Below are positions 1 to 64,000 of a stretch of DNA of 64,000 bases, piece by piece. The stretch's first letter is position 1. Every line of letters starts with the position of its first letter. The translations under genes were made by a program, and so were the position numbers. The DNA is taken from the NCBI GenBank assembly GCA_018335795.1, contig JAGXRP010000033.1:131973-195972 (forward strand), in the 5' to 3' direction. The DNA comes from Desulfobulbaceae bacterium (GTDB lineage Bacteria; Bacteroidota; Ignavibacteria; Kapaibacteriales; UBA2268). The notes beneath the pieces are model-generated. The model saw only the letters and a program-made list of their open reading frames with translations, was not told where the DNA came from and did not search any database.

Positions 1-396
1 AATATTCATTTTCTTGCCACAAACTGCTAATGAATGTTTGTTTACCAATCTTGACCTAAGTTTAGTTAATGTTCCCTCACTGTCAATATTGTAAAATACA
101 AAAAGATATTCAGCTACAATCATATCCAAAATTGCATCACCAAGGAATTCTAATCTTTCATTAGAAACTGGCGACTTCAACTCATTTTGTGCTGGGTACG
201 AACGATGAGTTAACGCTTCTTCATATATGCCTATCCTGATGATTTCGAATCCGAGAATTTCAATAAAACTTTTTCGGATATCACCTATTAAAAACCCGAG
301 CTCAGGGAATTTATCCTTGAGTTCGGATTTAATAATATCGGAACTTCCCATATTAATGTTTTGCGAACTATTAATACCGGGGAAATCACTTTTCAT
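1..396 (-). CDS. rnc: Ribonuclease III, N-terminal part (cut by window edge)
   Basis: Double-strand-specific endoribonuclease that processes rRNA precursors and structured mRNAs in the cytoplasm. I translated the minus strand from the ATG at 396 and found 132 codons still open at base 1. The family signature is clear: an ALTHRSY segment, then NERLEFLGDAILD with the metal-binding acidic residues, then a KLRSRLVNKHSLA helix. The C-terminal half, including the double-stranded RNA-binding domain, lies outside the window. An in-frame GTG at 405 overlaps the fabF stop, so the start could be slightly earlier. It is the last visible gene of the fatty-acid operon; fabF-rnc order is common in bacteria. 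Confidence 0.93.
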   Translation of the reverse strand, partial: MKSDFPGINSSQNINMGSSDIIKSELKDKFPELGFLIGDIRKSFIEILGFEIIRIGIYEEALTHRSYPAQNELKSPVSNERLEFLGDAILDMIVAEYLFVFYNIDSEGTLTKLRSRLVNKHSLAVCGKKMNI

Positions 397-406
397 TTCA
401 TTCACA

Positions 407-1666
407 TTATTGTTCGTATGCTTTGAAACATAACGAAGCATTGTGTCCGCCAAAACCGAATGTATTGCTAATCGCAGCTTTGATTTCACGTTCGACAAAT
501 TTGTTCGGAGCGTAATTCAAATCGCAATCAGGGTCCGGTGTATTATAATTGATTGTTGGTGGAATCTTGGAATTCTTGATAGCCATCACAGTAGCTATGG
601 CTTCGATAGCACCTGCAGCACCCAACAAATGTCCTGTCATGGACTTTGTGGAGCTAACAACCAATTTATAAGCATGGTCACCAAATACCGTTTTGATTGC
701 CGCTGTTTCATTTCTGTCGTTAAACGGAGTTGAAGTACCGTGAGCGTTGATATAATCAATGTCTTGCGGTAACAAACCTGCATCTTGGATACATAATGAC
801 ATAGAACGAACTGCACCTTCGCCCCCGGGAGCCGGTTGAGTAATATGAAATGCATCATCAGTCAGACCGATTCCTGCTATTTCACAATATATTTCGGCGC
901 CACGGTTTAACGCGTGTTCTAATGTTTCGAGAATTAAAACCCCGGCACCTTCGCCAATCACAAAACCATCACGGTCTTTGTCGAAAGGTCTGCTTGCTGT
1001 TGTAGGGTCGTCATTTCGAGTTGAAAGGGCTTTCATGGCATTAAATCCACCAACGCCCATCGGACAAACAACAGCTTCGCTACCACCTACTACCATCATA
1101 TCTGCATCGCCTCGTTGAATGATCATCAAAGCATCAGCAATTGAGTGTGATGATGTTGCACATGCTGAAACGGTTGCATAATTCGGACCTTTCAAACCCC
1201 ACCTGATTGCTACGTGTCCAGCAGCAATATCCGATATTAACATCGGAACAAAAAAAGGAGAGATTCTATCAGGCTTGCCGTCTCTGTCATATAGATTTTG
1301 TTGTTGTTGGTGGTATGTCCACATACCACCTATTCCCGAACCAATTATAACACCGATTCGGTTTCTGTCAAGATTATCGAAATTGATTTTTGCATCTTCA
1401 ACTGCCATAGAAGCTGATGAAAGGGCATATTGCGTGAATAAGTCCATTCTTTGAGTTTCTTTGGCATTAATATGCAAAGTGGGTTCGTAATCTTTCACTT
1501 CGCATGCAAATTGCGTCTTATATTCTGTAGCATCGAACTTTGTAATAGGTGCTGAACCACTCTTTCCTGACAATAAGCCATTCCAGTAATCTTGGAGTGT
1601 ATTGCCAACAGGTGACACTGCGCCCATTCCGGTAACTACTACCTTTGGAAAATTATATTTTGGCAT
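407..1666 (-). CDS. fabF: Beta-ketoacyl-ACP synthase II
   Basis: Condensing enzyme of type II fatty-acid elongation: it transfers an acyl chain to its cysteine and condenses it with malonyl-ACP. The 419-residue length is normal for FabF. The catalytic triad is visible: Cys169 in VSACATSS, His309 in NAHGTST and His346 in GHLLGAAGA. It follows acpP at a short distance, and its stop overlaps a possible GTG start of rnc, which fits one operon with coupled translation. Nothing unusual is seen in the active site. Confidence 0.97.
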   Translation of the reverse strand: MPKYNFPKVVVTGMGAVSPVGNTLQDYWNGLLSGKSGSAPITKFDATEYKTQFACEVKDYEPTLHINAKETQRMDLFTQYALSSASMAVEDAKINFDNLDRNRIGVIIGSGIGGMWTYHQQQQNLYDRDGKPDRISPFFVPMLISDIAAGHVAIRWGLKGPNYATVSACATSSHSIADALMIIQRGDADMMVVGGSEAVVCPMGVGGFNAMKALSTRNDDPTTASRPFDKDRDGFVIGEGAGVLILETLEHALNRGAEIYCEIAGIGLTDDAFHITQPAPGGEGAVRSMSLCIQDAGLLPQDIDYINAHGTSTPFNDRNETAAIKTVFGDHAYKLVVSSTKSMTGHLLGAAGAIEAIATVMAIKNSKIPPTINYNTPDPDCDLNYAPNKFVEREIKAAISNTFGFGGHNASLCFKAYEQ

Positions 1667-1688
1667 AAGCTACTCGCTTAATTTGCAA

Positions 1689-1925
1689 TTAATTGTGTTC
1701 GTTTAGATAGTTGATTACGTTGCCGACAGTTTGTATTCTTTCGGCGTCACTATCTTCGATTGTTATATCAAACTCTTTTTCAAATTCCATGATTAACTCT
1801 ACAGTATCTAACGAATCAGCCCCAAGGTCTTTTGTGAACGAAGCGTCTTCTGTAACTTGTGAGCGTTCCACTCCAAGTTTTTTCACAATGATATCAATTA
1901 CTTTTGATTTTAAATCCTCTGACAT
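1689..1925 (-). CDS. acpP: Acyl carrier protein
   Basis: Small acidic carrier that holds growing acyl chains on a phosphopantetheine arm. I place the start at the ATG at 1925, giving 78 residues beginning MSEDLKSK. The open frame extends to a TTG at 1937, but those extra codons (TTG AGG TTC AAA) are the ribosome-binding site itself. Ser38 in [10 protein letters not shown] is the attachment site for the prosthetic group. Net acidic composition and length match the family. It lies between fabG and fabF, its usual place in this operon. Confidence 0.97.
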
Positions 1926-1968
1926 TTTGAACCTCAAAATATGTTATTAAAAATTATCTAAAAATGTT

Positions 1969-2706
1969 TTAAATTGCTAATCCACCATCAACATGCAATA
2001 CTTGCCCTGTGATGTATTTCGAATCGTCATGAGCAAAAAATACTACAACATCTGCTATTTCCGAAGGGTTTGCAACTCTTCTCAATGGGATATTTTCAAC
2101 TAATTTTGCTTTTTGCTCATCGTTTAGTGCATCGGTCATATTGGTTTCAACATATCCCGGAGCTATCAAATTCACTAAAATATTCCGTGATGCCAATTCC
2201 TTTGCCATAGACTTTGTCAGACCCACCAATCCGGCTTTTGATGCAGAATAATTGATTTGACCGGGATTACCGATTGTACCGACAATTGAACCGATATTGA
2301 TTATTCTGCCATATCGTTGCCCCATCATAGTTCTGATTACAGCTTTAGAGCAATTAAATGCTCCCTTGAGATTTATATCCATAACAAAATCCCAATCTTC
2401 GGGGGACATTCGCATCAATAAGTTGTCTTTTGTCACACCTGCATTATTGACAAGAACGTCAATTTTGCCTTCAGATTTGACAATTTTATTAACTGATTCG
2501 GCAACTGAATCAAAATCTGAGACATCAACAGCAAAAAATTCTATATTAGATAATAAGTCCGTTTTCCCGTCAACAAATTCGTTTAAGTCATTAGGTATAG
2601 TACGTGCAAAAACTTTTACCTTTGCTCCAAGCTCAGCAAATTCATGTGAAATTGCCTTACCGATGCCTTTATTGCCGCCTGTTACTATTATTATTTTATC
2701 TTTCAT
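1969..2706 (-). CDS. fabG: 3-oxoacyl-ACP reductase
   Basis: NADPH-dependent reductase that converts 3-ketoacyl-ACP to 3-hydroxyacyl-ACP in fatty-acid elongation. It is a 245-residue short-chain dehydrogenase with the nucleotide-binding motif GGNKGIGKA near the N-terminus, the NNAG motif at 87-90 and the catalytic set Asn112, Ser140, Tyr153 and Lys157 (YSASK). The C-terminal GQVLHVDGG is typical of FabG. Its position between fabD and acpP supports FabG over a general SDR. Confidence 0.96.
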   Translation of the reverse strand: MKDKIIIVTGGNKGIGKAISHEFAELGAKVKVFARTIPNDLNEFVDGKTDLLSNIEFFAVDVSDFDSVAESVNKIVKSEGKIDVLVNNAGVTKDNLLMRMSPEDWDFVMDINLKGAFNCSKAVIRTMMGQRYGRIINIGSIVGTIGNPGQINYSASKAGLVGLTKSMAKELASRNILVNLIAPGYVETNMTDALNDEQKAKLVENIPLRRVANPSEIADVVVFFAHDDSKYITGQVLHVDGGLAI

Positions 2707-2754
2707 GAAATTTGTAAAATTTTAAAATATAAAATTAAGGAAAATCTTTGTCAT

Positions 2755-3678
2755 TTATAAATATTTTTGCAAATCTTGAAAATTATCTATACCTTCGATT
2801 GCAAATTCTGATACTGTTCGTTTCGCTAAACCTTGCAAAACATTGCCCGGACCAATTTCAATGACAGCTTCAAAACCATGCTTATGCATATTCTCCATAG
2901 TTTTAGTCCATAATACAGGAGAAACTAACTGATTGATAAGTAGTTGCTTAATTTCAGTGGCACCTGTAACAGGTTCTGCCGTAACATTTGCATAAACCGG
3001 TACTTTTGAATCATTAAACTCAGTTGAATTTATTTCTGCTTCGAGCTCTAAACGAGCAGGTTCCATTAGTGGTGAGTGAAAAGCACCGCTTACCACAAGT
3101 TCTTTTACCATTCTTGCACCTGCGGATTTGAATGCTTCGACATTTTGACGTAAGTATTCTGCGGAACCCGATACTACAATCTGACCCGGAGAGTTAAAGT
3201 TTGCAGGAACAACGACATTGCCGTTGCCATTTTCTGTTAAATCTCGGCAAACATCAATCAGCTTTTCGTCATCAAGGTTTATTACGGCAAACATAGTTCC
3301 CGGTAGATGAGTACCTGCTTCGAACATTAGTCTTCCTCTTTTAGCTACAAGCCTAATGGCATCATCGAAGCTCAATACTCCAGCAGCATACAAAGCGGCA
3401 TATTCGCCAACTGAATGTCCTGCGACGCCCAAGAAATCAAGTTTATCAGCTATTAAACTAAATACTACAGCCGAATGTAAAAAGATTGCAGGCTGAGTAT
3501 AGCGAGTTTCTTTCAAAGTTTCTACCGGGCCGTCGAAACAAATACCCGATAGATTAAAACCTACGACTTCATTGGCATGTTCGATTAAATCCTTAGCAAA
3601 AGATGAATTTTCATAAACATCTTTCAACATACCAATATATTGTGAGCCTTGTCCTGAAAATAATAATGCTGGTTTCAT
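2755..3678 (-). CDS. fabD: Malonyl-CoA:ACP transacylase
   Basis: Transfers the malonyl group from CoA to ACP and so feeds chain elongation. I chose the ATG at 3678 (protein begins MKPALLFSGQGSQ) because it has an AGGA upstream and because the longer frame to 3711 would add eleven residues that overlap the end of fabH and match nothing in the family. Catalytic Ser89 sits in GHSVGEYAAL, with Arg116 and His201 (GAFHSPLM) as the other key residues. The length of 307 residues is typical. Confidence 0.96.
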   Translation of the reverse strand: MKPALLFSGQGSQYIGMLKDVYENSSFAKDLIEHANEVVGFNLSGICFDGPVETLKETRYTQPAIFLHSAVVFSLIADKLDFLGVAGHSVGEYAALYAAGVLSFDDAIRLVAKRGRLMFEAGTHLPGTMFAVINLDDEKLIDVCRDLTENGNGNVVVPANFNSPGQIVVSGSAEYLRQNVEAFKSAGARMVKELVVSGAFHSPLMEPARLELEAEINSTEFNDSKVPVYANVTAEPVTGATEIKQLLINQLVSPVLWTKTMENMHKHGFEAVIEIGPGNVLQGLAKRTVSEFAIEGIDNFQDLQKYL

Positions 3679-3692
3679 TTCCACAATCCTGC

Positions 3693-4682
3693 TTAGTCGT
3701 TCATATTCCATTTAACGTAAACGGCACCCCACGTAAAACCTGCTCCAAAGCTTGATAAAATTATATTATCACCTTTGTTGATTCTTCCGTTTTGATACCA
3801 CTCTGAAAGGCAAATAGGGATAGTAGCTGCAGTTGTGTTTCCATATTTTTCGATATTAATCATGACTTTTTCGGGATTAAGTTCCATTCTATTTGCAGTT
3901 GCAGCAATAATACGCAAATTTGCTTGATGAGGAACTAACCAAGAAATATCATCACTTGTGAGATTATTTTTTTTCATAATATCCACTGAAACATCTGCCA
4001 TTCCTTTTACTGCATGTTTGAATACAGCTTGACCATCTTGATAAATATAATGTTCTTGCGCTGCAACTGTTTCAGCCGAAGAAGGTTTTGCACTTCCACC
4101 GGCTTTTTGGTGCAGATATTGCCCGCCTAAGCCGTCTATATGTAAGATTTGGTCGAGGATACCCAGATTATCTTCATTAGATTTCTCGATTAAACAAACG
4201 CCTGCACCATCACCGAATAGGACTGCCTGAGCGCGGTCGTTAAAATTGACAATCGAACTCATTTTATCCGCTCCACACAAGAGTACTTTTTTTGCCATGC
4301 CAGATTCGACTAAACTTTTTGCTGTAGATATAGCAAATACAAACCCCGAGCATGCTGCTGAAATATCGAATCCCCAACAATTTTTGATTCCCAGTTTGTG
4401 TTGAACTAATGCTGCCGTTGACGGGAAAAAATGGTCTGGAGTAACTGTTGCTACCAAAATACAATCTATTTCATCTTTGTCTATTCCACGTTTTTCTATA
4501 CATTCCAAAGCAGCCGGGATTATCAAATCCGAAGTTCCGCCGGATTGAGCAAATCTTCTTTCTGCAATACCGGTACGAGCCATAATCCAATCGTGAGTTG
4601 TTTCGAGATACTTTTCAAAATACTCGTTTGTGTAAATTTCAGGTGGTAAGTAATGTGCAATTGATGTAATTGTTGCTGACAT
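3693..4682 (-). CDS. fabH: Beta-ketoacyl-ACP synthase III
   Basis: Starts fatty-acid synthesis by condensing an acyl-CoA primer with malonyl-ACP. The 329-residue protein carries the FabH triad: Cys111 in SAACSGF, His252 in VPHQANLRI and Asn282 in YGNTTAA. The C-terminal GAGFTWGA is also typical. It lies directly after plsX, as in the plsX-fabH-fabD-fabG order of many bacteria. The primer (acetyl or branched) cannot be read from the sequence. Confidence 0.97.
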   Translation of the reverse strand: MSATITSIAHYLPPEIYTNEYFEKYLETTHDWIMARTGIAERRFAQSGGTSDLIIPAALECIEKRGIDKDEIDCILVATVTPDHFFPSTAALVQHKLGIKNCWGFDISAACSGFVFAISTAKSLVESGMAKKVLLCGADKMSSIVNFNDRAQAVLFGDGAGVCLIEKSNEDNLGILDQILHIDGLGGQYLHQKAGGSAKPSSAETVAAQEHYIYQDGQAVFKHAVKGMADVSVDIMKKNNLTSDDISWLVPHQANLRIIAATANRMELNPEKVMINIEKYGNTTAATIPICLSEWYQNGRINKGDNIILSSFGAGFTWGAVYVKWNMND

Positions 4683-4696
4683 TTGTATGACTTTAA

Positions 4697-5716
4697 TTAG
4701 TTTATTAAATCTTTAAGTGTAGATTCTATTGATTTGTTAACTTCTTTCTGAACCATTTCTTTGGCTCTGACTAACATATTCTTAACTGCTTCGGGTGAAG
4801 ATTTGCCATGACCTATTATTACAACACCATTAACACCAAGCAAAGGTACGCCACCATACTTTTGATAATCAAACTGTTGCAAAATATCTTTTAAAATCGG
4901 TACCATCAACCCTACTTTGATTTTTTTTATAATACTTTCTTCGGAATAGTTTTTAATTTTTGATTTTAAAATTCCTAAGAAACTTTCAGCAAACTTCAAT
5001 ACGATGTTTCCGATGAAGCCATCACAAACTACAACATCGGCATGAGCTGAAAAGATATCACGTCCTTCGATATTTCCTATGAAATTCAAAGGACTTGCTT
5101 TTAGTAATTTGTATGTCTCACGCACATCATTAGTGCCTTTGGATTCCTCTTCGCCAATATTCAACAAACCAATCTTGGGATTTTTAATCCCCAGGATTTG
5201 AGAACAATAGATGCTTCCCATAACGGCGAACTGAAATATATATGATGGTTTTGCATCCACATTAGCTCCGACATCCAACAATAGTACAGGATTATCAGCA
5301 ACAGAAGGAAAAAAAGTACCGATTGTTGGTCTGCTTACCCCTGCGATACGTCCTAATACTAAAGTAGAAGTAGAATGAACTGCACCCGTATTACCGGAAG
5401 ATACGAAAGCATCAGCTTTTGCATCTTTGACAATTTCTATCCCTTTATAAAGCGATGAATCCCTTTTACGTTTGATAATATCGGTAGGTTCGTCATCCAT
5501 TGTAACTTTATCCTTACAATCAACGATTTCGAAATCTACTGATAAGTTCAAATTCTTGATTCTATTCCTTAGTAACTGCTCATCACCTGTGAGAATTATT
5601 TGGACATCATGGTTTTGAGGGTTGTTCATAAACTCTACAGCACCTTGAAGTTCACTATCGGGAGCGAAATCGCCACCCATTGCATCTAATACAATTTTTA
5701 TTTTGTTAACAGGCAT
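4697..5716 (-). CDS. plsX: Phosphate acyltransferase PlsX
   Basis: Makes acyl phosphate from acyl-ACP and inorganic phosphate; PlsY then uses acyl phosphate to acylate glycerol 3-phosphate. The 339-residue protein begins with the family motif VLDAMGGDFAP at about residue 9 and contains SSGNTGA and DVGANVDAKP, both typical of PlsX. Its position between rpmF and fabH is the classical yceD-rpmF-plsX-fab arrangement. It acts at the cytoplasmic membrane surface and links this operon to phospholipid synthesis. Confidence 0.97.
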   Translation of the reverse strand: MPVNKIKIVLDAMGGDFAPDSELQGAVEFMNNPQNHDVQIILTGDEQLLRNRIKNLNLSVDFEIVDCKDKVTMDDEPTDIIKRKRDSSLYKGIEIVKDAKADAFVSSGNTGAVHSTSTLVLGRIAGVSRPTIGTFFPSVADNPVLLLDVGANVDAKPSYIFQFAVMGSIYCSQILGIKNPKIGLLNIGEEESKGTNDVRETYKLLKASPLNFIGNIEGRDIFSAHADVVVCDGFIGNIVLKFAESFLGILKSKIKNYSEESIIKKIKVGLMVPILKDILQQFDYQKYGGVPLLGVNGVVIIGHGKSSPEAVKNMLVRAKEMVQKEVNKSIESTLKDLIN

Positions 5717-5740
5717 ATGAAATTCTAAAGAATAAAATCA

Positions 5741-5917
5741 TTAAAGAGAAGCTAAAGCCTTTCTGCCATTGTAATAACCACATTCCGGGCAAGCGGCATG
5801 TGATAATTTTACTGCGGCACATTGGGGGCAAACTGCAGTTTGCATTGAGCTTGCCTTGTAATGCGTACGTCTTTTATCTCTTCTCGATTTCGAGTGTTTC
5901 CTTTTAGGATTTGGCAT
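5741..5917 (-). CDS. rpmF: 50S ribosomal protein L32
   Basis: A 58-residue protein of the large ribosomal subunit, read from the minus strand. It begins MPNPKRKHSKSRRDKRR, the conserved basic start of L32, and has two CxxC pairs (CPQC and CPEC) that form a zinc ribbon. A GGAG ribosome-binding site lies about eight bases before the ATG. The gene sits between the YceD-like gene and plsX, its usual place. Retention of all four cysteines marks it as the zinc-containing form of L32. Confidence 0.96.
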   Translation of the reverse strand: MPNPKRKHSKSRRDKRRTHYKASSMQTAVCPQCAAVKLSHAACPECGYYNGRKALASL

Positions 5918-5936
5918 TTTTTTACTCCAAAAAAAA

Positions 5937-6452
5937 TTAGTTTATTTTTAAGTTTTTTAACTCTGACCATCTATCATCAATATCAATATTTGCTTCTTCC
6001 TTAAGTTTATCGGCAACTTCGGGAAAAATCTCTTTAAGTTCCTTGTCTCTAAATTCAGGAGCTATCCTTTTTAGAGGCAATTCCAATGCTAAGCTCTCCA
6101 TAACGTAAGGCGAAACATCAATGTATTTGTAATCTTCGCGAATGATTACTTCGTTGTATTTAGGTTCTGTACCGCTCAATTCCAAAAAAGATTTGGTATC
6201 AGCAATAAAAGACATAAAAAGTTGTGCTACAATCGGCTCATCAAATTCGATTAATGAGCGGTCACAAATCAGTCTCGCAGTGCCTTTCAAGTCAGCTTTC
6301 AAATTATAACGATGACCCAATTTACGAACAATTCCTTCAAAATGTACATCACCAACAAACTCTTCAAACGGTGAATTCAACTTCGATACCGGTTCGACGA
6401 GTGTGAACTCATATTCGCCATCAGCCATTCCGGATATATCTAATTTTAACAT
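5937..6452 (-). CDS. YceD/DUF177 family protein
   Basis: A 171-residue cytoplasmic protein of the YceD (DUF177) family, which in other bacteria is needed for normal 23S rRNA accumulation. The core has a single cysteine in LICDRSLIEFDEP at about residues 80-92, where the family has its conserved C-x-R segment, and the C-terminal half is rich in acidic residues. Its place directly before rpmF is the strongest support. It is the first gene of the operon, with a well-matched promoter about 30 bases upstream. Confidence 0.85.
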   Translation of the reverse strand: MLKLDISGMADGEYEFTLVEPVSKLNSPFEEFVGDVHFEGIVRKLGHRYNLKADLKGTARLICDRSLIEFDEPIVAQLFMSFIADTKSFLELSGTEPKYNEVIIREDYKYIDVSPYVMESLALELPLKRIAPEFRDKELKEIFPEVADKLKEEANIDIDDRWSELKNLKIN

Positions 6453-6481
6453 TTTATTAATTTCGCATCAAAACAATCTTA

Positions 6482-6513
6482 CAAAAATAAGAACTATTCT
6501 GCCTTTTTCCAAA
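6482..6513 (-). promoter_or_regulatory. Promoter of the yceD-rpmF-plsX-fab operon
   Basis: Read on the minus strand this is TTTG, a 20-base spacer, then TATTTTTG, which matches the Bacteroidota consensus TTTG-N19-21-TAnnTTTG in both boxes. It lies just after the terminator of the upstream operon and about 30 bases before the first start codon, which fits a short leader. The start of transcription near 6475 is inferred. Confidence 0.75.
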
Positions 6514-6517
6514 ATGA

Positions 6518-6550
6518 AAAAGAGACTGTTCAAAAAAAACAGTCTCTTTT
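6518..6550 (-). terminator. Hairpin terminator after the TPR gene
   Basis: A perfect 13-base inverted repeat (6518-6530 with 6538-6550) around a 7-base A-rich loop. Its outer ends are A-run and T-run, so the 3' side carries U residues in both directions. It lies 17 bases after the stop of the TPR gene and before the promoter of the fab operon, so it separates the two operons. Confidence 0.85.
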
Positions 6551-6566
6551 ATAAGTCAAAAAGCTC

Positions 6567-8285
6567 TTAATTGTCGCAGGCGCCTGAATCTTGGAGCAAT
6601 TTCAAATTTTTTATTGCTGATTGATTTTTTGGGTCAAGTTTCAATACTTTACGATAATTTGTACAAGCAGATTTTCCATTTCCTTCATTATGATATGCAA
6701 TTGCAATATACAAATAAGGATATGGCTCATTTTCGTAAACGGATGCCCAACGCTCACCTACTTTGATAACCTCTTTAAATTTCTTTTGCTCCATGTACAT
6801 ACCGGCTAATTTGTTGAATCCTTGCACCAACGCAAAGTTATTTTTAGCTGTATCTTGGCGTCCTAATTCAATCAATTTTTCAAATTCTAAAGTTGCATTG
6901 TCAAAATCTTTATTCGATGCCAAAGCGTCTGCAAGACTTAAGCGTGCGAATAAGAAACTCGAATCAAGCTCAATTGACTTACGTAATGGCTCAATTGCAT
7001 CAGAAGGACGTTCGGAAAGTAAGTAACTTTGGCCGATTAGATAATACACAATGTTAACTTTATCGTCATTACAATCAGCAGTATTCAATCTTAATTTCAA
7101 AATGTCTATAGCTTCTTGATATTTCAAAATTCGTTGGTATATGTAGCCCATTTGGTCCATGATTTTGCAATTTTCAGTCGGATTAGCTTTTGCAGTTCTA
7201 TCCCAAATCGCAAGTGCGTTCACGGTGTCTTGAGTCAACAAATATGCTTGTCCCCATCTCTGAAAATCCAAAACTTCCAAAGTCGTGTCTTGGTCAATTT
7301 TGGCAAATGTAGCAATTGCTTTTGAATAGTCGGTTATATCAAAATAACCACGTGCCAGCAGAATTGAAGCCTTAAGTTTGACAGAATCAATCTCATTAAC
7401 AACGATTTCAAGGTGATACATAGCAGAATCATATCTCTGCACTTTTTCAAACGATTGGGCAAGCATCCAGCGAGCTTCCGAACTTGATGGTCTTAACTGA
7501 ACATATTTGCTTAGTGCATTTGCTGCATTTGAATGTTGGTTTGCCATGAAAAATATGCGTCCTTGCTCATAAAATGCTCTTGCATTATTTGGGTCCTGCT
7601 GTGTTACTTTATTCCATTCTTCTAATGACCGAGTGAAAAGCACAGAAGACAATTCATCATCCATTTCGCGATTTGCAAGCCAAAAATAAGATGTCGCTAA
7701 TCTCTCTCTCGCAGGCATATTATTCGGTTCAATCGCAAGCGCTTCTTCATAATTAACACGCGCTAATTCATACACTTTTTGCTTGAAATACAAATCCCCT
7801 AAACCAATATAAGGTAGTGGGCTTTTTTTGTCCATTTCTCGTGCCCGAGTAATAATCAATTCAGCTTGAGATAATGAATCTGCTCGTAAATATATGTTTG
7901 CAAGTTCCAAAGTCAAAGACAAATCCTTTTCATCGCGTTTGATGGCATCATTAATGGTTTCTAATGCACTTTTTACATCACCGGCTAATGATTGAGCTTT
8001 TGCTAATTTGAGCCTTGCTTCCGAGCTTTTGCGATTCTCTCTGCTTGCGCGGTCATACATTTTTATGGCATCAGCATATCTATTGTAATCCATATAAACA
8101 TCGCCTGACATCATCAGGACATCAAAATCATCTGGATTTTGATTCAAAACACTAGGTATATCTTTTAAAGCAGCTTCCATATTGCCTGTGTTGATGTGCA
8201 AACGTAATGATTCTTTGGAACTTTGAGCTATTAATGTACTAATACTTATGAATAAAAGTATCGCTATGATTTTAAAAAACTTCAT
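6567..8285 (-). CDS. Exported TPR-repeat protein of the TonB locus
   Basis: A 572-residue protein with an N-terminal signal peptide (hydrophobic residues about 4-20, cleavage near AQS) followed almost entirely by tetratricopeptide repeats, so probably a periplasmic or membrane-anchored scaffold. Repeated helices such as ARLKLAKAQSLAGD, AFYEQGRIFFMANQ and ARLSLADALASNKD show the pattern. No catalytic domain is visible. It is the last gene of the ExbB-ExbD-ExbD-TonB-PstS-like cluster and is followed by a terminator. The function is unknown; a structural or adaptor role in this cluster is an inference. Confidence 0.85.
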   Translation of the reverse strand: MKFFKIIAILLFISISTLIAQSSKESLRLHINTGNMEAALKDIPSVLNQNPDDFDVLMMSGDVYMDYNRYADAIKMYDRASRENRKSSEARLKLAKAQSLAGDVKSALETINDAIKRDEKDLSLTLELANIYLRADSLSQAELIITRAREMDKKSPLPYIGLGDLYFKQKVYELARVNYEEALAIEPNNMPARERLATSYFWLANREMDDELSSVLFTRSLEEWNKVTQQDPNNARAFYEQGRIFFMANQHSNAANALSKYVQLRPSSSEARWMLAQSFEKVQRYDSAMYHLEIVVNEIDSVKLKASILLARGYFDITDYSKAIATFAKIDQDTTLEVLDFQRWGQAYLLTQDTVNALAIWDRTAKANPTENCKIMDQMGYIYQRILKYQEAIDILKLRLNTADCNDDKVNIVYYLIGQSYLLSERPSDAIEPLRKSIELDSSFLFARLSLADALASNKDFDNATLEFEKLIELGRQDTAKNNFALVQGFNKLAGMYMEQKKFKEVIKVGERWASVYENEPYPYLYIAIAYHNEGNGKSACTNYRKVLKLDPKNQSAIKNLKLLQDSGACDN

Positions 8286-8314
8286 TATAATATGATTCCT
8301 TATTTATAAAATAA

Positions 8315-9226
8315 TCAATCTTGCTTAATTAACTTAAATTGTGCAAATCCGGGTACAATACCTAAATCTTTGAAATATGTCTGTACGATAGATTCTTTTG
8401 AAACATATGATGCGAACCAAAACGCTCTGCTCATTGTGCTTTCTTGTATTAAGACCCTATATCGAACAATGTAAGGATAGCGATTTTGGACAATGTATGA
8501 TTGATGTACAATTTGCGGTGGTTCGCGTTTACCTTCTTTATTTATATAAGATACTCTCAATACTTTCCAATTAGCTTTACGAATTACATGTGATAAATAT
8601 CCTATTCCAATTGCATTTTTGTTGTCGTAAACATATGTTTTGACGGAATCAACACCATTTAGTAAACTCACTTTTTTGGTAAGTTTATTACCGCCCAAAA
8701 CTAACTCTAAGAAATTAGCATATTCAGCAGAGCGGCGTGAATTACAAACAAATTCAGGTTCAAATGAAACTTGCGGATAAAATTCTTTGAAAGATTTTTG
8801 CGTAGTCAAAATTTCGACCAATTGCTCATGGTTGATTGTATCAAGCGGAAAGTCGCGACTAACATAAAACACTAAAGCATCTTCGGCGGCGATCATTTCT
8901 GTTCGTTGGACATCGAACTCAGTCATGAGCGAATCTTCATCCGGTAAGTAATTCCTTGATACTATGACCGCTTCTGCTTGACCGGACAGAATCATGTTCA
9001 TTACTTCACGTGCATCTACAACTTTATAATCAAAATTAATATTAGGGTAAGCACTTTGATACATTTTGAATGTGCTGTCCATAGCTTGATAAATTGCTTC
9101 ATCACAATAAATCGTTAGTTCGCCTGCATTAATAGAATCTGCTTCTGATTTCTCGAACTTATTATCGCAAGAAATCTGTAAAAAAAGCATTACGCTTATC
9201 GTCAACAAAATCAGTTTATTCATCAT
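8315..9226 (-). CDS. PstS-like substrate-binding lipoprotein
   Basis: An exported solute-binding protein of the PstS/periplasmic-binding-protein class. I chose the ATG at 9226: the five codons before it contain AGGAGG, a perfect ribosome-binding site, so the longer TTG frame is unlikely. The signal peptide ends in a lipobox LQISC with Cys20 as the lipid site. The mature part begins ELTIYCDEAIYQAM and includes an AEAVIVSR segment. No ABC permease or ATPase gene is nearby, unlike a normal pst operon. The start overlaps the stop of the small gene upstream, so translation is probably coupled. The ligand is unknown. Confidence 0.82.
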   Translation of the reverse strand: MMNKLILLTISVMLFLQISCDNKFEKSEADSINAGELTIYCDEAIYQAMDSTFKMYQSAYPNINFDYKVVDAREVMNMILSGQAEAVIVSRNYLPDEDSLMTEFDVQRTEMIAAEDALVFYVSRDFPLDTINHEQLVEILTTQKSFKEFYPQVSFEPEFVCNSRRSAEYANFLELVLGGNKLTKKVSLLNGVDSVKTYVYDNKNAIGIGYLSHVIRKANWKVLRVSYINKEGKREPPQIVHQSYIVQNRYPYIVRYRVLIQESTMSRAFWFASYVSKESIVQTYFKDLGIVPGFAQFKLIKQD

Positions 9227-9425
9227 CTGAATCCTCCTCAATTCTGTATCTTTTATTCTGACTATAAAACATTATCAATCTATATATGCCAAAGAATACA
9301 AACACACTACCAAAAACTACTCTTGTGTGAAAATCAAATTCAGGCAATAAAATACCGCTCAGGATCAGTATTCCAATTATAACTATTAGAGACCTGACAG
9401 TGTAATTTACAATTTGTAAAAGCAA
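9216..9425 (-). CDS. Small two-helix membrane protein
   Basis: A 69-residue protein with two predicted membrane segments (about residues 10-28 and 36-54) and a charged, acidic C-terminus ending RIEEDSDDE. I do not recognise a named family. It starts at a TTG with only a weak ribosome-binding site, which lowers confidence in the exact start. Its last codons hold the ribosome-binding site and start of the PstS-like gene, so the two are probably translated together. Its place inside the TonB operon suggests an accessory envelope role. Confidence 0.6.
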   Translation of the reverse strand: MLLQIVNYTVRSLIVIIGILILSGILLPEFDFHTRVVFGSVFVFFGIYRLIMFYSQNKRYRIEEDSDDE

Positions 9426-9477
9426 TTTTTCACTTCTATTAACTGAACAACCGAGCGGTAAACATATGTCAATAATA

Positions 9478-10263
9478 TCATCTAAGTTTGAACTGAATTG
9501 GAATACTAACCCAACACATTATAGGTTGTGCATTTTGAATTGCCGGTGTAAATGTACCATAATCATTTACTGCATCCATCGCAGCTTGGTTTAATAATTC
9601 GTTATCAGTATATTCAATCAATTGTTTGCGGGCTTTCCCTTTCTCGTCAACAAGTACACGAATTATTACTTTTCCTTCAACACCGGCTCTACGAGCCAAT
9701 TCCGGATACTTAATAATTTTTTGTAGTTTTGCTAAGTCCACACCGGGTTCCTTTTCAACAGGTATAAATGCGTCAGGAGCTGGTTCTTCAATTCTTTTTT
9801 GAACCACTACTTTTTCATTTGTGTTAATTGTTGAAGCAAAACCTCCCAAATCAATACCATCGCCACCCGCAGAAGAAGCTCTATCCATTACATCAATAGT
9901 AGCAAAGTCTTTCATTTCAGCTGTGATTTGAGCATCAGGTACAGGAACAGGATTCCCTGCACGAGCGGCAGGACCTGTATTGACAATTTGTTGTATTGGT
10001 GGAGGCGCGACCATGGTTTCATCCGTAAGTTCTGCTAAGTTATCTAACCTTACCTTGGCTAAAGGTGCCATTTTTGGAGCAGCTTTAGCACCGCTTGATG
10101 ATTCGACAGCAAAGACATAAATAAGTAATAAGAGAATTGTCAGTCCGAAAGTAATAAGAAAAGCTCTGATCGTATTCTTATTAATAAGGACTTTCAACTC
10201 TGCAGCTCCGTAACCTGATGGTTCGGGCATTTCGATTGTTATTCTGGCTGTTACTTCCGACAT
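9478..10263 (-). CDS. TonB-family energy transducer
   Basis: Periplasm-spanning protein that passes energy from ExbB/ExbD to outer-membrane receptors. The 261-residue protein has a cytoplasmic N-terminus, one membrane helix at about 32-51, a proline-containing linker (PAPDAFIPVEKEPG) and a C-terminal TonB domain from about 180 (YPELARRAGVEGKVIIRVLV to the end). It begins one base after exbD2 ends, so the two are tightly linked. The linker is shorter and less proline-rich than in E. coli TonB, as is usual in Bacteroidota. Confidence 0.93.
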   Translation of the reverse strand: MSEVTARITIEMPEPSGYGAAELKVLINKNTIRAFLITFGLTILLLLIYVFAVESSSGAKAAPKMAPLAKVRLDNLAELTDETMVAPPPIQQIVNTGPAARAGNPVPVPDAQITAEMKDFATIDVMDRASSAGGDGIDLGGFASTINTNEKVVVQKRIEEPAPDAFIPVEKEPGVDLAKLQKIIKYPELARRAGVEGKVIIRVLVDEKGKARKQLIEYTDNELLNQAAMDAVNDYGTFTPAIQNAQPIMCWVSIPIQFKLR

Positions 10264-10264
10264 C

Positions 10265-10831
10265 TTACAACTCCTTTATTTTTTCCAATTCTTCTTCGCT
10301 CATTTGCGCAATTGTAAATCGTCTCTCACGTTTCTTGGGATTTCCCTCTTCGTCAAATTCCTTGGAAATTTCGGCAGTAATCAAAACTTCTGCCATGTTC
10401 AATTCATCAAGAATATTGACAACTATTCCATAATCGGCATCGTTAGAAGGCTTTAATGCAGTAATCAATCTATTACGTTTGCCTTCACGTAAATTTTCTA
10501 CTTCTGCTAATGCTTGTATCTTGTTCAATTCAATTTCTTGTGGGTCTTCATTTCCAATCGCATAGAAAATTTTATTGTCTTCTCTAACAAATAATTGCAA
10601 CAATTCAGATTCTTTCACTTCTACTTGGTCAACAACTTCAGGTGGGATAGACATTTCCATCACTTGTGGTGTAGCCATAGTTGTAGTAAACATGAAAAAT
10701 GTTAGCAATAAGAAAGTAATGTCAACCAGAGGAGTCATATCCAGATGATAGCTGACTCTTTTCATTTTTTTTCGTTTAGAAGCTTTACCTCTTTTCGATC
10801 TTTCAGCTTTTAATGCACCGCCGCCGGCCAT
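10265..10831 (-). CDS. ExbD/TolR family protein (second copy)
   Basis: Membrane-anchored subunit of the proton-driven ExbBD motor. It is 188 residues with a lysine/arginine-rich cytoplasmic start, one membrane helix at about 33-52 and the ion-pathway aspartate in the family motif LDMTPLVDITFLLL. The periplasmic part is charged and ends in a long acidic/basic tail. It differs in sequence from the neighbouring ExbD, so the motor may contain two kinds of ExbD subunit. Such paired exbD genes are common in Bacteroidota. Confidence 0.93.
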   Translation of the reverse strand: MAGGGALKAERSKRGKASKRKKMKRVSYHLDMTPLVDITFLLLTFFMFTTTMATPQVMEMSIPPEVVDQVEVKESELLQLFVREDNKIFYAIGNEDPQEIELNKIQALAEVENLREGKRNRLITALKPSNDADYGIVVNILDELNMAEVLITAEISKEFDEEGNPKKRERRFTIAQMSEEELEKIKEL

Positions 10832-10896
10832 TTTTGTATCCTTTAATTTTGTATTCTAAATAAAAGACGTTATCAAACTTCAAAAAGTTACAAAAC

Positions 10897-11409
10897 TTAT
10901 GAACCTTTTTTCTCGGTAACGTAATTAAAAACAGTTGCGCTATTTTTCCGTAAAATATCCATTGCATCCCATACATATTGAAACCTCAACCGTTTGTCAG
11001 CATCAATAGCAAATACAGTTTCAGTTCTAATCATTTTTGTATTTCGGACAAGTTCATTTAATGATTCAAGCGAAACTTCAAGTTGGGCTTTTTGTTTCAT
11101 TTCTTCGGAAACAGATTTTGTTAAACTCCATACTTCATTACGGTCAGCTTCGTTCAGCAATTCGTAATAGTACAAAGTATCGGTAGTAACCGAATCTACT
11201 GCTATTTTAATAATAGCCAAATCCTTATCCGGAACTTTAGATGTATCGGCAGTAACTTTGGGTCGTTCAATAACAAATTTTTGTTCACTTTCGGCATCTG
11301 ACTTAAATTTTGCTGTAAACATGAAAAATGTAAGAAGCAAAAATGTGATGTCTACAAGTGGGGTCATGTCTATTACGAACCCCATCCTCTTTTTCTTTAC
11401 TTTTGGCAC
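10897..11409 (-). CDS. ExbD/TolR family protein (first copy)
   Basis: Subunit of the ExbBD proton channel that powers TonB. The 170-residue protein shares the core motif IDMTPLVDITFLLLTFFMF with the next gene, with the conserved aspartate of the ion path, followed by a periplasmic domain of about 120 residues. It begins at GTG with a clear AGGAG ribosome-binding site eight bases upstream. It lies between exbB and the second exbD. Confidence 0.93.
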   Translation of the reverse strand: MPKVKKKRMGFVIDMTPLVDITFLLLTFFMFTAKFKSDAESEQKFVIERPKVTADTSKVPDKDLAIIKIAVDSVTTDTLYYYELLNEADRNEVWSLTKSVSEEMKQKAQLEVSLESLNELVRNTKMIRTETVFAIDADKRLRFQYVWDAMDILRKNSATVFNYVTEKKGS

Positions 11410-11436
11410 AGAATACTCCTTTTGTCCAAATTAAAA

Positions 11437-12219
11437 TTAGCTCTTTATTCTTACTGTAAATATCTGTGTAATATTAAGAATCGCTTCGTCAATCATATAA
11501 ACGAAATTATCAACTTTGGTAGTGAAGTAATTATAAGCTACAATAGCAATAATCGCACCAACCAATCCACCTGCAGTATTATAAAGTGCTTCGGAAATAC
11601 CGATTGAAAGCTGAATAGCTGATACAGTTCCAGAGACTGCCAATGCTTGGAACGCTCTAATCATACCGAGAGTAGTTCCTAATAATCCAACCAAAACGGC
11701 TACAGAGGCAATTGTTGACAATATCACAAGATTCTTTTCCAACAAAGGAGTTTCCAAGTTCAATGATTCATCAATTGCTCTTTGAACTTCCGAAACTTTC
11801 TTTTCACCCGGAAATTCGGGGTCCTTTTCTATTTCTTTGAATCTAACGATAGCGGAACGAAGTACATTTGCCATACTGCCCCGCTGTTTGTCACACTCGG
11901 ATACGGCTCCGTCAAGGTCTCCTTGAGTAAGTTTTGTAATAACGGATTTGATAAATACTGCAGGATTGCCTTTGCCCTTCGCTTGTCCAATTGAATAAGC
12001 ACGTTCAAAAACAAATGTGATAGCTATCAATATAAAAGTCATAAGTAAGCCAACAAGAGGTCCGCCTGTATAGACCATTCCGGGTACATTTCCTGGTTTA
12101 GGTTCGTGTTTTGTTTCTGGGTCGTTGAAGTTATTAGCATTACCCATATAAAAAAAGAAAATCGAATACGCAACAACCAATGATAATGTGATGACTATCA
12201 CATTGAAAAAGTTCTTCAT
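11437..12219 (-). CDS. exbB: MotA/TolQ/ExbB proton channel protein
   Basis: Multi-span inner-membrane channel subunit that, with ExbD, turns proton flow into TonB movement. The 260-residue protein has an N-terminal membrane helix (about 8-26), a second near 52-72, and the paired C-terminal helices of the family (about 165-190 and 210-235) with the conserved GLLGTTLGMI and TAGGLVGAI motifs. It opens the ExbB-ExbD-ExbD-TonB series. Only 39 bases separate it from the STAS gene upstream. Confidence 0.94.
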   Translation of the reverse strand: MKNFFNVIVITLSLVVAYSIFFFYMGNANNFNDPETKHEPKPGNVPGMVYTGGPLVGLLMTFILIAITFVFERAYSIGQAKGKGNPAVFIKSVITKLTQGDLDGAVSECDKQRGSMANVLRSAIVRFKEIEKDPEFPGEKKVSEVQRAIDESLNLETPLLEKNLVILSTIASVAVLVGLLGTTLGMIRAFQALAVSGTVSAIQLSIGISEALYNTAGGLVGAIIAIVAYNYFTTKVDNFVYMIDEAILNITQIFTVRIKS

Positions 12220-12258
12220 AAAATCTCCATAAAAATTATGATTTGATAAAAATTTTGT

Positions 12259-12603
12259 TTATTTATTTAACAATTTTCTTGCTTCTTCTATGTTTGAAGC
12301 AATTGTGAATACAAGAGTCAGTTTAGTAATTACGAATATATTTTCGATTGATTTGCTTACATTGCAAAGCACAATCTTGCCGTCTCGCTTTACAAAGTTT
12401 GCATGAGATGATATCAATACCCCTAAAGCAGTAGAATTAAGATACGTAACATTGTTCAAGTCTATTATCAAATGTTTGACTTGACTTTCGGTCAAACTCA
12501 ATAGGGTGTCTTTCAACTCATCAGTTTCAGTTCCACCTATGAACTGCCCTTTTAGAGACAGGATTGAACCACCAATCTCTTGCTCAACTTTTACTTGCGA
12601 CAT
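12259..12603 (-). CDS. STAS-domain protein (anti-sigma factor antagonist type)
   Basis: A 114-residue single STAS domain, the fold of SpoIIAA and RsbV, which bind partner anti-sigma kinases. The core LIIDLNNVTYLNSTALGVLI matches the family, with the phosphorylatable serine in NSTALG (the usual form is DSSGLG). No matching kinase or phosphatase gene lies nearby, so its partners are unknown. It stands just upstream of exbB and may be co-transcribed with the TonB cluster, which would be an unusual association. Confidence 0.88.
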   Translation of the reverse strand: MSQVKVEQEIGGSILSLKGQFIGGTETDELKDTLLSLTESQVKHLIIDLNNVTYLNSTALGVLISSHANFVKRDGKIVLCNVSKSIENIFVITKLTLVFTIASNIEEARKLLNK

Positions 12604-12643
12604 AATAACCTCTCATTTTAAATAAAATAATTGCTTTTTTATA

Positions 12644-12651
12644 CAAAAATA
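12644..12651 (-). promoter_or_regulatory. Probable -7 element upstream of the STAS gene
   Basis: On the minus strand this reads TATTTTTG, a full match to TAnnTTTG, about 40 bases before the STAS start. I do not see a TTTG box at the expected distance, so only half of the promoter is supported. It could drive the STAS-exbBD-tonB transcript. Confidence 0.45.
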
Positions 12652-12762
12652 CAAGTTCAAAATTAATAAATTTTTATCGAATGACAGAGAATAAAATTAT
12701 AATATATTAACTAAAAACGCTTTTATTTATTGCTTTGTCACAAAATACATCTAATCTTAACA

Positions 12763-13611
12763 CTAAATTAACGCATTATTAGCACCAATTATCAATCGGT
12801 CATGACCTGAAAAGTCATAAACAACTTCAATTTTTTTCTCGGGCAAAATCTCAAGCAAATCTTTACTTTGACCAGTTCCAATCTCGAACAAAAATTTCCC
12901 GTCTGGATTCATAAATCTCTCAATTATTCCTTTAAATCGGCGATAGTAGGATAGACCGTCATTGCCGTCCGTATAAGCAATTGAAGGTTCATGTAGAACA
13001 ATCTCCGATTGGAGTTCTTTACTTTCGCTCAGCGGAATATATGGAGGATTTGAAACTATAAAATCGAACATACGGGGGAACTCATATTCAAAAACATCTG
13101 CATGAATCAGTTCAATTTTTACATTATGCAATTCGGCATTCAACTTAGCTGTTGTAATAGCCTGTTCGGATATATCAATTGCAGTTATAGATGCGTTCGG
13201 GTACAATTTGGCAAGGGTTATCGCTATACAACCTGTACCGGTACCAATATCTAATAGTGTAAAATCTTTCGATTTTGAAATTTTAGCAAATTGCTCAATA
13301 ATTAATTCAGTCTCTGGTCTTGGAATCAGTACATCCGGTCGACATAAGAATTTCAGACCATAAAAATTTGATTCACCCAAAATATATTGCAGTGGCTCTG
13401 AAGCAATTCTCCGCTTGAGCATACCTTTGAGCAAAGCAAGTTCCTCAGAACTTAATGGTTGGTCAAAATTTGAGTAAAGGTGAATTCGGTCATAGTTAAG
13501 AATTTTGGATAGCATCAATTCAATATTGAGTCTGGCAGATTCAATATTATACTGTTTCAGGTAACTTGTTCCCCAATCAATCAATTTAATTATAGTCCAG
13601 ATGCTTTCCAA
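12763..13611 (-). CDS. prmC: Peptide chain release factor N5-glutamine methyltransferase
   Basis: Methylates the glutamine of the GGQ motif in release factors RF1 and RF2, using S-adenosylmethionine. The 282-residue protein has an N-terminal helical domain with the family's ILGESNFYG stretch, the SAM-binding loop DIGTGTGCIA (residues 121-130) and the catalytic NPPY at 188-191. It begins at TTG; no ATG is available before residue 33, so a non-ATG start is needed. It follows pyrB by three bases, so the two are co-transcribed. Confidence 0.95.
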   Translation of the reverse strand: MESIWTIIKLIDWGTSYLKQYNIESARLNIELMLSKILNYDRIHLYSNFDQPLSSEELALLKGMLKRRIASEPLQYILGESNFYGLKFLCRPDVLIPRPETELIIEQFAKISKSKDFTLLDIGTGTGCIAITLAKLYPNASITAIDISEQAITTAKLNAELHNVKIELIHADVFEYEFPRMFDFIVSNPPYIPLSESKELQSEIVLHEPSIAYTDGNDGLSYYRRFKGIIERFMNPDGKFLFEIGTGQSKDLLEILPEKKIEVVYDFSGHDRLIIGANNALI

Positions 13612-13614
13612 ATT

Positions 13615-14538
13615 TTAGAGGTCTCTACCCAAAAGTGATAACAAAGCCATTCGTATAAATACACCATGAGTAACTTGTGTTTGTATCAAGCAATTAGGAT
13701 AAGTACTCAGTCTATAATCCAATTCTACGCCAAAATTAACAGGGCCCGGGTGCATCAAAACTAATTCCGGTTTGCGCGTAAAATGTTCGTATTTGACGCC
13801 ATAATACTTCGAAAATTCAGTAATTGACGGTAAAATCCCCGATTCCATCCTTTCTCTCTGCAATCTTAAAACTAACATCACATCAGCCCACTCTACTGCG
13901 TCATCGAGAGATTCGATTATCGGACAATCCCAAATGTTACGATTACGTGGCAAAAGAGTTCCCGGTGCGCATAAAGTTACTTCAGCACCCAAAGTTTTGA
14001 GCAAAGCGATGTCGGACCTTGCCACTCTGCTATGGATAATGTCGCCAATAATACAGACTTTCAGCCCTTTAACAGCGCCAAAATGACGATAAAGAGTATA
14101 TGAATCCAACAGAGCTTGTGTCGGGTGAGCATGCTTTCCATCACCGGCATTCAATATTACACCGCTGGTGTTAGCCTGTAAAAATTGAGGAACACCGGAT
14201 TTGCCATGCCGTACTACATACATTTGCACACCCATTGCTTCAATAGTGTGGAGAGTATCTATTAAGGATTCGCCTTTAGTAAGGCTGCTAGTGGCAGATT
14301 GGAAAGAAATTGTGTCTGCAGATAATCGCTTTGCAGCGATATCGAATGATAGTTTTGTACGTGTAGATGGTTCAAAAAACACCATTGCTACAGTAACACC
14401 CTTCAAATCATCGAATTTCTCGCCTCGTTTGTAGTGCTCCAGAAAGTAATCGGATTTGTCGAAAATAAGCTTAACATCCTCAGTCGTGAGGTCTGCAGCC
14501 TGTAATAAGTAGGGTTTCGATAGCTTAAGTTCGCCCAT
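13615..14538 (-). CDS. pyrB: Aspartate carbamoyltransferase catalytic subunit
   Basis: Joins carbamoyl phosphate and aspartate in the second step of pyrimidine synthesis. The 307-residue protein has the carbamoyl-phosphate-binding motif STRTKLSF near residue 56, the HPTQALLD motif near 140 and the aspartate-binding region around LRLQRERME. No pyrI regulatory gene is adjacent. It shares a transcript with prmC. The leader has a TAnnTTTG element but no clear attenuator. Confidence 0.95.
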   Translation of the reverse strand: MGELKLSKPYLLQAADLTTEDVKLIFDKSDYFLEHYKRGEKFDDLKGVTVAMVFFEPSTRTKLSFDIAAKRLSADTISFQSATSSLTKGESLIDTLHTIEAMGVQMYVVRHGKSGVPQFLQANTSGVILNAGDGKHAHPTQALLDSYTLYRHFGAVKGLKVCIIGDIIHSRVARSDIALLKTLGAEVTLCAPGTLLPRNRNIWDCPIIESLDDAVEWADVMLVLRLQRERMESGILPSITEFSKYYGVKYEHFTRKPELVLMHPGPVNFGVELDYRLSTYPNCLIQTQVTHGVFIRMALLSLLGRDL

Positions 14539-14570
14539 ATAATTCGAATGATTTGTTATAAAAATTCATG

Positions 14571-14578
14571 CAAAAATA
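14571..14578 (-). promoter_or_regulatory. Probable -7 element upstream of pyrB
   Basis: On the minus strand this reads TATTTTTG, a full match to the Bacteroidota -7 box, about 33 bases before the pyrB ATG and directly beside the terminator of the HU gene. A TTTG box is present only 14 bases upstream, which is closer than the usual 19-21, so the -33 part is doubtful. Confidence 0.45.
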
Positions 14579-14605
14579 CAAAAAAAGCCGTTCAAAAGAA
14601 CGGCT
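14579..14605 (-). terminator. Rho-independent terminator of the HU-type gene
   Basis: An 8-base perfect stem AGCCGTTC/GAACGGCT (14586-14593 and 14598-14605) with a four-base loop. On the minus strand it is followed by a run of T. It lies about 28 bases after the stop of the HU gene. Confidence 0.92.
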
Positions 14606-14633
14606 AAGTTTTCAACATCACGAAAAAGTATAA

Positions 14634-14945
14634 TTATTTCTTTTTCTTTTTCGCTACTTTGGCAACAGGATTTACCATTTCTGATAAAGCTTTGCCTGGT
14701 TTGAATTTGGCAACTTTCTTTGCCGGAATACTGATTGACGCACCAGTTTGGGGATTTTTACCCATACGTGCTTGTCTTTCCATTACCGAAAAAGTACCGA
14801 ATCCGATTAAAGTTACACTGCCACCACCTGATAATTCAGTTGATAATGCTTCTAGTGTACTTTTTATTGCCTTTTCTGATTGAACTTTGTTCAAACCAGA
14901 ACTTGCTGCAACTGCATTGATGAGATCAGTTTTGTTCATGCCCAT
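14634..14945 (-). CDS. HU-family DNA-binding protein
   Basis: Small basic histone-like protein that bends and compacts DNA. The frame holds 103 residues from the ATG at 14945, which has GGGAG five bases upstream; the ATG at 14939 (MNKTDLIN) is the alternative and is closer to the usual HU start. The family signature is present: GFGTFSVMERQARMGKNPQTG, with the proline-tipped DNA-binding arm, then a C-terminal tail of alanine, valine and five lysines that extends past normal HU. The monocistronic unit ends in a strong terminator. Confidence 0.93.
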   Translation of the reverse strand: MGMNKTDLINAVAASSGLNKVQSEKAIKSTLEALSTELSGGGSVTLIGFGTFSVMERQARMGKNPQTGASISIPAKKVAKFKPGKALSEMVNPVAKVAKKKKK

Positions 14946-15180
14946 TAGCACTCCCTTTACAATTATGACTAAACAGTTAATTACAAAAAGCCCAAAAAAG
15001 AGAAAAAATACTCATTTTTTTTTCAAATCATATATGAATACTAATGTTTTGAGCAACGTTACAAAAATAACAATACCAACATAATAAAAAAATATTTCAC
15101 AAACAAATAAAAATTATCTTTTTAACGTGTTCCCACCTATATTTTTTGATTTTTTTCACTTTTTTTTCAATTATCTCGAT

Positions 15181-15657
15181 TCACAGTAGAATAATAGCCA
15201 ATATTTGGCTACATATATATAAAATATAGATACTTAGGCTTGTGAAAATTGCGGCAAGAACATCATCTGCAAAAACATAAAATGCACCTTTGCGAGAATT
15301 CAATTTGTCTATTGGAAATGGTTTGAAAATGTCAAAAAAGCGGAATAATCCAAATGAAAGTAAGACCCAAAAAATGCTCTTTGGAAAAAATGGCATCAGT
15401 ATGACAATTGTCATGCCTACAAATTCATCTATTACCACAAATCCCGGGTCAGAATATCCATCGGATTCGATATTTTCGACTTGTTTGTACGATAATAACA
15501 TCACTGTCACAAGGACAATCAATGTAATTAGGTAAAAATAATCTTCAGGTAGCAAAACAAACAATAATGGCGGAATGCTTCCAATTGTTCCGGGGGCATA
15601 CCGAATGTACCCGATTCCATACATGGTTGCAAGATTGGTGTAAATTTTATTGCTCAT
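15181..15657 (-). CDS. pgpA: Phosphatidylglycerophosphatase A
   Basis: Removes phosphate from phosphatidylglycerol phosphate to give phosphatidylglycerol. The 158-residue integral membrane protein has several hydrophobic segments and the family motifs GIGYIRYAPGTIGS near the N-terminus, DEFVGM in the middle and FDIFKPFPI plus ADDVLA towards the end. It overlaps pgsA by four bases (ATGA), and PgsA makes its substrate, so the pair is functionally linked. Confidence 0.92.
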   Translation of the reverse strand: MSNKIYTNLATMYGIGYIRYAPGTIGSIPPLLFVLLPEDYFYLITLIVLVTVMLLSYKQVENIESDGYSDPGFVVIDEFVGMTIVILMPFFPKSIFWVLLSFGLFRFFDIFKPFPIDKLNSRKGAFYVFADDVLAAIFTSLSIYILYICSQILAIILL

Positions 15658-16238
15658 TTCTTTTTTTTGAATGAAGCAAAAATGTTCAGAAGATAATCTA
15701 CGAGAGTATATACTGTAAGCAAAACCAATACGAACATTACATAATCAATCCAATCAGACTTGAGAAAGCTATCGAAATCCGTTTGAGTGATTTCCAGCAA
15801 TGAAGTATGGTATAGAAACATAATGAATAATATCGCTGCTATGAAAGCCATTTGTATAAAGGTTTTGATTCTTGCTATTTCGGAAGTCTTAAAGTTTAGC
15901 CTTCCTGAAGTATCAATAGTTCGAATGACAGTTGTCACCAAATCTCTGAATAGCACGATAAGTACCATCCAAAGTGGAAATATATTCATAGATGAAAATG
16001 CGATTAATGCAAATCCTGTTAGTACTTTATCAGCCAAAGGGTCTAAAAATTTCCCAAAAGAAGAAATTGCATGATACTTTCGAGCTAAAAGCCCATCAAG
16101 ATAGTCACTCACCGCACCAATAATGAACAGAAGCACTCCAAGAACTGCAGTTTGGCGATTATCAGAAATAATGCAAACATAAAATAAGGGTGCTATAATA
16201 AGTCTTAAAATGCTTAAGATATTGGGCAAATTGTTCAT
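15654..16238 (-). CDS. pgsA: CDP-diacylglycerol--glycerol-3-phosphate 3-phosphatidyltransferase
   Basis: Makes phosphatidylglycerol phosphate from CDP-diacylglycerol and glycerol 3-phosphate. The 194-residue membrane protein has the complete CDP-alcohol phosphatidyltransferase motif D-x2-DG-x2-AR-x8-G-x3-D-x3-D at about residues 45-71 (starting DYLDGLLAR). Its start overlaps the tpiA stop and its stop overlaps the pgpA start, each in an ATGA arrangement. PgsA rather than PssA is favoured by the pgpA neighbour. Confidence 0.92.
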   Translation of the reverse strand: MNNLPNILSILRLIIAPLFYVCIISDNRQTAVLGVLLFIIGAVSDYLDGLLARKYHAISSFGKFLDPLADKVLTGFALIAFSSMNIFPLWMVLIVLFRDLVTTVIRTIDTSGRLNFKTSEIARIKTFIQMAFIAAILFIMFLYHTSLLEITQTDFDSFLKSDWIDYVMFVLVLLTVYTLVDYLLNIFASFKKKK

Positions 16239-17005
16239 ATTTTACTAATGCTTTTTGCAGTTTCTATGATTGAGGTAAAAGTTTCGGCATTTAGTGAGGC
16301 GCCGCCAATCAGACCTCCGTCAACATCGGCTAAATTAAGCAGTTCATAGCAATTTTTATCATTCATACTGCCACCATATATAACGGTCAGGTCTTCCCTA
16401 TTCACTGAATAAGTAGAACTGATAAAATCTTTAACCCAGCGATGAGTTTCTTGAGCTTGCTCTGGTGTTGCTGATATTCCTGTGCCTATAGCCCATACCG
16501 GCTCATATGCTATCACTACTTGTTTAATGAGAGATTTGTCAATGTTTTCAAAGGCTTTTTCTATTTGTTTAGTCAATATAGTATTCGTCATATTATTCAT
16601 TCTTTGCTCAAATGTCTCACCGATGCATAAAATAGGAATAAGACCCAAATCAAGGATTGATGATAATTTTCTTGCTATAATTTCATCATCTTCTTTAAAA
16701 TGTGTCCTACGTTCGGAATGACCGATTATAATGTAATTACATCCTAAATATTGAAGCATTTGAGGCGAGATCTCTCCTGTATATGCCCCCTTTTCTTCGT
16801 AATGACAATTTTGTGCTCCAAGTTTCAAATCCGTATCCTTGATTACATCTGCCACTCCGCACAAACTAGTAAATGGCGGGCAAACTAAAACTGTTGTATT
16901 TTGATTGTCTTTCCAAATATTCGCAATGAGCGTTTCGACTAAAACTTTTGATTCAAATACATTGGTGAACATCTTCCAGTTACCTGCAATTAAAAATTTT
17001 TTCAT
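16235..17005 (-). CDS. tpiA: Triosephosphate isomerase
   Basis: Interconverts dihydroxyacetone phosphate and glyceraldehyde 3-phosphate. I prefer the ATG at 17005 (MKKFLIAGNWKMF), which has GAGG six bases before it and overlaps the lptC stop as TGATG; the frame also allows a GTG one codon earlier. With this start, Lys11, His96 (IIIGHSERR) and Glu168 (AYEPVWAIGTG) are the catalytic residues. The phosphate-binding GGSM and GGLIGGASL loops are intact. Confidence 0.97.
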   Translation of the reverse strand: MKKFLIAGNWKMFTNVFESKVLVETLIANIWKDNQNTTVLVCPPFTSLCGVADVIKDTDLKLGAQNCHYEEKGAYTGEISPQMLQYLGCNYIIIGHSERRTHFKEDDEIIARKLSSILDLGLIPILCIGETFEQRMNNMTNTILTKQIEKAFENIDKSLIKQVVIAYEPVWAIGTGISATPEQAQETHRWVKDFISSTYSVNREDLTVIYGGSMNDKNCYELLNLADVDGGLIGGASLNAETFTSIIETAKSISKI

Positions 17006-17571
17006 CACATTCCTCTTTTTTGAATTCCACTTACTCTATTAATCTTGTATTCATTCAGATTTGGGTCGGACTCAAACCCGTACCCATTTATGATTTCCGT
17101 TGGTGTCGATATTGTCACAAATTCCGTTGTATATATTTTTTGTCTCATATTATCCCATTCCAAAAGTTGCGTTTCGAGCCGACGCCCTTTCGATTCGGCA
17201 ACTACTATAACATTTCCTCGCGCTAACATATTTTTTGTCCTATCGTCAATTCTTGCGCTGTCAGCGGTCAAAATAGACGTTTCGGGGGAATTGCGTTCAA
17301 AAAAAGTTACTTGCATTCCACTATCAAGAAATGTTTCATACCTTTCATTATAAATTCTTGCTTTTCGCGCCTTCAAAATTGCTTTAGTAAAACTTGAATC
17401 TACAAACAATACTTCTATGTCGTACGCTATTTGGTCCGGTTTGTCATGAATTATAGCCGCTTTACTTTTGCCAACTTCGGTTTGTTTGTCTTCAAAATCA
17501 ATATCGCATGATGAGAATATCAATACAATATTGAATAAGAGAAAAATCAATATATTTTTGTTTGACTTCAT
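17005..17571 (-). CDS. lptC: LPS export periplasmic protein LptC
   Basis: Part of the bridge that carries lipopolysaccharide from the inner to the outer membrane. The 188-residue protein has a short N-terminal hydrophobic segment ending in a lipobox-like SSC at about residue 22, unlike the membrane-anchored E. coli form, then an OstA/LptC-type beta domain with the segments KARKARIYNERYETFLDSG and TADSARID. It overlaps kdsA by four bases. The LPS neighbour kdsA supports the call. Confidence 0.85.
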   Translation of the reverse strand: MKSNKNILIFLLFNIVLIFSSCDIDFEDKQTEVGKSKAAIIHDKPDQIAYDIEVLFVDSSFTKAILKARKARIYNERYETFLDSGMQVTFFERNSPETSILTADSARIDDRTKNMLARGNVIVVAESKGRRLETQLLEWDNMRQKIYTTEFVTISTPTEIINGYGFESDPNLNEYKINRVSGIQKRGM

Positions 17572-18341
17572 TTTATAGCTTGGTTCAAATCTAAAAGCGT
17601 TTTGATGAAAGTCGGAAATTCGTCTAACTTGATTTGTGTAGCCGAATCACTTTTTGCTTTGTCAGGATTAGGGTGAGTTTCACAAAATATTCCATTGACT
17701 CCTACTGCAATTGCGGCTTTTGCCAATGGCAAAATGAATTGTCGCAAACCACCTGACTGCTCTCCTTGAGAAGGTTGCTGAACAGAGTGTGTAGCGTCAT
17801 AAATGACAGGGTAAGAAAATCCTGACATAATCGGAAGGCTTCGGAAATCTACAACTAAATCATGATAGCCGAAAAAAGTACCTCGCTCGGTAAGCATGAT
17901 ACTGTTATTTCCCGTTGATGCAACTTTTTGAGCTGCTTTTTGCATATCCTTAGCAGCTAGAAATTGTCCTTTTTTGATATTAATAGTTTTGCCTGTTTGA
18001 CCAGCGGAAACCAGTAAATCAGTCTGACGGCATAAAAAAGCCGGAATTTGCAAAGCATCTACATAATGAGCAGCCATTTGGCAATCTTGGATGCTATGAA
18101 CATCAGTGATCGTTCTTAAATTGTACTTTTTGCCAATATTAGAAATCCATTCTAATGCCTTAATATCGCCAACACCTTCAAACGAATCTCCACTTGTGCG
18201 ATTTGCTTTTCGGTAGGAAGCTTTGAAAATGAAGTCAATATCATAATCCTTCGTTGATTCCAAAATTGATTCGGCTGTTTGTTCCAACATTTCGCTTGAT
18301 TCAGCTAAACATGGTCCGGCAATTAAAATAAATTTATGCAA
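17568..18341 (-). CDS. kdsA: 3-deoxy-8-phosphooctulonate synthase (metal-dependent type)
   Basis: Condenses phosphoenolpyruvate with arabinose 5-phosphate to give KDO 8-phosphate for LPS. The 257-residue barrel has IAGPC at the N-terminus with Cys11, plus His185 (DATHSVQ), Glu221 (FCETHPNPD) and Asp232. These match the four metal ligands of the metal-dependent class known from Aquifex (E. coli KdsA has Asn in place of the Cys). It is the first gene of a five-gene coupled operon. Confidence 0.95.
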   Translation of the reverse strand: MHKFILIAGPCLAESSEMLEQTAESILESTKDYDIDFIFKASYRKANRTSGDSFEGVGDIKALEWISNIGKKYNLRTITDVHSIQDCQMAAHYVDALQIPAFLCRQTDLLVSAGQTGKTINIKKGQFLAAKDMQKAAQKVASTGNNSIMLTERGTFFGYHDLVVDFRSLPIMSGFSYPVIYDATHSVQQPSQGEQSGGLRQFILPLAKAAIAVGVNGIFCETHPNPDKAKSDSATQIKLDEFPTFIKTLLDLNQAIK

Positions 18342-18371
18342 TTGTACCCCCTTTTACGTCTTTAATAGTAC

Positions 18372-18379
18372 CAAAAATA
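18372..18379 (-). promoter_or_regulatory. Probable -7 element upstream of kdsA
   Basis: On the minus strand this reads TATTTTTG, about 30 bases before the kdsA ATG. The -33 box is not clear. It lies in the 195-base divergent gap between kdsA and the comB-like gene. Confidence 0.5.
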
Positions 18380-18472
18380 GTGATTTTTTTCAGACTTACA
18401 TTGCATCATTATGAAAATTTCTAAAATGAATTTTAATTTAAGAAAAAAAGTTTAGATTTAAAAGCAGCAAAA

Positions 18473-18506
18473 TTTGCATTTATAAGCAAAAAACCTTTTA
18501 TCTTTG
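18473..18506 (+). promoter_or_regulatory. Promoter of the comB-ftsK-recN transcript
   Basis: TTTG at 18473-18476 and TATCTTTG at 18499-18506 match both boxes of the Bacteroidota consensus, with a spacer of 22 bases, one longer than usual. It lies 30 bases before the comB start, and no strong terminator is seen between comB and ftsK. Confidence 0.6.
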
Positions 18507-18536
18507 TGAGTTTGTATAATCAGCATTAGTAGAATA

Positions 18537-19286
18537 ATGATAATAGATGCTTTTTTGACCCCATATTTCCCCGAAACTGAGAATCAGTTTGAGGATTCGA
18601 TTGTTGTGATGATTGATGTACTTAGAGCAAGCACTACTGTATGTATGGCATTGAATGCAGGTGCCAAAGAAGTCATACCGAGTGACTCTCTTGATAAGGC
18701 AGTAAGATTGTATAATAGTTTGAGTCGAGAAGTTCGTTTTCTGGGTGGCGAAAGAAATGGAGTTATGCCTCAAGGATTTGACGCAGGCAACTCTCCTTTT
18801 GAGTACATACCTGAAAAAGTTAAAGGACGAAGTGTGATATTATCTACCACAAATGGTACCAAGACTTTTCAGAAAGCGAAGAATGCAAAACATAAAATTG
18901 TTGGTGCTTTTTCGAATAATGCTATCATCACAGAATACATCAAGAAATTGTTGCTTGACAATGGTGATAATGAAGCAAAGTTGTTTTTTCTATGTGCTGG
19001 AACCAGTGGGCGTTTGAGCTACGAAGACGTCTTGTGCGCCGGAGTTATCATACATGAAATCTCTCAAATTTATACCGATTGTGTGGTAACAGATGCTGCT
19101 GATGCTGCAAGGAATCTATATACTTATAATTCCAAAGATATGAAAAACTTTCTAATGAAAAGCGACCATGCAAAAATTTTGGCATCGAAAGGATTTGAGA
19201 AGGATATCGAATTTTGTCTGACGATGAACACACTTCCTGTGATTCCGATTGTAGGCTCTAACACGATTAGGGCTTTGGATATTTAA
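18537..19286 (+). CDS. 2-phosphosulfolactate phosphatase family protein (ComB-like)
   Basis: A 249-residue protein of the ComB family. In methanogens ComB dephosphorylates phosphosulfolactate on the way to coenzyme M; many bacteria carry the family without coenzyme M, and the role there is unclear. Visible family motifs are IDVLRASTT near residue 23, GGERNG and GNSPFEY in the middle and STTNGT near 105. No other coenzyme M gene is in the window, so I keep the call at family level. Confidence 0.88.
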   Translation: MIIDAFLTPYFPETENQFEDSIVVMIDVLRASTTVCMALNAGAKEVIPSDSLDKAVRLYNSLSREVRFLGGERNGVMPQGFDAGNSPFEYIPEKVKGRSVILSTTNGTKTFQKAKNAKHKIVGAFSNNAIITEYIKKLLLDNGDNEAKLFFLCAGTSGRLSYEDVLCAGVIIHEISQIYTDCVVTDAADAARNLYTYNSKDMKNFLMKSDHAKILASKGFEKDIEFCLTMNTLPVIPIVGSNTIRALDI

Positions 19287-19315
19287 AATTTGTTGAATAA
19301 TTATTGAAATGAAAA

Positions 19316-22222
19316 TTGGGAAAAATTAAACGAAAATATGATAAGCATTTTAAATTGATGGCAGTATTAATTGCGGTCTTTTCATTATTGCTTATGCTTG
19401 CACTTATCTCTTACACAGCCGAAGATGAATCTAACATCAACATCAAATTTGGAGATTTGTTCAAACTTTTTGGAAATGACGAAATCATTTCTGCCAAGGC
19501 ATCAACAACTCAAAATTGGCTCGGGCTGACAGGAGCTTTTTTGTCCGATTTCCTCTATAATAGTACTTTGGGTTATGTAGTCATTATGCTCCCAATTTTG
19601 ATTATAGTTTGGTCGGAGCGATTGTTCTCGGGTGGCGAAATACAAAAAAAACTGATTCAATTCACGATTTTATATTTTGTAGTCTCAATCGGTTTCGCAT
19701 CCTTTATAGGTTCATTGCAAAGTTTCTCGGCGTTAGAAGGAATACCCAAGGAATGGAGCGGAAATATCGGCAAATATCTTGCCGCTGTTGTTGTCGGTTT
19801 CGCAGGACCAATTGGCTCAACAGTATTTTTCTCTTTAACGATTCTCATTGCATTTTACTATGGTACCGAATTCAACTTCAACAAATACTTCTCAAATTTC
19901 TTTGAAATATTAAAACGTACAGGCTTAGCATTTTGGGATTACACTATGCGATTATTAAAGATTGTGAATGAAAAATCTTACGAAAGTGCAGACAAAGTTA
20001 AAGATTTTATCAGTACGCAAGAATTTTCGAAAAAGCCCGATAATGAGAGAGTAATAGAAAAGCCAGCAGAATCTAATGATGATGAGATTGGAATTCCTGA
20101 AAATGATGATTTCGATAACCAATCTGTCTTTAAACGTGAGCCAATAATTAAAATAAACACTCATACGACCGAACTTGATTCAAAACCGATTGAATCACCA
20201 AACCCTTTCCGTAAATTAGGATTTGCTGATAAGGTACAGCAGGCTCCACCGCGTGTGATGGATATCGAAAAGAAAAATCGTACAACTTCACCAATTCCTG
20301 AATCGATTGAAAATGTTAAGCAAAAAGTTGAAGAAACTCGTTCAAAAGTAAATCATGATGAAAAACCAATTATAAATGAGGAACAATTCAAACCTACTTT
20401 GGATAATTTTGAAGAACCGGTTTATACCGGTATAGAAGAAAACGATGAATTTGAAAATAGTGGTGACTATTCAGCTGACAAAGTATTCAGTAATGATGAT
20501 ACTGACGAAAGAAACGAATATCCAGAAAGAACAAAATACTTTGACGAAGATGACGAATTGAGCGAAGAAGAAAAGATTATCGGTGAAAAAGAGATTGAAA
20601 CAAAAGTGCCAGAGGAAAAACCAAAGCCTACGCAAACACTTGCATCTTACATTCAATCTGAACAGTCGCGAAAAGTTAATATTTCAATAAATGATTTTGA
20701 TGATGATTCAGATGCAGGAGAATTAATCAGTACTGCAATACACGATGAAGAAATTAATTTTGTAACTCCGGGAATAGATTTGTTGAATAACGAAGTTATA
20801 GTTTCAAATGTTTCTGAAGATGAGCTGAGAGTGAATGCTCAGATTTTGCAAGAAAAACTTGAAACATTCAAAATTTATATAGAAAATTTGACAGTAACAC
20901 CCGGACCTGTAGTGACTCAATACGAATTTGTTCCAGCGCCCGGTATTAAAATCAGCAAAATTGAAAGTTATGCTGATGACCTTGCAATGGCACTCAAAGC
21001 CAAAGGTATCAGAATAATCGCCCCAATTCCGGGCAAGGGTACAGTTGGAGTCGAAATTCCAAACTCTAACCCTTCGATGGTGACTTTTTGCGATACAATT
21101 AGAAGTTCAAAATTTGCTCAAAGTACTGCATCATTGCCATTATGCCTTGGGAAAAATATATCCGGGGAAGTCTTCATCGTTGATTTAGCAAAAATGCCTC
21201 ACTTATTGATTGCAGGCTCTACGGGTTCAGGAAAATCAGTAGGGATTAATACCATTATCAGCTCTTTGCTGTATAAAAGACATCCTTCGGAATTGAAATT
21301 TGTTATCATTGACCCTAAGAAAGTTGAATTACAGCAGTATTCGATGCTTAAGAAGCATTATATAGCAATGTCACCTGACATTCAGGATATTATTATCACT
21401 AAGCCGGAAGATGCAGTGAGTGTCCTAAAATCTACTGTTATTGAAATGGAAATCAGATATGATATTTTAGCTTCAGTCGGACAAAAAAATATTATTGATT
21501 ATAATGAAAAGATACTTTCTCAGAAAATAAAAAGTACAAAAGATATTCAACATCGTCGTATGCCATACATAGTGGTCATAATTGACGAATTAGCGGATTT
21601 GATGCTGACAGCATCGAAAGAAATCGAAGAGCCGATAACAAGATTGGCTCAGATGGCTCGTGCCGTAGGTATTCATCTTGTGTTAGCTACTCAAAGACCT
21701 TCAGTTGACGTTATCACTGGGCTTATTAAAGCGAATTTCCCTGCAAGAATCGCTTATCTTGTAGCAAGTAAAATTGATTCTCGGACAATTCTTGATATGC
21801 AAGGAGCTGAGAAATTGCTCGGTATGGGTGATATGCTATGCCTTCAACCCGGAAAGTCACAGCCAATTAGAGTACAAAATTCATTCATTACAACTGATGA
21901 AGTTGAAAACATTTGTGAATTTATATCTCATCAAAAAGGTTATTCGTCTCCATATATGTTGCCAAGTATAATCGAAAAAAGTGACAAGAAAATGATTGAC
22001 CCAAGCGACAGAGACCCACTTTTTGAAGAAGCAGCCCGATTAATCGTACGCCACCAACAGGGTTCAGTTTCTTTGATTCAGAGACGCCTCAAAGTTGGAT
22101 ATGCCCGAGCCGGTAGAATTGTTGATGAACTCGAATCCGCCGGCGTTGTAGGTCCATTTGACGGTAGTAAAGCAAGACAAGTTTTGATGGAATCTGAAAG
22201 TGAATTAGAAGCAATTTTATAA
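19316..22222 (+). CDS. ftsK: DNA translocase FtsK/SpoIIIE
   Basis: Septum-anchored ATP-driven DNA pump that clears and aligns chromosomes at division. The 968-residue protein has an N-terminal membrane domain with about four helices (to about residue 190), a long acidic linker (about 215-480), the motor with Walker A GSTGSGKS near 635 and a DELADLM Walker B near 750, and a C-terminal winged-helix gamma domain (about 900-965) that reads KOPS-type sites. The start is TTG; the next ATG, 14 codons later, would shorten the cytoplasmic tail only. Confidence 0.96.
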   Translation: MGKIKRKYDKHFKLMAVLIAVFSLLLMLALISYTAEDESNINIKFGDLFKLFGNDEIISAKASTTQNWLGLTGAFLSDFLYNSTLGYVVIMLPILIIVWSERLFSGGEIQKKLIQFTILYFVVSIGFASFIGSLQSFSALEGIPKEWSGNIGKYLAAVVVGFAGPIGSTVFFSLTILIAFYYGTEFNFNKYFSNFFEILKRTGLAFWDYTMRLLKIVNEKSYESADKVKDFISTQEFSKKPDNERVIEKPAESNDDEIGIPENDDFDNQSVFKREPIIKINTHTTELDSKPIESPNPFRKLGFADKVQQAPPRVMDIEKKNRTTSPIPESIENVKQKVEETRSKVNHDEKPIINEEQFKPTLDNFEEPVYTGIEENDEFENSGDYSADKVFSNDDTDERNEYPERTKYFDEDDELSEEEKIIGEKEIETKVPEEKPKPTQTLASYIQSEQSRKVNISINDFDDDSDAGELISTAIHDEEINFVTPGIDLLNNEVIVSNVSEDELRVNAQILQEKLETFKIYIENLTVTPGPVVTQYEFVPAPGIKISKIESYADDLAMALKAKGIRIIAPIPGKGTVGVEIPNSNPSMVTFCDTIRSSKFAQSTASLPLCLGKNISGEVFIVDLAKMPHLLIAGSTGSGKSVGINTIISSLLYKRHPSELKFVIIDPKKVELQQYSMLKKHYIAMSPDIQDIIITKPEDAVSVLKSTVIEMEIRYDILASVGQKNIIDYNEKILSQKIKSTKDIQHRRMPYIVVIIDELADLMLTASKEIEEPITRLAQMARAVGIHLVLATQRPSVDVITGLIKANFPARIAYLVASKIDSRTILDMQGAEKLLGMGDMLCLQPGKSQPIRVQNSFITTDEVENICEFISHQKGYSSPYMLPSIIEKSDKKMIDPSDRDPLFEEAARLIVRHQQGSVSLIQRRLKVGYARAGRIVDELESAGVVGPFDGSKARQVLMESESELEAIL

Positions 22223-22247
22223 CCGATATTGATTTGAAATTAAAACA

Positions 22248-23960
22248 ATGATAAAAAATCTACGAATCCGTAACTTTGCCTTGATTGATGACCTCGAAGT
22301 GACTTTCGATTCGGGGCTGAATATTATTATTGGTGAAACAGGCTCGGGCAAATCTATGATTGTTGATTCGCTTATCCTACTATTCGGAGATAGGGCTTCG
22401 TCTGATTTTGTTCGGACAGGCGAAAATAAAGCAATCATTGAAGCGGAAATTGAAATCAGCGGGAAAAACGGAATTGCAACTCTGTTGGAAAGCAACAACA
22501 TTGACTACCTAATCGAAGACACTTTGATACTTCGCCGCGAAATTTCTTCAAAGGGTTCAAGCCGAAATTTCGTCAATGATACCCCTGCCACACTCACTAT
22601 TCTGAAATCAATTGGTGAGTTATTGATTGATTTTCATGGTCAACATGACCATCAATCATTGCTCAAATCAGAAAATCATATTCAAATCTTCGATGCTATC
22701 AATAAGAAAGATAATTTAATAGCTCAATTTGCTGAGTTGAAAGTTCAACTAAGTGACAAAATTGATGAATACAAATCATTGTCCAAAAAAGAACACGACT
22801 TGAAATCACAGAGAGAAAATCTACTATTCAAACTGAATGAAATTAAGCAAGTTGACCCTCAAGCAGATGAAGATAGCAAGCTCGAGACTGAACTCGTAGT
22901 TTTGGAAAATGCCGAACAAATCATCATACAATGTAATGAAAGTTATAATCTTTTATTCGATTCCGACACCGGTGCCCAAGCTATCTTGTCGAAAGTTAAT
23001 AAGACACTAAAAAACTTGTCGAAATATGATTCCGCTTTCGAACAATTTGCTAATGAAATCTATTCCGCCGAAATAATTTCCAAAGAAAGCTCTTCTTTTT
23101 TGATGGATTATATTGAAAAGCTAGATTATAATCCCGAAAAAATAGAACATATTCGTATTCGATTATACAACATTAAGAATTTATGTCGCAAGTATGGAAC
23201 TTTGACTGAAGTATTAGAACTTCGTGATAATATTGCGGCTGAATTGGCAGAATACGAGAATTTTGATTTTTTAACGAAAGATTTGCTAAAGCAAATTAAT
23301 TCCATAAGAACCGAGCTAGCAAAAATTGGCAAACAAATTAGTCAACGTAGATCGTCCGAAGCACAGATTTTTGCAAGAAAACTTGAAGAAAAGTTAAACC
23401 AAATGGGAATTGCTAATGCTGAATTTCAAGTAGTAATCAATCATAGAGAAGCTTCAAGCGGTGATTTGCTTTCTATTGATTTAGAAAACAAAAGTTACAA
23501 AATTTATGATAACGGATTTGATGAATTGGCATTTCATATTTCAACAAATAAAGGCGAAAGCCCAACTCCCTTAGCTGAAGTCGCTTCAGGTGGCGAAGTA
23601 TCAAGAATTATGCTCGCACTAAAGAGTATTTTAGCAGGAAATGATTTGATTCCGATTATGGTTTTCGATGAAATCGATACAGGCATTAGTGGCCGAATAG
23701 CGCAAAAAGTTGGATTGGTGATGAAAGAACTTGCCGGTTACCACCAAATATTAGCGATTACCCATTTGCCTCAAATTGCAGCGATGGGTGATAACATTAT
23801 TTTAGTTCATAAACATGAAAATGATAAACGAACTTTTGTTGATACAAAATTGTTAACTTATGATGAAAAAATTCATGAAATAGCAAAAATGTTAAGCGGT
23901 GAAGAATTAACAGATGCGGCAATAGAAAGTGCCAAAATATTGATAAATAAAACGGTGTAA
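22248..23960 (+). CDS. recN: DNA repair protein RecN
   Basis: SMC-like ATPase that acts in double-strand break repair. The 570-residue protein begins with the RecN start MIKNLRIRNFALIDDLEV and Walker A GETGSGKS (about 29-36), followed by the FHGQHDHQSLL segment, a coiled coil through about 140-350, and a C-terminal head with the ABC signature EVASGGEVSRIMLA and Walker B VFDEIDTGISG. Length and layout are normal. It follows ftsK by 25 bases. Confidence 0.97.
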   Translation: MIKNLRIRNFALIDDLEVTFDSGLNIIIGETGSGKSMIVDSLILLFGDRASSDFVRTGENKAIIEAEIEISGKNGIATLLESNNIDYLIEDTLILRREISSKGSSRNFVNDTPATLTILKSIGELLIDFHGQHDHQSLLKSENHIQIFDAINKKDNLIAQFAELKVQLSDKIDEYKSLSKKEHDLKSQRENLLFKLNEIKQVDPQADEDSKLETELVVLENAEQIIIQCNESYNLLFDSDTGAQAILSKVNKTLKNLSKYDSAFEQFANEIYSAEIISKESSSFLMDYIEKLDYNPEKIEHIRIRLYNIKNLCRKYGTLTEVLELRDNIAAELAEYENFDFLTKDLLKQINSIRTELAKIGKQISQRRSSEAQIFARKLEEKLNQMGIANAEFQVVINHREASSGDLLSIDLENKSYKIYDNGFDELAFHISTNKGESPTPLAEVASGGEVSRIMLALKSILAGNDLIPIMVFDEIDTGISGRIAQKVGLVMKELAGYHQILAITHLPQIAAMGDNIILVHKHENDKRTFVDTKLLTYDEKIHEIAKMLSGEELTDAAIESAKILINKTV

Positions 23961-23963
23961 ACA

Positions 23964-24557
23964 ATGTATAGTCGTACCTTTTTATCAAAAGATGAATTGG
24001 AGAATATCTTACAGTATAAGATTGACCCACTTGAATTGAACAGAATCATAAGTGCCTATGATATGGCAGATTGGGCATATGGTGACAAGAAGACTATAGA
24101 TGGTTCAATGTATTTTTTCCATGTTACCAGAGTTTGTAAGATTTTAATAAACGAATTAGGTATCTATGACCCGGAGATGCTGATTTCGGCTCTATTGCAT
24201 GATGTATATAAGAAAATTGAGGATATAACCCCTGAAATCATTATTTATAATTTCGGACCTTATATAGCTTATCTGATGGAAATCTTGCAACATGATTTGA
24301 AATACATAAAGAGCAAACCATTCACATTTGGCATAAACGAGGTTGTTCGTATTCCTGCTGATGATTATATGATATTATGGTTGAGCGAGCATTTGGATAA
24401 TTTCCGATGCCTTGAAATCACACCCAATTTTAGTCCTGTGAACTATATTCTAAACATAACTCAAACGCTAATCGCTCAATCTAAAAATAATGACAATGAA
24501 GCAATCAAATACCTCATAACAGAGTTGAAAAAAGAGCGAAATAAAATATTGGGGTGA
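23964..24557 (+). CDS. RelA/SpoT-like HD-domain protein with altered catalytic pair
   Basis: A 197-residue protein that resembles the (p)ppGpp hydrolase domain of SpoT without a synthetase domain. His53 (FFHVTRV), His79-Asp80 (LLHDV) and Asn146 (EHLDNFRCLE, where SpoT has DRLHNMRTLE) align with the family metal and catalytic residues. The Glu-Asp pair expected three residues after HD is Lys83-Lys84, though Glu86-Asp87 follow shortly. It may therefore bind but not cleave (p)ppGpp, or act on another nucleotide. It begins three bases after recN. The alignment is by eye. Confidence 0.68.
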   Translation: MYSRTFLSKDELENILQYKIDPLELNRIISAYDMADWAYGDKKTIDGSMYFFHVTRVCKILINELGIYDPEMLISALLHDVYKKIEDITPEIIIYNFGPYIAYLMEILQHDLKYIKSKPFTFGINEVVRIPADDYMILWLSEHLDNFRCLEITPNFSPVNYILNITQTLIAQSKNNDNEAIKYLITELKKERNKILG

Positions 24558-25745
24558 TTAGTCTTGACTGCCAATCAAATACAGATTACCTTTGCGATAA
24601 GCATATATTACTGTTCCAATCGTAACAAACAATGATGATAAAAACAAAGATAGAACCACCATCAAAGAACGTTGAGGTGAAGTACGCTTTTCTGCAGGAA
24701 TAGCAATATCCAACACTTCGATTATTGGTACATCTCTGTTTTCTTGTATAGCTTCTTGGTGTTTTTGAGTTTCCAAATACACAATCACTTGTTCCACAAT
24801 TTTTCTTTCACGGAAGAGTTCAGTATATTCCTTAATCAAAGTGGGTACTTTATCAAGTGAAATTGAAAACGCGTCAGAAGGCGTCAATCCACCATATTGA
24901 ATTTTCGAATATTGGTCTTTCAGCAATTTCAGTTGATTTTCATGAAAAGAGACTTGGGGTGATGCAGTGTTATATTGCAATCTTGCCAAGTTGAGCTCAA
25001 GCTCTGCTTGGACAATCAGGGTCCCTACTTCAATTGCTTGAGTTACAATAGCCTGTGTTTGCTCATCAATAGCAATGACTTTGTTTTCTATTTGAAACTT
25101 TTCAATCAATGTTGCAATCGAATCTAATTTAGACTTATATCCAACCAATTCCGATTGAATGTATTCACGAGATTTGCGGGCATTGGTCATAGTTCGGTTT
25201 TTGATGACGTGGTCTAAACCTTCAACTGCGAAATTGACAATTCCTGATGAAAATTCTGCTGCTTTTTGTTTATCTTCTTGACTGGGGAAATATCCTGTTT
25301 GATAGTTAGCTGTTACAAAGATTATTCCGGTTTTGTCAACAGTAACTTCAAGAGAGCCTGAGATGAAGTTTTGCAAATCTTCACGTGGTATATCTTTAAA
25401 TTGAGGTAATGCTCTGAGTGACATATTTTCAATAATGTAATCAACAACGGTTCGACTGTACAAAATTTCGCCAAAAAGTTTAGATTGGTCTGATTGCGAA
25501 ACTCCGGGTATGGTTAGTCCGCCAGCAAAGCTTTGTATAAAACTTGACAATCCACCGGATTGACCTTCTTTGGAAGGTGGCAGTACGCTTGAATTAGCTG
25601 AGTATGTATTGGGCATTATAAATGAATATATGATTACAACAAGAGTAATCCCAAGAACCCAAGTACTCAGCTTAATAAAATTGAATTTTAGCAATTTGAA
25701 AATAGCAAAAAATGACATTTCTTCTTTTTCGGGTAATAATTTCAT
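24558..25745 (-). CDS. Wzz/GumC-type polysaccharide chain-length protein
   Basis: Inner-membrane polysaccharide co-polymerase that controls chain length or export of surface polysaccharide. The 395-residue protein has a membrane helix at about 27-46, a periplasmic domain with a coiled coil (about 190-300) and a second helix near 362-383 preceded by the proline motif IPAEKRTSPQRS. There is no fused tyrosine kinase domain. It ends exactly where the Wza-like gene begins, so they form a pair. No glycosyltransferase gene lies nearby. Confidence 0.88.
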   Translation of the reverse strand: MKLLPEKEEMSFFAIFKLLKFNFIKLSTWVLGITLVVIIYSFIMPNTYSANSSVLPPSKEGQSGGLSSFIQSFAGGLTIPGVSQSDQSKLFGEILYSRTVVDYIIENMSLRALPQFKDIPREDLQNFISGSLEVTVDKTGIIFVTANYQTGYFPSQEDKQKAAEFSSGIVNFAVEGLDHVIKNRTMTNARKSREYIQSELVGYKSKLDSIATLIEKFQIENKVIAIDEQTQAIVTQAIEVGTLIVQAELELNLARLQYNTASPQVSFHENQLKLLKDQYSKIQYGGLTPSDAFSISLDKVPTLIKEYTELFRERKIVEQVIVYLETQKHQEAIQENRDVPIIEVLDIAIPAEKRTSPQRSLMVVLSLFLSSLFVTIGTVIYAYRKGNLYLIGSQD

Positions 25746-27383
25746 TTATTTATTGATATTAGTTATAGCAATGACAACACCTGCAATAGTCACAAGCTGA
25801 GTCACGATTGTTAAAGTTGTTGTGAAAACGTCCATAAAGGTTGTTTCAATTTCCGTTGGAACGAGAATTACATCACCCGGTTCAATTTTGTAAAGTTTGA
25901 TTTCATCGGCTAAAAATTGCCCGCCCTTTGGTTTGTTGACCAATGTCTCGTCAATGTCAGCACGATAAGCGTATCCACCTGCTAACATGATGTAGTCAAT
26001 ATAAGAGTATTCTGGATTGAATTTAACTTTACCTGGATTGTTTACTCTTCCTTGTACGTTGATAAATTCATTTTTTTCTGGAACAACAATCGAATCGCGA
26101 GATACAACTAAAACATTTTCAGGTGAATTCTCATCATCTAAAACTGCAGCAAAATTAATAGAAATTACTCCCTTTTTCTCGTTGATTTTGGCTTGAAAAT
26201 ATCGCATTTCTGTTTTGGACATTTCGGAAGGTAATACCCTTTTCAAGCGTTCCAATTCAGGGTCAATAATTTCAAGATCTCTTTGGCGAATAAATTCTGC
26301 ATTTTCAACAGAAGCATCACGAGTAAATCCACCTGCTCGTAGGACTACATCGCGAACTCTATCAACGTCCTTATTGATTGCATATTTCCCTGGATATTTA
26401 ACTTCACCTCCTACAACGACATAATCACGTTCTTTCCAACCATGCTTTTTCCTTACATATACTCTATCACCGGGTAAAAGTGGAAAATCGCCGTCAAGTT
26501 GACTTGAGCTAAACAAATCGTCACTCCAAGAAGTTAGATTGATGATTTTCTTAGTTAAAGATTCATTCTCCCTTATTCTTACAAATTCAATTGAATCGAG
26601 TAGTGAGGAGTTATTGAAACCCTGTCCGAATTTGATTAATGTGGAAAGTGAGTCCCCTTCTACAAATTCAAACTGACCAGGAGAAGCGACCTCGCCATGA
26701 ATTTCTATCATGTCGCTCTTATTGATAGGTGGTACTCTTATCAAATCACCACCTAAAACGGTTGGGTTTGACGCTTGGTCGCCATACATGAAAAATTTCA
26801 TCAAGTCAACATTGATGATTTCATCAGTATCATAGCGATGTAATTTAATTAATCTTTCTGAAGACTCAAATTGCAAACCTGATGCTTTATCAATTATTTC
26901 CGAAACTCTATCTGCAGCTGTTGCCGGAACAGAGACAGGCTTGGGGACAGTACCACTGACAATGACTTTGAATTGACGTAATTCAGTTAGTGCAACGTCA
27001 ATATTGTCTGTACGAATATATTTTTGAATTTGAGTCTTTACAATTTCTCTTACTTCTGACAATGTTTTGTTCCTGACGTCAACAGTTCCAGCACCCTTGA
27101 TTATAATTTTTCCCTCAGGAGTAATTTTTGTCCTATCCTCAAAAATTTCGTTTGAAATAATAGAAATTGAGAATTCATCTCCGGGTCCTACTAAATAAGT
27201 ATTGGGGTCAACTTCTCTTTCAAGCAGTCCCTTACTCTCTTTCAAAAGGTTCAATACATTTTGAGAAGCTAAAGTGTCAATTGTATTTTTTGTTGCCCCT
27301 GAAAGTCTTCCTTTTTCAATCTTTTGGGCAAAGAGTGATGTGGAAATCAAAAAGCTGAAAATTACTAACCGTAATATTGTCAT
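25746..27383 (-). CDS. Wza-like polysaccharide export protein with SLBB domains
   Basis: Probable outer-membrane channel for polysaccharide export. The start is set at the ATG at 27383 because a full promoter lies between it and the longer frame to 27452, and because this start gives a proper signal peptide (MTILRLVIFSFLISTSLFAQ). The mature protein has a polysaccharide-export domain (YLVGPGDEFSISI) and four SLBB domains, each with a G-x-V-x-x-PG-type turn (GTVPKPVS, GEVASPGQF, GEVKYPGKY, GRVNNPGKV). The C-terminus has a hydrophobic helix. Confidence 0.9.
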   Translation of the reverse strand: MTILRLVIFSFLISTSLFAQKIEKGRLSGATKNTIDTLASQNVLNLLKESKGLLEREVDPNTYLVGPGDEFSISIISNEIFEDRTKITPEGKIIIKGAGTVDVRNKTLSEVREIVKTQIQKYIRTDNIDVALTELRQFKVIVSGTVPKPVSVPATAADRVSEIIDKASGLQFESSERLIKLHRYDTDEIINVDLMKFFMYGDQASNPTVLGGDLIRVPPINKSDMIEIHGEVASPGQFEFVEGDSLSTLIKFGQGFNNSSLLDSIEFVRIRENESLTKKIINLTSWSDDLFSSSQLDGDFPLLPGDRVYVRKKHGWKERDYVVVGGEVKYPGKYAINKDVDRVRDVVLRAGGFTRDASVENAEFIRQRDLEIIDPELERLKRVLPSEMSKTEMRYFQAKINEKKGVISINFAAVLDDENSPENVLVVSRDSIVVPEKNEFINVQGRVNNPGKVKFNPEYSYIDYIMLAGGYAYRADIDETLVNKPKGGQFLADEIKLYKIEPGDVILVPTEIETTFMDVFTTTLTIVTQLVTIAGVVIAITNINK

Positions 27384-27409
27384 TCTGAGTTTATGATTAA
27401 AAATAAAAT

Positions 27410-27440
27410 CAAATATAGAAAAAAAAATGAACCTGACAAA
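27410..27440 (-). promoter_or_regulatory. Promoter of the Wza/Wzz pair
   Basis: Minus strand TTTG, 19-base spacer, TATATTTG. Both boxes are exact. The predicted transcription start near 27403 lies 20 bases before the ATG at 27383 and excludes the upstream ATG of the open frame. Confidence 0.8.
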
Positions 27441-27445
27441 GTAAA

Positions 27446-27477
27446 TTTGCATATGTTTAAAAACTCGTTTATTTTTG
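27446..27477 (+). promoter_or_regulatory. Promoter of the FAD oxidoreductase gene
   Basis: TTTG at 27446-27449, 20-base spacer, TATTTTTG at 27470-27477. Its -33 box is six bases from the -33 box of the divergent Wza promoter, so the two RNA polymerase sites abut and may compete. Confidence 0.75.
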
Positions 27478-27550
27478 TGGTTGTATATTATAAAAAAAAT
27501 TCGTAAATTTAAACTTTAGAATTCATTAAATAAAAATTAATCTTCGAATT

Positions 27551-29089
27551 ATGGGCTACAAAGTATTAGAACTTAAGATGAAAACTGATTACACAGCCGA
27601 AGAATTAGATGATGTAATCAGGAAAATCCTACGAATAAGTGATTTCACTTATAGTATCGAAAAGCAAAGCCTTGACGGACGCAATGTCAAGGATATTCAT
27701 TGGGTCGTACGTGTAGGTGTACAATCAATCGAAATTCAAAATGATTTCGAACCCGAAATTGATAATTTACTTATTCCTTTCCGCAAACGAAACGAACATG
27801 TTGTTGTTGTCGGGAATGGACCGGCGGGCTTCTTTGCTGCCTTTGTGTTGATTCAAGCCGGTTATATGGTTACGATGATTGAACAGGGACCCGAAGTTTA
27901 TACTCGTACAAAAGATGTTAAGTATTTCGAAAAAACAGGCGAATTGAATGAACGAAGCAACTACGCTTTCGGTGAAGGCGGTGCAGGGACTTTTTCTGAC
28001 GGAAAACTTACTTCCCGCACTAAATCCATTTTACGCGAAAAGAAATTCATTTTCGACAGTTATGTTAATGCTGGTGCACCCGAAGAAATTAAATACTTGG
28101 CAAAACCGCACGTAGGTAGCAATTTGCTTACTAAAATAGTTCGTACTTTAAGAGAAGATTTCATCTCACGCGGAGGGACAGTCATTTTTATGAATAAAAT
28201 GACTGATTTCACGGTAAAAGGTACAAAAGTCAAAAGTATTGAAACTGAAAAGGGCAAAATTAAAGGTGACCATTTTGTATTTGCAATTGGGCATTCTTCT
28301 TACGAAACTTATCGTCTCTTATTATCTAAAGGCGTCAAATTCAATTTAAAGAATTTTGCAATTGGAACGCGAGTTGAGCATCCACAAGAGTTAATCAACC
28401 AAGCTAAATGGAAAGTACCTGAATTGCCCGGTGTAAAGGCTGCAGATTACGCTTTGACATACAATTTTAACGACGCTATGACTGTTTACTCGTTCTGTAT
28501 GTGCCCGGGTGGAATGGTAGTTCCTGCACCACCTGAGAGAGGCTTGAATATAGTAAACGGGATGAGTAACTATAAGCGGAATTATCCTTTTGCAAATTCT
28601 GCTATAGTTGCCGGAATAGACCTTCAAACCTTATTGGGTAGAGAAATGGAACCCATAGAAGCATTAGAATGGGTACTAAATTTAGAGCGTAAGTTCTACG
28701 ATTTTTCTAATAGTTACAATGCGCCGGCTGTAAAAGTCCAAGATTTTTTACGCTTTAATACAACTACTTCATTCGGACCGACAAGCTATCCTTTTCCATT
28801 AGTAACGGCGGAATTCAGAGATTTATTTCCAAAAGACGTTACGACTTCAATGATGTATGCACTTAAAGATTTCACACGCAAAATTTATGGGTTTGAAGAA
28901 GGTGTGATGATGGGACTCGAAAGCCGAACATCTTCCCCAATTCAACTTGTACGTGACGAAATGAGATGTGCTGGATTTGAAAATTTATATGTCGCCGGCG
29001 AAGGTTCAGGATTGTCAGGCGGTATTGTAAGTTCCGGCGCAGACGGTATAAAATGTGCTATGGACATTATACACAATAGCTTATTATAA
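27551..29089 (+). CDS. FAD-dependent oxidoreductase (COG2509 type)
   Basis: A 512-residue flavoprotein of the uncharacterised 'NAD(FAD)-utilising dehydrogenase' group. An N-terminal region of about 80 residues precedes the FAD-binding GNGPAGFFAAF near residue 89 and an IEQG acidic end of the second strand. FGEGGAGTFSDGKLTSR and a C-terminal AGEGSGLSGGIVSSGADG are typical of this group. The substrate is unknown. It is a single-gene unit with its own promoter, and its stop touches the end of the convergent UPF0316-like gene. Confidence 0.85.
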   Translation: MGYKVLELKMKTDYTAEELDDVIRKILRISDFTYSIEKQSLDGRNVKDIHWVVRVGVQSIEIQNDFEPEIDNLLIPFRKRNEHVVVVGNGPAGFFAAFVLIQAGYMVTMIEQGPEVYTRTKDVKYFEKTGELNERSNYAFGEGGAGTFSDGKLTSRTKSILREKKFIFDSYVNAGAPEEIKYLAKPHVGSNLLTKIVRTLREDFISRGGTVIFMNKMTDFTVKGTKVKSIETEKGKIKGDHFVFAIGHSSYETYRLLLSKGVKFNLKNFAIGTRVEHPQELINQAKWKVPELPGVKAADYALTYNFNDAMTVYSFCMCPGGMVVPAPPERGLNIVNGMSNYKRNYPFANSAIVAGIDLQTLLGREMEPIEALEWVLNLERKFYDFSNSYNAPAVKVQDFLRFNTTTSFGPTSYPFPLVTAEFRDLFPKDVTTSMMYALKDFTRKIYGFEEGVMMGLESRTSSPIQLVRDEMRCAGFENLYVAGEGSGLSGGIVSSGADGIKCAMDIIHNSLL

Positions 29090-29686
29090 TTATTTTCTTT
29101 TAGAGAATAAATGCCATCGGTTCTTGCGAATCGAAGGGTCAGCAAGTTGTGGCATGACACCACCACTAACAAATCGAACATCTTCGATTGAATAGAACGC
29201 ATTTGGGTTATATTCTTTTATGAAATCAATTATGCTCTCTGTTAGGTTGCGTTGAATTACAAGAAATAAAACGCTCACTTTCCCATTAATGCCATCTGCA
29301 TTAAGTATAGTCACAGGATAGTTCTTAGCTCTGAAACTTGCAATAAGTTCCGATGCATCTAAATGGGTAATCACTCTAATGATCACATAACCAAGCGATA
29401 ATTTCTCTTCGATTGCCATTCCAATAAATGTACCGAGTGCAAATCCACCAGCATAAGCCACGTAATAGTATATATTATTAAGATTTTGCATTATTTGGCT
29501 AACAGCGATTATCCAAACGAATGATTCGATGAATCCAAGTACAGGAGCGATTTTTTTATATCCCTTACCTATTAAAATTATTCTAACCGTACCAATACTG
29601 ACATCAAGGACACGTGCCAATAATATAAGTAGTGGTATGATTACCCAAACGGTAGTAAAAGTCCCAAAAATATCAGTCAAATTCAT
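29090..29686 (-). CDS. UPF0316/DUF2179-type membrane protein
   Basis: A 198-residue protein with three or four membrane helices in the first 110 residues, including the family motif ARVLDVSIGTVRIILIGKGYK, and a C-terminal soluble DUF2179-type domain. I use the ATG at 29686 because a full promoter ends just upstream and the predicted transcription start (near 29708) would leave the earlier TTG without a leader. The function of the family is unknown. It is a single-gene unit. Confidence 0.85.
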   Translation of the reverse strand: MNLTDIFGTFTTVWVIIPLLILLARVLDVSIGTVRIILIGKGYKKIAPVLGFIESFVWIIAVSQIMQNLNNIYYYVAYAGGFALGTFIGMAIEEKLSLGYVIIRVITHLDASELIASFRAKNYPVTILNADGINGKVSVLFLVIQRNLTESIIDFIKEYNPNAFYSIEDVRFVSGGVMPQLADPSIRKNRWHLFSKRK

Positions 29687-29714
29687 AATATCCAATGTTG
29701 ATTTTATCAAAGTT

Positions 29715-29746
29715 CAAAAGTACGGTTTTTAAAATGACAGAGCAAA
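29715..29746 (-). promoter_or_regulatory. Promoter of the UPF0316-like gene
   Basis: Minus strand TTTG, 20-base spacer, TACTTTTG, an exact match in both boxes. It is about 30 bases before the ATG at 29686. Confidence 0.8.
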
Positions 29747-29792
29747 TTTATACAAATTTCAAACAAGATTATTATATTAATGATGAATCATT

Positions 29793-29800
29793 TATATTTG
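29793..29800 (+). promoter_or_regulatory. Probable -7 element upstream of nuoF
   Basis: TATATTTG, a full match to TAnnTTTG, 41 bases before the ATG of the NuoF gene. No TTTG box stands at the right distance, so this is half a promoter. Confidence 0.45.
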
Positions 29801-29841
29801 TAACGTTTAGAAATTAAAAACGAATGAGTTAGATTAAAAAT

Positions 29842-31173
29842 ATGATGACTGAATATCCACGAATAGTTTTGCCGGACATTCCGGATTTGCACAAAATTGA
29901 AGTTTACAAGGCTCATAATGGCTATCAAGCGGCTGCTAAGTCCTTGAAAATGACACCTGATGAGGTAATCAACGAAGTAAAAGCTTCCAAACTAAGAGGA
30001 CGTGGCGGAGCTTGCTTCCCAACAGGTTTGAAATGGAGTTTCATGCCGAAATCTACCGACAAGCCCAAATATTTAGCTGTCAATGGTGACGAATCCGAAC
30101 CGGGTTCGTTCAAGGACAGGCAAATATTTGAATATAACCCACATCAATTGATAGAAGGCATCCTAATAGCAGGATATTCTATGAATTTGAAAGCTGCTTA
30201 TGTTTATATTCGCGGCGAATATCACAAATGGGTTAAATTATTCCAAGACGCTGTAGATGAAGCTTATGCAAATGGCTATGTCGGCGAAAAAATGAAATCC
30301 ACTTTCGGCACAAATTACAGCATGGATATTTACGTTCACAAAGGTGCAGGCGCTTATATATGTGGCGAGGAAACCTCATTAATGAATTCACTCGAAGGTG
30401 ATAGAGGTTATCCGAGATTCAAACCACCTTTCCCAGCACAAGTAGGTCTATGGCAAATGCCAACCACTGTCAATAATGTTGAAACTATTGCGACTATACC
30501 TCCCATTATGAATATGGGTGGCGAAGAATATGCTAAGATTGGAGCTCCAGGACATCCGGGTACTATACTATTCGGTGTTAGTGGTCATGTTAACAAACCC
30601 GGTGTTTATGAATTACCTACGGGCATTCCTCTTAAAACTCTGCTCTATGATATCTGCGGTGGAATCCCGGGCAATAAGAAAATCAAAGCGATTATACCCG
30701 GAGGTTCATCAATGCCACCATTGCGTGGTGATGAAATTGATGATGTCTTAATGGATGAAGAATCTCTCAAAAAATATGGAACTCATATTGGCACTGCCGG
30801 TGTTATGGTTATGGATGAAGATACAGACATAGTTGCTGTAACATTAAGAATAGCGCATTTCTACCATCACGAATCTTGCGGTCAATGCACTCCTTGCAGA
30901 GAAGGAACTGGATGGATGGAGAAAATTCTCAAACGTTTAGTTACCGGAAACGGTTCAAAACAGGATGTGGATTTACTTCTTTCAATTTGTGACAATATTG
31001 AAGGTAATACAATTTGTGCCCTTGGCGATGCAGCAGCTTGGCCTGTCAGAGGCTTTATCCAAAAATTCAAAGATGAATTTTATGCTAAAGTTAATGACAA
31101 ACGTAGTTTTGTTGCACCAAATGTTGTACACGGCAAACGACTGACTCATGATGCTTTAGTATTTGAAGTTTAA
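29842..31173 (+). CDS. nuoF: NADH-quinone oxidoreductase subunit F-like protein
   Basis: Flavin subunit that oxidises NADH in complex I or in related NADH-linked enzymes. The 443-residue protein has the FMN-binding RGRGGACFPTGLKW near residue 52, the NAD-binding loop with GAGAYICGEETSL near 170 and the iron-sulfur motif SCGQCTPCREG near 350 with a fourth cysteine in NTICALGDA. Other nuo genes are absent here, so the partner complex lies elsewhere. It could instead belong to a bifurcating hydrogenase, but the N-terminus lacks extra ferredoxin domains, which favours NuoF. Confidence 0.9.
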   Translation: MMTEYPRIVLPDIPDLHKIEVYKAHNGYQAAAKSLKMTPDEVINEVKASKLRGRGGACFPTGLKWSFMPKSTDKPKYLAVNGDESEPGSFKDRQIFEYNPHQLIEGILIAGYSMNLKAAYVYIRGEYHKWVKLFQDAVDEAYANGYVGEKMKSTFGTNYSMDIYVHKGAGAYICGEETSLMNSLEGDRGYPRFKPPFPAQVGLWQMPTTVNNVETIATIPPIMNMGGEEYAKIGAPGHPGTILFGVSGHVNKPGVYELPTGIPLKTLLYDICGGIPGNKKIKAIIPGGSSMPPLRGDEIDDVLMDEESLKKYGTHIGTAGVMVMDEDTDIVAVTLRIAHFYHHESCGQCTPCREGTGWMEKILKRLVTGNGSKQDVDLLLSICDNIEGNTICALGDAAAWPVRGFIQKFKDEFYAKVNDKRSFVAPNVVHGKRLTHDALVFEV

Positions 31174-31181
31174 GTATTGTA

Positions 31182-31775
31182 TTGAATAAAATTGGAATAT
31201 TCGGCGGTAGTTTTAATCCGATTCATATCGGACATTTGATTATTGCCGAATATTTTTTTATTCAACAAAAATTGGACAAAATAATTTTCGTTCCAACTTA
31301 CATTTCGCCTTTTAAACAAGACCAAATCAAGCAAGTATCAGACGATGACAGATCGGCAATGGTGAAAATGCTCACAGATAAGGACGAAAGATTTGAGTGT
31401 GACAATTTTGAGATTCAATCAAAAGATATTTCTTACACTTATAATACAGTGCTTAACATTCAAACTCGATACCCGAATTCGGAATTGATTCTATTGATTG
31501 GTTTGGATAATTTACAGGATTTGAACAAATGGTATGAATTTGATAAGCTATCGAAATTGGTTACGTTTTGTGTTGCAAAAAGAGGTTTAGATGTTACTAA
31601 AAATGAAAAAGTGCCATCACTTGGGGCAGCGGTGCGTTTAACTTATTTGAATTCTCCAAATATTGAAGTATCATCAAGTCAAATAAGGGAATCTATTAAG
31701 TCAAGCGGTGCATATCAATATATGCTGCATCCTGCAGTTTTTGAATATGTGAAAGCTAAAAAGCTTTACATCTAA
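31182..31775 (+). CDS. nadD: Nicotinate-nucleotide adenylyltransferase
   Basis: Adds AMP to nicotinate mononucleotide in NAD synthesis. The 197-residue protein opens with the nucleotidyltransferase motif GIFGGSFNPIHIGHL and has the C-terminal SSSQIRESI motif, both hallmarks of NadD. It starts at TTG nine bases after the nuoF stop with only a weak ribosome-binding site, so translation may depend on nuoF. The join with an NADH enzyme gene may be chance. Confidence 0.95.
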   Translation: MNKIGIFGGSFNPIHIGHLIIAEYFFIQQKLDKIIFVPTYISPFKQDQIKQVSDDDRSAMVKMLTDKDERFECDNFEIQSKDISYTYNTVLNIQTRYPNSELILLIGLDNLQDLNKWYEFDKLSKLVTFCVAKRGLDVTKNEKVPSLGAAVRLTYLNSPNIEVSSSQIRESIKSSGAYQYMLHPAVFEYVKAKKLYI

Positions 31776-31780
31776 AAACA

Positions 31781-32686
31781 CTATTTGTTTCTTTTCACTT
31801 CGAAATTAGACAACGCACCCTCGAATTCAATATTGATTTTTCTTTTCCAATCATCATAATCATCTGAATAAAAAACTCCAGGTTCCGAGCTAATGAAATC
31901 TTTAAATTTAGTTGATGATAGTGAGGTTTGAGTCTTAATCCTACAACCAACATTTGAAGGAACAGTTATATTGAAATTTGCTGCACCCGAGCTAATCTCA
32001 ATTTTGCTGTCAGTCAAATCACCGATATTGATTTTAAAATCAGAAGCCCCGGCATCAATTTTCAAATTGCGAAGGAGTAGCTCTTTGAAGTTTATATTAG
32101 ATTCCGAAGCCCCTGTATTTAACTCTAAATCCCAAAGATACGATTTGCCCAAAAGAATATTAACTGAGCGGGATGATTCTCCAATATCAACATCAGTACC
32201 GCTAAAAACATATTTTACAGTTGAATCCTTAATTGTTTTGGTGACTTCTATACTTAGTGATTTCGATTGAATGACGAATCCGTAATTATCGGATACATCA
32301 AAATTAAAATTTCCCATTCCACCCGAAAATTCAAGTTCGGCATATTTGATAGTTTCATCAATCGGGTCTTCATAACTATTGCTGAATACTTTTGATTTAT
32401 TCTTGAACTCGAACTTCTTATCAATATTGACATTACCAAAGCCATCAACAACTGAGATGTACAATGAAGTAAGTATCAAAGCGAGTAAAATCCCCGATAA
32501 TGCAGCTAAGATAATTTTAGCCACATTGTGAATTTTCAACATGGCTATCCCCCAAATTATAAGAAGCACAGGCCAAAACTTGATAATGCCTTGGAAAGCC
32601 GGCAGTTCGACACCGAAGTTAAGCAAAAGGATAAACACTCCCAGAAAAATGAGAAATGAACCTCCGAAAATAGTACCTGCTTTCAT
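31781..32686 (-). CDS. LiaF-like membrane protein
   Basis: A 301-residue protein with an N-terminal block of three to four membrane helices (about residues 5-85, with FWPVLLIIWG) of the LiaI/LiaF-like type, then an extracytoplasmic beta-rich domain that repeats short N/D-rich strands (LELNTGASESNINF, LKIDAGASDFKINI, IEISSGAANFNI). Such proteins sense or report envelope stress in other bacteria; the exact role here is unknown. Its ATG shares one base with the stop of the PspC gene (TAATG). Confidence 0.8.
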   Translation of the reverse strand: MKAGTIFGGSFLIFLGVFILLLNFGVELPAFQGIIKFWPVLLIIWGIAMLKIHNVAKIILAALSGILLALILTSLYISVVDGFGNVNIDKKFEFKNKSKVFSNSYEDPIDETIKYAELEFSGGMGNFNFDVSDNYGFVIQSKSLSIEVTKTIKDSTVKYVFSGTDVDIGESSRSVNILLGKSYLWDLELNTGASESNINFKELLLRNLKIDAGASDFKINIGDLTDSKIEISSGAANFNITVPSNVGCRIKTQTSLSSTKFKDFISSEPGVFYSDDYDDWKRKINIEFEGALSNFEVKRNK

Positions 32687-33135
32687 TACGATATCTCCGG
32701 ATTATTCTTATTAACAGATTTGTAAATAAGGTATCCACCGATAGCAACAAGAAATAGGGGCCATACATAACTGAAACTAAGCCAATCAGTCAATTTGTCA
32801 AGTAATATTATAGAGCCTAATATGATGAGGAAAGCTCCGGCTATAACTCTTCTGTCCTTCTTTTGTTTACTGTCATCAAAATCAGCAAAGTTGTTCATAT
32901 TCATATCCTTATTAGGGTCATTAACAAAATCATAATAATTTTCGACTTCATCCGGATTTTCAGGCAATACTATCCACAACAAGATATAAGCTATTACACT
33001 CACTCCCCAAGCAAATGCGGTCAAAATAAACAAAACACGGATGATTACAGGGTCAATATCGAAATAATCGCCCAATCCACCGGCTACCCCTCCAATCATC
33101 TTACTTCTTCTTGATTTATACAGCTTCTTTCCCAT
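32686..33135 (-). CDS. PspC-domain envelope protein
   Basis: A 149-residue protein with an N-terminal PspC domain (KLYKSRRSKMIGGVAGGLGDYF and a membrane helix ending LLWIVLPE) and a C-terminal pair of LiaI-like helices (WPLFLVAIGGYLI). PspC-type proteins take part in the phage-shock or envelope stress response. The gene is coupled to the LiaF-like gene after it. No PspA or PspF gene is in the window. It faces the RNF operon across a divergent gap. Confidence 0.88.
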   Translation of the reverse strand: MGKKLYKSRRSKMIGGVAGGLGDYFDIDPVIIRVLFILTAFAWGVSVIAYILLWIVLPENPDEVENYYDFVNDPNKDMNMNNFADFDDSKQKKDRRVIAGAFLIILGSIILLDKLTDWLSFSYVWPLFLVAIGGYLIYKSVNKNNPEIS

Positions 33136-33447
33136 TTAAATTACCTTTTATTTCTTCTTATTTTAAAACAGTTTACAACTATTGAATAATACGCAATTCA
33201 TTTGTGTAAAGTTTCGCATAATTTCATTTTAGAAATCGACAATATGAATTTTTGCTTTTTACGACAAATTATCGTAATTTGGTACATTAATATTTACTGA
33301 TACTTAATTATATTATTAGTTGAATCGAATACATTATGGCTACAAAGTCACCAAAATGGTATTAAAATATGCTAAAAAGGTCATAAATTGCATATCTATA
33401 AAGCATTCATTAAAAAAAAGTTTTTATAAAATATATCGGCAGGGAAT
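33136..33447. other. 312-base divergent gap between PspC and RNF genes
   Basis: No gene is visible. The gap is very AT-rich and must hold promoters for both the PspC pair and the RNF operon, but I find no full TTTG/TAnnTTTG pair on either strand. The one clear structure is a perfect 7-3-7 inverted repeat at 33265-33281. A CAGGGA ribosome-binding site stands just before rnfC. Confidence 0.6.
33265..33281. repeat. Perfect inverted repeat in divergent gap
   Basis: CAAATTA, TCG, TAATTTG: seven bases in perfect dyad symmetry around three. There is no T-run and it lies between divergent genes, so a protein-binding operator is more likely than a terminator. Chance cannot be excluded in such AT-rich DNA. 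Confidence 0.4.
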
Positions 33448-34788
33448 ATGAGTTTTTTTTCAATCAATAAATCGTTCAAAGGCGGTGTTCATCCTGATGA
33501 ACATAAAGACCTCACTGAGAATTCGGCATTCGAAATTATGCCGTATCCAACTGAAGTTATTTTGCCTTTGTCTCAACATATTGGCAAACCCTCGAAAGTT
33601 TTAGTCAAAAAACGAGATTTAGTAAAATCAGGACAAGTTATAGCAGAGCCTGACGGCTTTATTTCTTCAATTATACATAGTCCAATAACAGGCAAAATCA
33701 AAGACATCGGCAAAACTGCAAGTGTTGGCGGAAGACCTCAAGAAGCTGTTACAATAGTTGCAGAAGGTGAAGATGAAATAGTCTTCATGGAACCTCTTGA
33801 TGCCGAATCAATCACTTCCGAAATGATTATTGAAAGAGTGAAAGAAGCAGGTATTGTGGGGCAAGGTGGAGCCGCCTTCCCTACTTATGTAAAATTAATG
33901 CCGCCAAAAGATAAAAACATCGAATGTATCATTATTAATGGTGCTGAATGTGAACCATATTTGACTCGCGATTATAGATACATGGTAGAAAGAACCAAAG
34001 ATTTAATCGTTGGAATCAAATTAATAATGAGAGCTTTGGGTGTAAAACGGGGTATTATTGGTATCGAAGACAACAAACCTGAAGCAATCAGAATGTTGAA
34101 AGAAGCGACTATCCCACATCCGGAAATCAAAGTGGAAGTTCTCAAAACTAAATATCCGCAAGGTGCAGAAAAAATGCTCATCAAAGTTGCAGTCAATAAA
34201 GAGGTTCCTCCCGGTAAATTGCCATTAGATGTTGGTGTTGTGATACAAAATATTAGAACTGCAATATCAGTTTATGATGCAGTCGTTAAGGGTGAGCCAC
34301 AATTCACTGCTGCACTTACTGTTTCAGGATTTGGAATAACTACACCGAAAAACTTAATCGTTCGCGTTGGTACTACAATTCAACAAGTTCTAGATTATTG
34401 TGGTGGCACAAATGATGACGCTCGCAAAGTTATTGTAGGTGGTCCTATGATGGGAGTTGCTCAGTATGATATGAGTGCACCCGTGCAAAAAGCAACATCC
34501 GGATTACTCGTACTCACAGAGCCGGAAATGAAGCATAGTCAAGAAACAAACTGTCTCCGTTGCGGTGCTTGCGTTGATGTATGTGCTTTGAATTTGATTC
34601 CCAAGGACTTAGCAAAATTCTCAAAAGCCGGAAAATGGGACGAAGCTGAAGCATTAGGTGTGACTGTTTGTATGGAATGTGGAACATGTTCATACAATTG
34701 CCCGGCAAATATTCCATTAGTACAATGGATTAGATTAGGTAAACAAAGAGTAATTAATATACAAAGAAGCAAACAAAATGTCAGTTAG
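33448..34788 (+). CDS. rnfC: RNF complex subunit C
   Basis: NADH-binding, iron-sulfur subunit of the RNF complex, which couples electron transfer between ferredoxin and NAD to ion transport. The 446-residue protein has an N-terminal barrel-sandwich segment, a GQGGAAFPTYVK nucleotide/flavin region near 139 and two C-terminal [4Fe-4S] motifs: Cys369, 372, 375, 379 and Cys408, 411, 414, 418. It lacks the long repetitive C-terminal tail of the E. coli RsxC. First gene of the operon. Confidence 0.96.
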   Translation: MSFFSINKSFKGGVHPDEHKDLTENSAFEIMPYPTEVILPLSQHIGKPSKVLVKKRDLVKSGQVIAEPDGFISSIIHSPITGKIKDIGKTASVGGRPQEAVTIVAEGEDEIVFMEPLDAESITSEMIIERVKEAGIVGQGGAAFPTYVKLMPPKDKNIECIIINGAECEPYLTRDYRYMVERTKDLIVGIKLIMRALGVKRGIIGIEDNKPEAIRMLKEATIPHPEIKVEVLKTKYPQGAEKMLIKVAVNKEVPPGKLPLDVGVVIQNIRTAISVYDAVVKGEPQFTAALTVSGFGITTPKNLIVRVGTTIQQVLDYCGGTNDDARKVIVGGPMMGVAQYDMSAPVQKATSGLLVLTEPEMKHSQETNCLRCGACVDVCALNLIPKDLAKFSKAGKWDEAEALGVTVCMECGTCSYNCPANIPLVQWIRLGKQRVINIQRSKQNVS

Positions 34789-34842
34789 AATTTTTGAGAA
34801 ACAATTCGATAACAATTTGATAACAACAATAAGTAAACAAAT

Positions 34843-35808
34843 ATGACAGATTTGAAACAAATAATTAACACAAAATTGGAACTTGCAAGCTCCCCTCACG
34901 TTCATACTAAGTTATCAACTGAGCGGGCAATGCAAATGGTAATTTTAGCATTACTGCCCTGCGTCTTATCGGCAGTAATCTACTTCGGTATATATCAATT
35001 GCTGATTTTTTTGGTCAGTATTGGTATATCAATGGGTACAGAATATGGAATCAAAAGAATACGAAAACAAGCAAACACCTTAAGTGACGGTAGCGCCTTT
35101 CTGACAGGACTTTTATTAGCATTGATTTTGCCACCTAACTTTAGTTTAGTATTCACAGGATTGGGTGCTTTTGTATCTATAGCAATTGGCAAAGAAATTT
35201 TTGGTGGCATTGGATATAATATTTTCAATCCAGCACTTGTCGGACGTGCTTTTTTACAAGCAGCATTCCCTGTTCAGATGACAACTTGGACTAAAACAAG
35301 TTTCAATGTTGATGCGGTTACTTCTGCAACCCCATTAGGCGGTTTCAAATTTGATGGCATAGCAGCAGATTTGGGTTCAATGTTCTTAGGCAATACGGGT
35401 GGTTCTTTAGGCGAAACCTCCGCTCTTGCAATTCTTATTGGAGGCATCTTTTTGATTGCTCTTGGAATTGTAAATTGGCGTATTCCCGTTTCGATGATTA
35501 TCGGAATATTAGTTTTTGGGAGTTTAATATGGATGATTAATCCCGAGGCGTATATGAATCCGCTCTATCATCTCGTGGGTGGCGGCTTCTTATTCGGGGC
35601 TTTCTTCATGGCATCCGATTGGGTTTCCTCGCCGATTACAGCAAAAGGTATGTGGATATTCGGATTAGGCATTTCACTTATCATTGTGATCATTAGAGTT
35701 TTTGGTGGCATTCCCGAAGGCGTCATGTATGCAATCTTGTTCATGAACGCTTGGGTACCATTGATTAATAGATACACTCAACCAACAATTTTTGGAGCAA
35801 AAAAATGA
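34843..35808 (+). CDS. rnfD: RNF complex subunit D
   Basis: Integral membrane subunit with covalently bound FMN. The 321-residue protein has about nine hydrophobic segments. The flavinylation motif is VTSATPLGGF with Thr163 as the FMN attachment site. A cluster of acidic and glycine-rich loops (FGGIGYNIFNPALVGRAF) is typical of the NqrB/RnfD family. The stop overlaps the rnfG start by four bases. Confidence 0.95.
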   Translation: MTDLKQIINTKLELASSPHVHTKLSTERAMQMVILALLPCVLSAVIYFGIYQLLIFLVSIGISMGTEYGIKRIRKQANTLSDGSAFLTGLLLALILPPNFSLVFTGLGAFVSIAIGKEIFGGIGYNIFNPALVGRAFLQAAFPVQMTTWTKTSFNVDAVTSATPLGGFKFDGIAADLGSMFLGNTGGSLGETSALAILIGGIFLIALGIVNWRIPVSMIIGILVFGSLIWMINPEAYMNPLYHLVGGGFLFGAFFMASDWVSSPITAKGMWIFGLGISLIIVIIRVFGGIPEGVMYAILFMNAWVPLINRYTQPTIFGAKK

Positions 35809-36371
35809 ATATAGTAGTAAAAATGCTGCTCACACTTGTTATAGTTGGTATTATTTCCGGTGCATCGTTATCAGAAATCAGCAATTGGGCTGAACCTAAG
35901 ATTGCTGAACATAGGAAACGCGACACGGAAAAGGCTATATTTTTAGTACAAAAAGATGCGAAATCTTATGAAAAAATTGAAGATGCACCTTTTGAATTAT
36001 ATACTGTCGCTGATGAGCAGGGAAACATGATTGGTTATGCTCTACCATTCGAGGGAAATGGTTTCCAAGGCAAAGTTAGAATTATGATGGGTATTGACAT
36101 TGAAATAACGAAAATATTAGCTATTGAAGTTCTCGAACAAGTCGAGACTCCCGGGCTCGGAACAAAAATTACAGAAGAACCATTTACAAAACAATTTCTC
36201 GGTTTGAATTGTAACCCCAATATCGAATCTGTAAAAGGTGCCCCGCCAAGCAAAGATAACCAAATCCAATCTATCACTGGTGCAACAATTTCATCGGTGG
36301 CAGTAGTAAAAATCATGAATGAAGGGCTTGAAACATTACGTAAATTCAAAAAATCCGGAGAAAAATCATGA
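35805..36371 (+). CDS. rnfG: RNF complex subunit G
   Basis: Membrane-anchored subunit with a periplasmic FMN. The 188-residue protein has one N-terminal helix (about 5-22) and a soluble domain ending in the flavinylation motif SITGATISS, with Thr161 as the FMN site. ETPGLGTKI is another family motif. Covalent FMN is attached by ApbE, whose gene lies in the same operon. Overlaps both neighbours by four bases. Confidence 0.95.
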   Translation: MNIVVKMLLTLVIVGIISGASLSEISNWAEPKIAEHRKRDTEKAIFLVQKDAKSYEKIEDAPFELYTVADEQGNMIGYALPFEGNGFQGKVRIMMGIDIEITKILAIEVLEQVETPGLGTKITEEPFTKQFLGLNCNPNIESVKGAPPSKDNQIQSITGATISSVAVVKIMNEGLETLRKFKKSGEKS

Positions 36372-37138
36372 CAAAAGAAATAGCTTTATCAAAAGAATTT
36401 ATGAAAGGTGTTTGGGACCAAAATCCTGTTCTTAAGCAAGCATTAGGTTTATGTCCTACTCTCGCAGTTACTGTTTCGGCAGTTAACGGTATTGCAATGG
36501 CTTTGGCAACAACATTCGTATTAGTTTTTTCGAGCCTCATAATTTCATTAATTAGAAATCTAATCCCTAATCAAGTCAGAATTGCATCTTTTATCGTTAT
36601 CATTGCAACATTTGTGACAATTGTTGACTTGGTAATGAAGGCGCAATTCCCCGAATTAAGCAAGTCATTAGGTCCATATATACCTTTAATCGTTGTAAAT
36701 TGTTTAATTTTGGGTCGCCAAGAAGCATTTTCGTCTAAAAACACTCCTTTTCGGTCTTTGATAGATTCTCTTGGTATGGGTACAGGATTTTTGATTGTAC
36801 TTTTTGTTTTAGGCGGAATAAGAGAAATTTTAAGTGCACGTACGTTACTCGGATTTCAAGTATTGCCCGACATGTACGAACCTTGGTTGGTCATGATATT
36901 ACCTGCCGGAGCATTCATAACTTTAGGATTTATGTTAGGGTTTTCAAATTTCTATGCTATGCACAAAAAAGAAAAAACTCACAAAGAAATTATTGATACC
37001 TACTTATCAAGCAAATCTCAAAGATTGGCAACACATAGAGCTGAAGTTTTGGCTCAAGAAAAAGCTGCTCTCGAAGCTAAAATGAAAGCTAAAGAGAAAA
37101 GCGACGACAAGCCTACAGATAATGATAACCAACAATAA
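36368..37138 (+). CDS. rnfE: RNF complex subunit E
   Basis: Integral membrane subunit of the ion channel part, related to NqrD. The 256-residue protein has about six helices with the family motif GLCPTLAVT near residue 27 and NCLILGRQEAF near 110. It has a charged C-terminal tail of about 50 residues, rich in lysine, aspartate and alanine, that is longer than in E. coli RsxE and probably faces the cytoplasm. Confidence 0.95.
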   Translation: MTKEIALSKEFMKGVWDQNPVLKQALGLCPTLAVTVSAVNGIAMALATTFVLVFSSLIISLIRNLIPNQVRIASFIVIIATFVTIVDLVMKAQFPELSKSLGPYIPLIVVNCLILGRQEAFSSKNTPFRSLIDSLGMGTGFLIVLFVLGGIREILSARTLLGFQVLPDMYEPWLVMILPAGAFITLGFMLGFSNFYAMHKKEKTHKEIIDTYLSSKSQRLATHRAEVLAQEKAALEAKMKAKEKSDDKPTDNDNQQ

Positions 37139-37150
37139 CAGGATACAAAA

Positions 37151-37729
37151 ATGGAAATAATCTTAATATTCTTATCATCAGCAATAGTTAACAACTTTGT
37201 TCTTGCATATTTTCTTGGTATTTGCCCATTTGTGGGAGTGTCAAGCAAATTATCTTCGGCATTTTCGATGGGAATGGCAACAACATTTGTAATGGTGATT
37301 ACAGCAATTGTTACTTGGTTAATTTACAATTTAATCTTGGTACCATATCACCTTGAGTTTCTCCAATATGTATCATTTATCCTTGTGATTGCTTCGCTTG
37401 TGCAATTTGTTGAGATGTTTGTCAAAAAAGTCAGTCAACCGCTATACAGAGCATTGGGTATCTTTCTACCCTTAATAACTACAAACTGTGCTATTTTGGG
37501 TTTAGCTCTGTTCATAGTATTGAAAGAATATAGCTTCATCGAAGGTATATTTTACGGAATCGGAGCAGGAGTCGGATTTACGATGGCTATTGCAATTATG
37601 GCGGGCATTCGTGAAGAAATCGAGTTGGCAGATGTGCCAAAAGCCTTCAGAGGTGCACCAATTACTATGATTATTGCCGGTATTTTAGCTCTTGCCTTTA
37701 TGGGATTTGCAGGAATGATTTCAGTATAA
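37151..37729 (+). CDS. rnfA: RNF complex subunit A
   Basis: Integral membrane subunit related to NqrE; together with RnfE it forms the inverted pair that surrounds a membrane [2Fe-2S] centre in this enzyme family. The 192-residue protein has six helices and the paired cysteine motifs NFVLAYFLGICPFVG near 17-31 and TTNCAILGLAL near 115. Length and motifs are standard. Confidence 0.95.
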   Translation: MEIILIFLSSAIVNNFVLAYFLGICPFVGVSSKLSSAFSMGMATTFVMVITAIVTWLIYNLILVPYHLEFLQYVSFILVIASLVQFVEMFVKKVSQPLYRALGIFLPLITTNCAILGLALFIVLKEYSFIEGIFYGIGAGVGFTMAIAIMAGIREEIELADVPKAFRGAPITMIIAGILALAFMGFAGMISV

Positions 37730-37731
37730 GT

Positions 37732-38712
37732 ATGAAAATTTTTTTGCTTATATTATTCGTTGTAGTATTTGTGGCTTCATGCGATAAATCAAAAGAAGTT
37801 ACAAAGGAACCTTTTATTAGGTCAACAATATGTATGGGTACATCCTTAGAAATCAAAGTTCTTGATTTCGACGAGGATTCGGCAACTGTAATTACCAATT
37901 TAGCTATTGAAGAAGCTGAACGGATTAATCAGAAATTTTCTACATATATTGACGATAATTACATGGCTTGGCTCAATTCTGTTAATGATACATTAATCCA
38001 AGTTGATGATGAAACATATTTCTTGCTTGAACGATGCGACAAAATTCACAATGAAACTCTTGGCGGATTCGACCCTGCTGTTGGGAATTTAATAGATTTG
38101 TTGGGCTTCGAGAAAGGAAGCCCTCACTTACCCTCTCAGCATCAAATTGATAGCGTATTGAAGGAAGTAGGATGGAAACATATCGAACTATTGGGAAGCA
38201 ATTCTATCAAAAAGAAATCACATATCAAATTGAATTTTGGTGGGATTGCCAAAGGCTACGCAGTTGATAGATTATTCCATATCTTGGATTCTCTTGGTAT
38301 GGACAACTTCTTAATCAACTTTGGTGGTGAAGTGAAGGCTAAGGGAGATAACTGGACTATCGGAATTCAACATCCGAGAATACAAAAGGAACTGCTTGGG
38401 GTTTTGAAACTGGACCAAACTGGTTCGGCAACTTCGGGCGATTACGAACGATATTTCAAAAAAGATAATAAACGATATAATCATATAATCAATCCCGTAA
38501 GCGGCTATCCCGCAGATGAATGTATGAGCGTCACAATTATCGGAAGCGATATGACTGATGCTGACGGTTATGCTACAGGTATTTTTGTCTTGGGTGCTAA
38601 AAAAGGCTTGGAAATCATTGAATCAATCCCCGAAATCGAGGGAATGGTCATAGATTCAGCCGGCACAACATTCATGTCAACAGGGTTTGATAAATATTTT
38701 AGGAGTAATTAA
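37732..38712 (+). CDS. apbE: FAD:protein FMN transferase
   Basis: Exported enzyme that splits FAD and attaches FMN to threonines in RnfD and RnfG. The 326-residue protein has a lipoprotein signal with lipobox VASC (Cys17) and the family motifs NFGGIAKGYAVD near 165 and SATSGDYERYF near 230, plus a metal-binding DADGYATG near 280. It lies between rnfA and rnfB; its placement inside the operon ties it to RNF maturation. Confidence 0.95.
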   Translation: MKIFLLILFVVVFVASCDKSKEVTKEPFIRSTICMGTSLEIKVLDFDEDSATVITNLAIEEAERINQKFSTYIDDNYMAWLNSVNDTLIQVDDETYFLLERCDKIHNETLGGFDPAVGNLIDLLGFEKGSPHLPSQHQIDSVLKEVGWKHIELLGSNSIKKKSHIKLNFGGIAKGYAVDRLFHILDSLGMDNFLINFGGEVKAKGDNWTIGIQHPRIQKELLGVLKLDQTGSATSGDYERYFKKDNKRYNHIINPVSGYPADECMSVTIIGSDMTDADGYATGIFVLGAKKGLEIIESIPEIEGMVIDSAGTTFMSTGFDKYFRSN

Positions 38713-39549
38713 ATGGAACCGACTTTAATTTTAGCAATAGCAACTATGGGTGGACTGGGATTATTCTTTGCGGCAGGATTAGCGATTGCCGACAAAAAAT
38801 TAGCAGTAGAAGATAATCCTTTTGTAGTAAAAATAAATGAAGTTTTGCCGGGTGTAAATTGTGGTGCTTGCGGCAAAGCAGGGTGTTATGATTTCGCAGT
38901 CAATGTTGCCGAAGGTACAGCATCTGTTACAGGTTGTCCTGTTGGAGGTTCAGATACTGCCAAAGAAATTGCCATGATAATGGGTGTAGAAGCCGCAGAT
39001 TCGGAAGTAAAGACAATCCCGCGAATTCTTTGCAAAGGTGGAAATAGCGAAGCAGTCAACAAAATGGTGGATTACTATGGTCCATTAAGTTGCTCAGCTA
39101 TGGAAATCGTTTCAGGTGGCGAAAAGCAATGTCTTTACGGTTGTCTCGGAGCAGGCGATTGTGTTGACGCTTGCCCATTCGATGCACTCGTAATGAACGA
39201 CAATGGTATTCCCGAAGTCGTGCCGGATTTGTGTACAAGTTGCGGAATTTGTGTCAAATCGTGTCCGAGAGATATTATTGAAATGCACCCGATTGACCAG
39301 ACTGTTTTCGTATTTTGCAAAAATCAAGACGACCCTAAAACTGCGAAAGAAGTTTGCAATGTTTCGTGTATAGCTTGTGGTATTTGTGCTCGCAAATCTG
39401 ACGGCGGAATCGAAATCATAAACAATGTTGGTGTGATTAATTATTCATTGCTCGACGACACGAAAATTCCGTTCGAAAAGTGTAAATCCGGTGCCATCCA
39501 AAAGATTGACCTTGAGTTAGACCTTGGGATAAAAATGAAGAAAAATTAA
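38713..39549 (+). CDS. rnfB: RNF complex subunit B, with extra C-terminal cysteines
   Basis: Ferredoxin-interacting subunit. The 278-residue protein has a membrane helix (about 5-24), an N-terminal cluster with Cys50, 53, 58 and 75, a two-cluster ferredoxin domain (Cys144, 150, 154 and Cys174, 177, 180, 184, with Cys140 before), and a further C-terminal set (Cys215, 219, 222, 225, 257). The last set is absent from the short E. coli RsxB and may bind another cluster. It follows apbE directly. Confidence 0.93.
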   Translation: MEPTLILAIATMGGLGLFFAAGLAIADKKLAVEDNPFVVKINEVLPGVNCGACGKAGCYDFAVNVAEGTASVTGCPVGGSDTAKEIAMIMGVEAADSEVKTIPRILCKGGNSEAVNKMVDYYGPLSCSAMEIVSGGEKQCLYGCLGAGDCVDACPFDALVMNDNGIPEVVPDLCTSCGICVKSCPRDIIEMHPIDQTVFVFCKNQDDPKTAKEVCNVSCIACGICARKSDGGIEIINNVGVINYSLLDDTKIPFEKCKSGAIQKIDLELDLGIKMKKN

Positions 39550-39550
39550 A

Positions 39551-39970
39551 ATGGAAGAGTTGCTCGAAACCGGGACGGTGATTTCCATTGAAGACGATGT
39601 TGCCCAAGTTAGGCTGCATACCAAAGAAAAATGTGGCGAATGCAACAGTATTTTCTGTGGCATAAACGAAAAAGGCGAAAACATACTCTCTGCCAGAACA
39701 AAAGCCGATACAAAAATCGGTGATAGCGTTACGATTTCAATTCGCGGCAAAACGCTTGTTGCCGCAACGATGGTGCTATATGTAGTGCCAATGATATTGC
39801 TGACAATTGCGATTTACGTCGGGATATATGCGCTCGGTTTATCGGAACTCTATTCATTCGGCTTTGCCTTAGCCGTTCTCGCAGTCCATTATTTGATAGT
39901 ATATTTCACCGGACTTCTATCCAAACAACAATCACAAATACCCCAGATTGTGGAGAGTGTCTCGTCTTAA
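39551..39970 (+). CDS. RseC/MucC-type membrane protein
   Basis: A 139-residue protein of the RseC family, associated in E. coli with the SoxR-reducing Rsx/RNF system. The N-terminal domain of about 70 residues has three cysteines in KCGECNSIFCG near 32-42, followed by two membrane helices (about 75-94 and 101-120) and a short tail. It begins one base after the rnfB stop and ends the operon. A cysteine-linked redox or cluster role is inferred. Confidence 0.88.
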   Translation: MEELLETGTVISIEDDVAQVRLHTKEKCGECNSIFCGINEKGENILSARTKADTKIGDSVTISIRGKTLVAATMVLYVVPMILLTIAIYVGIYALGLSELYSFGFALAVLAVHYLIVYFTGLLSKQQSQIPQIVESVSS

Positions 39971-39990
39971 AAGGGTTTGTAAAAAATAGT

Positions 39991-40008
39991 CCACGAATTT
40001 ATTCGTGG
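39991..40008. repeat. Perfect palindrome, copy 1 of a short dispersed unit
   Basis: CCACGAAT, TT, ATTCGTGG: eight bases of perfect symmetry. No T-run follows, so it is a poor terminator. The core CACGAATTTATTCG recurs at 40209-40222 in the same gap. Confidence 0.6.
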
Positions 40009-40072
40009 AGAAAGATATAAAATCATCATCCTCAATTTTTGTAGGGACAGAACAGTCTTCTGGCTTATAAAT

Positions 40073-40146
40073 TGTCATTCTGAGCCGAAGGTGAAGAATC
40101 AAGTTTTCATAAAATACATGGATTCTTCACTTCATTCAGAATGACA
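40073..40146. repeat. REP/MITE-like inverted repeat
   Basis: Arms at 40073-40100 and 40121-40146 pair as a long imperfect inverted repeat, both of the form TGTCATTCTGA...GAAGAATC, with a 20-base centre. From memory, this 'GTCATTCTGAGCGAAGCGAAGAATC' unit is a frequent dispersed repeat in many bacterial genomes. There is no coding capacity. Confidence 0.75.
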
Positions 40147-40207
40147 TAGTTTATTAGATGTTCCACACCTCGGAAGGGTAGCACATCTATAACATCATTT
40201 ACCATAC

Positions 40208-40226
40208 GCACGAATTTATTCGGGGC
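40208..40226. repeat. Imperfect palindrome, copy 2 of the CACGAATTTATTCG unit
   Basis: GCACGAATTTATTCGGGGC shares 14 bases (CACGAATTTATTCG) exactly with the palindrome at 39991-40008, about 217 bases away, but has lost symmetry at its ends. It lies 22 bases after the end of the convergent alkaline phosphatase gene. Confidence 0.55.
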
Positions 40227-40247
40227 TATGTTTTTCTTTGCTTTCCC

Positions 40248-41675
40248 CTACTTCCCGACTTCCAATAGCATGAAGATTGCATTGGGGACATCGGTCAAAT
40301 CTATAAAGCGTCCGCGAATCATGTCTGAATTGTTTGCCAAACGATTATAAATTTCACTTCCGGCACCTTTTGCAAAAAATGGAATCAAAATATTCGTGTG
40401 GTTTGTATGATTATACCTCAAACCGGGCATATTGCCTTTGCCATTATTAATGATTGGGTTTGTGTTTGGGTTGTTGTTGTTTTCTATGGGTCCGGTGACA
40501 TAGCCGCAATCATGGTCGCCTGTAACGATAACCAAATTTTCGTCCCATGAGCTCTTGCTTTCTACCCAATCCACTACTGCTTTGACGGACATATTGAAAT
40601 CAGTCATCTCTTCAATCATTCTTGGAGCGACATTTGCGTGATTAGCCCAATCAACCGCCCCACCCTCTATCATTAAGAAGAATCCATTGGGGTTATTATC
40701 CAACACGTTTATCGCCGCTTTTGTCATTTCCGCAAGAGTCGGCACTTCATTATTGAATGGGATTTCAAATGCATTAGTATAATTCTCTTCTGTCCTATTA
40801 AATTGTAATGTTTCCAAAACCTTTGGTACACCGACAACACGCTTAGGAGTCTCCCCCGACATTAATTTTTGGAATTGGTCACGCGATTCGATTAAAGTCC
40901 ATTGGTCGGATTTTCCGTCGCCGTCAATATCTTGAACTATGCTATTACCGGAAAGTGATGAAGTAGAGAATTTTGTTTTGCCTGCTTTTAAATCATTCCA
41001 AGCATCTTTGCCGCCAACGAGCTTATAATTGTAGTCGCTTTCGTTTGCTTTCTTTCCTGATTTGTCGAAATTGGGATGCCCGGCACCCATTATCACATCT
41101 ACCTTACTATCGAGAAGCATTGAAAGGGCGATTTCCGAATAATTATCTCTATGAACATTGTGGGCAACAAAAGTAGCAGGTGTTGCATGTGAAAAATAAA
41201 CTGATGTGATAACTCCGGCAGCCCGCCCGATAGATTTGAATTTTTCTGTCAGATTTGGCAATGGTTTCTTAGACAAATCCATTCCAATGGCGCCGTTATA
41301 AGTCTTTACGCCCGTAGCTAAAGCAGTACCGGCAGCACCTGAACAAGTTGCGCCATTTTTAGCGGATTCAAAATCTGACCATGCACGATATGAATTATAA
41401 CCTACGCTCCAATTTTGGGGAATCTCTGCATCCGAAACTTTTGCAGGGTAAGTTGACATAAACAACTGAATATCGAAATCGCGATATATGGATTTGCCTT
41501 TTTCGCCATCGTTGAAATACTCTGTGGCATCAATACATGATTCAGACCATCCATCAGCTATCATAATGATTACATTTTTGGGGGTCTTGAAATTGCCTTG
41601 TGATTTGGCTTGAAATTGAAAAACCACAAATACAAAAAGGATAATAGACAAAAACTTAAATCTATTGGTTTTCAT
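40248..41675 (-). CDS. Alkaline phosphatase family protein (divergent)
   Basis: Exported phosphomonoesterase of the PhoA superfamily. The start at 41675 gives a normal signal peptide and has AAGG upstream; a -7 element at 41704 would place earlier codons before the transcript. The 475-residue protein keeps the nucleophile in TCSGAAGTALATGVKT, the metal residues in MIEGGAVDWANHA and TGDHDCGY and a later histidine (NHTNHTN). The residue before the nucleophile, Asp101 in E. coli, is Cys here. Activity is likely but the substrate is uncertain. Confidence 0.85.
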   Translation of the reverse strand: MKTNRFKFLSIILFVFVVFQFQAKSQGNFKTPKNVIIMIADGWSESCIDATEYFNDGEKGKSIYRDFDIQLFMSTYPAKVSDAEIPQNWSVGYNSYRAWSDFESAKNGATCSGAAGTALATGVKTYNGAIGMDLSKKPLPNLTEKFKSIGRAAGVITSVYFSHATPATFVAHNVHRDNYSEIALSMLLDSKVDVIMGAGHPNFDKSGKKANESDYNYKLVGGKDAWNDLKAGKTKFSTSSLSGNSIVQDIDGDGKSDQWTLIESRDQFQKLMSGETPKRVVGVPKVLETLQFNRTEENYTNAFEIPFNNEVPTLAEMTKAAINVLDNNPNGFFLMIEGGAVDWANHANVAPRMIEEMTDFNMSVKAVVDWVESKSSWDENLVIVTGDHDCGYVTGPIENNNNPNTNPIINNGKGNMPGLRYNHTNHTNILIPFFAKGAGSEIYNRLANNSDMIRGRFIDLTDVPNAIFMLLEVGK

Positions 41676-41703
41676 TTTTAGACCTTTGAATGACAAATTT
41701 GAA

Positions 41704-41711
41704 CAAATATA
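41704..41711 (-). promoter_or_regulatory. Probable -7 element of the alkaline phosphatase gene
   Basis: Minus strand TATATTTG, about 28 bases before the chosen ATG. The -33 box is not clear. No PHO-box-like repeat is evident. Confidence 0.5.
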
Positions 41712-41756
41712 CATTTCGAATGTTAAACAGTGATTAATTAAAAATAAATGATATGT

Positions 41757-42326
41757 TTAAGGATTTAATTCTTTGTATCGGAAACAAGTTTTCTTGTGGT
41801 CATTGACCATTCCGGCGGCTTGCATGAAAGCATAACATATCGTACTGCCCACGAATTTGAATCCCAATTTCTTAAGTTCTTTGGACATTGCGTCGGATTC
41901 CGGGCTTGTCGCTTTGACATCGGAAATATTTTCGACATTGTTTTGAATCGTTTTTCCACCGGTAAATTGCCAAATAAATGCATCGAATGAGCCATACTTT
42001 GCTTGAATTTCCAGAAATAATTGAGCATTTGTAACAGTAGTCTGAATCTTAGACCTATTCCGAATTATTCCGGCATCTTGCATTAGTGATTCGATTTTAT
42101 CTGGAGTATAAGCTGAAATTATTACGGGGTCGAATGAATCGAATGCAGCTCGGAAATTTTCGCGTTTGTTCAAAATAGTTTTCCAACTAAGTCCTGCTTG
42201 GAATGCATCGAGCACCATAAATTCAAACAATTTTCTGTCGTCATGTAGTGGTACTCCCCATTCTGTGTCGTGATAATGCATCTCGAGTTCGGAGTTGACG
42301 CACCACTCGCATCTAATTTTGTGCAT
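41757..42326 (-). CDS. tag: DNA-3-methyladenine glycosylase I
   Basis: Removes 3-methyladenine from alkylated DNA. The 189-residue protein has the Tag start with CEWC...HYHDTEWGVP; Cys6 and His19 (the HDTEW histidine) and the C-terminal His and Cys in NDHKKTCFR correspond to the zinc-snap ligands of E. coli Tag. Its first codons overlap the end of the TlpA-like gene by 14 bases, so it is translated from the same transcript. Confidence 0.95.
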   Translation of the reverse strand: MHKIRCEWCVNSELEMHYHDTEWGVPLHDDRKLFEFMVLDAFQAGLSWKTILNKRENFRAAFDSFDPVIISAYTPDKIESLMQDAGIIRNRSKIQTTVTNAQLFLEIQAKYGSFDAFIWQFTGGKTIQNNVENISDVKATSPESDAMSKELKKLGFKFVGSTICYAFMQAAGMVNDHKKTCFRYKELNP

Positions 42327-44226
42327 TTTGTCCTTCTAAATGAATCAAAAAGTTAGTTTTATCCACGACTTCATCAATAAATGCTTTAGCACTCGAAAAT
42401 CCTGCAATGGTAAATCGACAAACACCATTTGAATCAAAAATATATGTAACCGGAAGTCCGGTAATCCCCAAACTCATCGGCACAACATCAAGTTCGTCCC
42501 AAACAAGAGGAACGTTCGGAAAATCTCTTTTAAAATATGAATCAATGGCTTCCTTTTTATCTTTTGTTTTTTCCCAAATGCTAACAAGTGCAACTTCGAC
42601 ACCTTCGTCTTCATCAAAAAATGCATTAATTTCTTCGAGAGCAGGAATAGTTGCGTGGCAAGGTCCGCACCAAGTTGACCAAAAGGATAAAATAAAAATC
42701 TTCCCGTTTAAATCATCAAGATTTATTAGCCGACCATCGTATGCAGTCAAAAATAGTTTACTCGGGCGTGCTTGTGCTAACATTTCGATTTGATATTTTT
42801 GGTATCGCTTCATTTTGCTTAGACTTTGCAAAGAATCTAAAATTAACTCACGGTTGTCGTCTCTGTAATATCGTCCAAACTGAGTAATTAGAAATTCAGA
42901 AGAGATAGAGTTGGAAAAGGCACTGAACAAAAGTTTAAGCACCCTTGTAGAATCGGACTGTTTATCAGCTAAATTGATTGCATTTTCGTAAAGATTGACT
43001 GTCGCTTCGTCCCCAAATAAGTCCAAAGCTTTTTCATAATACCCAACAGCACCAGCAGGGTCTAATTTAGAATTAACATCCGCTTTAATTTCGTAAATAC
43101 TTGCAAGTTTTTTATTATTAATTCGCGCCCATTCCCTATCGGTCATATAAGATGGCTTGTTTAAACTATTTTCAGATACCACAATTTTAACAGATAAATC
43201 AAGAAGCGAATCAATCATATCAAGTCGCTGTTGCCCTTTGATTGCAGGCAATATAGCATCGTTGCTGAATATATCCCAAGCAAGTTTAGAAAAAACTTCA
43301 GGTATGAGCAATCTTCGAGCTTCAATAAATTCAAAAAGGCTTTCGAATCTTTTTGTTTGAATATATGAAGTAATTACTGCCGAATATACATTATTAACAT
43401 CATTTGAATTTGGGAAGCGGTCTATAAATTGAGCAGCTAATTCGACAAATTTTGGCATGTCTGCCGCTTGGGAAAGTTTCGAAATTGCGTCTTCCTCAGC
43501 GAGTTTACTCAATGGATTCGTCTGCACAAAATTACTAACTAACGCCTCACCGTCATTGTTCCTCTGAATTGCATTCAAAAGTCTGTGGGCGGCTTTAACT
43601 TCATTTTCAGTAATATAATTTTTTTTCTCAGAAAGCATTTGAGTCGCTTTTTCCTTAAATCCTTGCAAGGAAATTTTTTTCATATCATATCGCAATGAAA
43701 GCAAGCCAACTTGCGAAGGGAAATTGTCGGGATAAAGCTCAACTTCGCGTTCCATTCTTTTATGAGCAGAATCAAGATTGACGATTGGATTCAAATTGGG
43801 CGATGATGCACCCATCAAAGCCAAAGCCGAAAACAAATGTGCATCACGTTGGATGTTTCCTTCGTTATTTTCAATATAAAGTTCCCAATAATTTTGTCTG
43901 TTTTTGTCATATAAATTCTCGTCAAATTCTACAAATGCAATCACATAAACCCAATTTCCGGACAATGTAAAATTACCAATATATGAATCACCTTGCAAAA
44001 CTAATGGCACTGATAAGCCTTGGGGATTGTTCAATTGCGGTGTGAATCCATAAACCATGGCATACACAGTATCAATTCTACTAAAAATGGAATCTTTGTC
44101 CTGATAATTAAGAGTAATATTTTCGCCGAAAGCCGGATTTGCAGGTTCAAATCTCAATTCAGCTTTCAAAATTGAAAAAGAAATTAATGACATTAAAACA
44201 ATCAGATGGATAAAGAATTTTTTCAT
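42313..44226 (-). CDS. Exported protein with C-terminal TlpA-like thioredoxin domain
   Basis: A 637-residue protein with a signal peptide (about residues 1-22), a long middle part of TPR-like helices and no clear enzyme domain, and a C-terminal thioredoxin fold from about 490. The redox motif is WCGPC with Cys520 and Cys523, followed by a cis-proline segment GITGLPVTYIFD. It probably acts as a periplasmic disulfide reductase tethered to a repeat scaffold. It lies between a LOG gene and tag, an unusual company for a redox protein. Confidence 0.85.
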   Translation of the reverse strand: MKKFFIHLIVLMSLISFSILKAELRFEPANPAFGENITLNYQDKDSIFSRIDTVYAMVYGFTPQLNNPQGLSVPLVLQGDSYIGNFTLSGNWVYVIAFVEFDENLYDKNRQNYWELYIENNEGNIQRDAHLFSALALMGASSPNLNPIVNLDSAHKRMEREVELYPDNFPSQVGLLSLRYDMKKISLQGFKEKATQMLSEKKNYITENEVKAAHRLLNAIQRNNDGEALVSNFVQTNPLSKLAEEDAISKLSQAADMPKFVELAAQFIDRFPNSNDVNNVYSAVITSYIQTKRFESLFEFIEARRLLIPEVFSKLAWDIFSNDAILPAIKGQQRLDMIDSLLDLSVKIVVSENSLNKPSYMTDREWARINNKKLASIYEIKADVNSKLDPAGAVGYYEKALDLFGDEATVNLYENAINLADKQSDSTRVLKLLFSAFSNSISSEFLITQFGRYYRDDNRELILDSLQSLSKMKRYQKYQIEMLAQARPSKLFLTAYDGRLINLDDLNGKIFILSFWSTWCGPCHATIPALEEINAFFDEDEGVEVALVSIWEKTKDKKEAIDSYFKRDFPNVPLVWDELDVVPMSLGITGLPVTYIFDSNGVCRFTIAGFSSAKAFIDEVVDKTNFLIHLEGQNAQN

Positions 44227-44239
44227 TTCTTACTACTTG

Positions 44240-45085
44240 TTATATTACAATATTTTTTGTCAGATATTCAAAAGCTTCGTCTGCCGAATCAGCGTAAACA
44301 AACAAATCCAAATCTTTTTGGTTAATCATACCCATTTCAACAAGGAAATCAAAATTTATAAGATTTTGCCAAAATTTTTTGTTGAAAAGCAATATTGGGA
44401 GCGGTTTTGTAACTTTCATGGTTTGCTTCAAAGTAAGCAATTCCATTAGTTCATCGAGAGTTCCAAATCCTCCCGGCATAGCAACTATGGCTTTGGCATA
44501 ATAAACGAACCAGAATTTGCGCATGAAGAAATAGTGAAATTCAAAGTTCAAATCGGGTGTTATGTAATTATTCGGATATTGTTCAAATGGTAATGATATA
44601 TTCAGACCGATTGTTGGCTCGCCTGCTCGTTTAGCACCTCGATTAGCGGCTTCCATCATTCCGGGACCACCACCGGTACAAACTAACACTCGTTTATTAT
44701 CAGGTAAGGATGCCGACCAAAGTGATAGTTTTTCTGCAAGGATGACTGCTTCGTTATAACAATTTGTCATTTCGTATGTGTTCATTAATCTTTCGATTTC
44801 GGCTTGAAATACTAACTTCTGTTCAAGGTCAGCATTAGCCATTTTATCATTCAAATCTTTTAACTTTATATCAAATTCGTCAAGCGATAATGTTCTGGCA
44901 GACCCGTAAAATACGATTGTTCCTTTTATACCATATTTACGGAAGTAATGCTCCGGGTACTGATATTCGGAGATTAGGCGAATTATCCTTCCTTCAGCGC
45001 CGTGAATAAAATCTTTGTTATCATATGCTTTACTTGCTTTTTCTATTCTGCTTTTAGCAACTTTTTCAGGTTCTCTGAATTCCAT
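44240..45085 (-). CDS. LOG family protein (TIGR00730-like)
   Basis: A 281-residue protein of the LOG family, often mislabelled lysine decarboxylase. Members can release a base from nucleoside 5'-monophosphates (phosphoribohydrolase). The key motifs GGGPGMMEAANRGA near 145 and PGGFGTLDELMEL near 206 are intact. An N-terminal region of about 60 residues is longer than in minimal LOG proteins. The exact substrate in this organism is unknown. It lies 18 bases after the SDR gene. Confidence 0.9.
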   Translation of the reverse strand: MEFREPEKVAKSRIEKASKAYDNKDFIHGAEGRIIRLISEYQYPEHYFRKYGIKGTIVFYGSARTLSLDEFDIKLKDLNDKMANADLEQKLVFQAEIERLMNTYEMTNCYNEAVILAEKLSLWSASLPDNKRVLVCTGGGPGMMEAANRGAKRAGEPTIGLNISLPFEQYPNNYITPDLNFEFHYFFMRKFWFVYYAKAIVAMPGGFGTLDELMELLTLKQTMKVTKPLPILLFNKKFWQNLINFDFLVEMGMINQKDLDLFVYADSADEAFEYLTKNIVI

Positions 45086-45103
45086 TTATACTCCATTCGT
45101 TAT

Positions 45104-45823
45104 TTAAAGCGAAAATCCACCATCAATTGATATATTTTGTCCTGTAATGAATGACGAACAATTAGCAAAAAAATATACTGCATCAAAAATATCATTCACG
45201 TTTCCGTACCTTTTCATAGGTATTCTATCCATCGGGATTAATGCTCCTGCATCAGCAATTTCATCTTTTATTTCAATTGTACCCGGTGAAACTGAATTGA
45301 CGGATAAGCTTGGAGCAAGTTCCAACGCTAATGCTTTTGTTAGTTGAATTACTCCTGCTTTAGATACGTTGTAAGGGATTCTTTGTTTCCAAATTCTAAA
45401 GCCACCAAGTGATGCTATGTTTATAATTCTTGACCCATTTTTAGCTAATTCGGCAAATTTTTGCGAGGCAGAGAAAATGCTTCTTAAATTAGTATTCATG
45501 ACTTGTTCCCATGAATCAACGGTCAATTCTTTTAAAGACTGACGTTCAGGATATATTGCAGCATTATTAACCAACACTCGCACTTCTCCAAAATGTTCAA
45601 CCATTTTAACTATTGCATTTTGAATTCCATTGTGTTGTGATACATCGGCTTGAATTGCAAACGCTTTGACGCCTGTTTGTTCTATTAATTGGACCGTTTC
45701 AATGGCACTATCGGCACTTTTATTATAAATAATTCCTACGTTCCAGCCGGAATTTGCAAACTGTATAGCCAATCCTTTGCCGATTCTTCTTGCGCCACCT
45801 GTTATAATTACAGTTTTATTCAT
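45104..45823 (-). CDS. Short-chain dehydrogenase/reductase
   Basis: A 239-residue SDR enzyme with the NAD(P)-binding GGARRIGKGLA near residue 8, NNAAIYPE near 88 and the active-site Ser-Tyr-Lys in SLGGF...YNVSKAG. The GGARRIGKG form resembles pteridine reductase and FolM-like members, but sequence alone cannot fix the substrate. First gene of the SDR-LOG-TlpA-tag transcript, with a -7 element about 37 bases upstream. Confidence 0.85.
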   Translation of the reverse strand: MNKTVIITGGARRIGKGLAIQFANSGWNVGIIYNKSADSAIETVQLIEQTGVKAFAIQADVSQHNGIQNAIVKMVEHFGEVRVLVNNAAIYPERQSLKELTVDSWEQVMNTNLRSIFSASQKFAELAKNGSRIINIASLGGFRIWKQRIPYNVSKAGVIQLTKALALELAPSLSVNSVSPGTIEIKDEIADAGALIPMDRIPMKRYGNVNDIFDAVYFFANCSSFITGQNISIDGGFSL

Positions 45824-45859
45824 TCATGTTATTTGAAAATTTCATAAATTTACATTTTG

Positions 45860-45867
45860 CAAAAGTA
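45860..45867 (-). promoter_or_regulatory. Probable -7 element of the SDR-LOG-TlpA-tag operon
   Basis: Minus strand TACTTTTG, a full match to TAnnTTTG. No TTTG box stands at the right distance. It lies within the predicted leader of the divergent subtilase gene, so the two promoters overlap. Confidence 0.45.
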
Positions 45868-45879
45868 ACATTCTTTAAT

Positions 45880-47916
45880 ATGAAAATTAAAATTACCACA
45901 TTTACTCTATTGATTTTTAGTATTTTTTCACAGCTTCATTCGGAAGTGTTTAGAATATACTTTAGTGATAAAGGTCCCGAAGTATTCGAGCCGGGAAGCC
46001 CATTATATATCGAAACACTCAATTCATTGTCTCAAGCAGCACTTGACCGCAGAGCAAAAATTCTAAAACCTAGTGAACTCATTTCCATTCAAGATGCACC
46101 TATTTACCCAGAATATATATTAGCAATCGAAAATGCAGGTGCGAAAATTATACATACACTTAAATGGAAAAACTATTGCATTGTAAGAGCAGATTCATCA
46201 CTTATTGATGTTCTCGCTGAATTTCCATTTGTCCAAAAAATCGAAAATGCTACTAATAAGTATTCATTTCTAAGTATTGAAGACATTAGTTCTGCAACTA
46301 AAGGCGATAGTCTATATTTGCAGAAATTAATCAGCGTTGACACTTATGATTACACCAAAATAGATTACGGCTATTCATTCACACAGATCAAGTTAATCAA
46401 TGCCGACAAAATCCATAAATTGGGAATTTTTGGTGACGATGTTAATATTGGATTCTTAGATAGCGGTTTTGATTACGAAAAAGCGGTAGCTTTTGCAAAT
46501 GTAAATGTAGCAGCAGAGTACGATTTCATAAACAATGACGATAATGTCAATAATGAAGAGGGCGAACACCCTCACCAATTTCATCACGGGACTCTAGTGC
46601 TGTCAGTCGTAGCCGGTTTTGATAACCCGAGATTTATTGGAATGTCTCCCAATTCTGCATTTTATTTGGCTAAAACTGAAGATATCCGCACAGAAAAACA
46701 AATCGAAACCGATAATTTCGCAGCAGGTATTGAATGGCTCGAATCTCAAGGTGTAGATATAATCAATGCTTCATTGGGCTATAACCAATTCGATAGTTCA
46801 GACCAATCATACACTTTTGATGAACTCAACGGCAATAGCACAATACCTGCTATTTATGTTAATCTGGCTGCCCAACGAGGAATAATTTTCGTCAATTCAG
46901 TAGGTAATGGCGGACCTGGAGTCAAAACCCTCAATTCACCAGCCGATGCTGATAGTGTAATAGCAGTTGGTTCTGTGCAACCAAACGGGGTTGATGTTTC
47001 AAAATTCAGTGCTCGAGGTCCTACTTCAACCGGCAAAATTAAACCTGATATAACGACAATTGGAGATTTTGTGTTTTGCGTCAATCCAAGCGAAACAGAT
47101 GTTTACATTTCTACTAAGGGAACATCATTATCCTCGCCATTGATTGCCGGTGCAATCGGATTGATGCTGAGTGCATTTCCGGAATTAAAACCCTATGAAG
47201 CAAAACAAATATTGCTCAAATCTTGTGACAGATACTACACTCCTGACAATGATTACGGTCACGGTATTCCTGATTTGTTCCAAGCGATGATTGATTATGA
47301 TATCATTATTTCACCATTTTCAACATATCCGTCGCAAAATTTTCAGAGAATTTTCTTCAAAATCAAGTCAGACAAGCCGATTGAATCTGCTTATCTTTAC
47401 GTCAAATTTAGCGAATCATCTTTATATTTTCCATTTCCGATGAAGAAAACAAGTATAGCAGACCAATTTGTTTGCGATGTTCCATTGGATTTGGCTGTAA
47501 ACTCTTATATTGATTTTTATTTAGATGCTGAATCATCATCCAAGCGAAGACGTGCCCCTTACACGGTAGATGAGTTTTTTACGATTCAAATTGGTGATAC
47601 TTCTTTTGTACATAATTTTGAGCATCGTGAATCACCGAGATTTGTTCAAACAGCATCAGCTTTCCTATATCCGAATATACTGAGTACCGGGACTTCTCAA
47701 AGCACTTTGAACTTTTTTATTGAAAAGGAAGGGCGATATGATTTGCGAGTATTTGATGCTACAGGCAGACTATTTTACAGCCATTCAGAAAGCAAAGTAT
47801 TGGTGGGAATAAGCGAGGCTATGATTGATTTAACAGGCTTATCTACTGGTGCATACTACATCATGTTGAATCATAGCGGCAAAACTGAAGTCGTACCCTT
47901 TGTGATAGTACGATAA
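45880..47916 (+). CDS. Secreted subtilisin-like protease with T9SS sorting domain
   Basis: A 678-residue S8-family serine protease. I use the ATG at 45880, which gives a normal signal peptide; the frame starts 18 codons earlier but lacks one. The catalytic triad is Asp194 (GFLDSGFD), His236 (HHGT) and Ser416 (GTSLSSP). The last 80 residues form a type IX sorting domain (YDLRVFDATGRLFYS, then LTGLSTGAYYIML), so it is exported through the outer membrane and probably surface-bound. It is a single-gene unit. Confidence 0.92.
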   Translation: MKIKITTFTLLIFSIFSQLHSEVFRIYFSDKGPEVFEPGSPLYIETLNSLSQAALDRRAKILKPSELISIQDAPIYPEYILAIENAGAKIIHTLKWKNYCIVRADSSLIDVLAEFPFVQKIENATNKYSFLSIEDISSATKGDSLYLQKLISVDTYDYTKIDYGYSFTQIKLINADKIHKLGIFGDDVNIGFLDSGFDYEKAVAFANVNVAAEYDFINNDDNVNNEEGEHPHQFHHGTLVLSVVAGFDNPRFIGMSPNSAFYLAKTEDIRTEKQIETDNFAAGIEWLESQGVDIINASLGYNQFDSSDQSYTFDELNGNSTIPAIYVNLAAQRGIIFVNSVGNGGPGVKTLNSPADADSVIAVGSVQPNGVDVSKFSARGPTSTGKIKPDITTIGDFVFCVNPSETDVYISTKGTSLSSPLIAGAIGLMLSAFPELKPYEAKQILLKSCDRYYTPDNDYGHGIPDLFQAMIDYDIIISPFSTYPSQNFQRIFFKIKSDKPIESAYLYVKFSESSLYFPFPMKKTSIADQFVCDVPLDLAVNSYIDFYLDAESSSKRRRAPYTVDEFFTIQIGDTSFVHNFEHRESPRFVQTASAFLYPNILSTGTSQSTLNFFIEKEGRYDLRVFDATGRLFYSHSESKVLVGISEAMIDLTGLSTGAYYIMLNHSGKTEVVPFVIVR

Positions 47917-47941
47917 TTTTTTTCCACAAGTGAATATTTTT

Positions 47942-47973
47942 CTTGCATGTGTTAAAAAGAAGTATTACTTTTG
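47942..47973 (+). promoter_or_regulatory. Promoter of the tRNA-Ala/tRNA-Asp unit
   Basis: CTTG, 20-base spacer, TACTTTTG. The -7 box is exact and the -33 box matches three of four bases. It is 40 bases before tRNA-Ala, and no other promoter is needed for the pair. Confidence 0.7.
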
Positions 47974-48012
47974 TATCTCCCAAGTGGGACGGTATGAACA
48001 ACAACCAGAAAG

Positions 48013-48085
48013 GGGCCCATAGCTCAGCTGGGAGAGCGCATGAATGGCATTCATGAGGTCAGGAGTTCGATCCTCCTTGGGTCCA
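48013..48085 (+). tRNA. tRNA-Ala (anticodon GGC)
   Basis: A 73-base cloverleaf: acceptor GGGCCCA paired with TGGGTCC, a D-arm GCTC...GAGC, an anticodon stem CATGA/TCATG around the loop ATGGCAT (anticodon GGC), and a T-arm AGGAG-TTCGATC-CTCCT. The 3' CCA is not encoded. It precedes tRNA-Asp by ten bases. Confidence 0.96.
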
Positions 48086-48095
48086 CAAAAAATCC

Positions 48096-48170
48096 GGAGC
48101 TGTAGCTCAGTTTGGTTAGAGCGCCTGCCTGTCACGCAGGAGGCCGCGAGTTCGAGTCTCGTCAGCTCCG
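48096..48170 (+). tRNA. tRNA-Asp (anticodon GTC)
   Basis: A 75-base cloverleaf: acceptor GGAGCTG with CAGCTCC, discriminator G, anticodon stem CCTGC/GCAGG around CTGTCAC (anticodon GTC) and T-arm GCGAG-TTCGAGT-CTCGT. The CCA end is not encoded. Identity elements suit Asp. Confidence 0.96.
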
Positions 48171-48172
48171 CA

Positions 48173-48204
48173 AAAAACTGCCCCTCAAAGGCAGTTTTTT
48201 TTTA
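48173..48204. terminator. Bidirectional terminator after tRNA-Asp
   Basis: Perfect AAAACTGCC/GGCAGTTTT stem with a short loop (CCTCAAA). A-run on the left and T-run on the right let it end transcription both from the tRNAs and from the convergent receptor-like gene. Confidence 0.9.
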
Positions 48205-48234
48205 TGCTTACACCGATGCTTACAGACTTTAACA

Positions 48235-50100
48235 TCAAAAATACAAATTTATTCCGGCGATGAAATTGCGTCCTTTGATGGGATTGCCCCAACTTTTCAA
48301 TCGAAAATCATCTGTAATATTGTTGACCCGCAAAAATATTTCGTTCTGTTTGAACACTTTTTGGCTGAATCGAATGTTAAATACTGTGAATTCATCTAAA
48401 TCTATTAAGCGTTGCTCGATGGAATCGTAATCCTGAGTTTCGCCTTGAAATTTTGCTTCTAGTTTGAATTCAAATCCGAACTCAAAGGCATGGCTTACTT
48501 GAACGAACAACTGCGAATGAGGTCGGTTAAACACACTTACAGAGTCATCATTGTTCAATTTGTAATCACCACGCAAAATGATAATGAAATCCATCAAGAT
48601 GGCCTGGAAATCAACTCCGATTCCATGAATTTTATACTCACCATCTCCAAGAACGACTAATTCAGAATCTGAAAAACCAACAAAAGAAACATCTTTTACA
48701 TTTAAATAATTATAAGAAAAGGCTAAACTGCCTGATTCTGAAAATTGCCAACTTAATGAAGAACTCAGATGATTGATTTTTTCGATCTTAGGTTCAGATT
48801 GAATTGGAACTAGTGAAAATTTTTCACTCATAAGCACCAAAGGCGGCAGTTGACCTCCAATTTTTGCAAAGTTTGACCAAGTAATATTCTGCGAAAAATG
48901 AGTAACAAGTTGCATATAAGCATCAATCCTACTCAAATCGTTTATCAACTCTAATTCATTTGTACTAACAGGATGAAAAATCAAATACTCGATAGCAGCA
49001 TTTACATCAACAAGTTCTGAGAGTTTACTCCCAATTTCCAATTTCGCATTTAATGTCTCTGTCGAAATTCTCCCGTAATCCTCAATCGAATTCATTAATG
49101 TCGTCATTGAGGTTACTTCCCGCCTGTAGCCAAAATTCAAATTAGTTCGGATGCCATCGATGATTCTCATTTTTGTGTGAACATTGGCTCCGAGCGATTG
49201 TTCATCTTCTTTTGTACTGAAATGAGTATCAGCAAATGAAACATTTGAAAAGCTACCATTTATATCTCTGGTTGACCCTTTGAAATAAATATTGCCTTCA
49301 ATTGATACAAAGCTATTCAAAATAGTAACAAATTCAAGATTAACAAGACTCAAACCTCCTCCGATTTCTTGAGCACGAAGCGAATCATAATAAATATTCA
49401 GCGGTATATCGCGGCTAATATCCGAAAAAAATACGGATACCATAAGCAATGAATTATCATCCTTAATGCCGGCTTTTGCGAACAAGGAGTAATGGCGAGC
49501 TTTGCTATTTTGGCGTAAAATACTTATCGAATCAGGTTTATCAGATGAAATTGTGTGACCATTTGAAGTGTAAAAGTTTCCTGCAATATTCCAGAAAAAA
49601 GTTGATTTACCGCCAAACAGTGAAAAATTTGAACTTCCGAGAGCGTTGCCTCCTTGAACATTGATTTTATTCAAATATTTGAATTCCCTACCAGATTGCA
49701 AAGAAATGCAACCTGCGTTATTATACGATGATTGCTTACTGATTGGTAATGAAGTGCTTACATGAATCACTTGAGAAATATTATAGGGTAATCTTAGAAA
49801 ATCAAACTCTCCGTACAAGGTGCTATTCAATTGAATTCCATCGAATAAAACTGTTGTCGAACGTCCTGAACTCCAAAGCAAGGATACTACATTTTTGTCA
49901 AAATCTTCTGGAATATCGTAGTATAGACTATAATTTGAAAGTACTTCATCAAGAAAAAAAGAATCATAAAACGAAATTACCGAATCGTTTGCTATGATTG
50001 TATTGCCGTAACTAGTTTGGTTATCATCATTATTTTTCGATAACAAAATCAAATTTGAAAAAATAAAAGCTGACATCACAGCGAGTATATATTTAATCAT
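48235..50100 (-). CDS. TonB-dependent receptor-like outer-membrane protein
   Basis: A 621-residue outer-membrane beta-barrel candidate. It has a hydrophobic N-terminus (about 1-20), a short plug-like region with DGIQLNSTLYGEFDF near 90, alternating strands through the rest and a C-terminus ending FIAGINLYF, the terminal aromatic typical of barrels. It is shorter than most TonB-dependent receptors and I see no TonB box or carboxypeptidase-like N-domain. The ligand is unknown. It overlaps pgeF by eight bases. Confidence 0.78.
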   Translation of the reverse strand: MIKYILAVMSAFIFSNLILLSKNNDDNQTSYGNTIIANDSVISFYDSFFLDEVLSNYSLYYDIPEDFDKNVVSLLWSSGRSTTVLFDGIQLNSTLYGEFDFLRLPYNISQVIHVSTSLPISKQSSYNNAGCISLQSGREFKYLNKINVQGGNALGSSNFSLFGGKSTFFWNIAGNFYTSNGHTISSDKPDSISILRQNSKARHYSLFAKAGIKDDNSLLMVSVFFSDISRDIPLNIYYDSLRAQEIGGGLSLVNLEFVTILNSFVSIEGNIYFKGSTRDINGSFSNVSFADTHFSTKEDEQSLGANVHTKMRIIDGIRTNLNFGYRREVTSMTTLMNSIEDYGRISTETLNAKLEIGSKLSELVDVNAAIEYLIFHPVSTNELELINDLSRIDAYMQLVTHFSQNITWSNFAKIGGQLPPLVLMSEKFSLVPIQSEPKIEKINHLSSSLSWQFSESGSLAFSYNYLNVKDVSFVGFSDSELVVLGDGEYKIHGIGVDFQAILMDFIIILRGDYKLNNDDSVSVFNRPHSQLFVQVSHAFEFGFEFKLEAKFQGETQDYDSIEQRLIDLDEFTVFNIRFSQKVFKQNEIFLRVNNITDDFRLKSWGNPIKGRNFIAGINLYF

Positions 50101-50833
50101 CAGCCGTGCCTTTCATCATAATAAATGCCCCCATTCTACCTGAATTGTCTGCATCGCGTCTAAATGAATGGAATTTATCATTGCTGATTGTGCAAATACC
50201 TGACATTTCGATGTTATTTGGCGAAACTCCACTTACGATTAATTGATTATATACTTCGTTTTTAATATTAAATAGAAATCTATCCTCAGAAAGTCGTTTG
50301 ATACTATTACTGAAATATTGAGCTACATCAATTCCCACTTCATAGCTGTCGCCACCGGCACAAGGCGAGATATAGGCTAATAATTCTTTAGGTTGCGAAT
50401 TATATTCCGAATGCATTTTTTTAATTGTTTTAGAAACGATATTGAGCGATGTACTTCTCCATCCAGAATGTATTGCAGCAATTACCTTAGCTTTTGCGTC
50501 ATAAAGCAAAATAGCGGCACAATCAGCTATAGATGCCACAAGTGCTAAACCTTTTAGGTTACTAATCATAGCATCGGATTCGTTGAATTGGGTGTCGAAA
50601 TCTACAACTTGAATCGTATCACCGTGTATTTGCTTTTGGTATTTTACAGCATTAAGCCCCAAATTCAAATACTCAGCCATCAATTTCCGGTGTTGAATAA
50701 CAATATTTTCATTGGAATAGCTTCCCGAAATCGTGAAACCATAGGGCTGAAAAGCTGTTTGATTCCTCATTGTCACCCCGGAAACTATTTCAGGAGGAAA
50801 AATTGTATTGTTTAGGATTTCAATTTCTATCAT
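50093..50833 (-). CDS. pgeF: Polyphenol oxidase/YfiH family protein (PgeF-like)
   Basis: A 246-residue protein of the YfiH/laccase-domain family, whose members act on purine nucleosides and in peptidoglycan editing. The metal-site motifs are present: ADCAAILLYD with the conserved cysteine, AIHSGWRST with a conserved histidine, and SPCAGGDSYEV. It overlaps both neighbours, comEC by 14 bases and the receptor-like gene by eight, in one transcript. Confidence 0.9.
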   Translation of the reverse strand: MIEIEILNNTIFPPEIVSGVTMRNQTAFQPYGFTISGSYSNENIVIQHRKLMAEYLNLGLNAVKYQKQIHGDTIQVVDFDTQFNESDAMISNLKGLALVASIADCAAILLYDAKAKVIAAIHSGWRSTSLNIVSKTIKKMHSEYNSQPKELLAYISPCAGGDSYEVGIDVAQYFSNSIKRLSEDRFLFNIKNEVYNQLIVSGVSPNNIEMSGICTISNDKFHSFRRDADNSGRMGAFIMMKGTADD

Positions 50834-52721
50834 CGTAGCGTACTCTTTTTATAAAATTTTTGTCAACGTCACAAATATTATTTAACAAATTTAACATTTC
50901 TCGGTTAATTTCAAAGTCTTTGATGTCCCTTTGTTCTTTCAAAAAATCTGCAATATTGATTCCGCAGTTACCTGTGTAACCAATATAAATCATGCCTTCG
51001 TAATCATTCAGGTAATTATTCAAGTAATAATCATTCCTTGGATAAATTCTTGGGCGCCTGTCGCAAACAAAAACATAGCGTCCGTCATCGGCAACATCCT
51101 TGATATAAGCCACAAAATCTTCACGAATTACAATCTTATCTGTTTCGATCGCCTTAACGGGTAACAAATTTAAAAAAGCAACAAAAAATAATGCTGAAGC
51201 AACCAATCTAAAAAATAGCATTTTATTGTTTTGTGCAATCAAAACATATGCAATTAACAATGATACAATTGCTGATTGTAATACTACAAAATCCGACATT
51301 AAATAAGCGAAATCAAATGACACTGCTGCCCTATTCGTTTGTTCGGTCAATCCGATGAGAAACTCCGCTGCATTGCAAAATATTGCCCCCAAATCAAAGA
51401 ATAGAAATGAAAAACAAACTCCAATGAGAGAATAAACCAATGATAGCGTTATGAGAGGTACTGCAATCAGATTTGCAAAAGGGGAAACAATGGAGTAGAT
51501 GCCGAAATAATATGCCACAATTGGCGATACAACCAAACTTGCAGATAATGACAAGGCGAAAGAGTTGATAATGAAACGGGAAAATGGGTTTTCGCCAATT
51601 TGAAATAAGCTAATCATTGCATTTCGGAAAGCTGAATAAAAGACTAAGATTCCGAAAACACTTGCAAACGACATCTGGAAGGATGCCGAAAATATTGATG
51701 TTGGATCGAAAAGCATAATCAATAAGCCTGTCAAACCAAGAACATTCAGCGAATTAGCTTGCTTTTGGGAACTTTTAATAATGACATAAAGTGATGCAAA
51801 TATCCCTGCTCGTATTCCTGAAGGCGGGAAACCTGTAAACAATATGAATGCCCAGATTAAAATCAAAAATAATACAATTTTGATATGCAAATTCTTGATA
51901 AAGGTGAGTAGAAACCACGCTATTACTGATATTATCCCAACATGCAAACCTGATACAGCCAACAAGTGAGCTGTTCCGGATTGAGAAAACACATCTCTCA
52001 GTTCGGGCGATAATTTTGATTTCTCGCCTGTAAGCAGAGCTGTCACAACCGCAGAACTATTAGCTTCGAATAAGCTGTCTATTCTGTCTTGAGCACTCTT
52101 TCGTATTTGATATGAATACACTTTAAATTTGCTTTCATACCCAATTAGTGCTAAATTTTTACCTCGAACCTCACCAAACCAATCAATATCATTTGCCAAA
52201 GCATAAGCACGTTGGTCAAATTCATTCTCCAACTGTTTTTTTTGAGGTAATGAGGCTTTCAGATTTGAGCTGATTCGTGCCGAAGGTAACATTCGTGAAA
52301 TTATTATGCTATCAACAAAGGCAGCACGAATGTAGAAGCGACATTCGGGGATTTCACCTGTATATTTGTTGTCAAATGATCCATCGGCAATAAAATTGAC
52401 CCAATTATCGCCTTTGGCTATTATGTGGCTTATTTCTCCTTGAAATACGCCGGAAATAATCGGTGAGAAATCGTCTTGAAATGGAATTTTATCTTGAGTT
52501 ATCCGGAAACTTAAAATTGAGGAGGCTACAATGACGAAAAAAATATACGAAGCGAATTTCAATTTTGAAAAGATTGCTACAATCCCAATCAAAGAACTTC
52601 CTATAATCAAGTATATTGAAGCATTAGAACTCAGGTCTGCTAAGAATAGCCCGATAGTTCCTGATAAAATCAAGAAGAATAATTTGAAAGCCGGTATTTC
52701 TGTTAAAGAAAACTTTTCCAC
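50820..52721 (-). CDS. comEC: ComEC/Rec2-type DNA-uptake membrane protein
   Basis: Polytopic inner-membrane protein that in competent cells carries DNA into the cytoplasm. The 633-residue protein has an N-terminal hydrophobic part, a soluble segment and a C-terminal competence domain with the motif TAHLLAVSGLHVGII near 230 and many helices. It lacks the metallo-beta-lactamase-like domain seen at the C-terminus of B. subtilis ComEC. It starts at GTG. No other competence genes are in the window. Confidence 0.88.
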   Translation of the reverse strand: MEKFSLTEIPAFKLFFLILSGTIGLFLADLSSNASIYLIIGSSLIGIVAIFSKLKFASYIFFVIVASSILSFRITQDKIPFQDDFSPIISGVFQGEISHIIAKGDNWVNFIADGSFDNKYTGEIPECRFYIRAAFVDSIIISRMLPSARISSNLKASLPQKKQLENEFDQRAYALANDIDWFGEVRGKNLALIGYESKFKVYSYQIRKSAQDRIDSLFEANSSAVVTALLTGEKSKLSPELRDVFSQSGTAHLLAVSGLHVGIISVIAWFLLTFIKNLHIKIVLFLILIWAFILFTGFPPSGIRAGIFASLYVIIKSSQKQANSLNVLGLTGLLIMLFDPTSIFSASFQMSFASVFGILVFYSAFRNAMISLFQIGENPFSRFIINSFALSLSASLVVSPIVAYYFGIYSIVSPFANLIAVPLITLSLVYSLIGVCFSFLFFDLGAIFCNAAEFLIGLTEQTNRAAVSFDFAYLMSDFVVLQSAIVSLLIAYVLIAQNNKMLFFRLVASALFFVAFLNLLPVKAIETDKIVIREDFVAYIKDVADDGRYVFVCDRRPRIYPRNDYYLNNYLNDYEGMIYIGYTGNCGINIADFLKEQRDIKDFEINREMLNLLNNICDVDKNFIKRVRYDDRN

Positions 52722-52779
52722 AATTATTTTTCAAATGCTTGTTAATCAATATTTTCAAATATAAAATGTTCTGATTTAT

Positions 52780-52787
52780 TATATTTG
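52780..52787 (+). promoter_or_regulatory. Probable -7 element of the nucleoside transporter gene
   Basis: TATATTTG, 24 bases before the ATG at 52811. A TTTG box is not clear. A second, minus-strand -7 match (52756-52763) points to comEC, so the gap holds divergent promoters. Confidence 0.5.
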
Positions 52788-52810
52788 ACTTTTTTAAAAA
52801 TAAAATTAGT

Positions 52811-54055
52811 ATGGCAATGATTATAAATTTGCTCGGAATCCCTTTGATATTCCTTTTGGTGTGGCTTTTATCCGAAAGCAAAAAGGAATTCCCTTGGCGA
52901 ATTGTGATTTTGGGCACTTTACTGCAATTCGGATTAGCTTTTTTTATTTTACATGTCCCTTTTGGTGTTGATTTATTCCGTGGGATTGGCGATACAGTTA
53001 CGATTTTCATTAATCATAGCATGGAAGCTGCAAAATTCATGTATGGTGGGATGGTTGACCCCGAGAAAGGGCATATTTTCGGTTTCCAATTTGCAATCAT
53101 TATTTCGAGTTCTATTATATTTTTTTCTGCTTTTGTCTCGATTTTGTATCATTATGGCATAATTCAAAAAATCGTTTATTCAATGGCTTGGGTGTTTCAA
53201 AAAACTATCAAGACTTCCGGTGTCGAATCCTTATCCGCAGCAGCCAATATATTCCTTGGGCAAACTGAGGCTCCTTTGATTATTCGTCACTATCTCACGA
53301 CAACATCTCGTTCCGAATTGTATTCAATAATGACAGTTGGATTTGCTACAATTGCAGGTGGTGTCATGGCGGCTTATATCGCAATGGGTATTGATGCAAC
53401 ATTCCTTGTAACTGCAAGCATAATATCTGCTCCGGGTGCTTTAATTTTATCTAAGATTGTAATACCCCCACCAAAAGATAGCATTTCCTTGAGTGAAATA
53501 AATAAAATCGAAATTCCCGAATCCTCAAATGTATTGATTGCAATATCAAACGGTGCTACCGATGGAGTTAAGCTGTCTTTGAATATAATTGGGATGTTGA
53601 TTGCATTTATTGCTATAATCGCTGTACTCGATAGTGGTATGGGCTTGCTTAGTTCATGGTTAAGCAATATTGGCATAGCCGGCGTTCCGTCAAGTTTTAA
53701 GGAATTGTTAGGGTATCTTTTTATGCCATTTGCATATTTAGTCGGGATACCGGCTGCTGAGGCTCAAACATTCGGCAGTTTGCTAGGAACTAAACTTGCA
53801 GTGAATGAATTTTTAGCATATTCAGACTTAAGCGAGCTTATTAGGAATGGTGCAATTAGTGAACGAACTGCAATAATTTCCACATTTGCTTTATGTGGAT
53901 TTGCTAATTTCAGTTCGATTGCTATTCAAATTGGTGGTATTGGTTCCCTTGTTCCTGAAAGACGTAATGAAATTGCTCAATTAGGTATCAAAGCAATGCT
54001 AATTGGAGCTTTAGCAAATTTATTGACAGCTACAATAGCGAGTTTGCTTATTTAG
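52811..54055 (+). CDS. NupC-family nucleoside transporter
   Basis: Concentrative nucleoside transporter (CNT) that couples nucleoside uptake to an ion gradient. The 414-residue membrane protein has about ten hydrophobic segments and the CNT core SLSAAANIFLGQTEAPLIIR near residue 139, plus the C-terminal ALCGFANFSSIAIQIGG. Substrate preference cannot be read from the sequence. Single-gene unit, convergent with the small periplasmic protein gene. Confidence 0.95.
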   Translation: MAMIINLLGIPLIFLLVWLLSESKKEFPWRIVILGTLLQFGLAFFILHVPFGVDLFRGIGDTVTIFINHSMEAAKFMYGGMVDPEKGHIFGFQFAIIISSSIIFFSAFVSILYHYGIIQKIVYSMAWVFQKTIKTSGVESLSAAANIFLGQTEAPLIIRHYLTTTSRSELYSIMTVGFATIAGGVMAAYIAMGIDATFLVTASIISAPGALILSKIVIPPPKDSISLSEINKIEIPESSNVLIAISNGATDGVKLSLNIIGMLIAFIAIIAVLDSGMGLLSSWLSNIGIAGVPSSFKELLGYLFMPFAYLVGIPAAEAQTFGSLLGTKLAVNEFLAYSDLSELIRNGAISERTAIISTFALCGFANFSSIAIQIGGIGSLVPERRNEIAQLGIKAMLIGALANLLTATIASLLI

Positions 54056-54064
54056 CATTCAGAT

Positions 54065-54562
54065 TTATCTTCTATTTTTAGGACCAAATCCACCGCCCGG
54101 ACGAGCCTTTTTAGGATTATCAACAAGCATTTCACGAAGTCTGTCATCGAATCTCTTTTCGAAAACCAAATATTTGCCAATTTGTTCGGCTGTCAGAAAG
54201 TCTTTAAAATACGTTGAACGTTCTTCAATCAACTTATGCACGTTTCTTTGAGCAGCTATTACATTCTGAGATTTTTCGTTTATGATTTTCTCCTCAGATT
54301 GATTAACAATTGAATTCTCAAGTTCATCAACAGCTTTTTCGTAAATCGAAACTCGTTCCTTAAAATCTTTGTCATATTCATTGTAACGCAAGATAAATTT
54401 ATCTGCGTTATCGCCTGATAATTCCAATATTTCAAGCATTCTCATTTTTTTGAATGCTTCAATACGCTCTCTTGCTTTTTCGACCGGTTGTCCATAGGAT
54501 GGAATCGAAATCATAAGCAAAACAAAAACGCTAAATATGATTTTAATTGAATTTGCCAACAT
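54065..54562 (-). CDS. Small exported helical protein (Spy/CpxP-like)
   Basis: A 165-residue protein with a signal peptide (about 1-24) and an otherwise helical, charged body, with segments such as RIEAFKKMRMLEILEL and LTAEQIGKYLVFEKRFDDRLREM, and a glycine-rich end. The pattern resembles Spy/CpxP-type periplasmic chaperones, but no LTxxQ motif pair is complete, so this is a resemblance only. It overlaps the anti-sigma gene by 20 bases, so the three genes act as a unit. Confidence 0.65.
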   Translation of the reverse strand: MLANSIKIIFSVFVLLMISIPSYGQPVEKARERIEAFKKMRMLEILELSGDNADKFILRYNEYDKDFKERVSIYEKAVDELENSIVNQSEEKIINEKSQNVIAAQRNVHKLIEERSTYFKDFLTAEQIGKYLVFEKRFDDRLREMLVDNPKKARPGGGFGPKNRR

Positions 54563-55217
54563 TTTCTAATTCCTTTAATATATCTTGAAAATCTTCTTCT
54601 TCATATGTTTCTAAATTGCTATATAAATTAATATTATAACTAAAATTCGAACCAACATAATTTGTAATTTGGTCTATGTAATTATACATTTCCTCGTAAT
54701 ACATTTCTTCGATAATATCGCTGTAAACATCGGGAAAATTGATTTGATTGAATGAGGTGTTCATAGTAATTTCGTCAACGTCTTCAGATTCGGATTCGGA
54801 GAGTATCACAGCTATTTCATCTAAATCATAATTGCTCGTAAGCGATTGATTTTTCATTTCGATTGTTATGTCGTTCGAATCATTAGCTACAAATAAGGTA
54901 TAAAACATAATTACCACTACCGCAGCAGCAGGTATAACAAATCGAGTCAACAAGTTGAATCTCTTGAGATGTTTGTGATTCGCAGACAACTTCCTGTTCA
55001 CTTTAACGCTCATATTGCGTGTCTGTGTGCTTACTGCATTGTCAAAATCTGTTTTGTCAATTCTGTCAAACAATGCTTTTGCTTCGTTCAATTCCTGAAC
55101 TAAATCGGGATATTGAACAATAGCTTGTTCAAAAGCATATTTTTCATGCTCTTCCATTGCTCCGAATAGATAATCGGGCAAAGACTCTTCGAGTTGTTTT
55201 TTTGTCATTTCATTCAT
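54543..55217 (-). CDS. Probable membrane-bound anti-sigma factor
   Basis: A 224-residue protein with a cytoplasmic helical N-terminal domain (LPDYLFGAMEEHEKYAFEQ, similar to anti-sigma start regions), one membrane helix near 92-110 and an acidic, tyrosine-rich extracytoplasmic tail. It stands directly after the ECF sigma gene (10 bases), so it most likely holds that sigma factor. There is no zinc-binding HxxxCxxC motif, so it is not a ZAS-type anti-sigma. Confidence 0.75.
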   Translation of the reverse strand: MNEMTKKQLEESLPDYLFGAMEEHEKYAFEQAIVQYPDLVQELNEAKALFDRIDKTDFDNAVSTQTRNMSVKVNRKLSANHKHLKRFNLLTRFVIPAAAVVVIMFYTLFVANDSNDITIEMKNQSLTSNYDLDEIAVILSESESEDVDEITMNTSFNQINFPDVYSDIIEEMYYEEMYNYIDQITNYVGSNFSYNINLYSNLETYEEEDFQDILKELENVGKFN

Positions 55218-55227
55218 AATTTTAACC

Positions 55228-55800
55228 TCACCTCAGATCTTTCATATTTTGAGCAAGCTTTTTGACGGCTTGAAAATAATTCGCTTTCAATCCACCGACA
55301 CTTGTCCCTAAGAGTTCAGAAATTTCCTGATAGGACAAATCGTGAAAGTACCGTAATGCAAAGGTCTCACGTTGTTTCTCGGGCAATTTTGTTAATTCGT
55401 GATTGAATCGTTCATATAACTCACTGTTTTCCATTTTGCTGTGAGCAGAGGCTTCCTTCGATTCAATTTCAAAATCATTATCTGAATTTGAATATGAAAA
55501 AAACGAAAGCAAGGACTTTTTTCTCTTATAATTCAAGCACATATTTACTGTAATTCGATAAAGCCAAGTTTTGACCGAACTTTGATGATTGAATCCGCCA
55601 AGATTTGACAAAGCTTTTATCAGAACTTCCTGAGTAATATCGTCAGCATCGTCGTAATCTTTGGTATAACGCAAGGCAGTCGAAAATACGAAATTTTTAT
55701 TTGCATTCACAAATTGATTTGCATTTTGAACTTCGTTGCCAAGAGCATCGCTCACCAAGTTTTCGTTTTCAATATGATTTGCCAAAAGAGCCGTACCCAC
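55228..55800 (-). CDS. ECF-type RNA polymerase sigma factor
   Basis: Extracytoplasmic-function sigma factor of about 190 residues. Region 2 is seen as FSTALRYTKDYDDADDITQEVLIKA with WLYRITVNMC, and region 4 as LPEKQRETFALRYFHDLSYQEISELLGTSVGGLK with a helix-turn-helix. It starts at GTG with AAAGG upstream. The genes after it, an anti-sigma candidate and an exported protein, suggest a signal from the cell envelope. Confidence 0.92.
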   Translation of the reverse strand: MGTALLANHIENENLVSDALGNEVQNANQFVNANKNFVFSTALRYTKDYDDADDITQEVLIKALSNLGGFNHQSSVKTWLYRITVNMCLNYKRKKSLLSFFSYSNSDNDFEIESKEASAHSKMENSELYERFNHELTKLPEKQRETFALRYFHDLSYQEISELLGTSVGGLKANYFQAVKKLAQNMKDLR

Positions 55801-55865
55801 TTATTGACCTTTGAATAATTCTTTATAGTATAGACAAATAAATTTGAAAAAAGTTTAATCACCCT

Positions 55866-55895
55866 AAAAAAAAATATCCCGACATGCGGGATATT
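55866..55895 (-). terminator. Rho-independent terminator of greA
   Basis: A perfect nine-base stem AATATCCCG/CGGGATATT around ACATG (55873-55895). On the minus strand it is followed by a run of nine T. It lies 18 bases after the greA stop. Confidence 0.93.
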
Positions 55896-55912
55896 CAATG
55901 AAAAAAAGTAAT

Positions 55913-56392
55913 TTATATAGATTTAGAAATATCGAGAATTTCAAATTTAGTAGTGCCTGAGGCAACAGTCAGTTCTGCAATTTCGCCAATTTTTTTGCCC
56001 ATGAGAGATTTGCCTAAAGGTGATGAAACAGAAATTTTGTTTTGTTCAAAATCTGCTTCTTCGGCGCTAACCATAACATATTCAATTATCTTGTTATTTT
56101 TAAGATTTTTTATTTTAACTTTTGAAAGTATGTAAACTTTATCATCAGGAAATTCATCCGGTCTTATCATTTGGCTTTTAGAAAGAATTTCAGAAATTTT
56201 ATTGATTTTCATTTCCATCAGTCCTTGAGCGTCTTTAGCCGCATCGTAATCTGCGTTCTCAGATAAGTCTCCATGTGAACGAGCCTCGGCAATTTTCCGA
56301 GCCATTTCTGGTCTGCCAATACTTTTGAGTATTCGCAACTCTTCTTCCAATTCTTTAATTTTTTCTTTGGTCATATATATCGTATTCGACAT
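55913..56392 (-). CDS. greA: Transcription elongation factor GreA
   Basis: Rescues stalled RNA polymerase by promoting RNA cleavage. The 159-residue protein has an N-terminal coiled coil (about 5-75) with the acidic tip in the LSENADYDAAKDAQ region and a C-terminal FKBP-like domain with VSSPLGKSLMGKKIGE. Length and motifs are standard. It is followed by its own terminator. Confidence 0.96.
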   Translation of the reverse strand: MSNTIYMTKEKIKELEEELRILKSIGRPEMARKIAEARSHGDLSENADYDAAKDAQGLMEMKINKISEILSKSQMIRPDEFPDDKVYILSKVKIKNLKNNKIIEYVMVSAEEADFEQNKISVSSPLGKSLMGKKIGEIAELTVASGTTKFEILDISKSI

Positions 56393-56427
56393 AGCTACAC
56401 CTTTTTAAAAAGTAATATAAATTAAAA

Positions 56428-56460
56428 AATAAAGCCGTTACAATAAATATCGGCTTTATT
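56428..56460 (-). terminator. Terminator after ribBA
   Basis: Perfect ten-base stem AATAAAGCCG/CGGCTTTATT with a 13-base loop. On the minus strand a T-rich tail follows. It is about 55 bases after the ribBA stop and separates that operon from greA. Confidence 0.82.
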
Positions 56461-56515
56461 CATACATATAAACGTTCTAACTGTTTTAAAATTTCATTTA
56501 GAACACAATACAAAG

Positions 56516-57715
56516 TTACAAAGAATTTAGTATATGTCCTAATTTTGTTCGTTTAGTTTCCAGATAATGTCTATTTGAATCATTCGGCTCAATTTGGAGA
56601 GGAATCAAATCTACAACTTCAAGACCATAACTTTCAAGTCCAACTCTCTTTCGTGGGTTATTTGTGATTAAAGACATCTTACGAATACCGAGGGAACGCA
56701 ATATTTGCGCACCAATACCATAATCACGCGGGTCAGGTGCGAATCCAAGTTCAACATTGGCTTCGACCGTATCAAGCCCGGCATCTTGAAGAGAATATGC
56801 TTTAACTTTATTTATTAGTCCAATGCCTCTACCCTCTTGGCGCATATAAAGCAATACGCCATTGCCTGCTTTGGCTATCATTTCGAGCGATTTTTCTAAT
56901 TGCTCACCACAATCACAACGTATAGACCCAAATACATCACCTGTCAGACATTCGGAATGAACTCTGACCAAAGTTGGCTTTTCGGGGTCAATTTCACCTA
57001 GAACTAAAGCTGAGTGCTCGAATTTATCAATTTCACTTTCGTAAACATGAACAATAAAATCACCATACTTTGTAGGCAATTTTGCCTCAGCAGTGCATTT
57101 TATCAAATTATCAGTCTTGAGACGATAAGCGATTAGGTCTTTTATTGTAATGATTTTCATATTATTTGCTTTGGCAAATTTAACTAATTCGGGCATGCGA
57201 GCCATCGAACCGTCTTCACTAATCATTTCGCATAATATACCGCTTGCTTTCAATCCCGCAAGTCTCATCAAATCAACTGTTGCTTCCGTATGTCCGGCAC
57301 GACGTAAAACGCCGCCTTCCTGTGCTACAAGCGGGAATACGTGACCCGGACGAAGCAAATCTGTTGGTTTAGTGTCAAGTCGAGCTACAGCTCTAACTGT
57401 AACAGCTCTATCAAAAGCTGAAATACCGGTTGAGGTACCATGAGCATAATCAACTGAAACAGTAAACTTAGTTTCGTGCAATGCAGAATTCACTCTAACC
57501 ATAGGCTCTAACTCGAGTTGTCTTGCGCGAGCTTCAGTAATAGCGATACAGATAAGACCTTTTCCTTTTGTGCTCATGAAATTGATTGTCTCGTGAGTAC
57601 AAAGCTCGGAAGCTGCTATCAAATCGCCTTCGTTCTCTCGGTCCTCATCATCCATAACGATAATGACCTTGCCTGAAGCAAGGTCAATCAAAGCCTCTTC
57701 AATTGTATTTAACAT
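56516..57715 (-). CDS. ribBA: Bifunctional 3,4-dihydroxy-2-butanone 4-phosphate synthase/GTP cyclohydrolase II
   Basis: Fused enzyme that makes both precursors of riboflavin. The first half (about 1-200) has the RibB motifs DDEDRENEGDLI and HTEATVDLMRLAG; the second half has GTP cyclohydrolase II with the zinc site in ECLTGDVFGSIRCDCGEQL and the catalytic MRQEGRGIGLI region. Both halves look complete. No FMN riboswitch fits in the 33-base gap to yajC. Riboflavin feeds FMN for the RNF complex, among others. Confidence 0.96.
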   Translation of the reverse strand: MLNTIEEALIDLASGKVIIVMDDEDRENEGDLIAASELCTHETINFMSTKGKGLICIAITEARARQLELEPMVRVNSALHETKFTVSVDYAHGTSTGISAFDRAVTVRAVARLDTKPTDLLRPGHVFPLVAQEGGVLRRAGHTEATVDLMRLAGLKASGILCEMISEDGSMARMPELVKFAKANNMKIITIKDLIAYRLKTDNLIKCTAEAKLPTKYGDFIVHVYESEIDKFEHSALVLGEIDPEKPTLVRVHSECLTGDVFGSIRCDCGEQLEKSLEMIAKAGNGVLLYMRQEGRGIGLINKVKAYSLQDAGLDTVEANVELGFAPDPRDYGIGAQILRSLGIRKMSLITNNPRKRVGLESYGLEVVDLIPLQIEPNDSNRHYLETKRTKLGHILNSL

Positions 57716-57748
57716 TATTAAATCCTTTTTTATAGAATAAGCATAAAC

Positions 57749-58063
57749 TTAGAGCTTGCTTGCAATAGACGCTTTTTCAAACTTCACTTTTACGTTATCT
57801 GCTATTTGGAGTGTAAAAGTTTTGTCATCTAAGTCTGAAACGGTACCGTGCATACCTGCAGTTGTTACAACTCGGTCACCCTTGCGAATATTAGAAAGCA
57901 TATTTTGATGTTCCTTTTGGCGTTTTTGTTGTGGTCTAATCATCATGAAATACATGATTGCAATTACAACGGCAAACATCAAAAGCATTGACATCATGCC
58001 ACCACCACCGCCATCTCCACCACCGGGAGGTGCCATCATTATTGTAGAAAAGATGTGATACAT
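57749..58063 (-). CDS. yajC: Preprotein translocase accessory subunit YajC
   Basis: Small membrane protein that associates with SecDF-YidC in protein export. The 104-residue protein has a glycine-rich N-terminus, one helix (about 24-42) ending in the family motif MMIRPQQKRQKEHQ, and a C-terminal domain beginning GDRVVTTAGMHGTV. The N-terminal GGGDGGGGG run is longer than usual but common in this phylum. It stands next to tgt, as in many genomes. Confidence 0.95.
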   Translation of the reverse strand: MYHIFSTIMMAPPGGGDGGGGGMMSMLLMFAVVIAIMYFMMIRPQQKRQKEHQNMLSNIRKGDRVVTTAGMHGTVSDLDDKTFTLQIADNVKVKFEKASIASKL

Positions 58064-58127
58064 TTCTTATCCTTATTTTTTTAAAATAAACTCAAAATCT
58101 TATACAAAAGTACAAAAAATCAATCAA

Positions 58128-59264
58128 TTAACCTTGATTTCCCTTGTAAATTTGGATAAATTCCCTTTTCCATTCCTTGAACTCTCCTGACAAAATCTTC
58201 TCTCTGGCAGTCCGAGCGAGCCAAAGATAAAAAGCAATATTATGCAATGATGCTAGTTGCAAACCAAGAATTTCATCAGCTATGAAAAGATGTCTTAAAT
58301 ATCCTAGTGAGAAATTTTGGCTGGCATATGAATCAACATTCGGGTCAATTTGTTCATTAGACAGCTTATATTTTGCATTTTTGATATTGATTTTGCCACG
58401 AGATGTGAACAATTGCCCGTTTCTTGCATTCCGTGTTGGCATTACACAATCAAACATATCTATGCCTCTTTCGATACATTCCAGTATATCAACAGGAGTG
58501 CCAACGCCCATCAAATATCGTGGCTTATCCTTCGGCAAAATATCTGTTGATAACTCTGTAATATCATACATCATTTCGTTTGGCTCACCAACTGAAAGAC
58601 CACCAATCGCATTTCCATCAAAATTGAGGTCTATCATTTTTCTCAAATACTCGACTCTCAAATCATTGTACATTCCACCTTGAGCTATCCCAAACATAAA
58701 TTGTTTATTACCATATTTCGGTGTTTTGGACTTGAAATACTCGATTGAACGCTCAGCCCAATCAAGAGAAAGATCCATAGACTTTCGTACATAAGTTCTA
58801 TCTGCCGGATAAGGAGCACATTCATCAAGAACCATCATGATATCGGAGCCTAAGTTCCGTTGAATATCAACAACGATTTCGGGGGTAAAAAAATGCTTCG
58901 AGCCATCAATATGAGATTTGAACTCTACACCGTCTTCAGTGATTTTCCGGATGTCTTTTAGCGAAAAAACCTGATAACCACCGCTATCAGTCAATATTGC
59001 CCGATTCCAATTCATGAATTTATGCAAACCACCGAATTCATGAATTGTATCATCGCCGGGTCGCAAGTAAAGATGATAAGTATTACCCAAAATGATACGA
59101 GTATCAAGCTCTAAAAGTTCACGTTGTTGAATTGCCTTGACTGTTGCATTTGTCCCAACTGGCATAAAAACGGGAGTTTCAATTTCGGCATAAGTTGTTT
59201 TCAGAATACCCGCTCTTGCCTTGCTTTCTCCGTCTTTTTTTATAAGTGTAAAAAATTCATTCAT
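58128..59264 (-). CDS. tgt: tRNA-guanine transglycosylase without zinc-site cysteines
   Basis: Exchanges guanine 34 in certain tRNAs for the queuosine precursor preQ1. I use the ATG at 59264; the frame allows a TTG one codon earlier. The 378-residue barrel keeps both key aspartates, Asp93 (TDSGGYQVF) and Asp272 (DMFDCVMPTRNA), and the binding-loop DECAPYP. The zinc site CDCYTC of E. coli reads VDSYAS (310-315) here, with only the later histidine (His341) left. From memory, other Bacteroidota also lack these cysteines, so this may be a lineage trait. Confidence 0.95.
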   Translation of the reverse strand: MNEFFTLIKKDGESKARAGILKTTYAEIETPVFMPVGTNATVKAIQQRELLELDTRIILGNTYHLYLRPGDDTIHEFGGLHKFMNWNRAILTDSGGYQVFSLKDIRKITEDGVEFKSHIDGSKHFFTPEIVVDIQRNLGSDIMMVLDECAPYPADRTYVRKSMDLSLDWAERSIEYFKSKTPKYGNKQFMFGIAQGGMYNDLRVEYLRKMIDLNFDGNAIGGLSVGEPNEMMYDITELSTDILPKDKPRYLMGVGTPVDILECIERGIDMFDCVMPTRNARNGQLFTSRGKINIKNAKYKLSNEQIDPNVDSYASQNFSLGYLRHLFIADEILGLQLASLHNIAFYLWLARTAREKILSGEFKEWKREFIQIYKGNQG

Positions 59265-59319
59265 CAATTTTCTGTAATATTAGAGAACTAATTTGCGTCA
59301 TTTGCAAAGAAATTAATTT

Positions 59320-59327
59320 CAAATTTA
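59320..59327 (-). promoter_or_regulatory. Probable -7 element upstream of tgt
   Basis: Minus strand TAAATTTG, a match to TAnnTTTG, about 55 bases before the tgt ATG. No -33 box is seen. It lies just before the divergent DUF1338 gene. Confidence 0.35.
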
Positions 59328-59339
59328 AGGAATAAAAAA

Positions 59340-60140
59340 ATGACACTCGATAATGTATTATCAAAATTATGGAAATTATACACTTCACAAAATGAATCTG
59401 CGCGAAAAGTATATGAACTATTTACTTCAGAAGGCGAAACCGTTATCAATGACCACATTGCTTTTCGTACTTTTGACAATCCGAAAATAAACGTGCAAGC
59501 TCTCGGCAAAATTTTCACAGATTTAGGCTATCGTGAAATGAGGCAATATGACTTCCCTGAAAAGAAGTTAAATGCAAAGCACTATGAAAATACAGAAAAC
59601 GAAAACGCTCCTCTAATTTTCATAAGCGAACTTCGTACAAGTGAATTTAGTGATTTTTTGCAATCCACAGTCCATGATTGTGTAATGCGAATTGAGAAAA
59701 CATTGATTGAGAGCGGTGAAATAGTTTATTCCGGAAATGTTTGGGGCAAGCCATCTCATCAAATTTATCAAAATCTCTTAAGAGAGTCCGAATATGCAGC
59801 TTGGTTGTACTACAATGGATTTTGTGCAAACCATTTCACAGTATCCGTCAACAATCTCAAAAAGTATGATTCGCTCGAAAAAGTAAATCAATTGCTTAAA
59901 GACAATGGATTTAAACTAAATGATGCGGGTGGAGAAATCAAGGGCAATCCGACAGAATTACTTGAACAGTCCAGCATAAAAGCAGACATATTTTTAGGAG
60001 ATTTTGTTGAGGGAGAATTTGAAATCACTGGTTGCTATTACGAATTCGCTAAAAGATACAAATCATCACAAGGAGAATTATTCAAGGGATTTATCGCTAA
60101 ATCGGCAGATAAAATATTTGAGAGTACAAATAAAGGCTAA
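59340..60140 (+). CDS. DUF1338-domain protein (2-oxoadipate dioxygenase-like)
   Basis: A 266-residue protein of the DUF1338 family, some members of which are Fe(II)-dependent 2-oxoadipate dioxygenase/decarboxylases in lysine breakdown. His39 (NDHIAFRTF), His165 (CANHFTVSV) and Glu235 (YYEFAKRY) fit a 2-His-1-Glu iron site. It is shorter than the Pseudomonas enzyme. No other lysine-catabolism gene is near, so the substrate is unproven. AAGGAA stands before the ATG. Confidence 0.85.
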   Translation: MTLDNVLSKLWKLYTSQNESARKVYELFTSEGETVINDHIAFRTFDNPKINVQALGKIFTDLGYREMRQYDFPEKKLNAKHYENTENENAPLIFISELRTSEFSDFLQSTVHDCVMRIEKTLIESGEIVYSGNVWGKPSHQIYQNLLRESEYAAWLYYNGFCANHFTVSVNNLKKYDSLEKVNQLLKDNGFKLNDAGGEIKGNPTELLEQSSIKADIFLGDFVEGEFEITGCYYEFAKRYKSSQGELFKGFIAKSADKIFESTNKG

Positions 60141-60149
60141 GAATTTTGT

Positions 60150-60231
60150 GCGGAAGAGGGGATTTGAACCCCTACACCCATAAGGCACCACCCCCTCAAG
60201 ATGGCGTGTCTACCAATTTCACCACTTCCGC
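60150..60231 (-). tRNA. tRNA-Leu (anticodon GAG)
   Basis: An 82-base class II tRNA on the minus strand: acceptor GCGGAAG with CTTCCGC, discriminator A, anticodon stem CCATC/GGTGG around TTGAGGG (anticodon GAG), a long variable arm and a T-arm with GGTTCAAATCC. The CCA end is not encoded. Confidence 0.95.
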
Positions 60232-60245
60232 AAATATACAGAACA

Positions 60246-60276
60246 CAAAAGTACTATAATGCGAGTAGATTTCAAA
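60246..60276 (-). promoter_or_regulatory. Promoter of tRNA-Leu
   Basis: Minus strand TTTG, 19-base spacer, TACTTTTG. Both boxes are exact, and the -7 box is about 15 bases before the tRNA. Confidence 0.82.
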
Positions 60277-60311
60277 AAATATTTTGAAAAAAGTTATTTG
60301 TCAACAAATAT

Positions 60312-60342
60312 TTTGGTATGTTAGCAAAAATCCATATATTTG
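60312..60342 (+). promoter_or_regulatory. Promoter of the tRNA-Cys unit
   Basis: TTTG, 19-base spacer, TATATTTG, both exact, with the predicted transcription start just before tRNA-Cys. It faces away from the tRNA-Leu promoter, making a divergent pair of tRNA promoters. Confidence 0.85.
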
Positions 60343-60351
60343 TAGTCTTAA

Positions 60352-60422
60352 GGTGACGTGGCCGAGTGGCTAGGCTGCGGTCTGCAAAACCGCCTACGGA
60401 GGTTCGACTCCTCTCGTCACCT
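60352..60422 (+). tRNA. tRNA-Cys (anticodon GCA)
   Basis: A 71-base cloverleaf: acceptor GGTGACG with CGTCACC, discriminator T (U), the identity base for Cys; anticodon stem GCGGT/ACCGC around CTGCAAA (anticodon GCA). CCA is not encoded. A T-run without a hairpin follows, so transcription may continue into efp. Confidence 0.95.
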
Positions 60423-60453
60423 CTTTTTTTATACATAAATTATAATTTGATAT

Positions 60454-61017
60454 ATGGGTAGTGCTACAGACCTCAAAAAAGGTGCAGTCGTTAAATACAA
60501 CGGTGAGAACTGTGTTGTGATTGAAACTCAACACATCAAACCAGGTAAAGGAGGCGCATTCTTCCAAACGAAAATGCGAAATATCAGAACTGGGAAAGTG
60601 GTTGAAAATCGATTTCGAAGTGAAGAAACAGTTGAATTTGTCAGAGTTGACAGACGCTCTTACCAATATCTTTATAAAGATGGAAACGACTTGATGTTTA
60701 TGGATGTAAACACTTTTGAGCAAATTGGTATTCCTGATACATCACTTGGCGAAGAAATCTGTTTTCTGAAAGAAAATGAGATTGCACAACTGGCTTTTGA
60801 AGGTGAAATAGTGCTTTCGGTAGATGTACCTTTGCATGTTAATCTCAGAGTTATCCAAACTGAACCCGGATTTAGAGGCGATACAGCTACAAATGTTACT
60901 AAACCTGCAACACTGGAAACAGGTGCAGAAATCGGTGTTCCGCTGTTTATCAACGAAGGCGACTTAATCAGAGTTGATACTCGTGAAGCAAGCTATATTG
61001 AACGCGTAAAAGAATAA
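60454..61017 (+). CDS. efp: Elongation factor P
   Basis: Relieves ribosome stalling at proline runs. The 187-residue protein has the usual three beta-barrel domains; the modified-lysine loop reads HIKPGKGGAF with Lys32 at its tip. The C-terminal GDTATNVTKPATLETGAEIGVP is conserved. No epmA or epmB gene is in view, so the state of Lys32 is unknown. It lies 32 bases after tRNA-Cys. Confidence 0.96.
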   Translation: MGSATDLKKGAVVKYNGENCVVIETQHIKPGKGGAFFQTKMRNIRTGKVVENRFRSEETVEFVRVDRRSYQYLYKDGNDLMFMDVNTFEQIGIPDTSLGEEICFLKENEIAQLAFEGEIVLSVDVPLHVNLRVIQTEPGFRGDTATNVTKPATLETGAEIGVPLFINEGDLIRVDTREASYIERVKE

Positions 61018-61059
61018 TTAATTCTCCAAGCAAATTTATTCATCAATACAGGAGAGAAT

Positions 61060-61566
61060 ATGGACATCAGTTATTTGAAAGAAATTATACAGCTATTTGA
61101 TGACAGTACCGCATCATCACTCGAAATAGATGAGGAAGGGACAAAAATCAAAATCAGCAAAATAAGTGAATCTAAATCTGAATCTAGTTCCAATCAACCC
61201 ATTATTATACCAATGGGTTCTTTTGCATCTGCCCCTAATATGGCTTCTATGCAAGAACCACAACATTATGCACCTAAGCAAGCTGCTCCGGTTGCGGAAG
61301 CAAAAGAAGTTGCACCGGAGAATAATTTACACGAAATAAAATCTCCCATCGTAGGAACTTTCTATCGTTCGCCATCTCCCGAATCTCCTGCATTTGTTGA
61401 AGTAGGAACCAAAATTCGTCCCGGTGATACACTTTGCATAATCGAAGCGATGAAATTAATGAATGAAATCGAAAGTGATATAAGTGGAACAGTAGTGAAA
61501 ATATTAATCGAGAACTCCAAACCTATAGAATTCAACCAACCGATTTTTCTTATCAAGCCTGATTAA
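61060..61566 (+). CDS. accB: Biotin carboxyl carrier protein of acetyl-CoA carboxylase
   Basis: Carries carboxybiotin between the two half reactions of acetyl-CoA carboxylase. The 168-residue protein has an N-terminal interaction part, an Ala/Pro-rich linker (about 50-88) and a biotinyl domain with [11 protein letters not shown]; Lys132 is the biotin site. AGGAGA stands before the ATG. With accC it supplies malonyl-CoA to the fab operon at the other end of the window. Confidence 0.96.
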
Positions 61567-61583
61567 TTGCGGATAGAACAGAT

Positions 61584-62927
61584 ATGATAAAAAAAGTATT
61601 AATAGCAAATCGTGGCGAAATAGCGCTTCGGATAATTAGAGCTTGTAAAGAAATGGGAATTTCTACTGTAGCCGTTTATTCGACAGTCGATAAGGAATCT
61701 TTGCATGTGAAATTTGCTGATGAAGCAATTTGTATCGGTCCTGCACCCAGTCGTGAAAGCTATCTCAGAATTCCTTCCATAATCTCAGCAGCTATGATTA
61801 CCAATGCCGATGCAATTCATCCTGGATATGGATTCATGGCTGAAAATGATAAATTTGTAGAAATTTGCAACGACCACGGAATTACCTTTATTGGTCCATC
61901 AGCTGATGCAATTCGAAAAATGGGTAATAAATCTGTCGCGAAAGAAACAATGAGAAATGCCGGCGTACCTGTTGTGCCGGGTAGCCTTGGTGTGGTTAAA
62001 GATTATGAAGAAGCGAAAACTGTTTGCGATGAAATCGGCTATCCTGTAATGTTGAAAGCTGTCGCAGGTGGAGGCGGCAAAGGGATGAGACTCGTCGAAA
62101 GCCCTAAGGATTTAGCTGCTGCATTTAGTGTAGCAAGTAATGAAGCGGAAGCATTCTTTAGCAATCCGGATTTATATATCGAAAAACTCGTTATAGGCTC
62201 TCGCCACATCGAAATTCAAGTTATTGGTGATAAACACGGTAATGTAATACATTTAAACGAAAGAGAATGTTCTATACAAAGACGCCATCAGAAACTTATT
62301 GAAGAGGCTCCATCACCGGTGGTTTCAAAAGCTTTGAGAAAACAAATGGGCGAAGTATCAGTCATGGGAGCAAAATCCGTGAATTATTACGGACCCGGTA
62401 CAATAGAATACTTAGTTGATGCGGAAATGAATTTCTACTTTATGGAAATGAATACACGAATTCAAGTTGAACATCCGGTCACAGAGGAGTCATTGGGAAT
62501 AGACTTGATTACTGAGCAAATTTTAGTCGCATCAGGTGAAAAACTGAGATTAAAACAATCAGAACCAAAATTCCATTCAATAGAATGTAGAATCAATGCC
62601 GAAGACCCCGAACATAATTTCCGTCCAAGTCCGGGACGTATTGATGTATTTCATGTTCCCGGAGGTCGTGGCATCAGAACAGATTCACATGCTTACCAAG
62701 GCTATACTATACCGAGTAATTATGATTCATTAGTGGCAAAATTGATTGCTACTGCTCCTACTCGAAAAGAAGCAATTGCTAAGATGTATAGAGCTTTAGA
62801 CGAATTTATAATCGAAGGAATCAAAACCACGATTCCTTTCCACAAGAAAATGATGATGAACAAAGACTTTATCTCGGGTAACATTGATACAAAATATTTA
62901 GATAAAGTTGATTGGAATTCGCTGTAA
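61584..62927 (+). CDS. accC: Biotin carboxylase subunit of acetyl-CoA carboxylase
   Basis: ATP-dependent carboxylation of biotin on AccB. The 447-residue ATP-grasp enzyme begins [17 protein letters not shown], has the glycine loop [14 protein letters not shown] near 160, and [15 protein letters not shown] near 290. The C-terminal domain is complete. It follows accB by 17 bases, so the pair is co-transcribed. Confidence 0.97.
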
Positions 62928-62984
62928 TTTTCTTAATTTTACACATTGATAATTATTTTTTTTCAATTAAAAGTTGGAGATTGT

Positions 62985-63365
62985 ATGAATTTCCCGGAAA
63001 ATTTAAAATACACAGAAGACCACGAATGGGTCAAATTAGAAGGTAATATCGGCACAATAGGTGTCACAGACCATGCTCAAGGCGAACTTGGCGATATCGT
63101 TTACATTGATATTCCGGAACCTGACGCGACAGTAAATGCCGGCGATAGTTTCGGTACTATTGAAGCCGTAAAAACAGTTGCGGAAATGTACGCTCCTGTT
63201 TCAGGAAAATTAGTGGAAGTCAATTCCATATTGAATGATGCCCCCGAAACTGTCAATTCTGACCCTTATGGCGAAGGATGGATTGTAAAAATTGAATTAA
63301 GCAATCCCGCAGAGTTAGACAATCTGATGGATGCGACCACTTACAAGGCTAAACTCGGACATTAA
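62985..63365 (+). CDS. gcvH: Glycine cleavage system H protein
   Basis: Lipoyl carrier of the glycine cleavage system. The start is the ATG at 62985 (MNFPENLKYTEDHEW), with GGAG upstream; the frame extends 13 codons earlier, but that part is AT-rich and not family-like. The 126-residue protein has Lys63 in IEAVKTVAEM as the lipoyl site. The gcvT and gcvP genes are not in the window. It ends in a strong terminator. Confidence 0.96.
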   Translation: MNFPENLKYTEDHEWVKLEGNIGTIGVTDHAQGELGDIVYIDIPEPDATVNAGDSFGTIEAVKTVAEMYAPVSGKLVEVNSILNDAPETVNSDPYGEGWIVKIELSNPAELDNLMDATTYKAKLGH

Positions 63366-63387
63366 TCAAATTATTTGTATTACAATT

Positions 63388-63418
63388 AGCCCTCAAAGCA
63401 AAAAATGAGGGCTTTTTG
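63388..63418 (+). terminator. Rho-independent terminator of gcvH
   Basis: Perfect eight-base stem AGCCCTCA/TGAGGGCT with a ten-base loop, followed by a T-run. It closes the efp-accB-accC-gcvH series. Confidence 0.92.
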
Positions 63419-63431
63419 TTATATAAATAAT

Positions 63432-63464
63432 TTTGTTAAATTTTATTAAAAAATTGTAACTTTC
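63432..63464 (+). promoter_or_regulatory. Probable promoter of the CAP-domain gene
   Basis: TTTG, 21-base spacer, TAACTTTC: exact -33, and seven of eight bases of the -7 box. It lies after the gcvH terminator and about 55 bases before the start codon. Confidence 0.5.
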
Positions 63465-63519
63465 TCTTCATTCATGTGTAATTTAAAAATGGAATATGTT
63501 TAATTATAGAAAAATTAAT

Positions 63520-64000
63520 ATGAAAAAGTTTTTATTACTTATCACGATCATAATTGTTTTGCCAAACGTTAGCTATGCCGGAAATTCCGAATCCCAAAAT
63601 TTGAATGCTATTTATGATGTTTTACCTGATATTAACTCATGTAAAGCAGGTGTATTAAAACAAACTGAAATTGACCGAGTTTTGGAACGTGTCAATTACA
63701 TTCGCAGCCTTCATAAGCTCAAACCGGTGACTTATGAATACAACGGGCAACAAATGTCAATGGAAGGTTGCTTGAATATGATTGCAAGTGGTAATATCGG
63801 ACACATTGACGACCCGTCTTCAAAATGCTATACTCCGGGTGCAGGTCAAGCTAGAATGAAATCCAATTTGCACTTCCAACAAGGCACAAATCCCTCTACT
63901 GTTATAAGTGAAGATATAATAATCGGCTGGTTGATTGACGACCATAATGCAGACCAAGCTCAAGAGTATAAAGTCGGACACAGAAGAGCCATAATCAACC
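63520..64000 (+). CDS. Exported CAP-domain-like protein, N-terminal part (cut by window edge)
   Basis: I translated 160 codons that stay open to the window end. The ATG at 63520 begins a signal peptide ending SYAGNS; an in-frame ATG eight codons earlier would lengthen it. The mature part has RVNYIRSLHKLKPVTYE, as in the first helix of CAP/SCP domains, and GHRRAIIN near the edge, as in the family's GHRR motif. Two cysteines lie between these. The function of bacterial CAP proteins is mostly unknown. Confidence 0.75.
   Translation, partial: MKKFLLLITIIIVLPNVSYAGNSESQNLNAIYDVLPDINSCKAGVLKQTEIDRVLERVNYIRSLHKLKPVTYEYNGQQMSMEGCLNMIASGNIGHIDDPSSKCYTPGAGQARMKSNLHFQQGTNPSTVISEDIIIGWLIDDHNADQAQEYKVGHRRAIIN

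Follow-up and report, generated by a model that had tools for sequence, protein, structure and literature searches.

A tRNA guanosine(34) transglycosylase without the three zinc-binding cysteines in a Kapaibacterium-like bacterium, and the loss of the cysteine triad within Bacteroidota

The window, the whole stretch of 64,000 nucleotides analysed here, carries on its minus strand a tgt gene (58131..59264) that encodes a tRNA guanosine(34) transglycosylase of 378 amino acids when read from an ATG. A TTG lies one codon upstream of this start, and the stop codon occupies 58128-58130. The downstream neighbour, yajC (57749..58063, minus strand), is an open reading frame named from similarity in the neighbourhood scan and stands beside tgt as in the E. 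coli order; it is followed by an open reading frame at 56516..57715 (minus strand), presumably ribBA of riboflavin synthesis, as recognised from its sequence. Within the gene, Tgt residues 310-315 (58320..58337, minus strand) read VDSYAS in the place of the zinc-binding CxCxxC motif, and a gap-free alignment sets them against CDCYTC at residues 302-307 of E. coli Tgt (from NC_000913.3, row L235). Cysteines 302, 304 and 307 are replaced by Val, Ser and Ser, and the fourth zinc ligand, E. coli His333, has its equivalent in His341 (58242..58244, minus strand). The CxCxxC plus His site of zinc-dependent Tgt (E. coli/Z. mobilis type) is therefore incomplete in the window protein.

This confirms the first-pass annotation, which had described a Tgt without all three zinc cysteines, and which placed the motif at 58320-58340; the motif does lie there, and the extra codon in that span is the preceding Asn. 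A shift of the cysteines to a nearby place, one of the outcomes named in advance as fatal to this description, is ruled out for the window protein, since its last cysteine lies at or before residue 273. VDSYAS recurs unchanged in two congeners whose DNA around the motif differs by synonymous changes, which makes a sequencing error an unlikely source of the motif.

The protein matches the NCBIfam equivalog TIGR00430 with 502.4 bits (cut-off 306.75) and PF01702 with 516.6 bits (cut-off 26.3). Its nearest named relative found belongs to a Candidatus Kapaibacterium genome (L060), at 74% identity, and the window tgt is a Kapaibacterial gene. With a dN/dS of 0.022-0.028 across three congeners, it is under strong purifying selection. 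All 225 alignment rows keep the equivalents of Asp102, Asp156, Cys158, Val233, Glu235 and Asp280 (Z. mobilis numbering), Asp156 being presumably a functional residue as well. The catalytic pair expected of a bacterial Tgt, Asp102 and Asp280, corresponds to Asp93 and Asp272 in the window, so that the earlier observation of retained catalytic aspartates is borne out, and the preQ1-type pocket, Cys158 and Val233, corresponds to Cys149 and Val225. At the dimer hot spot, the equivalents of Tyr330 and His333 are found in all 225 rows and that of Phe92 in 222; the aromatic cluster of the window protein consists of Phe83, Phe318, Tyr322 and His325, matching Phe92, Trp326, Tyr330 and His333. Position 326, a Trp in Z. 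mobilis according to parts of PMC5395182, is a Phe in the window. The roles of most of these catalytic, base-recognition and dimer residues are set out in parts of PMC3660597, PMC5395182 and PMC4425180. How fold and dimer hold without zinc had been singled out as puzzling; the dimer is less so than suggested, because its known hot-spot residues are kept.

Partner genes of queuosine synthesis were sought by profile search in the window's genome, giving family matches for QueA, QueF and QueC. The assembly holds two equal-score QueC matches (G000:C57:27674-28300 and G000:C68:19569-20195) and two QueA matches (G000:C7 and G000:C63), a doubling that reflects a duplicate assembly, contamination or true paralogues.

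An AlphaFold2 model of the window protein reached a pLDDT of 91.0 and a pTM of 0.91, with block means of 97-98 at residues 301-360 and values below 70 only at 91-110. The loop at the lost zinc site is thus predicted to be well ordered without metal; the model was built from 51 relatives, six of them zinc-type, and any zinc-like backbone in it may come from these. Comparison against the 'pdb_via' library returned the Z. mobilis TGT structure 1q2r_A as the closest fold (Z 52.9, rmsd 1.7 over 373 residues), and the predicted model has the TIM-barrel fold of the solved Tgt structures.

The cysteine triad was then followed through the phylum. Within the window's order, 58 of 60 genomes gave a Tgt match, the window's own included, and none of the 57 others (L003-L059) has the triad; among these, the first cysteine is kept in one genome (L022) and the second in seven. 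A wider survey of genomes at least 90% complete found a match in 146 of 148, and the site was read in 96 of the 145 besides the window's own. These 96 comprise the 30 best-scoring genomes, which lean to the zinc type because that type scores higher against the Pfam profile, 7 already in the set and 59 chosen to cover further genera. None of the 11 genomes sharing the window's family or order has the triad. Beyond the order but within the class, all 24 genomes were read and 23 keep it, the exception being G147. From the rest of the phylum, 61 of the 110 genomes with a match were read: 59 lack the triad and two keep it, both of family f18, in whose class all four genomes searched keep it. Membership of the same order, class or phylum follows the labels of the search tool, and class names of groups without a name of their own are given here from their place beside named rows. 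Presence of the FMO protein family PF02327 in 10 of 10 genomes tested from families f21, f23 and f36, against 0 of 22 from elsewhere, assigns these families to Chlorobia; 11 of their 12 rows have only the third cysteine and one has none.

A further set of 80 named loci, which match the window protein best and do not form a random sample, contains six with the triad, one titled Ignavibacteriales and five 'Bacteroidetes bacterium'; loci titled with Bacteroidia orders, Balneolaceae or Rhodothermaceae lack it. Outside the phylum, the triad and the histidine are present in E. coli and in eight of eight control genes from Pseudomonadota, Bacillota, Fusobacteriota and Actinomycetota, and two of two Bacteroidales control genes lack the triad; these ten controls were hand-picked among 69 records with a match. 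The alignment across Bacteroidota, Ignavibacteria and Chlorobi that had been proposed as a check accordingly reveals a widespread loss, seen in the Chlorobia, Balneolia, Rhodothermia and Bacteroidia rows read, with Ignavibacteria-type genes mostly keeping the site. The first-pass statement that Bacteroidota homologues also differ here was right for the rows read, and it suggests that the cysteine loss could be familiar to specialists who work with such alignments. Loss of the triad is widely shared in the phylum and ordinary for the window's lineage, and is not a quirk of the window protein. Among the named loci, a contig titled Rhizobium sp. Q54 (L124) carries a Flavobacterium-like tgt and is probably misassigned.

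Mapping the losses on a tree, the second part of the proposed check, gave several changes. All Tgt trees exclude the zinc-site columns. Two FastTree trees, of 225 and 241 rows, require 4 and 5 changes of the kept state respectively. A quick tree built from 107 of the 225 rows also requires 5; a careful tree of 76 rows from that subset requires 4, and its starred branches force at least 2. Family f15, which lies inside the window's class, provides the most clear-cut independent case: of its 22 genomes, 20 gave a match and the site was readable in 19, with 11 keeping the triad and 8 lacking it. The triad-less members, from genera g58, g124 and g126, read FxSYTN. The occurrence of both forms in one family argues for repeated loss, which is likely from these sequence comparisons, while the gene-tree tests do not formally exclude a single one.

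A single deep loss would imply that Ignavibacteria-type genes later regained the zinc form by gene transfer. The one-clade topology is not rejected on the careful tree (p-AU 0.0583), nor on the quick tree (p-AU 0.843), where the constrained tree is 37 log units better than the result of a short free search. Against this scenario, the careful tree needs its 4 changes, and a single change is found in 0% of 200 bootstrap trees, from a bootstrap not fully settled; the same tree joins L147, which keeps the triad, with L176, which has lost it, at a support of 98/92, and both belong to the divided family f15. Gene order speaks in the same direction. The succession tgt, yajC, ribBA occurs in 19 of the 28 Kapaibacteriales loci long enough to scan, though 9 of the 28 show neither neighbour. 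In zinc-type loci of the phylum yajC lies next to tgt in 27 of 27 and ribBA is present in 14 of 27; yajC also adjoins tgt in E. coli, as it does in those Ignavibacteria loci of the zinc type that were examined, and most Bacteroidia loci scanned have a tgt-LptG order instead. The order often shared by Kapaibacteriales and zinc-type loci agrees with replacement in place, and a single loss followed by transfer is considered unlikely.

The composition of the site is all-or-none. In the set of 241 rows, from which duplicates, fragments and E. coli were removed, three cysteines occur in 42 rows, two in none, one in 40 and none in 159. The zinc-site histidine is kept in 42 of 42 three-cysteine rows; among the remaining 199 rows this position is His 138 times, Gln 60 times and Asn once, a distribution that takes no fewer than 26 changes on the FastTree tree. 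This pattern of cysteines together with histidine is as expected when a metal site is present as a whole or not at all. The statement that the histidine remains therefore holds for the window (His341) and not in general. The proposal that the site was replaced, not decayed, is upheld by the strong constraint on the gene, by the lack of any row with two cysteines and by a loop predicted to be well ordered without metal.

The replacing residues follow a limited repertoire. Position 307 in the 199 triad-less rows is Ser in 95, Asp in 67, Cys in 21 and Asn in 8 (191 of 199 for these four), while 198 of the rows have His or Gln at position 333. The usual residues at 302 are Leu, Gly, Phe, Ile or Ser, and those at 304 are Ser, Thr, Asn, Cys or Leu. 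Asp307 is paired with His333 in 65 of 67 rows; the two exceptions, L043 and L061, are identical sequences with a shortened loop and an uncertain alignment. This association is located in Bacteroidia-type rows and may reflect shared descent. Past position 265, the commonest cysteine positions in these 199 rows are 307 (21), 304 (18), 330 (12) and 321 (6).

Taken as a whole, the window gene most probably encodes an ordinary Tgt that inserts preQ1 and functions without structural zinc in the Kapaibacterium-like bacterium that carries it, both the absence of metal and the activity being deduced. No metal would be bound at the former zinc site, and the C-terminal loop would be held instead by packing and hydrogen bonds. 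The small polar side chain at 307 (Ser, Asp, Cys or Asn) may point towards the His or Gln at 333; such residues could cap a short helix and form a proposed hydrogen bond to residue 333 in the metal's stead, with position 302 filled by an aliphatic, aromatic or small residue. The enzyme would still dimerise and exchange G34 for preQ1, as suggested by the retention of the residues known to do so. For the phylum, the balance inclines, with some reserve, towards a Tgt that became zinc-free several times in Bacteroidota, each time all-or-none inside an otherwise unchanged enzyme, so that a structural metal long regarded as a requirement would have proved dispensable.

Two further positions may belong to a permissive background for the loss. 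Asn285 (E. coli numbering) is present in 199 of 199 lost rows versus 22 of 42 kept rows, and Trp340 in 181 of 199 versus 15 of 42; of the 11 genomes in family f15 that keep the triad, 8 already have both. Only 3 independent pairs are available on supported branches, too few for significance, and the association is a possible lead from the alignment and not a result. Ser216 and Lys290 were set aside as compensating residues, as their pairs went in both directions, and so was Gly275, which goes with the loss on average and is equally short of pairs.

Metal could instead still be bound through other ligands, for example Asp at 307, His at 333 and further Asp, Glu or His side chains. The pairing of Asp307 with His333 and the retained His341 of the window would fit such a site. 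The window, however, reads Val, Ser and Ser where the cysteines would stand and lacks any cysteine past residue 273, the histidine has turned to Gln in 60 of the 199 triad-less rows, and no new conserved set of metal-type ligands was seen in columns 296-345. The nearly fixed polar columns of this region (Asp299, Tyr314, His317, Glu323 and Asn334) all match E. coli. Continued binding of metal by such ligands is thus judged quite improbable.

A switch of substrate, to queuine, another base or another tRNA position, with zinc loss tied to that switch, is more doubtful still. It draws on a change at the equivalent of Z. mobilis Ala232, which is Ser in the window (in GGLSVGE, directly ahead of Val225), as it is in 162 of 193 cysteine-less rows versus 4 of 32 others; an Ala232Ser exchange is said in parts of PMC3660597 to cut the Z. 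mobilis kcat about 100-fold. Yet zinc-type genes from outside the phylum have Ser232 as well, in 4 of 8 cases (one of these genes being gapped there), the equivalents of Cys158 and Val233, the proposed setters of bacterial preQ1 specificity, are invariant in all 225 rows, and QueA is present in the genome. That the window Tgt is a decaying or non-catalytic paralogue, as its three missing conserved ligands and a second Tgt-like gene in the assembly might suggest, is hardly credible given a dN/dS of about 0.02, an intact active site, a single Tgt match in each of two congeners, and a second copy that sits on an 8,082-base contig, has a Bacteroidia gene order and groups with Bacteroidia.

The second copy (L140, on G000:C26, positions 4078-5208) has a Bacteroidia-like sequence and lies between a glycosyltransferase gene and LptG. 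Its contig is probably a contaminant, although the GC content of 0.349, set against 0.365 for the window, does not discriminate. The copy likewise lacks the three cysteines, and the idea of a zinc-bearing paralogue in the same genome is rejected.

Comparison with known systems places the zinc-free form preferred here as a variant of a familiar enzyme. The Tgt of Zymomonas mobilis and Escherichia coli (PDB 1q2r, 1pud; 10fb) shares its catalytic, base-recognition and dimer hot-spot residues with the window protein; the Z. mobilis enzyme has the fold of the window model, and E. coli has the same yajC neighbour, but their Cys3-His zinc site stands against Val, Ser, Ser and His in the window. Bacteroidia-type Tgt, as in Parabacteroides distasonis (L263) and Phocaeicola massiliensis (L272), is likewise without the three cysteines, reading GSDH at 302/304/307/333; it differs from the window in having Asp and not Ser at 307, and in its LptF/LptG neighbour in L263 and most Bacteroidia loci scanned. 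Zinc-type Ignavibacteria Tgt, for example that of L068, from the same phylum, shares 59% identity and the tgt-yajC-ribBA order with the window but, unlike it, keeps CDCYTC and the histidine. The window protein is a bacterial Tgt, and a variant apart from zinc-dependent Tgt.

Parts of PMC9508795 describe TGT, including the E. coli enzyme, as requiring zinc, with reference to Chong 1995, and parts of PMC6165067 attribute a zinc domain to human QTRT1 and mouse QTRT2 as well. No prior report of a zinc-free Tgt was found in the open-access literature searched, which is weak evidence, most subscription papers being outside that scope. Zinc is probably not needed by every Tgt. If Bacteroidota Tgt works without it, the rule that TGT needs zinc fails for a major phylum, and queuosine synthesis no longer depends on zinc supply at this step. 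The sister genera of family f15 with and without the triad offer a clean natural test of how a structural zinc is replaced.

More divergent Tgt-like genes also came to light. One Chlorobia genome carries a divergent second TGT-domain gene (L233, G177:C1:156635-158096; PF01702 E 1.6e-18) that the E. coli Tgt query missed. On enterobacterial plasmids, several matches are divergent Tgt-like genes annotated next to 16S rRNA methyltransferase genes.
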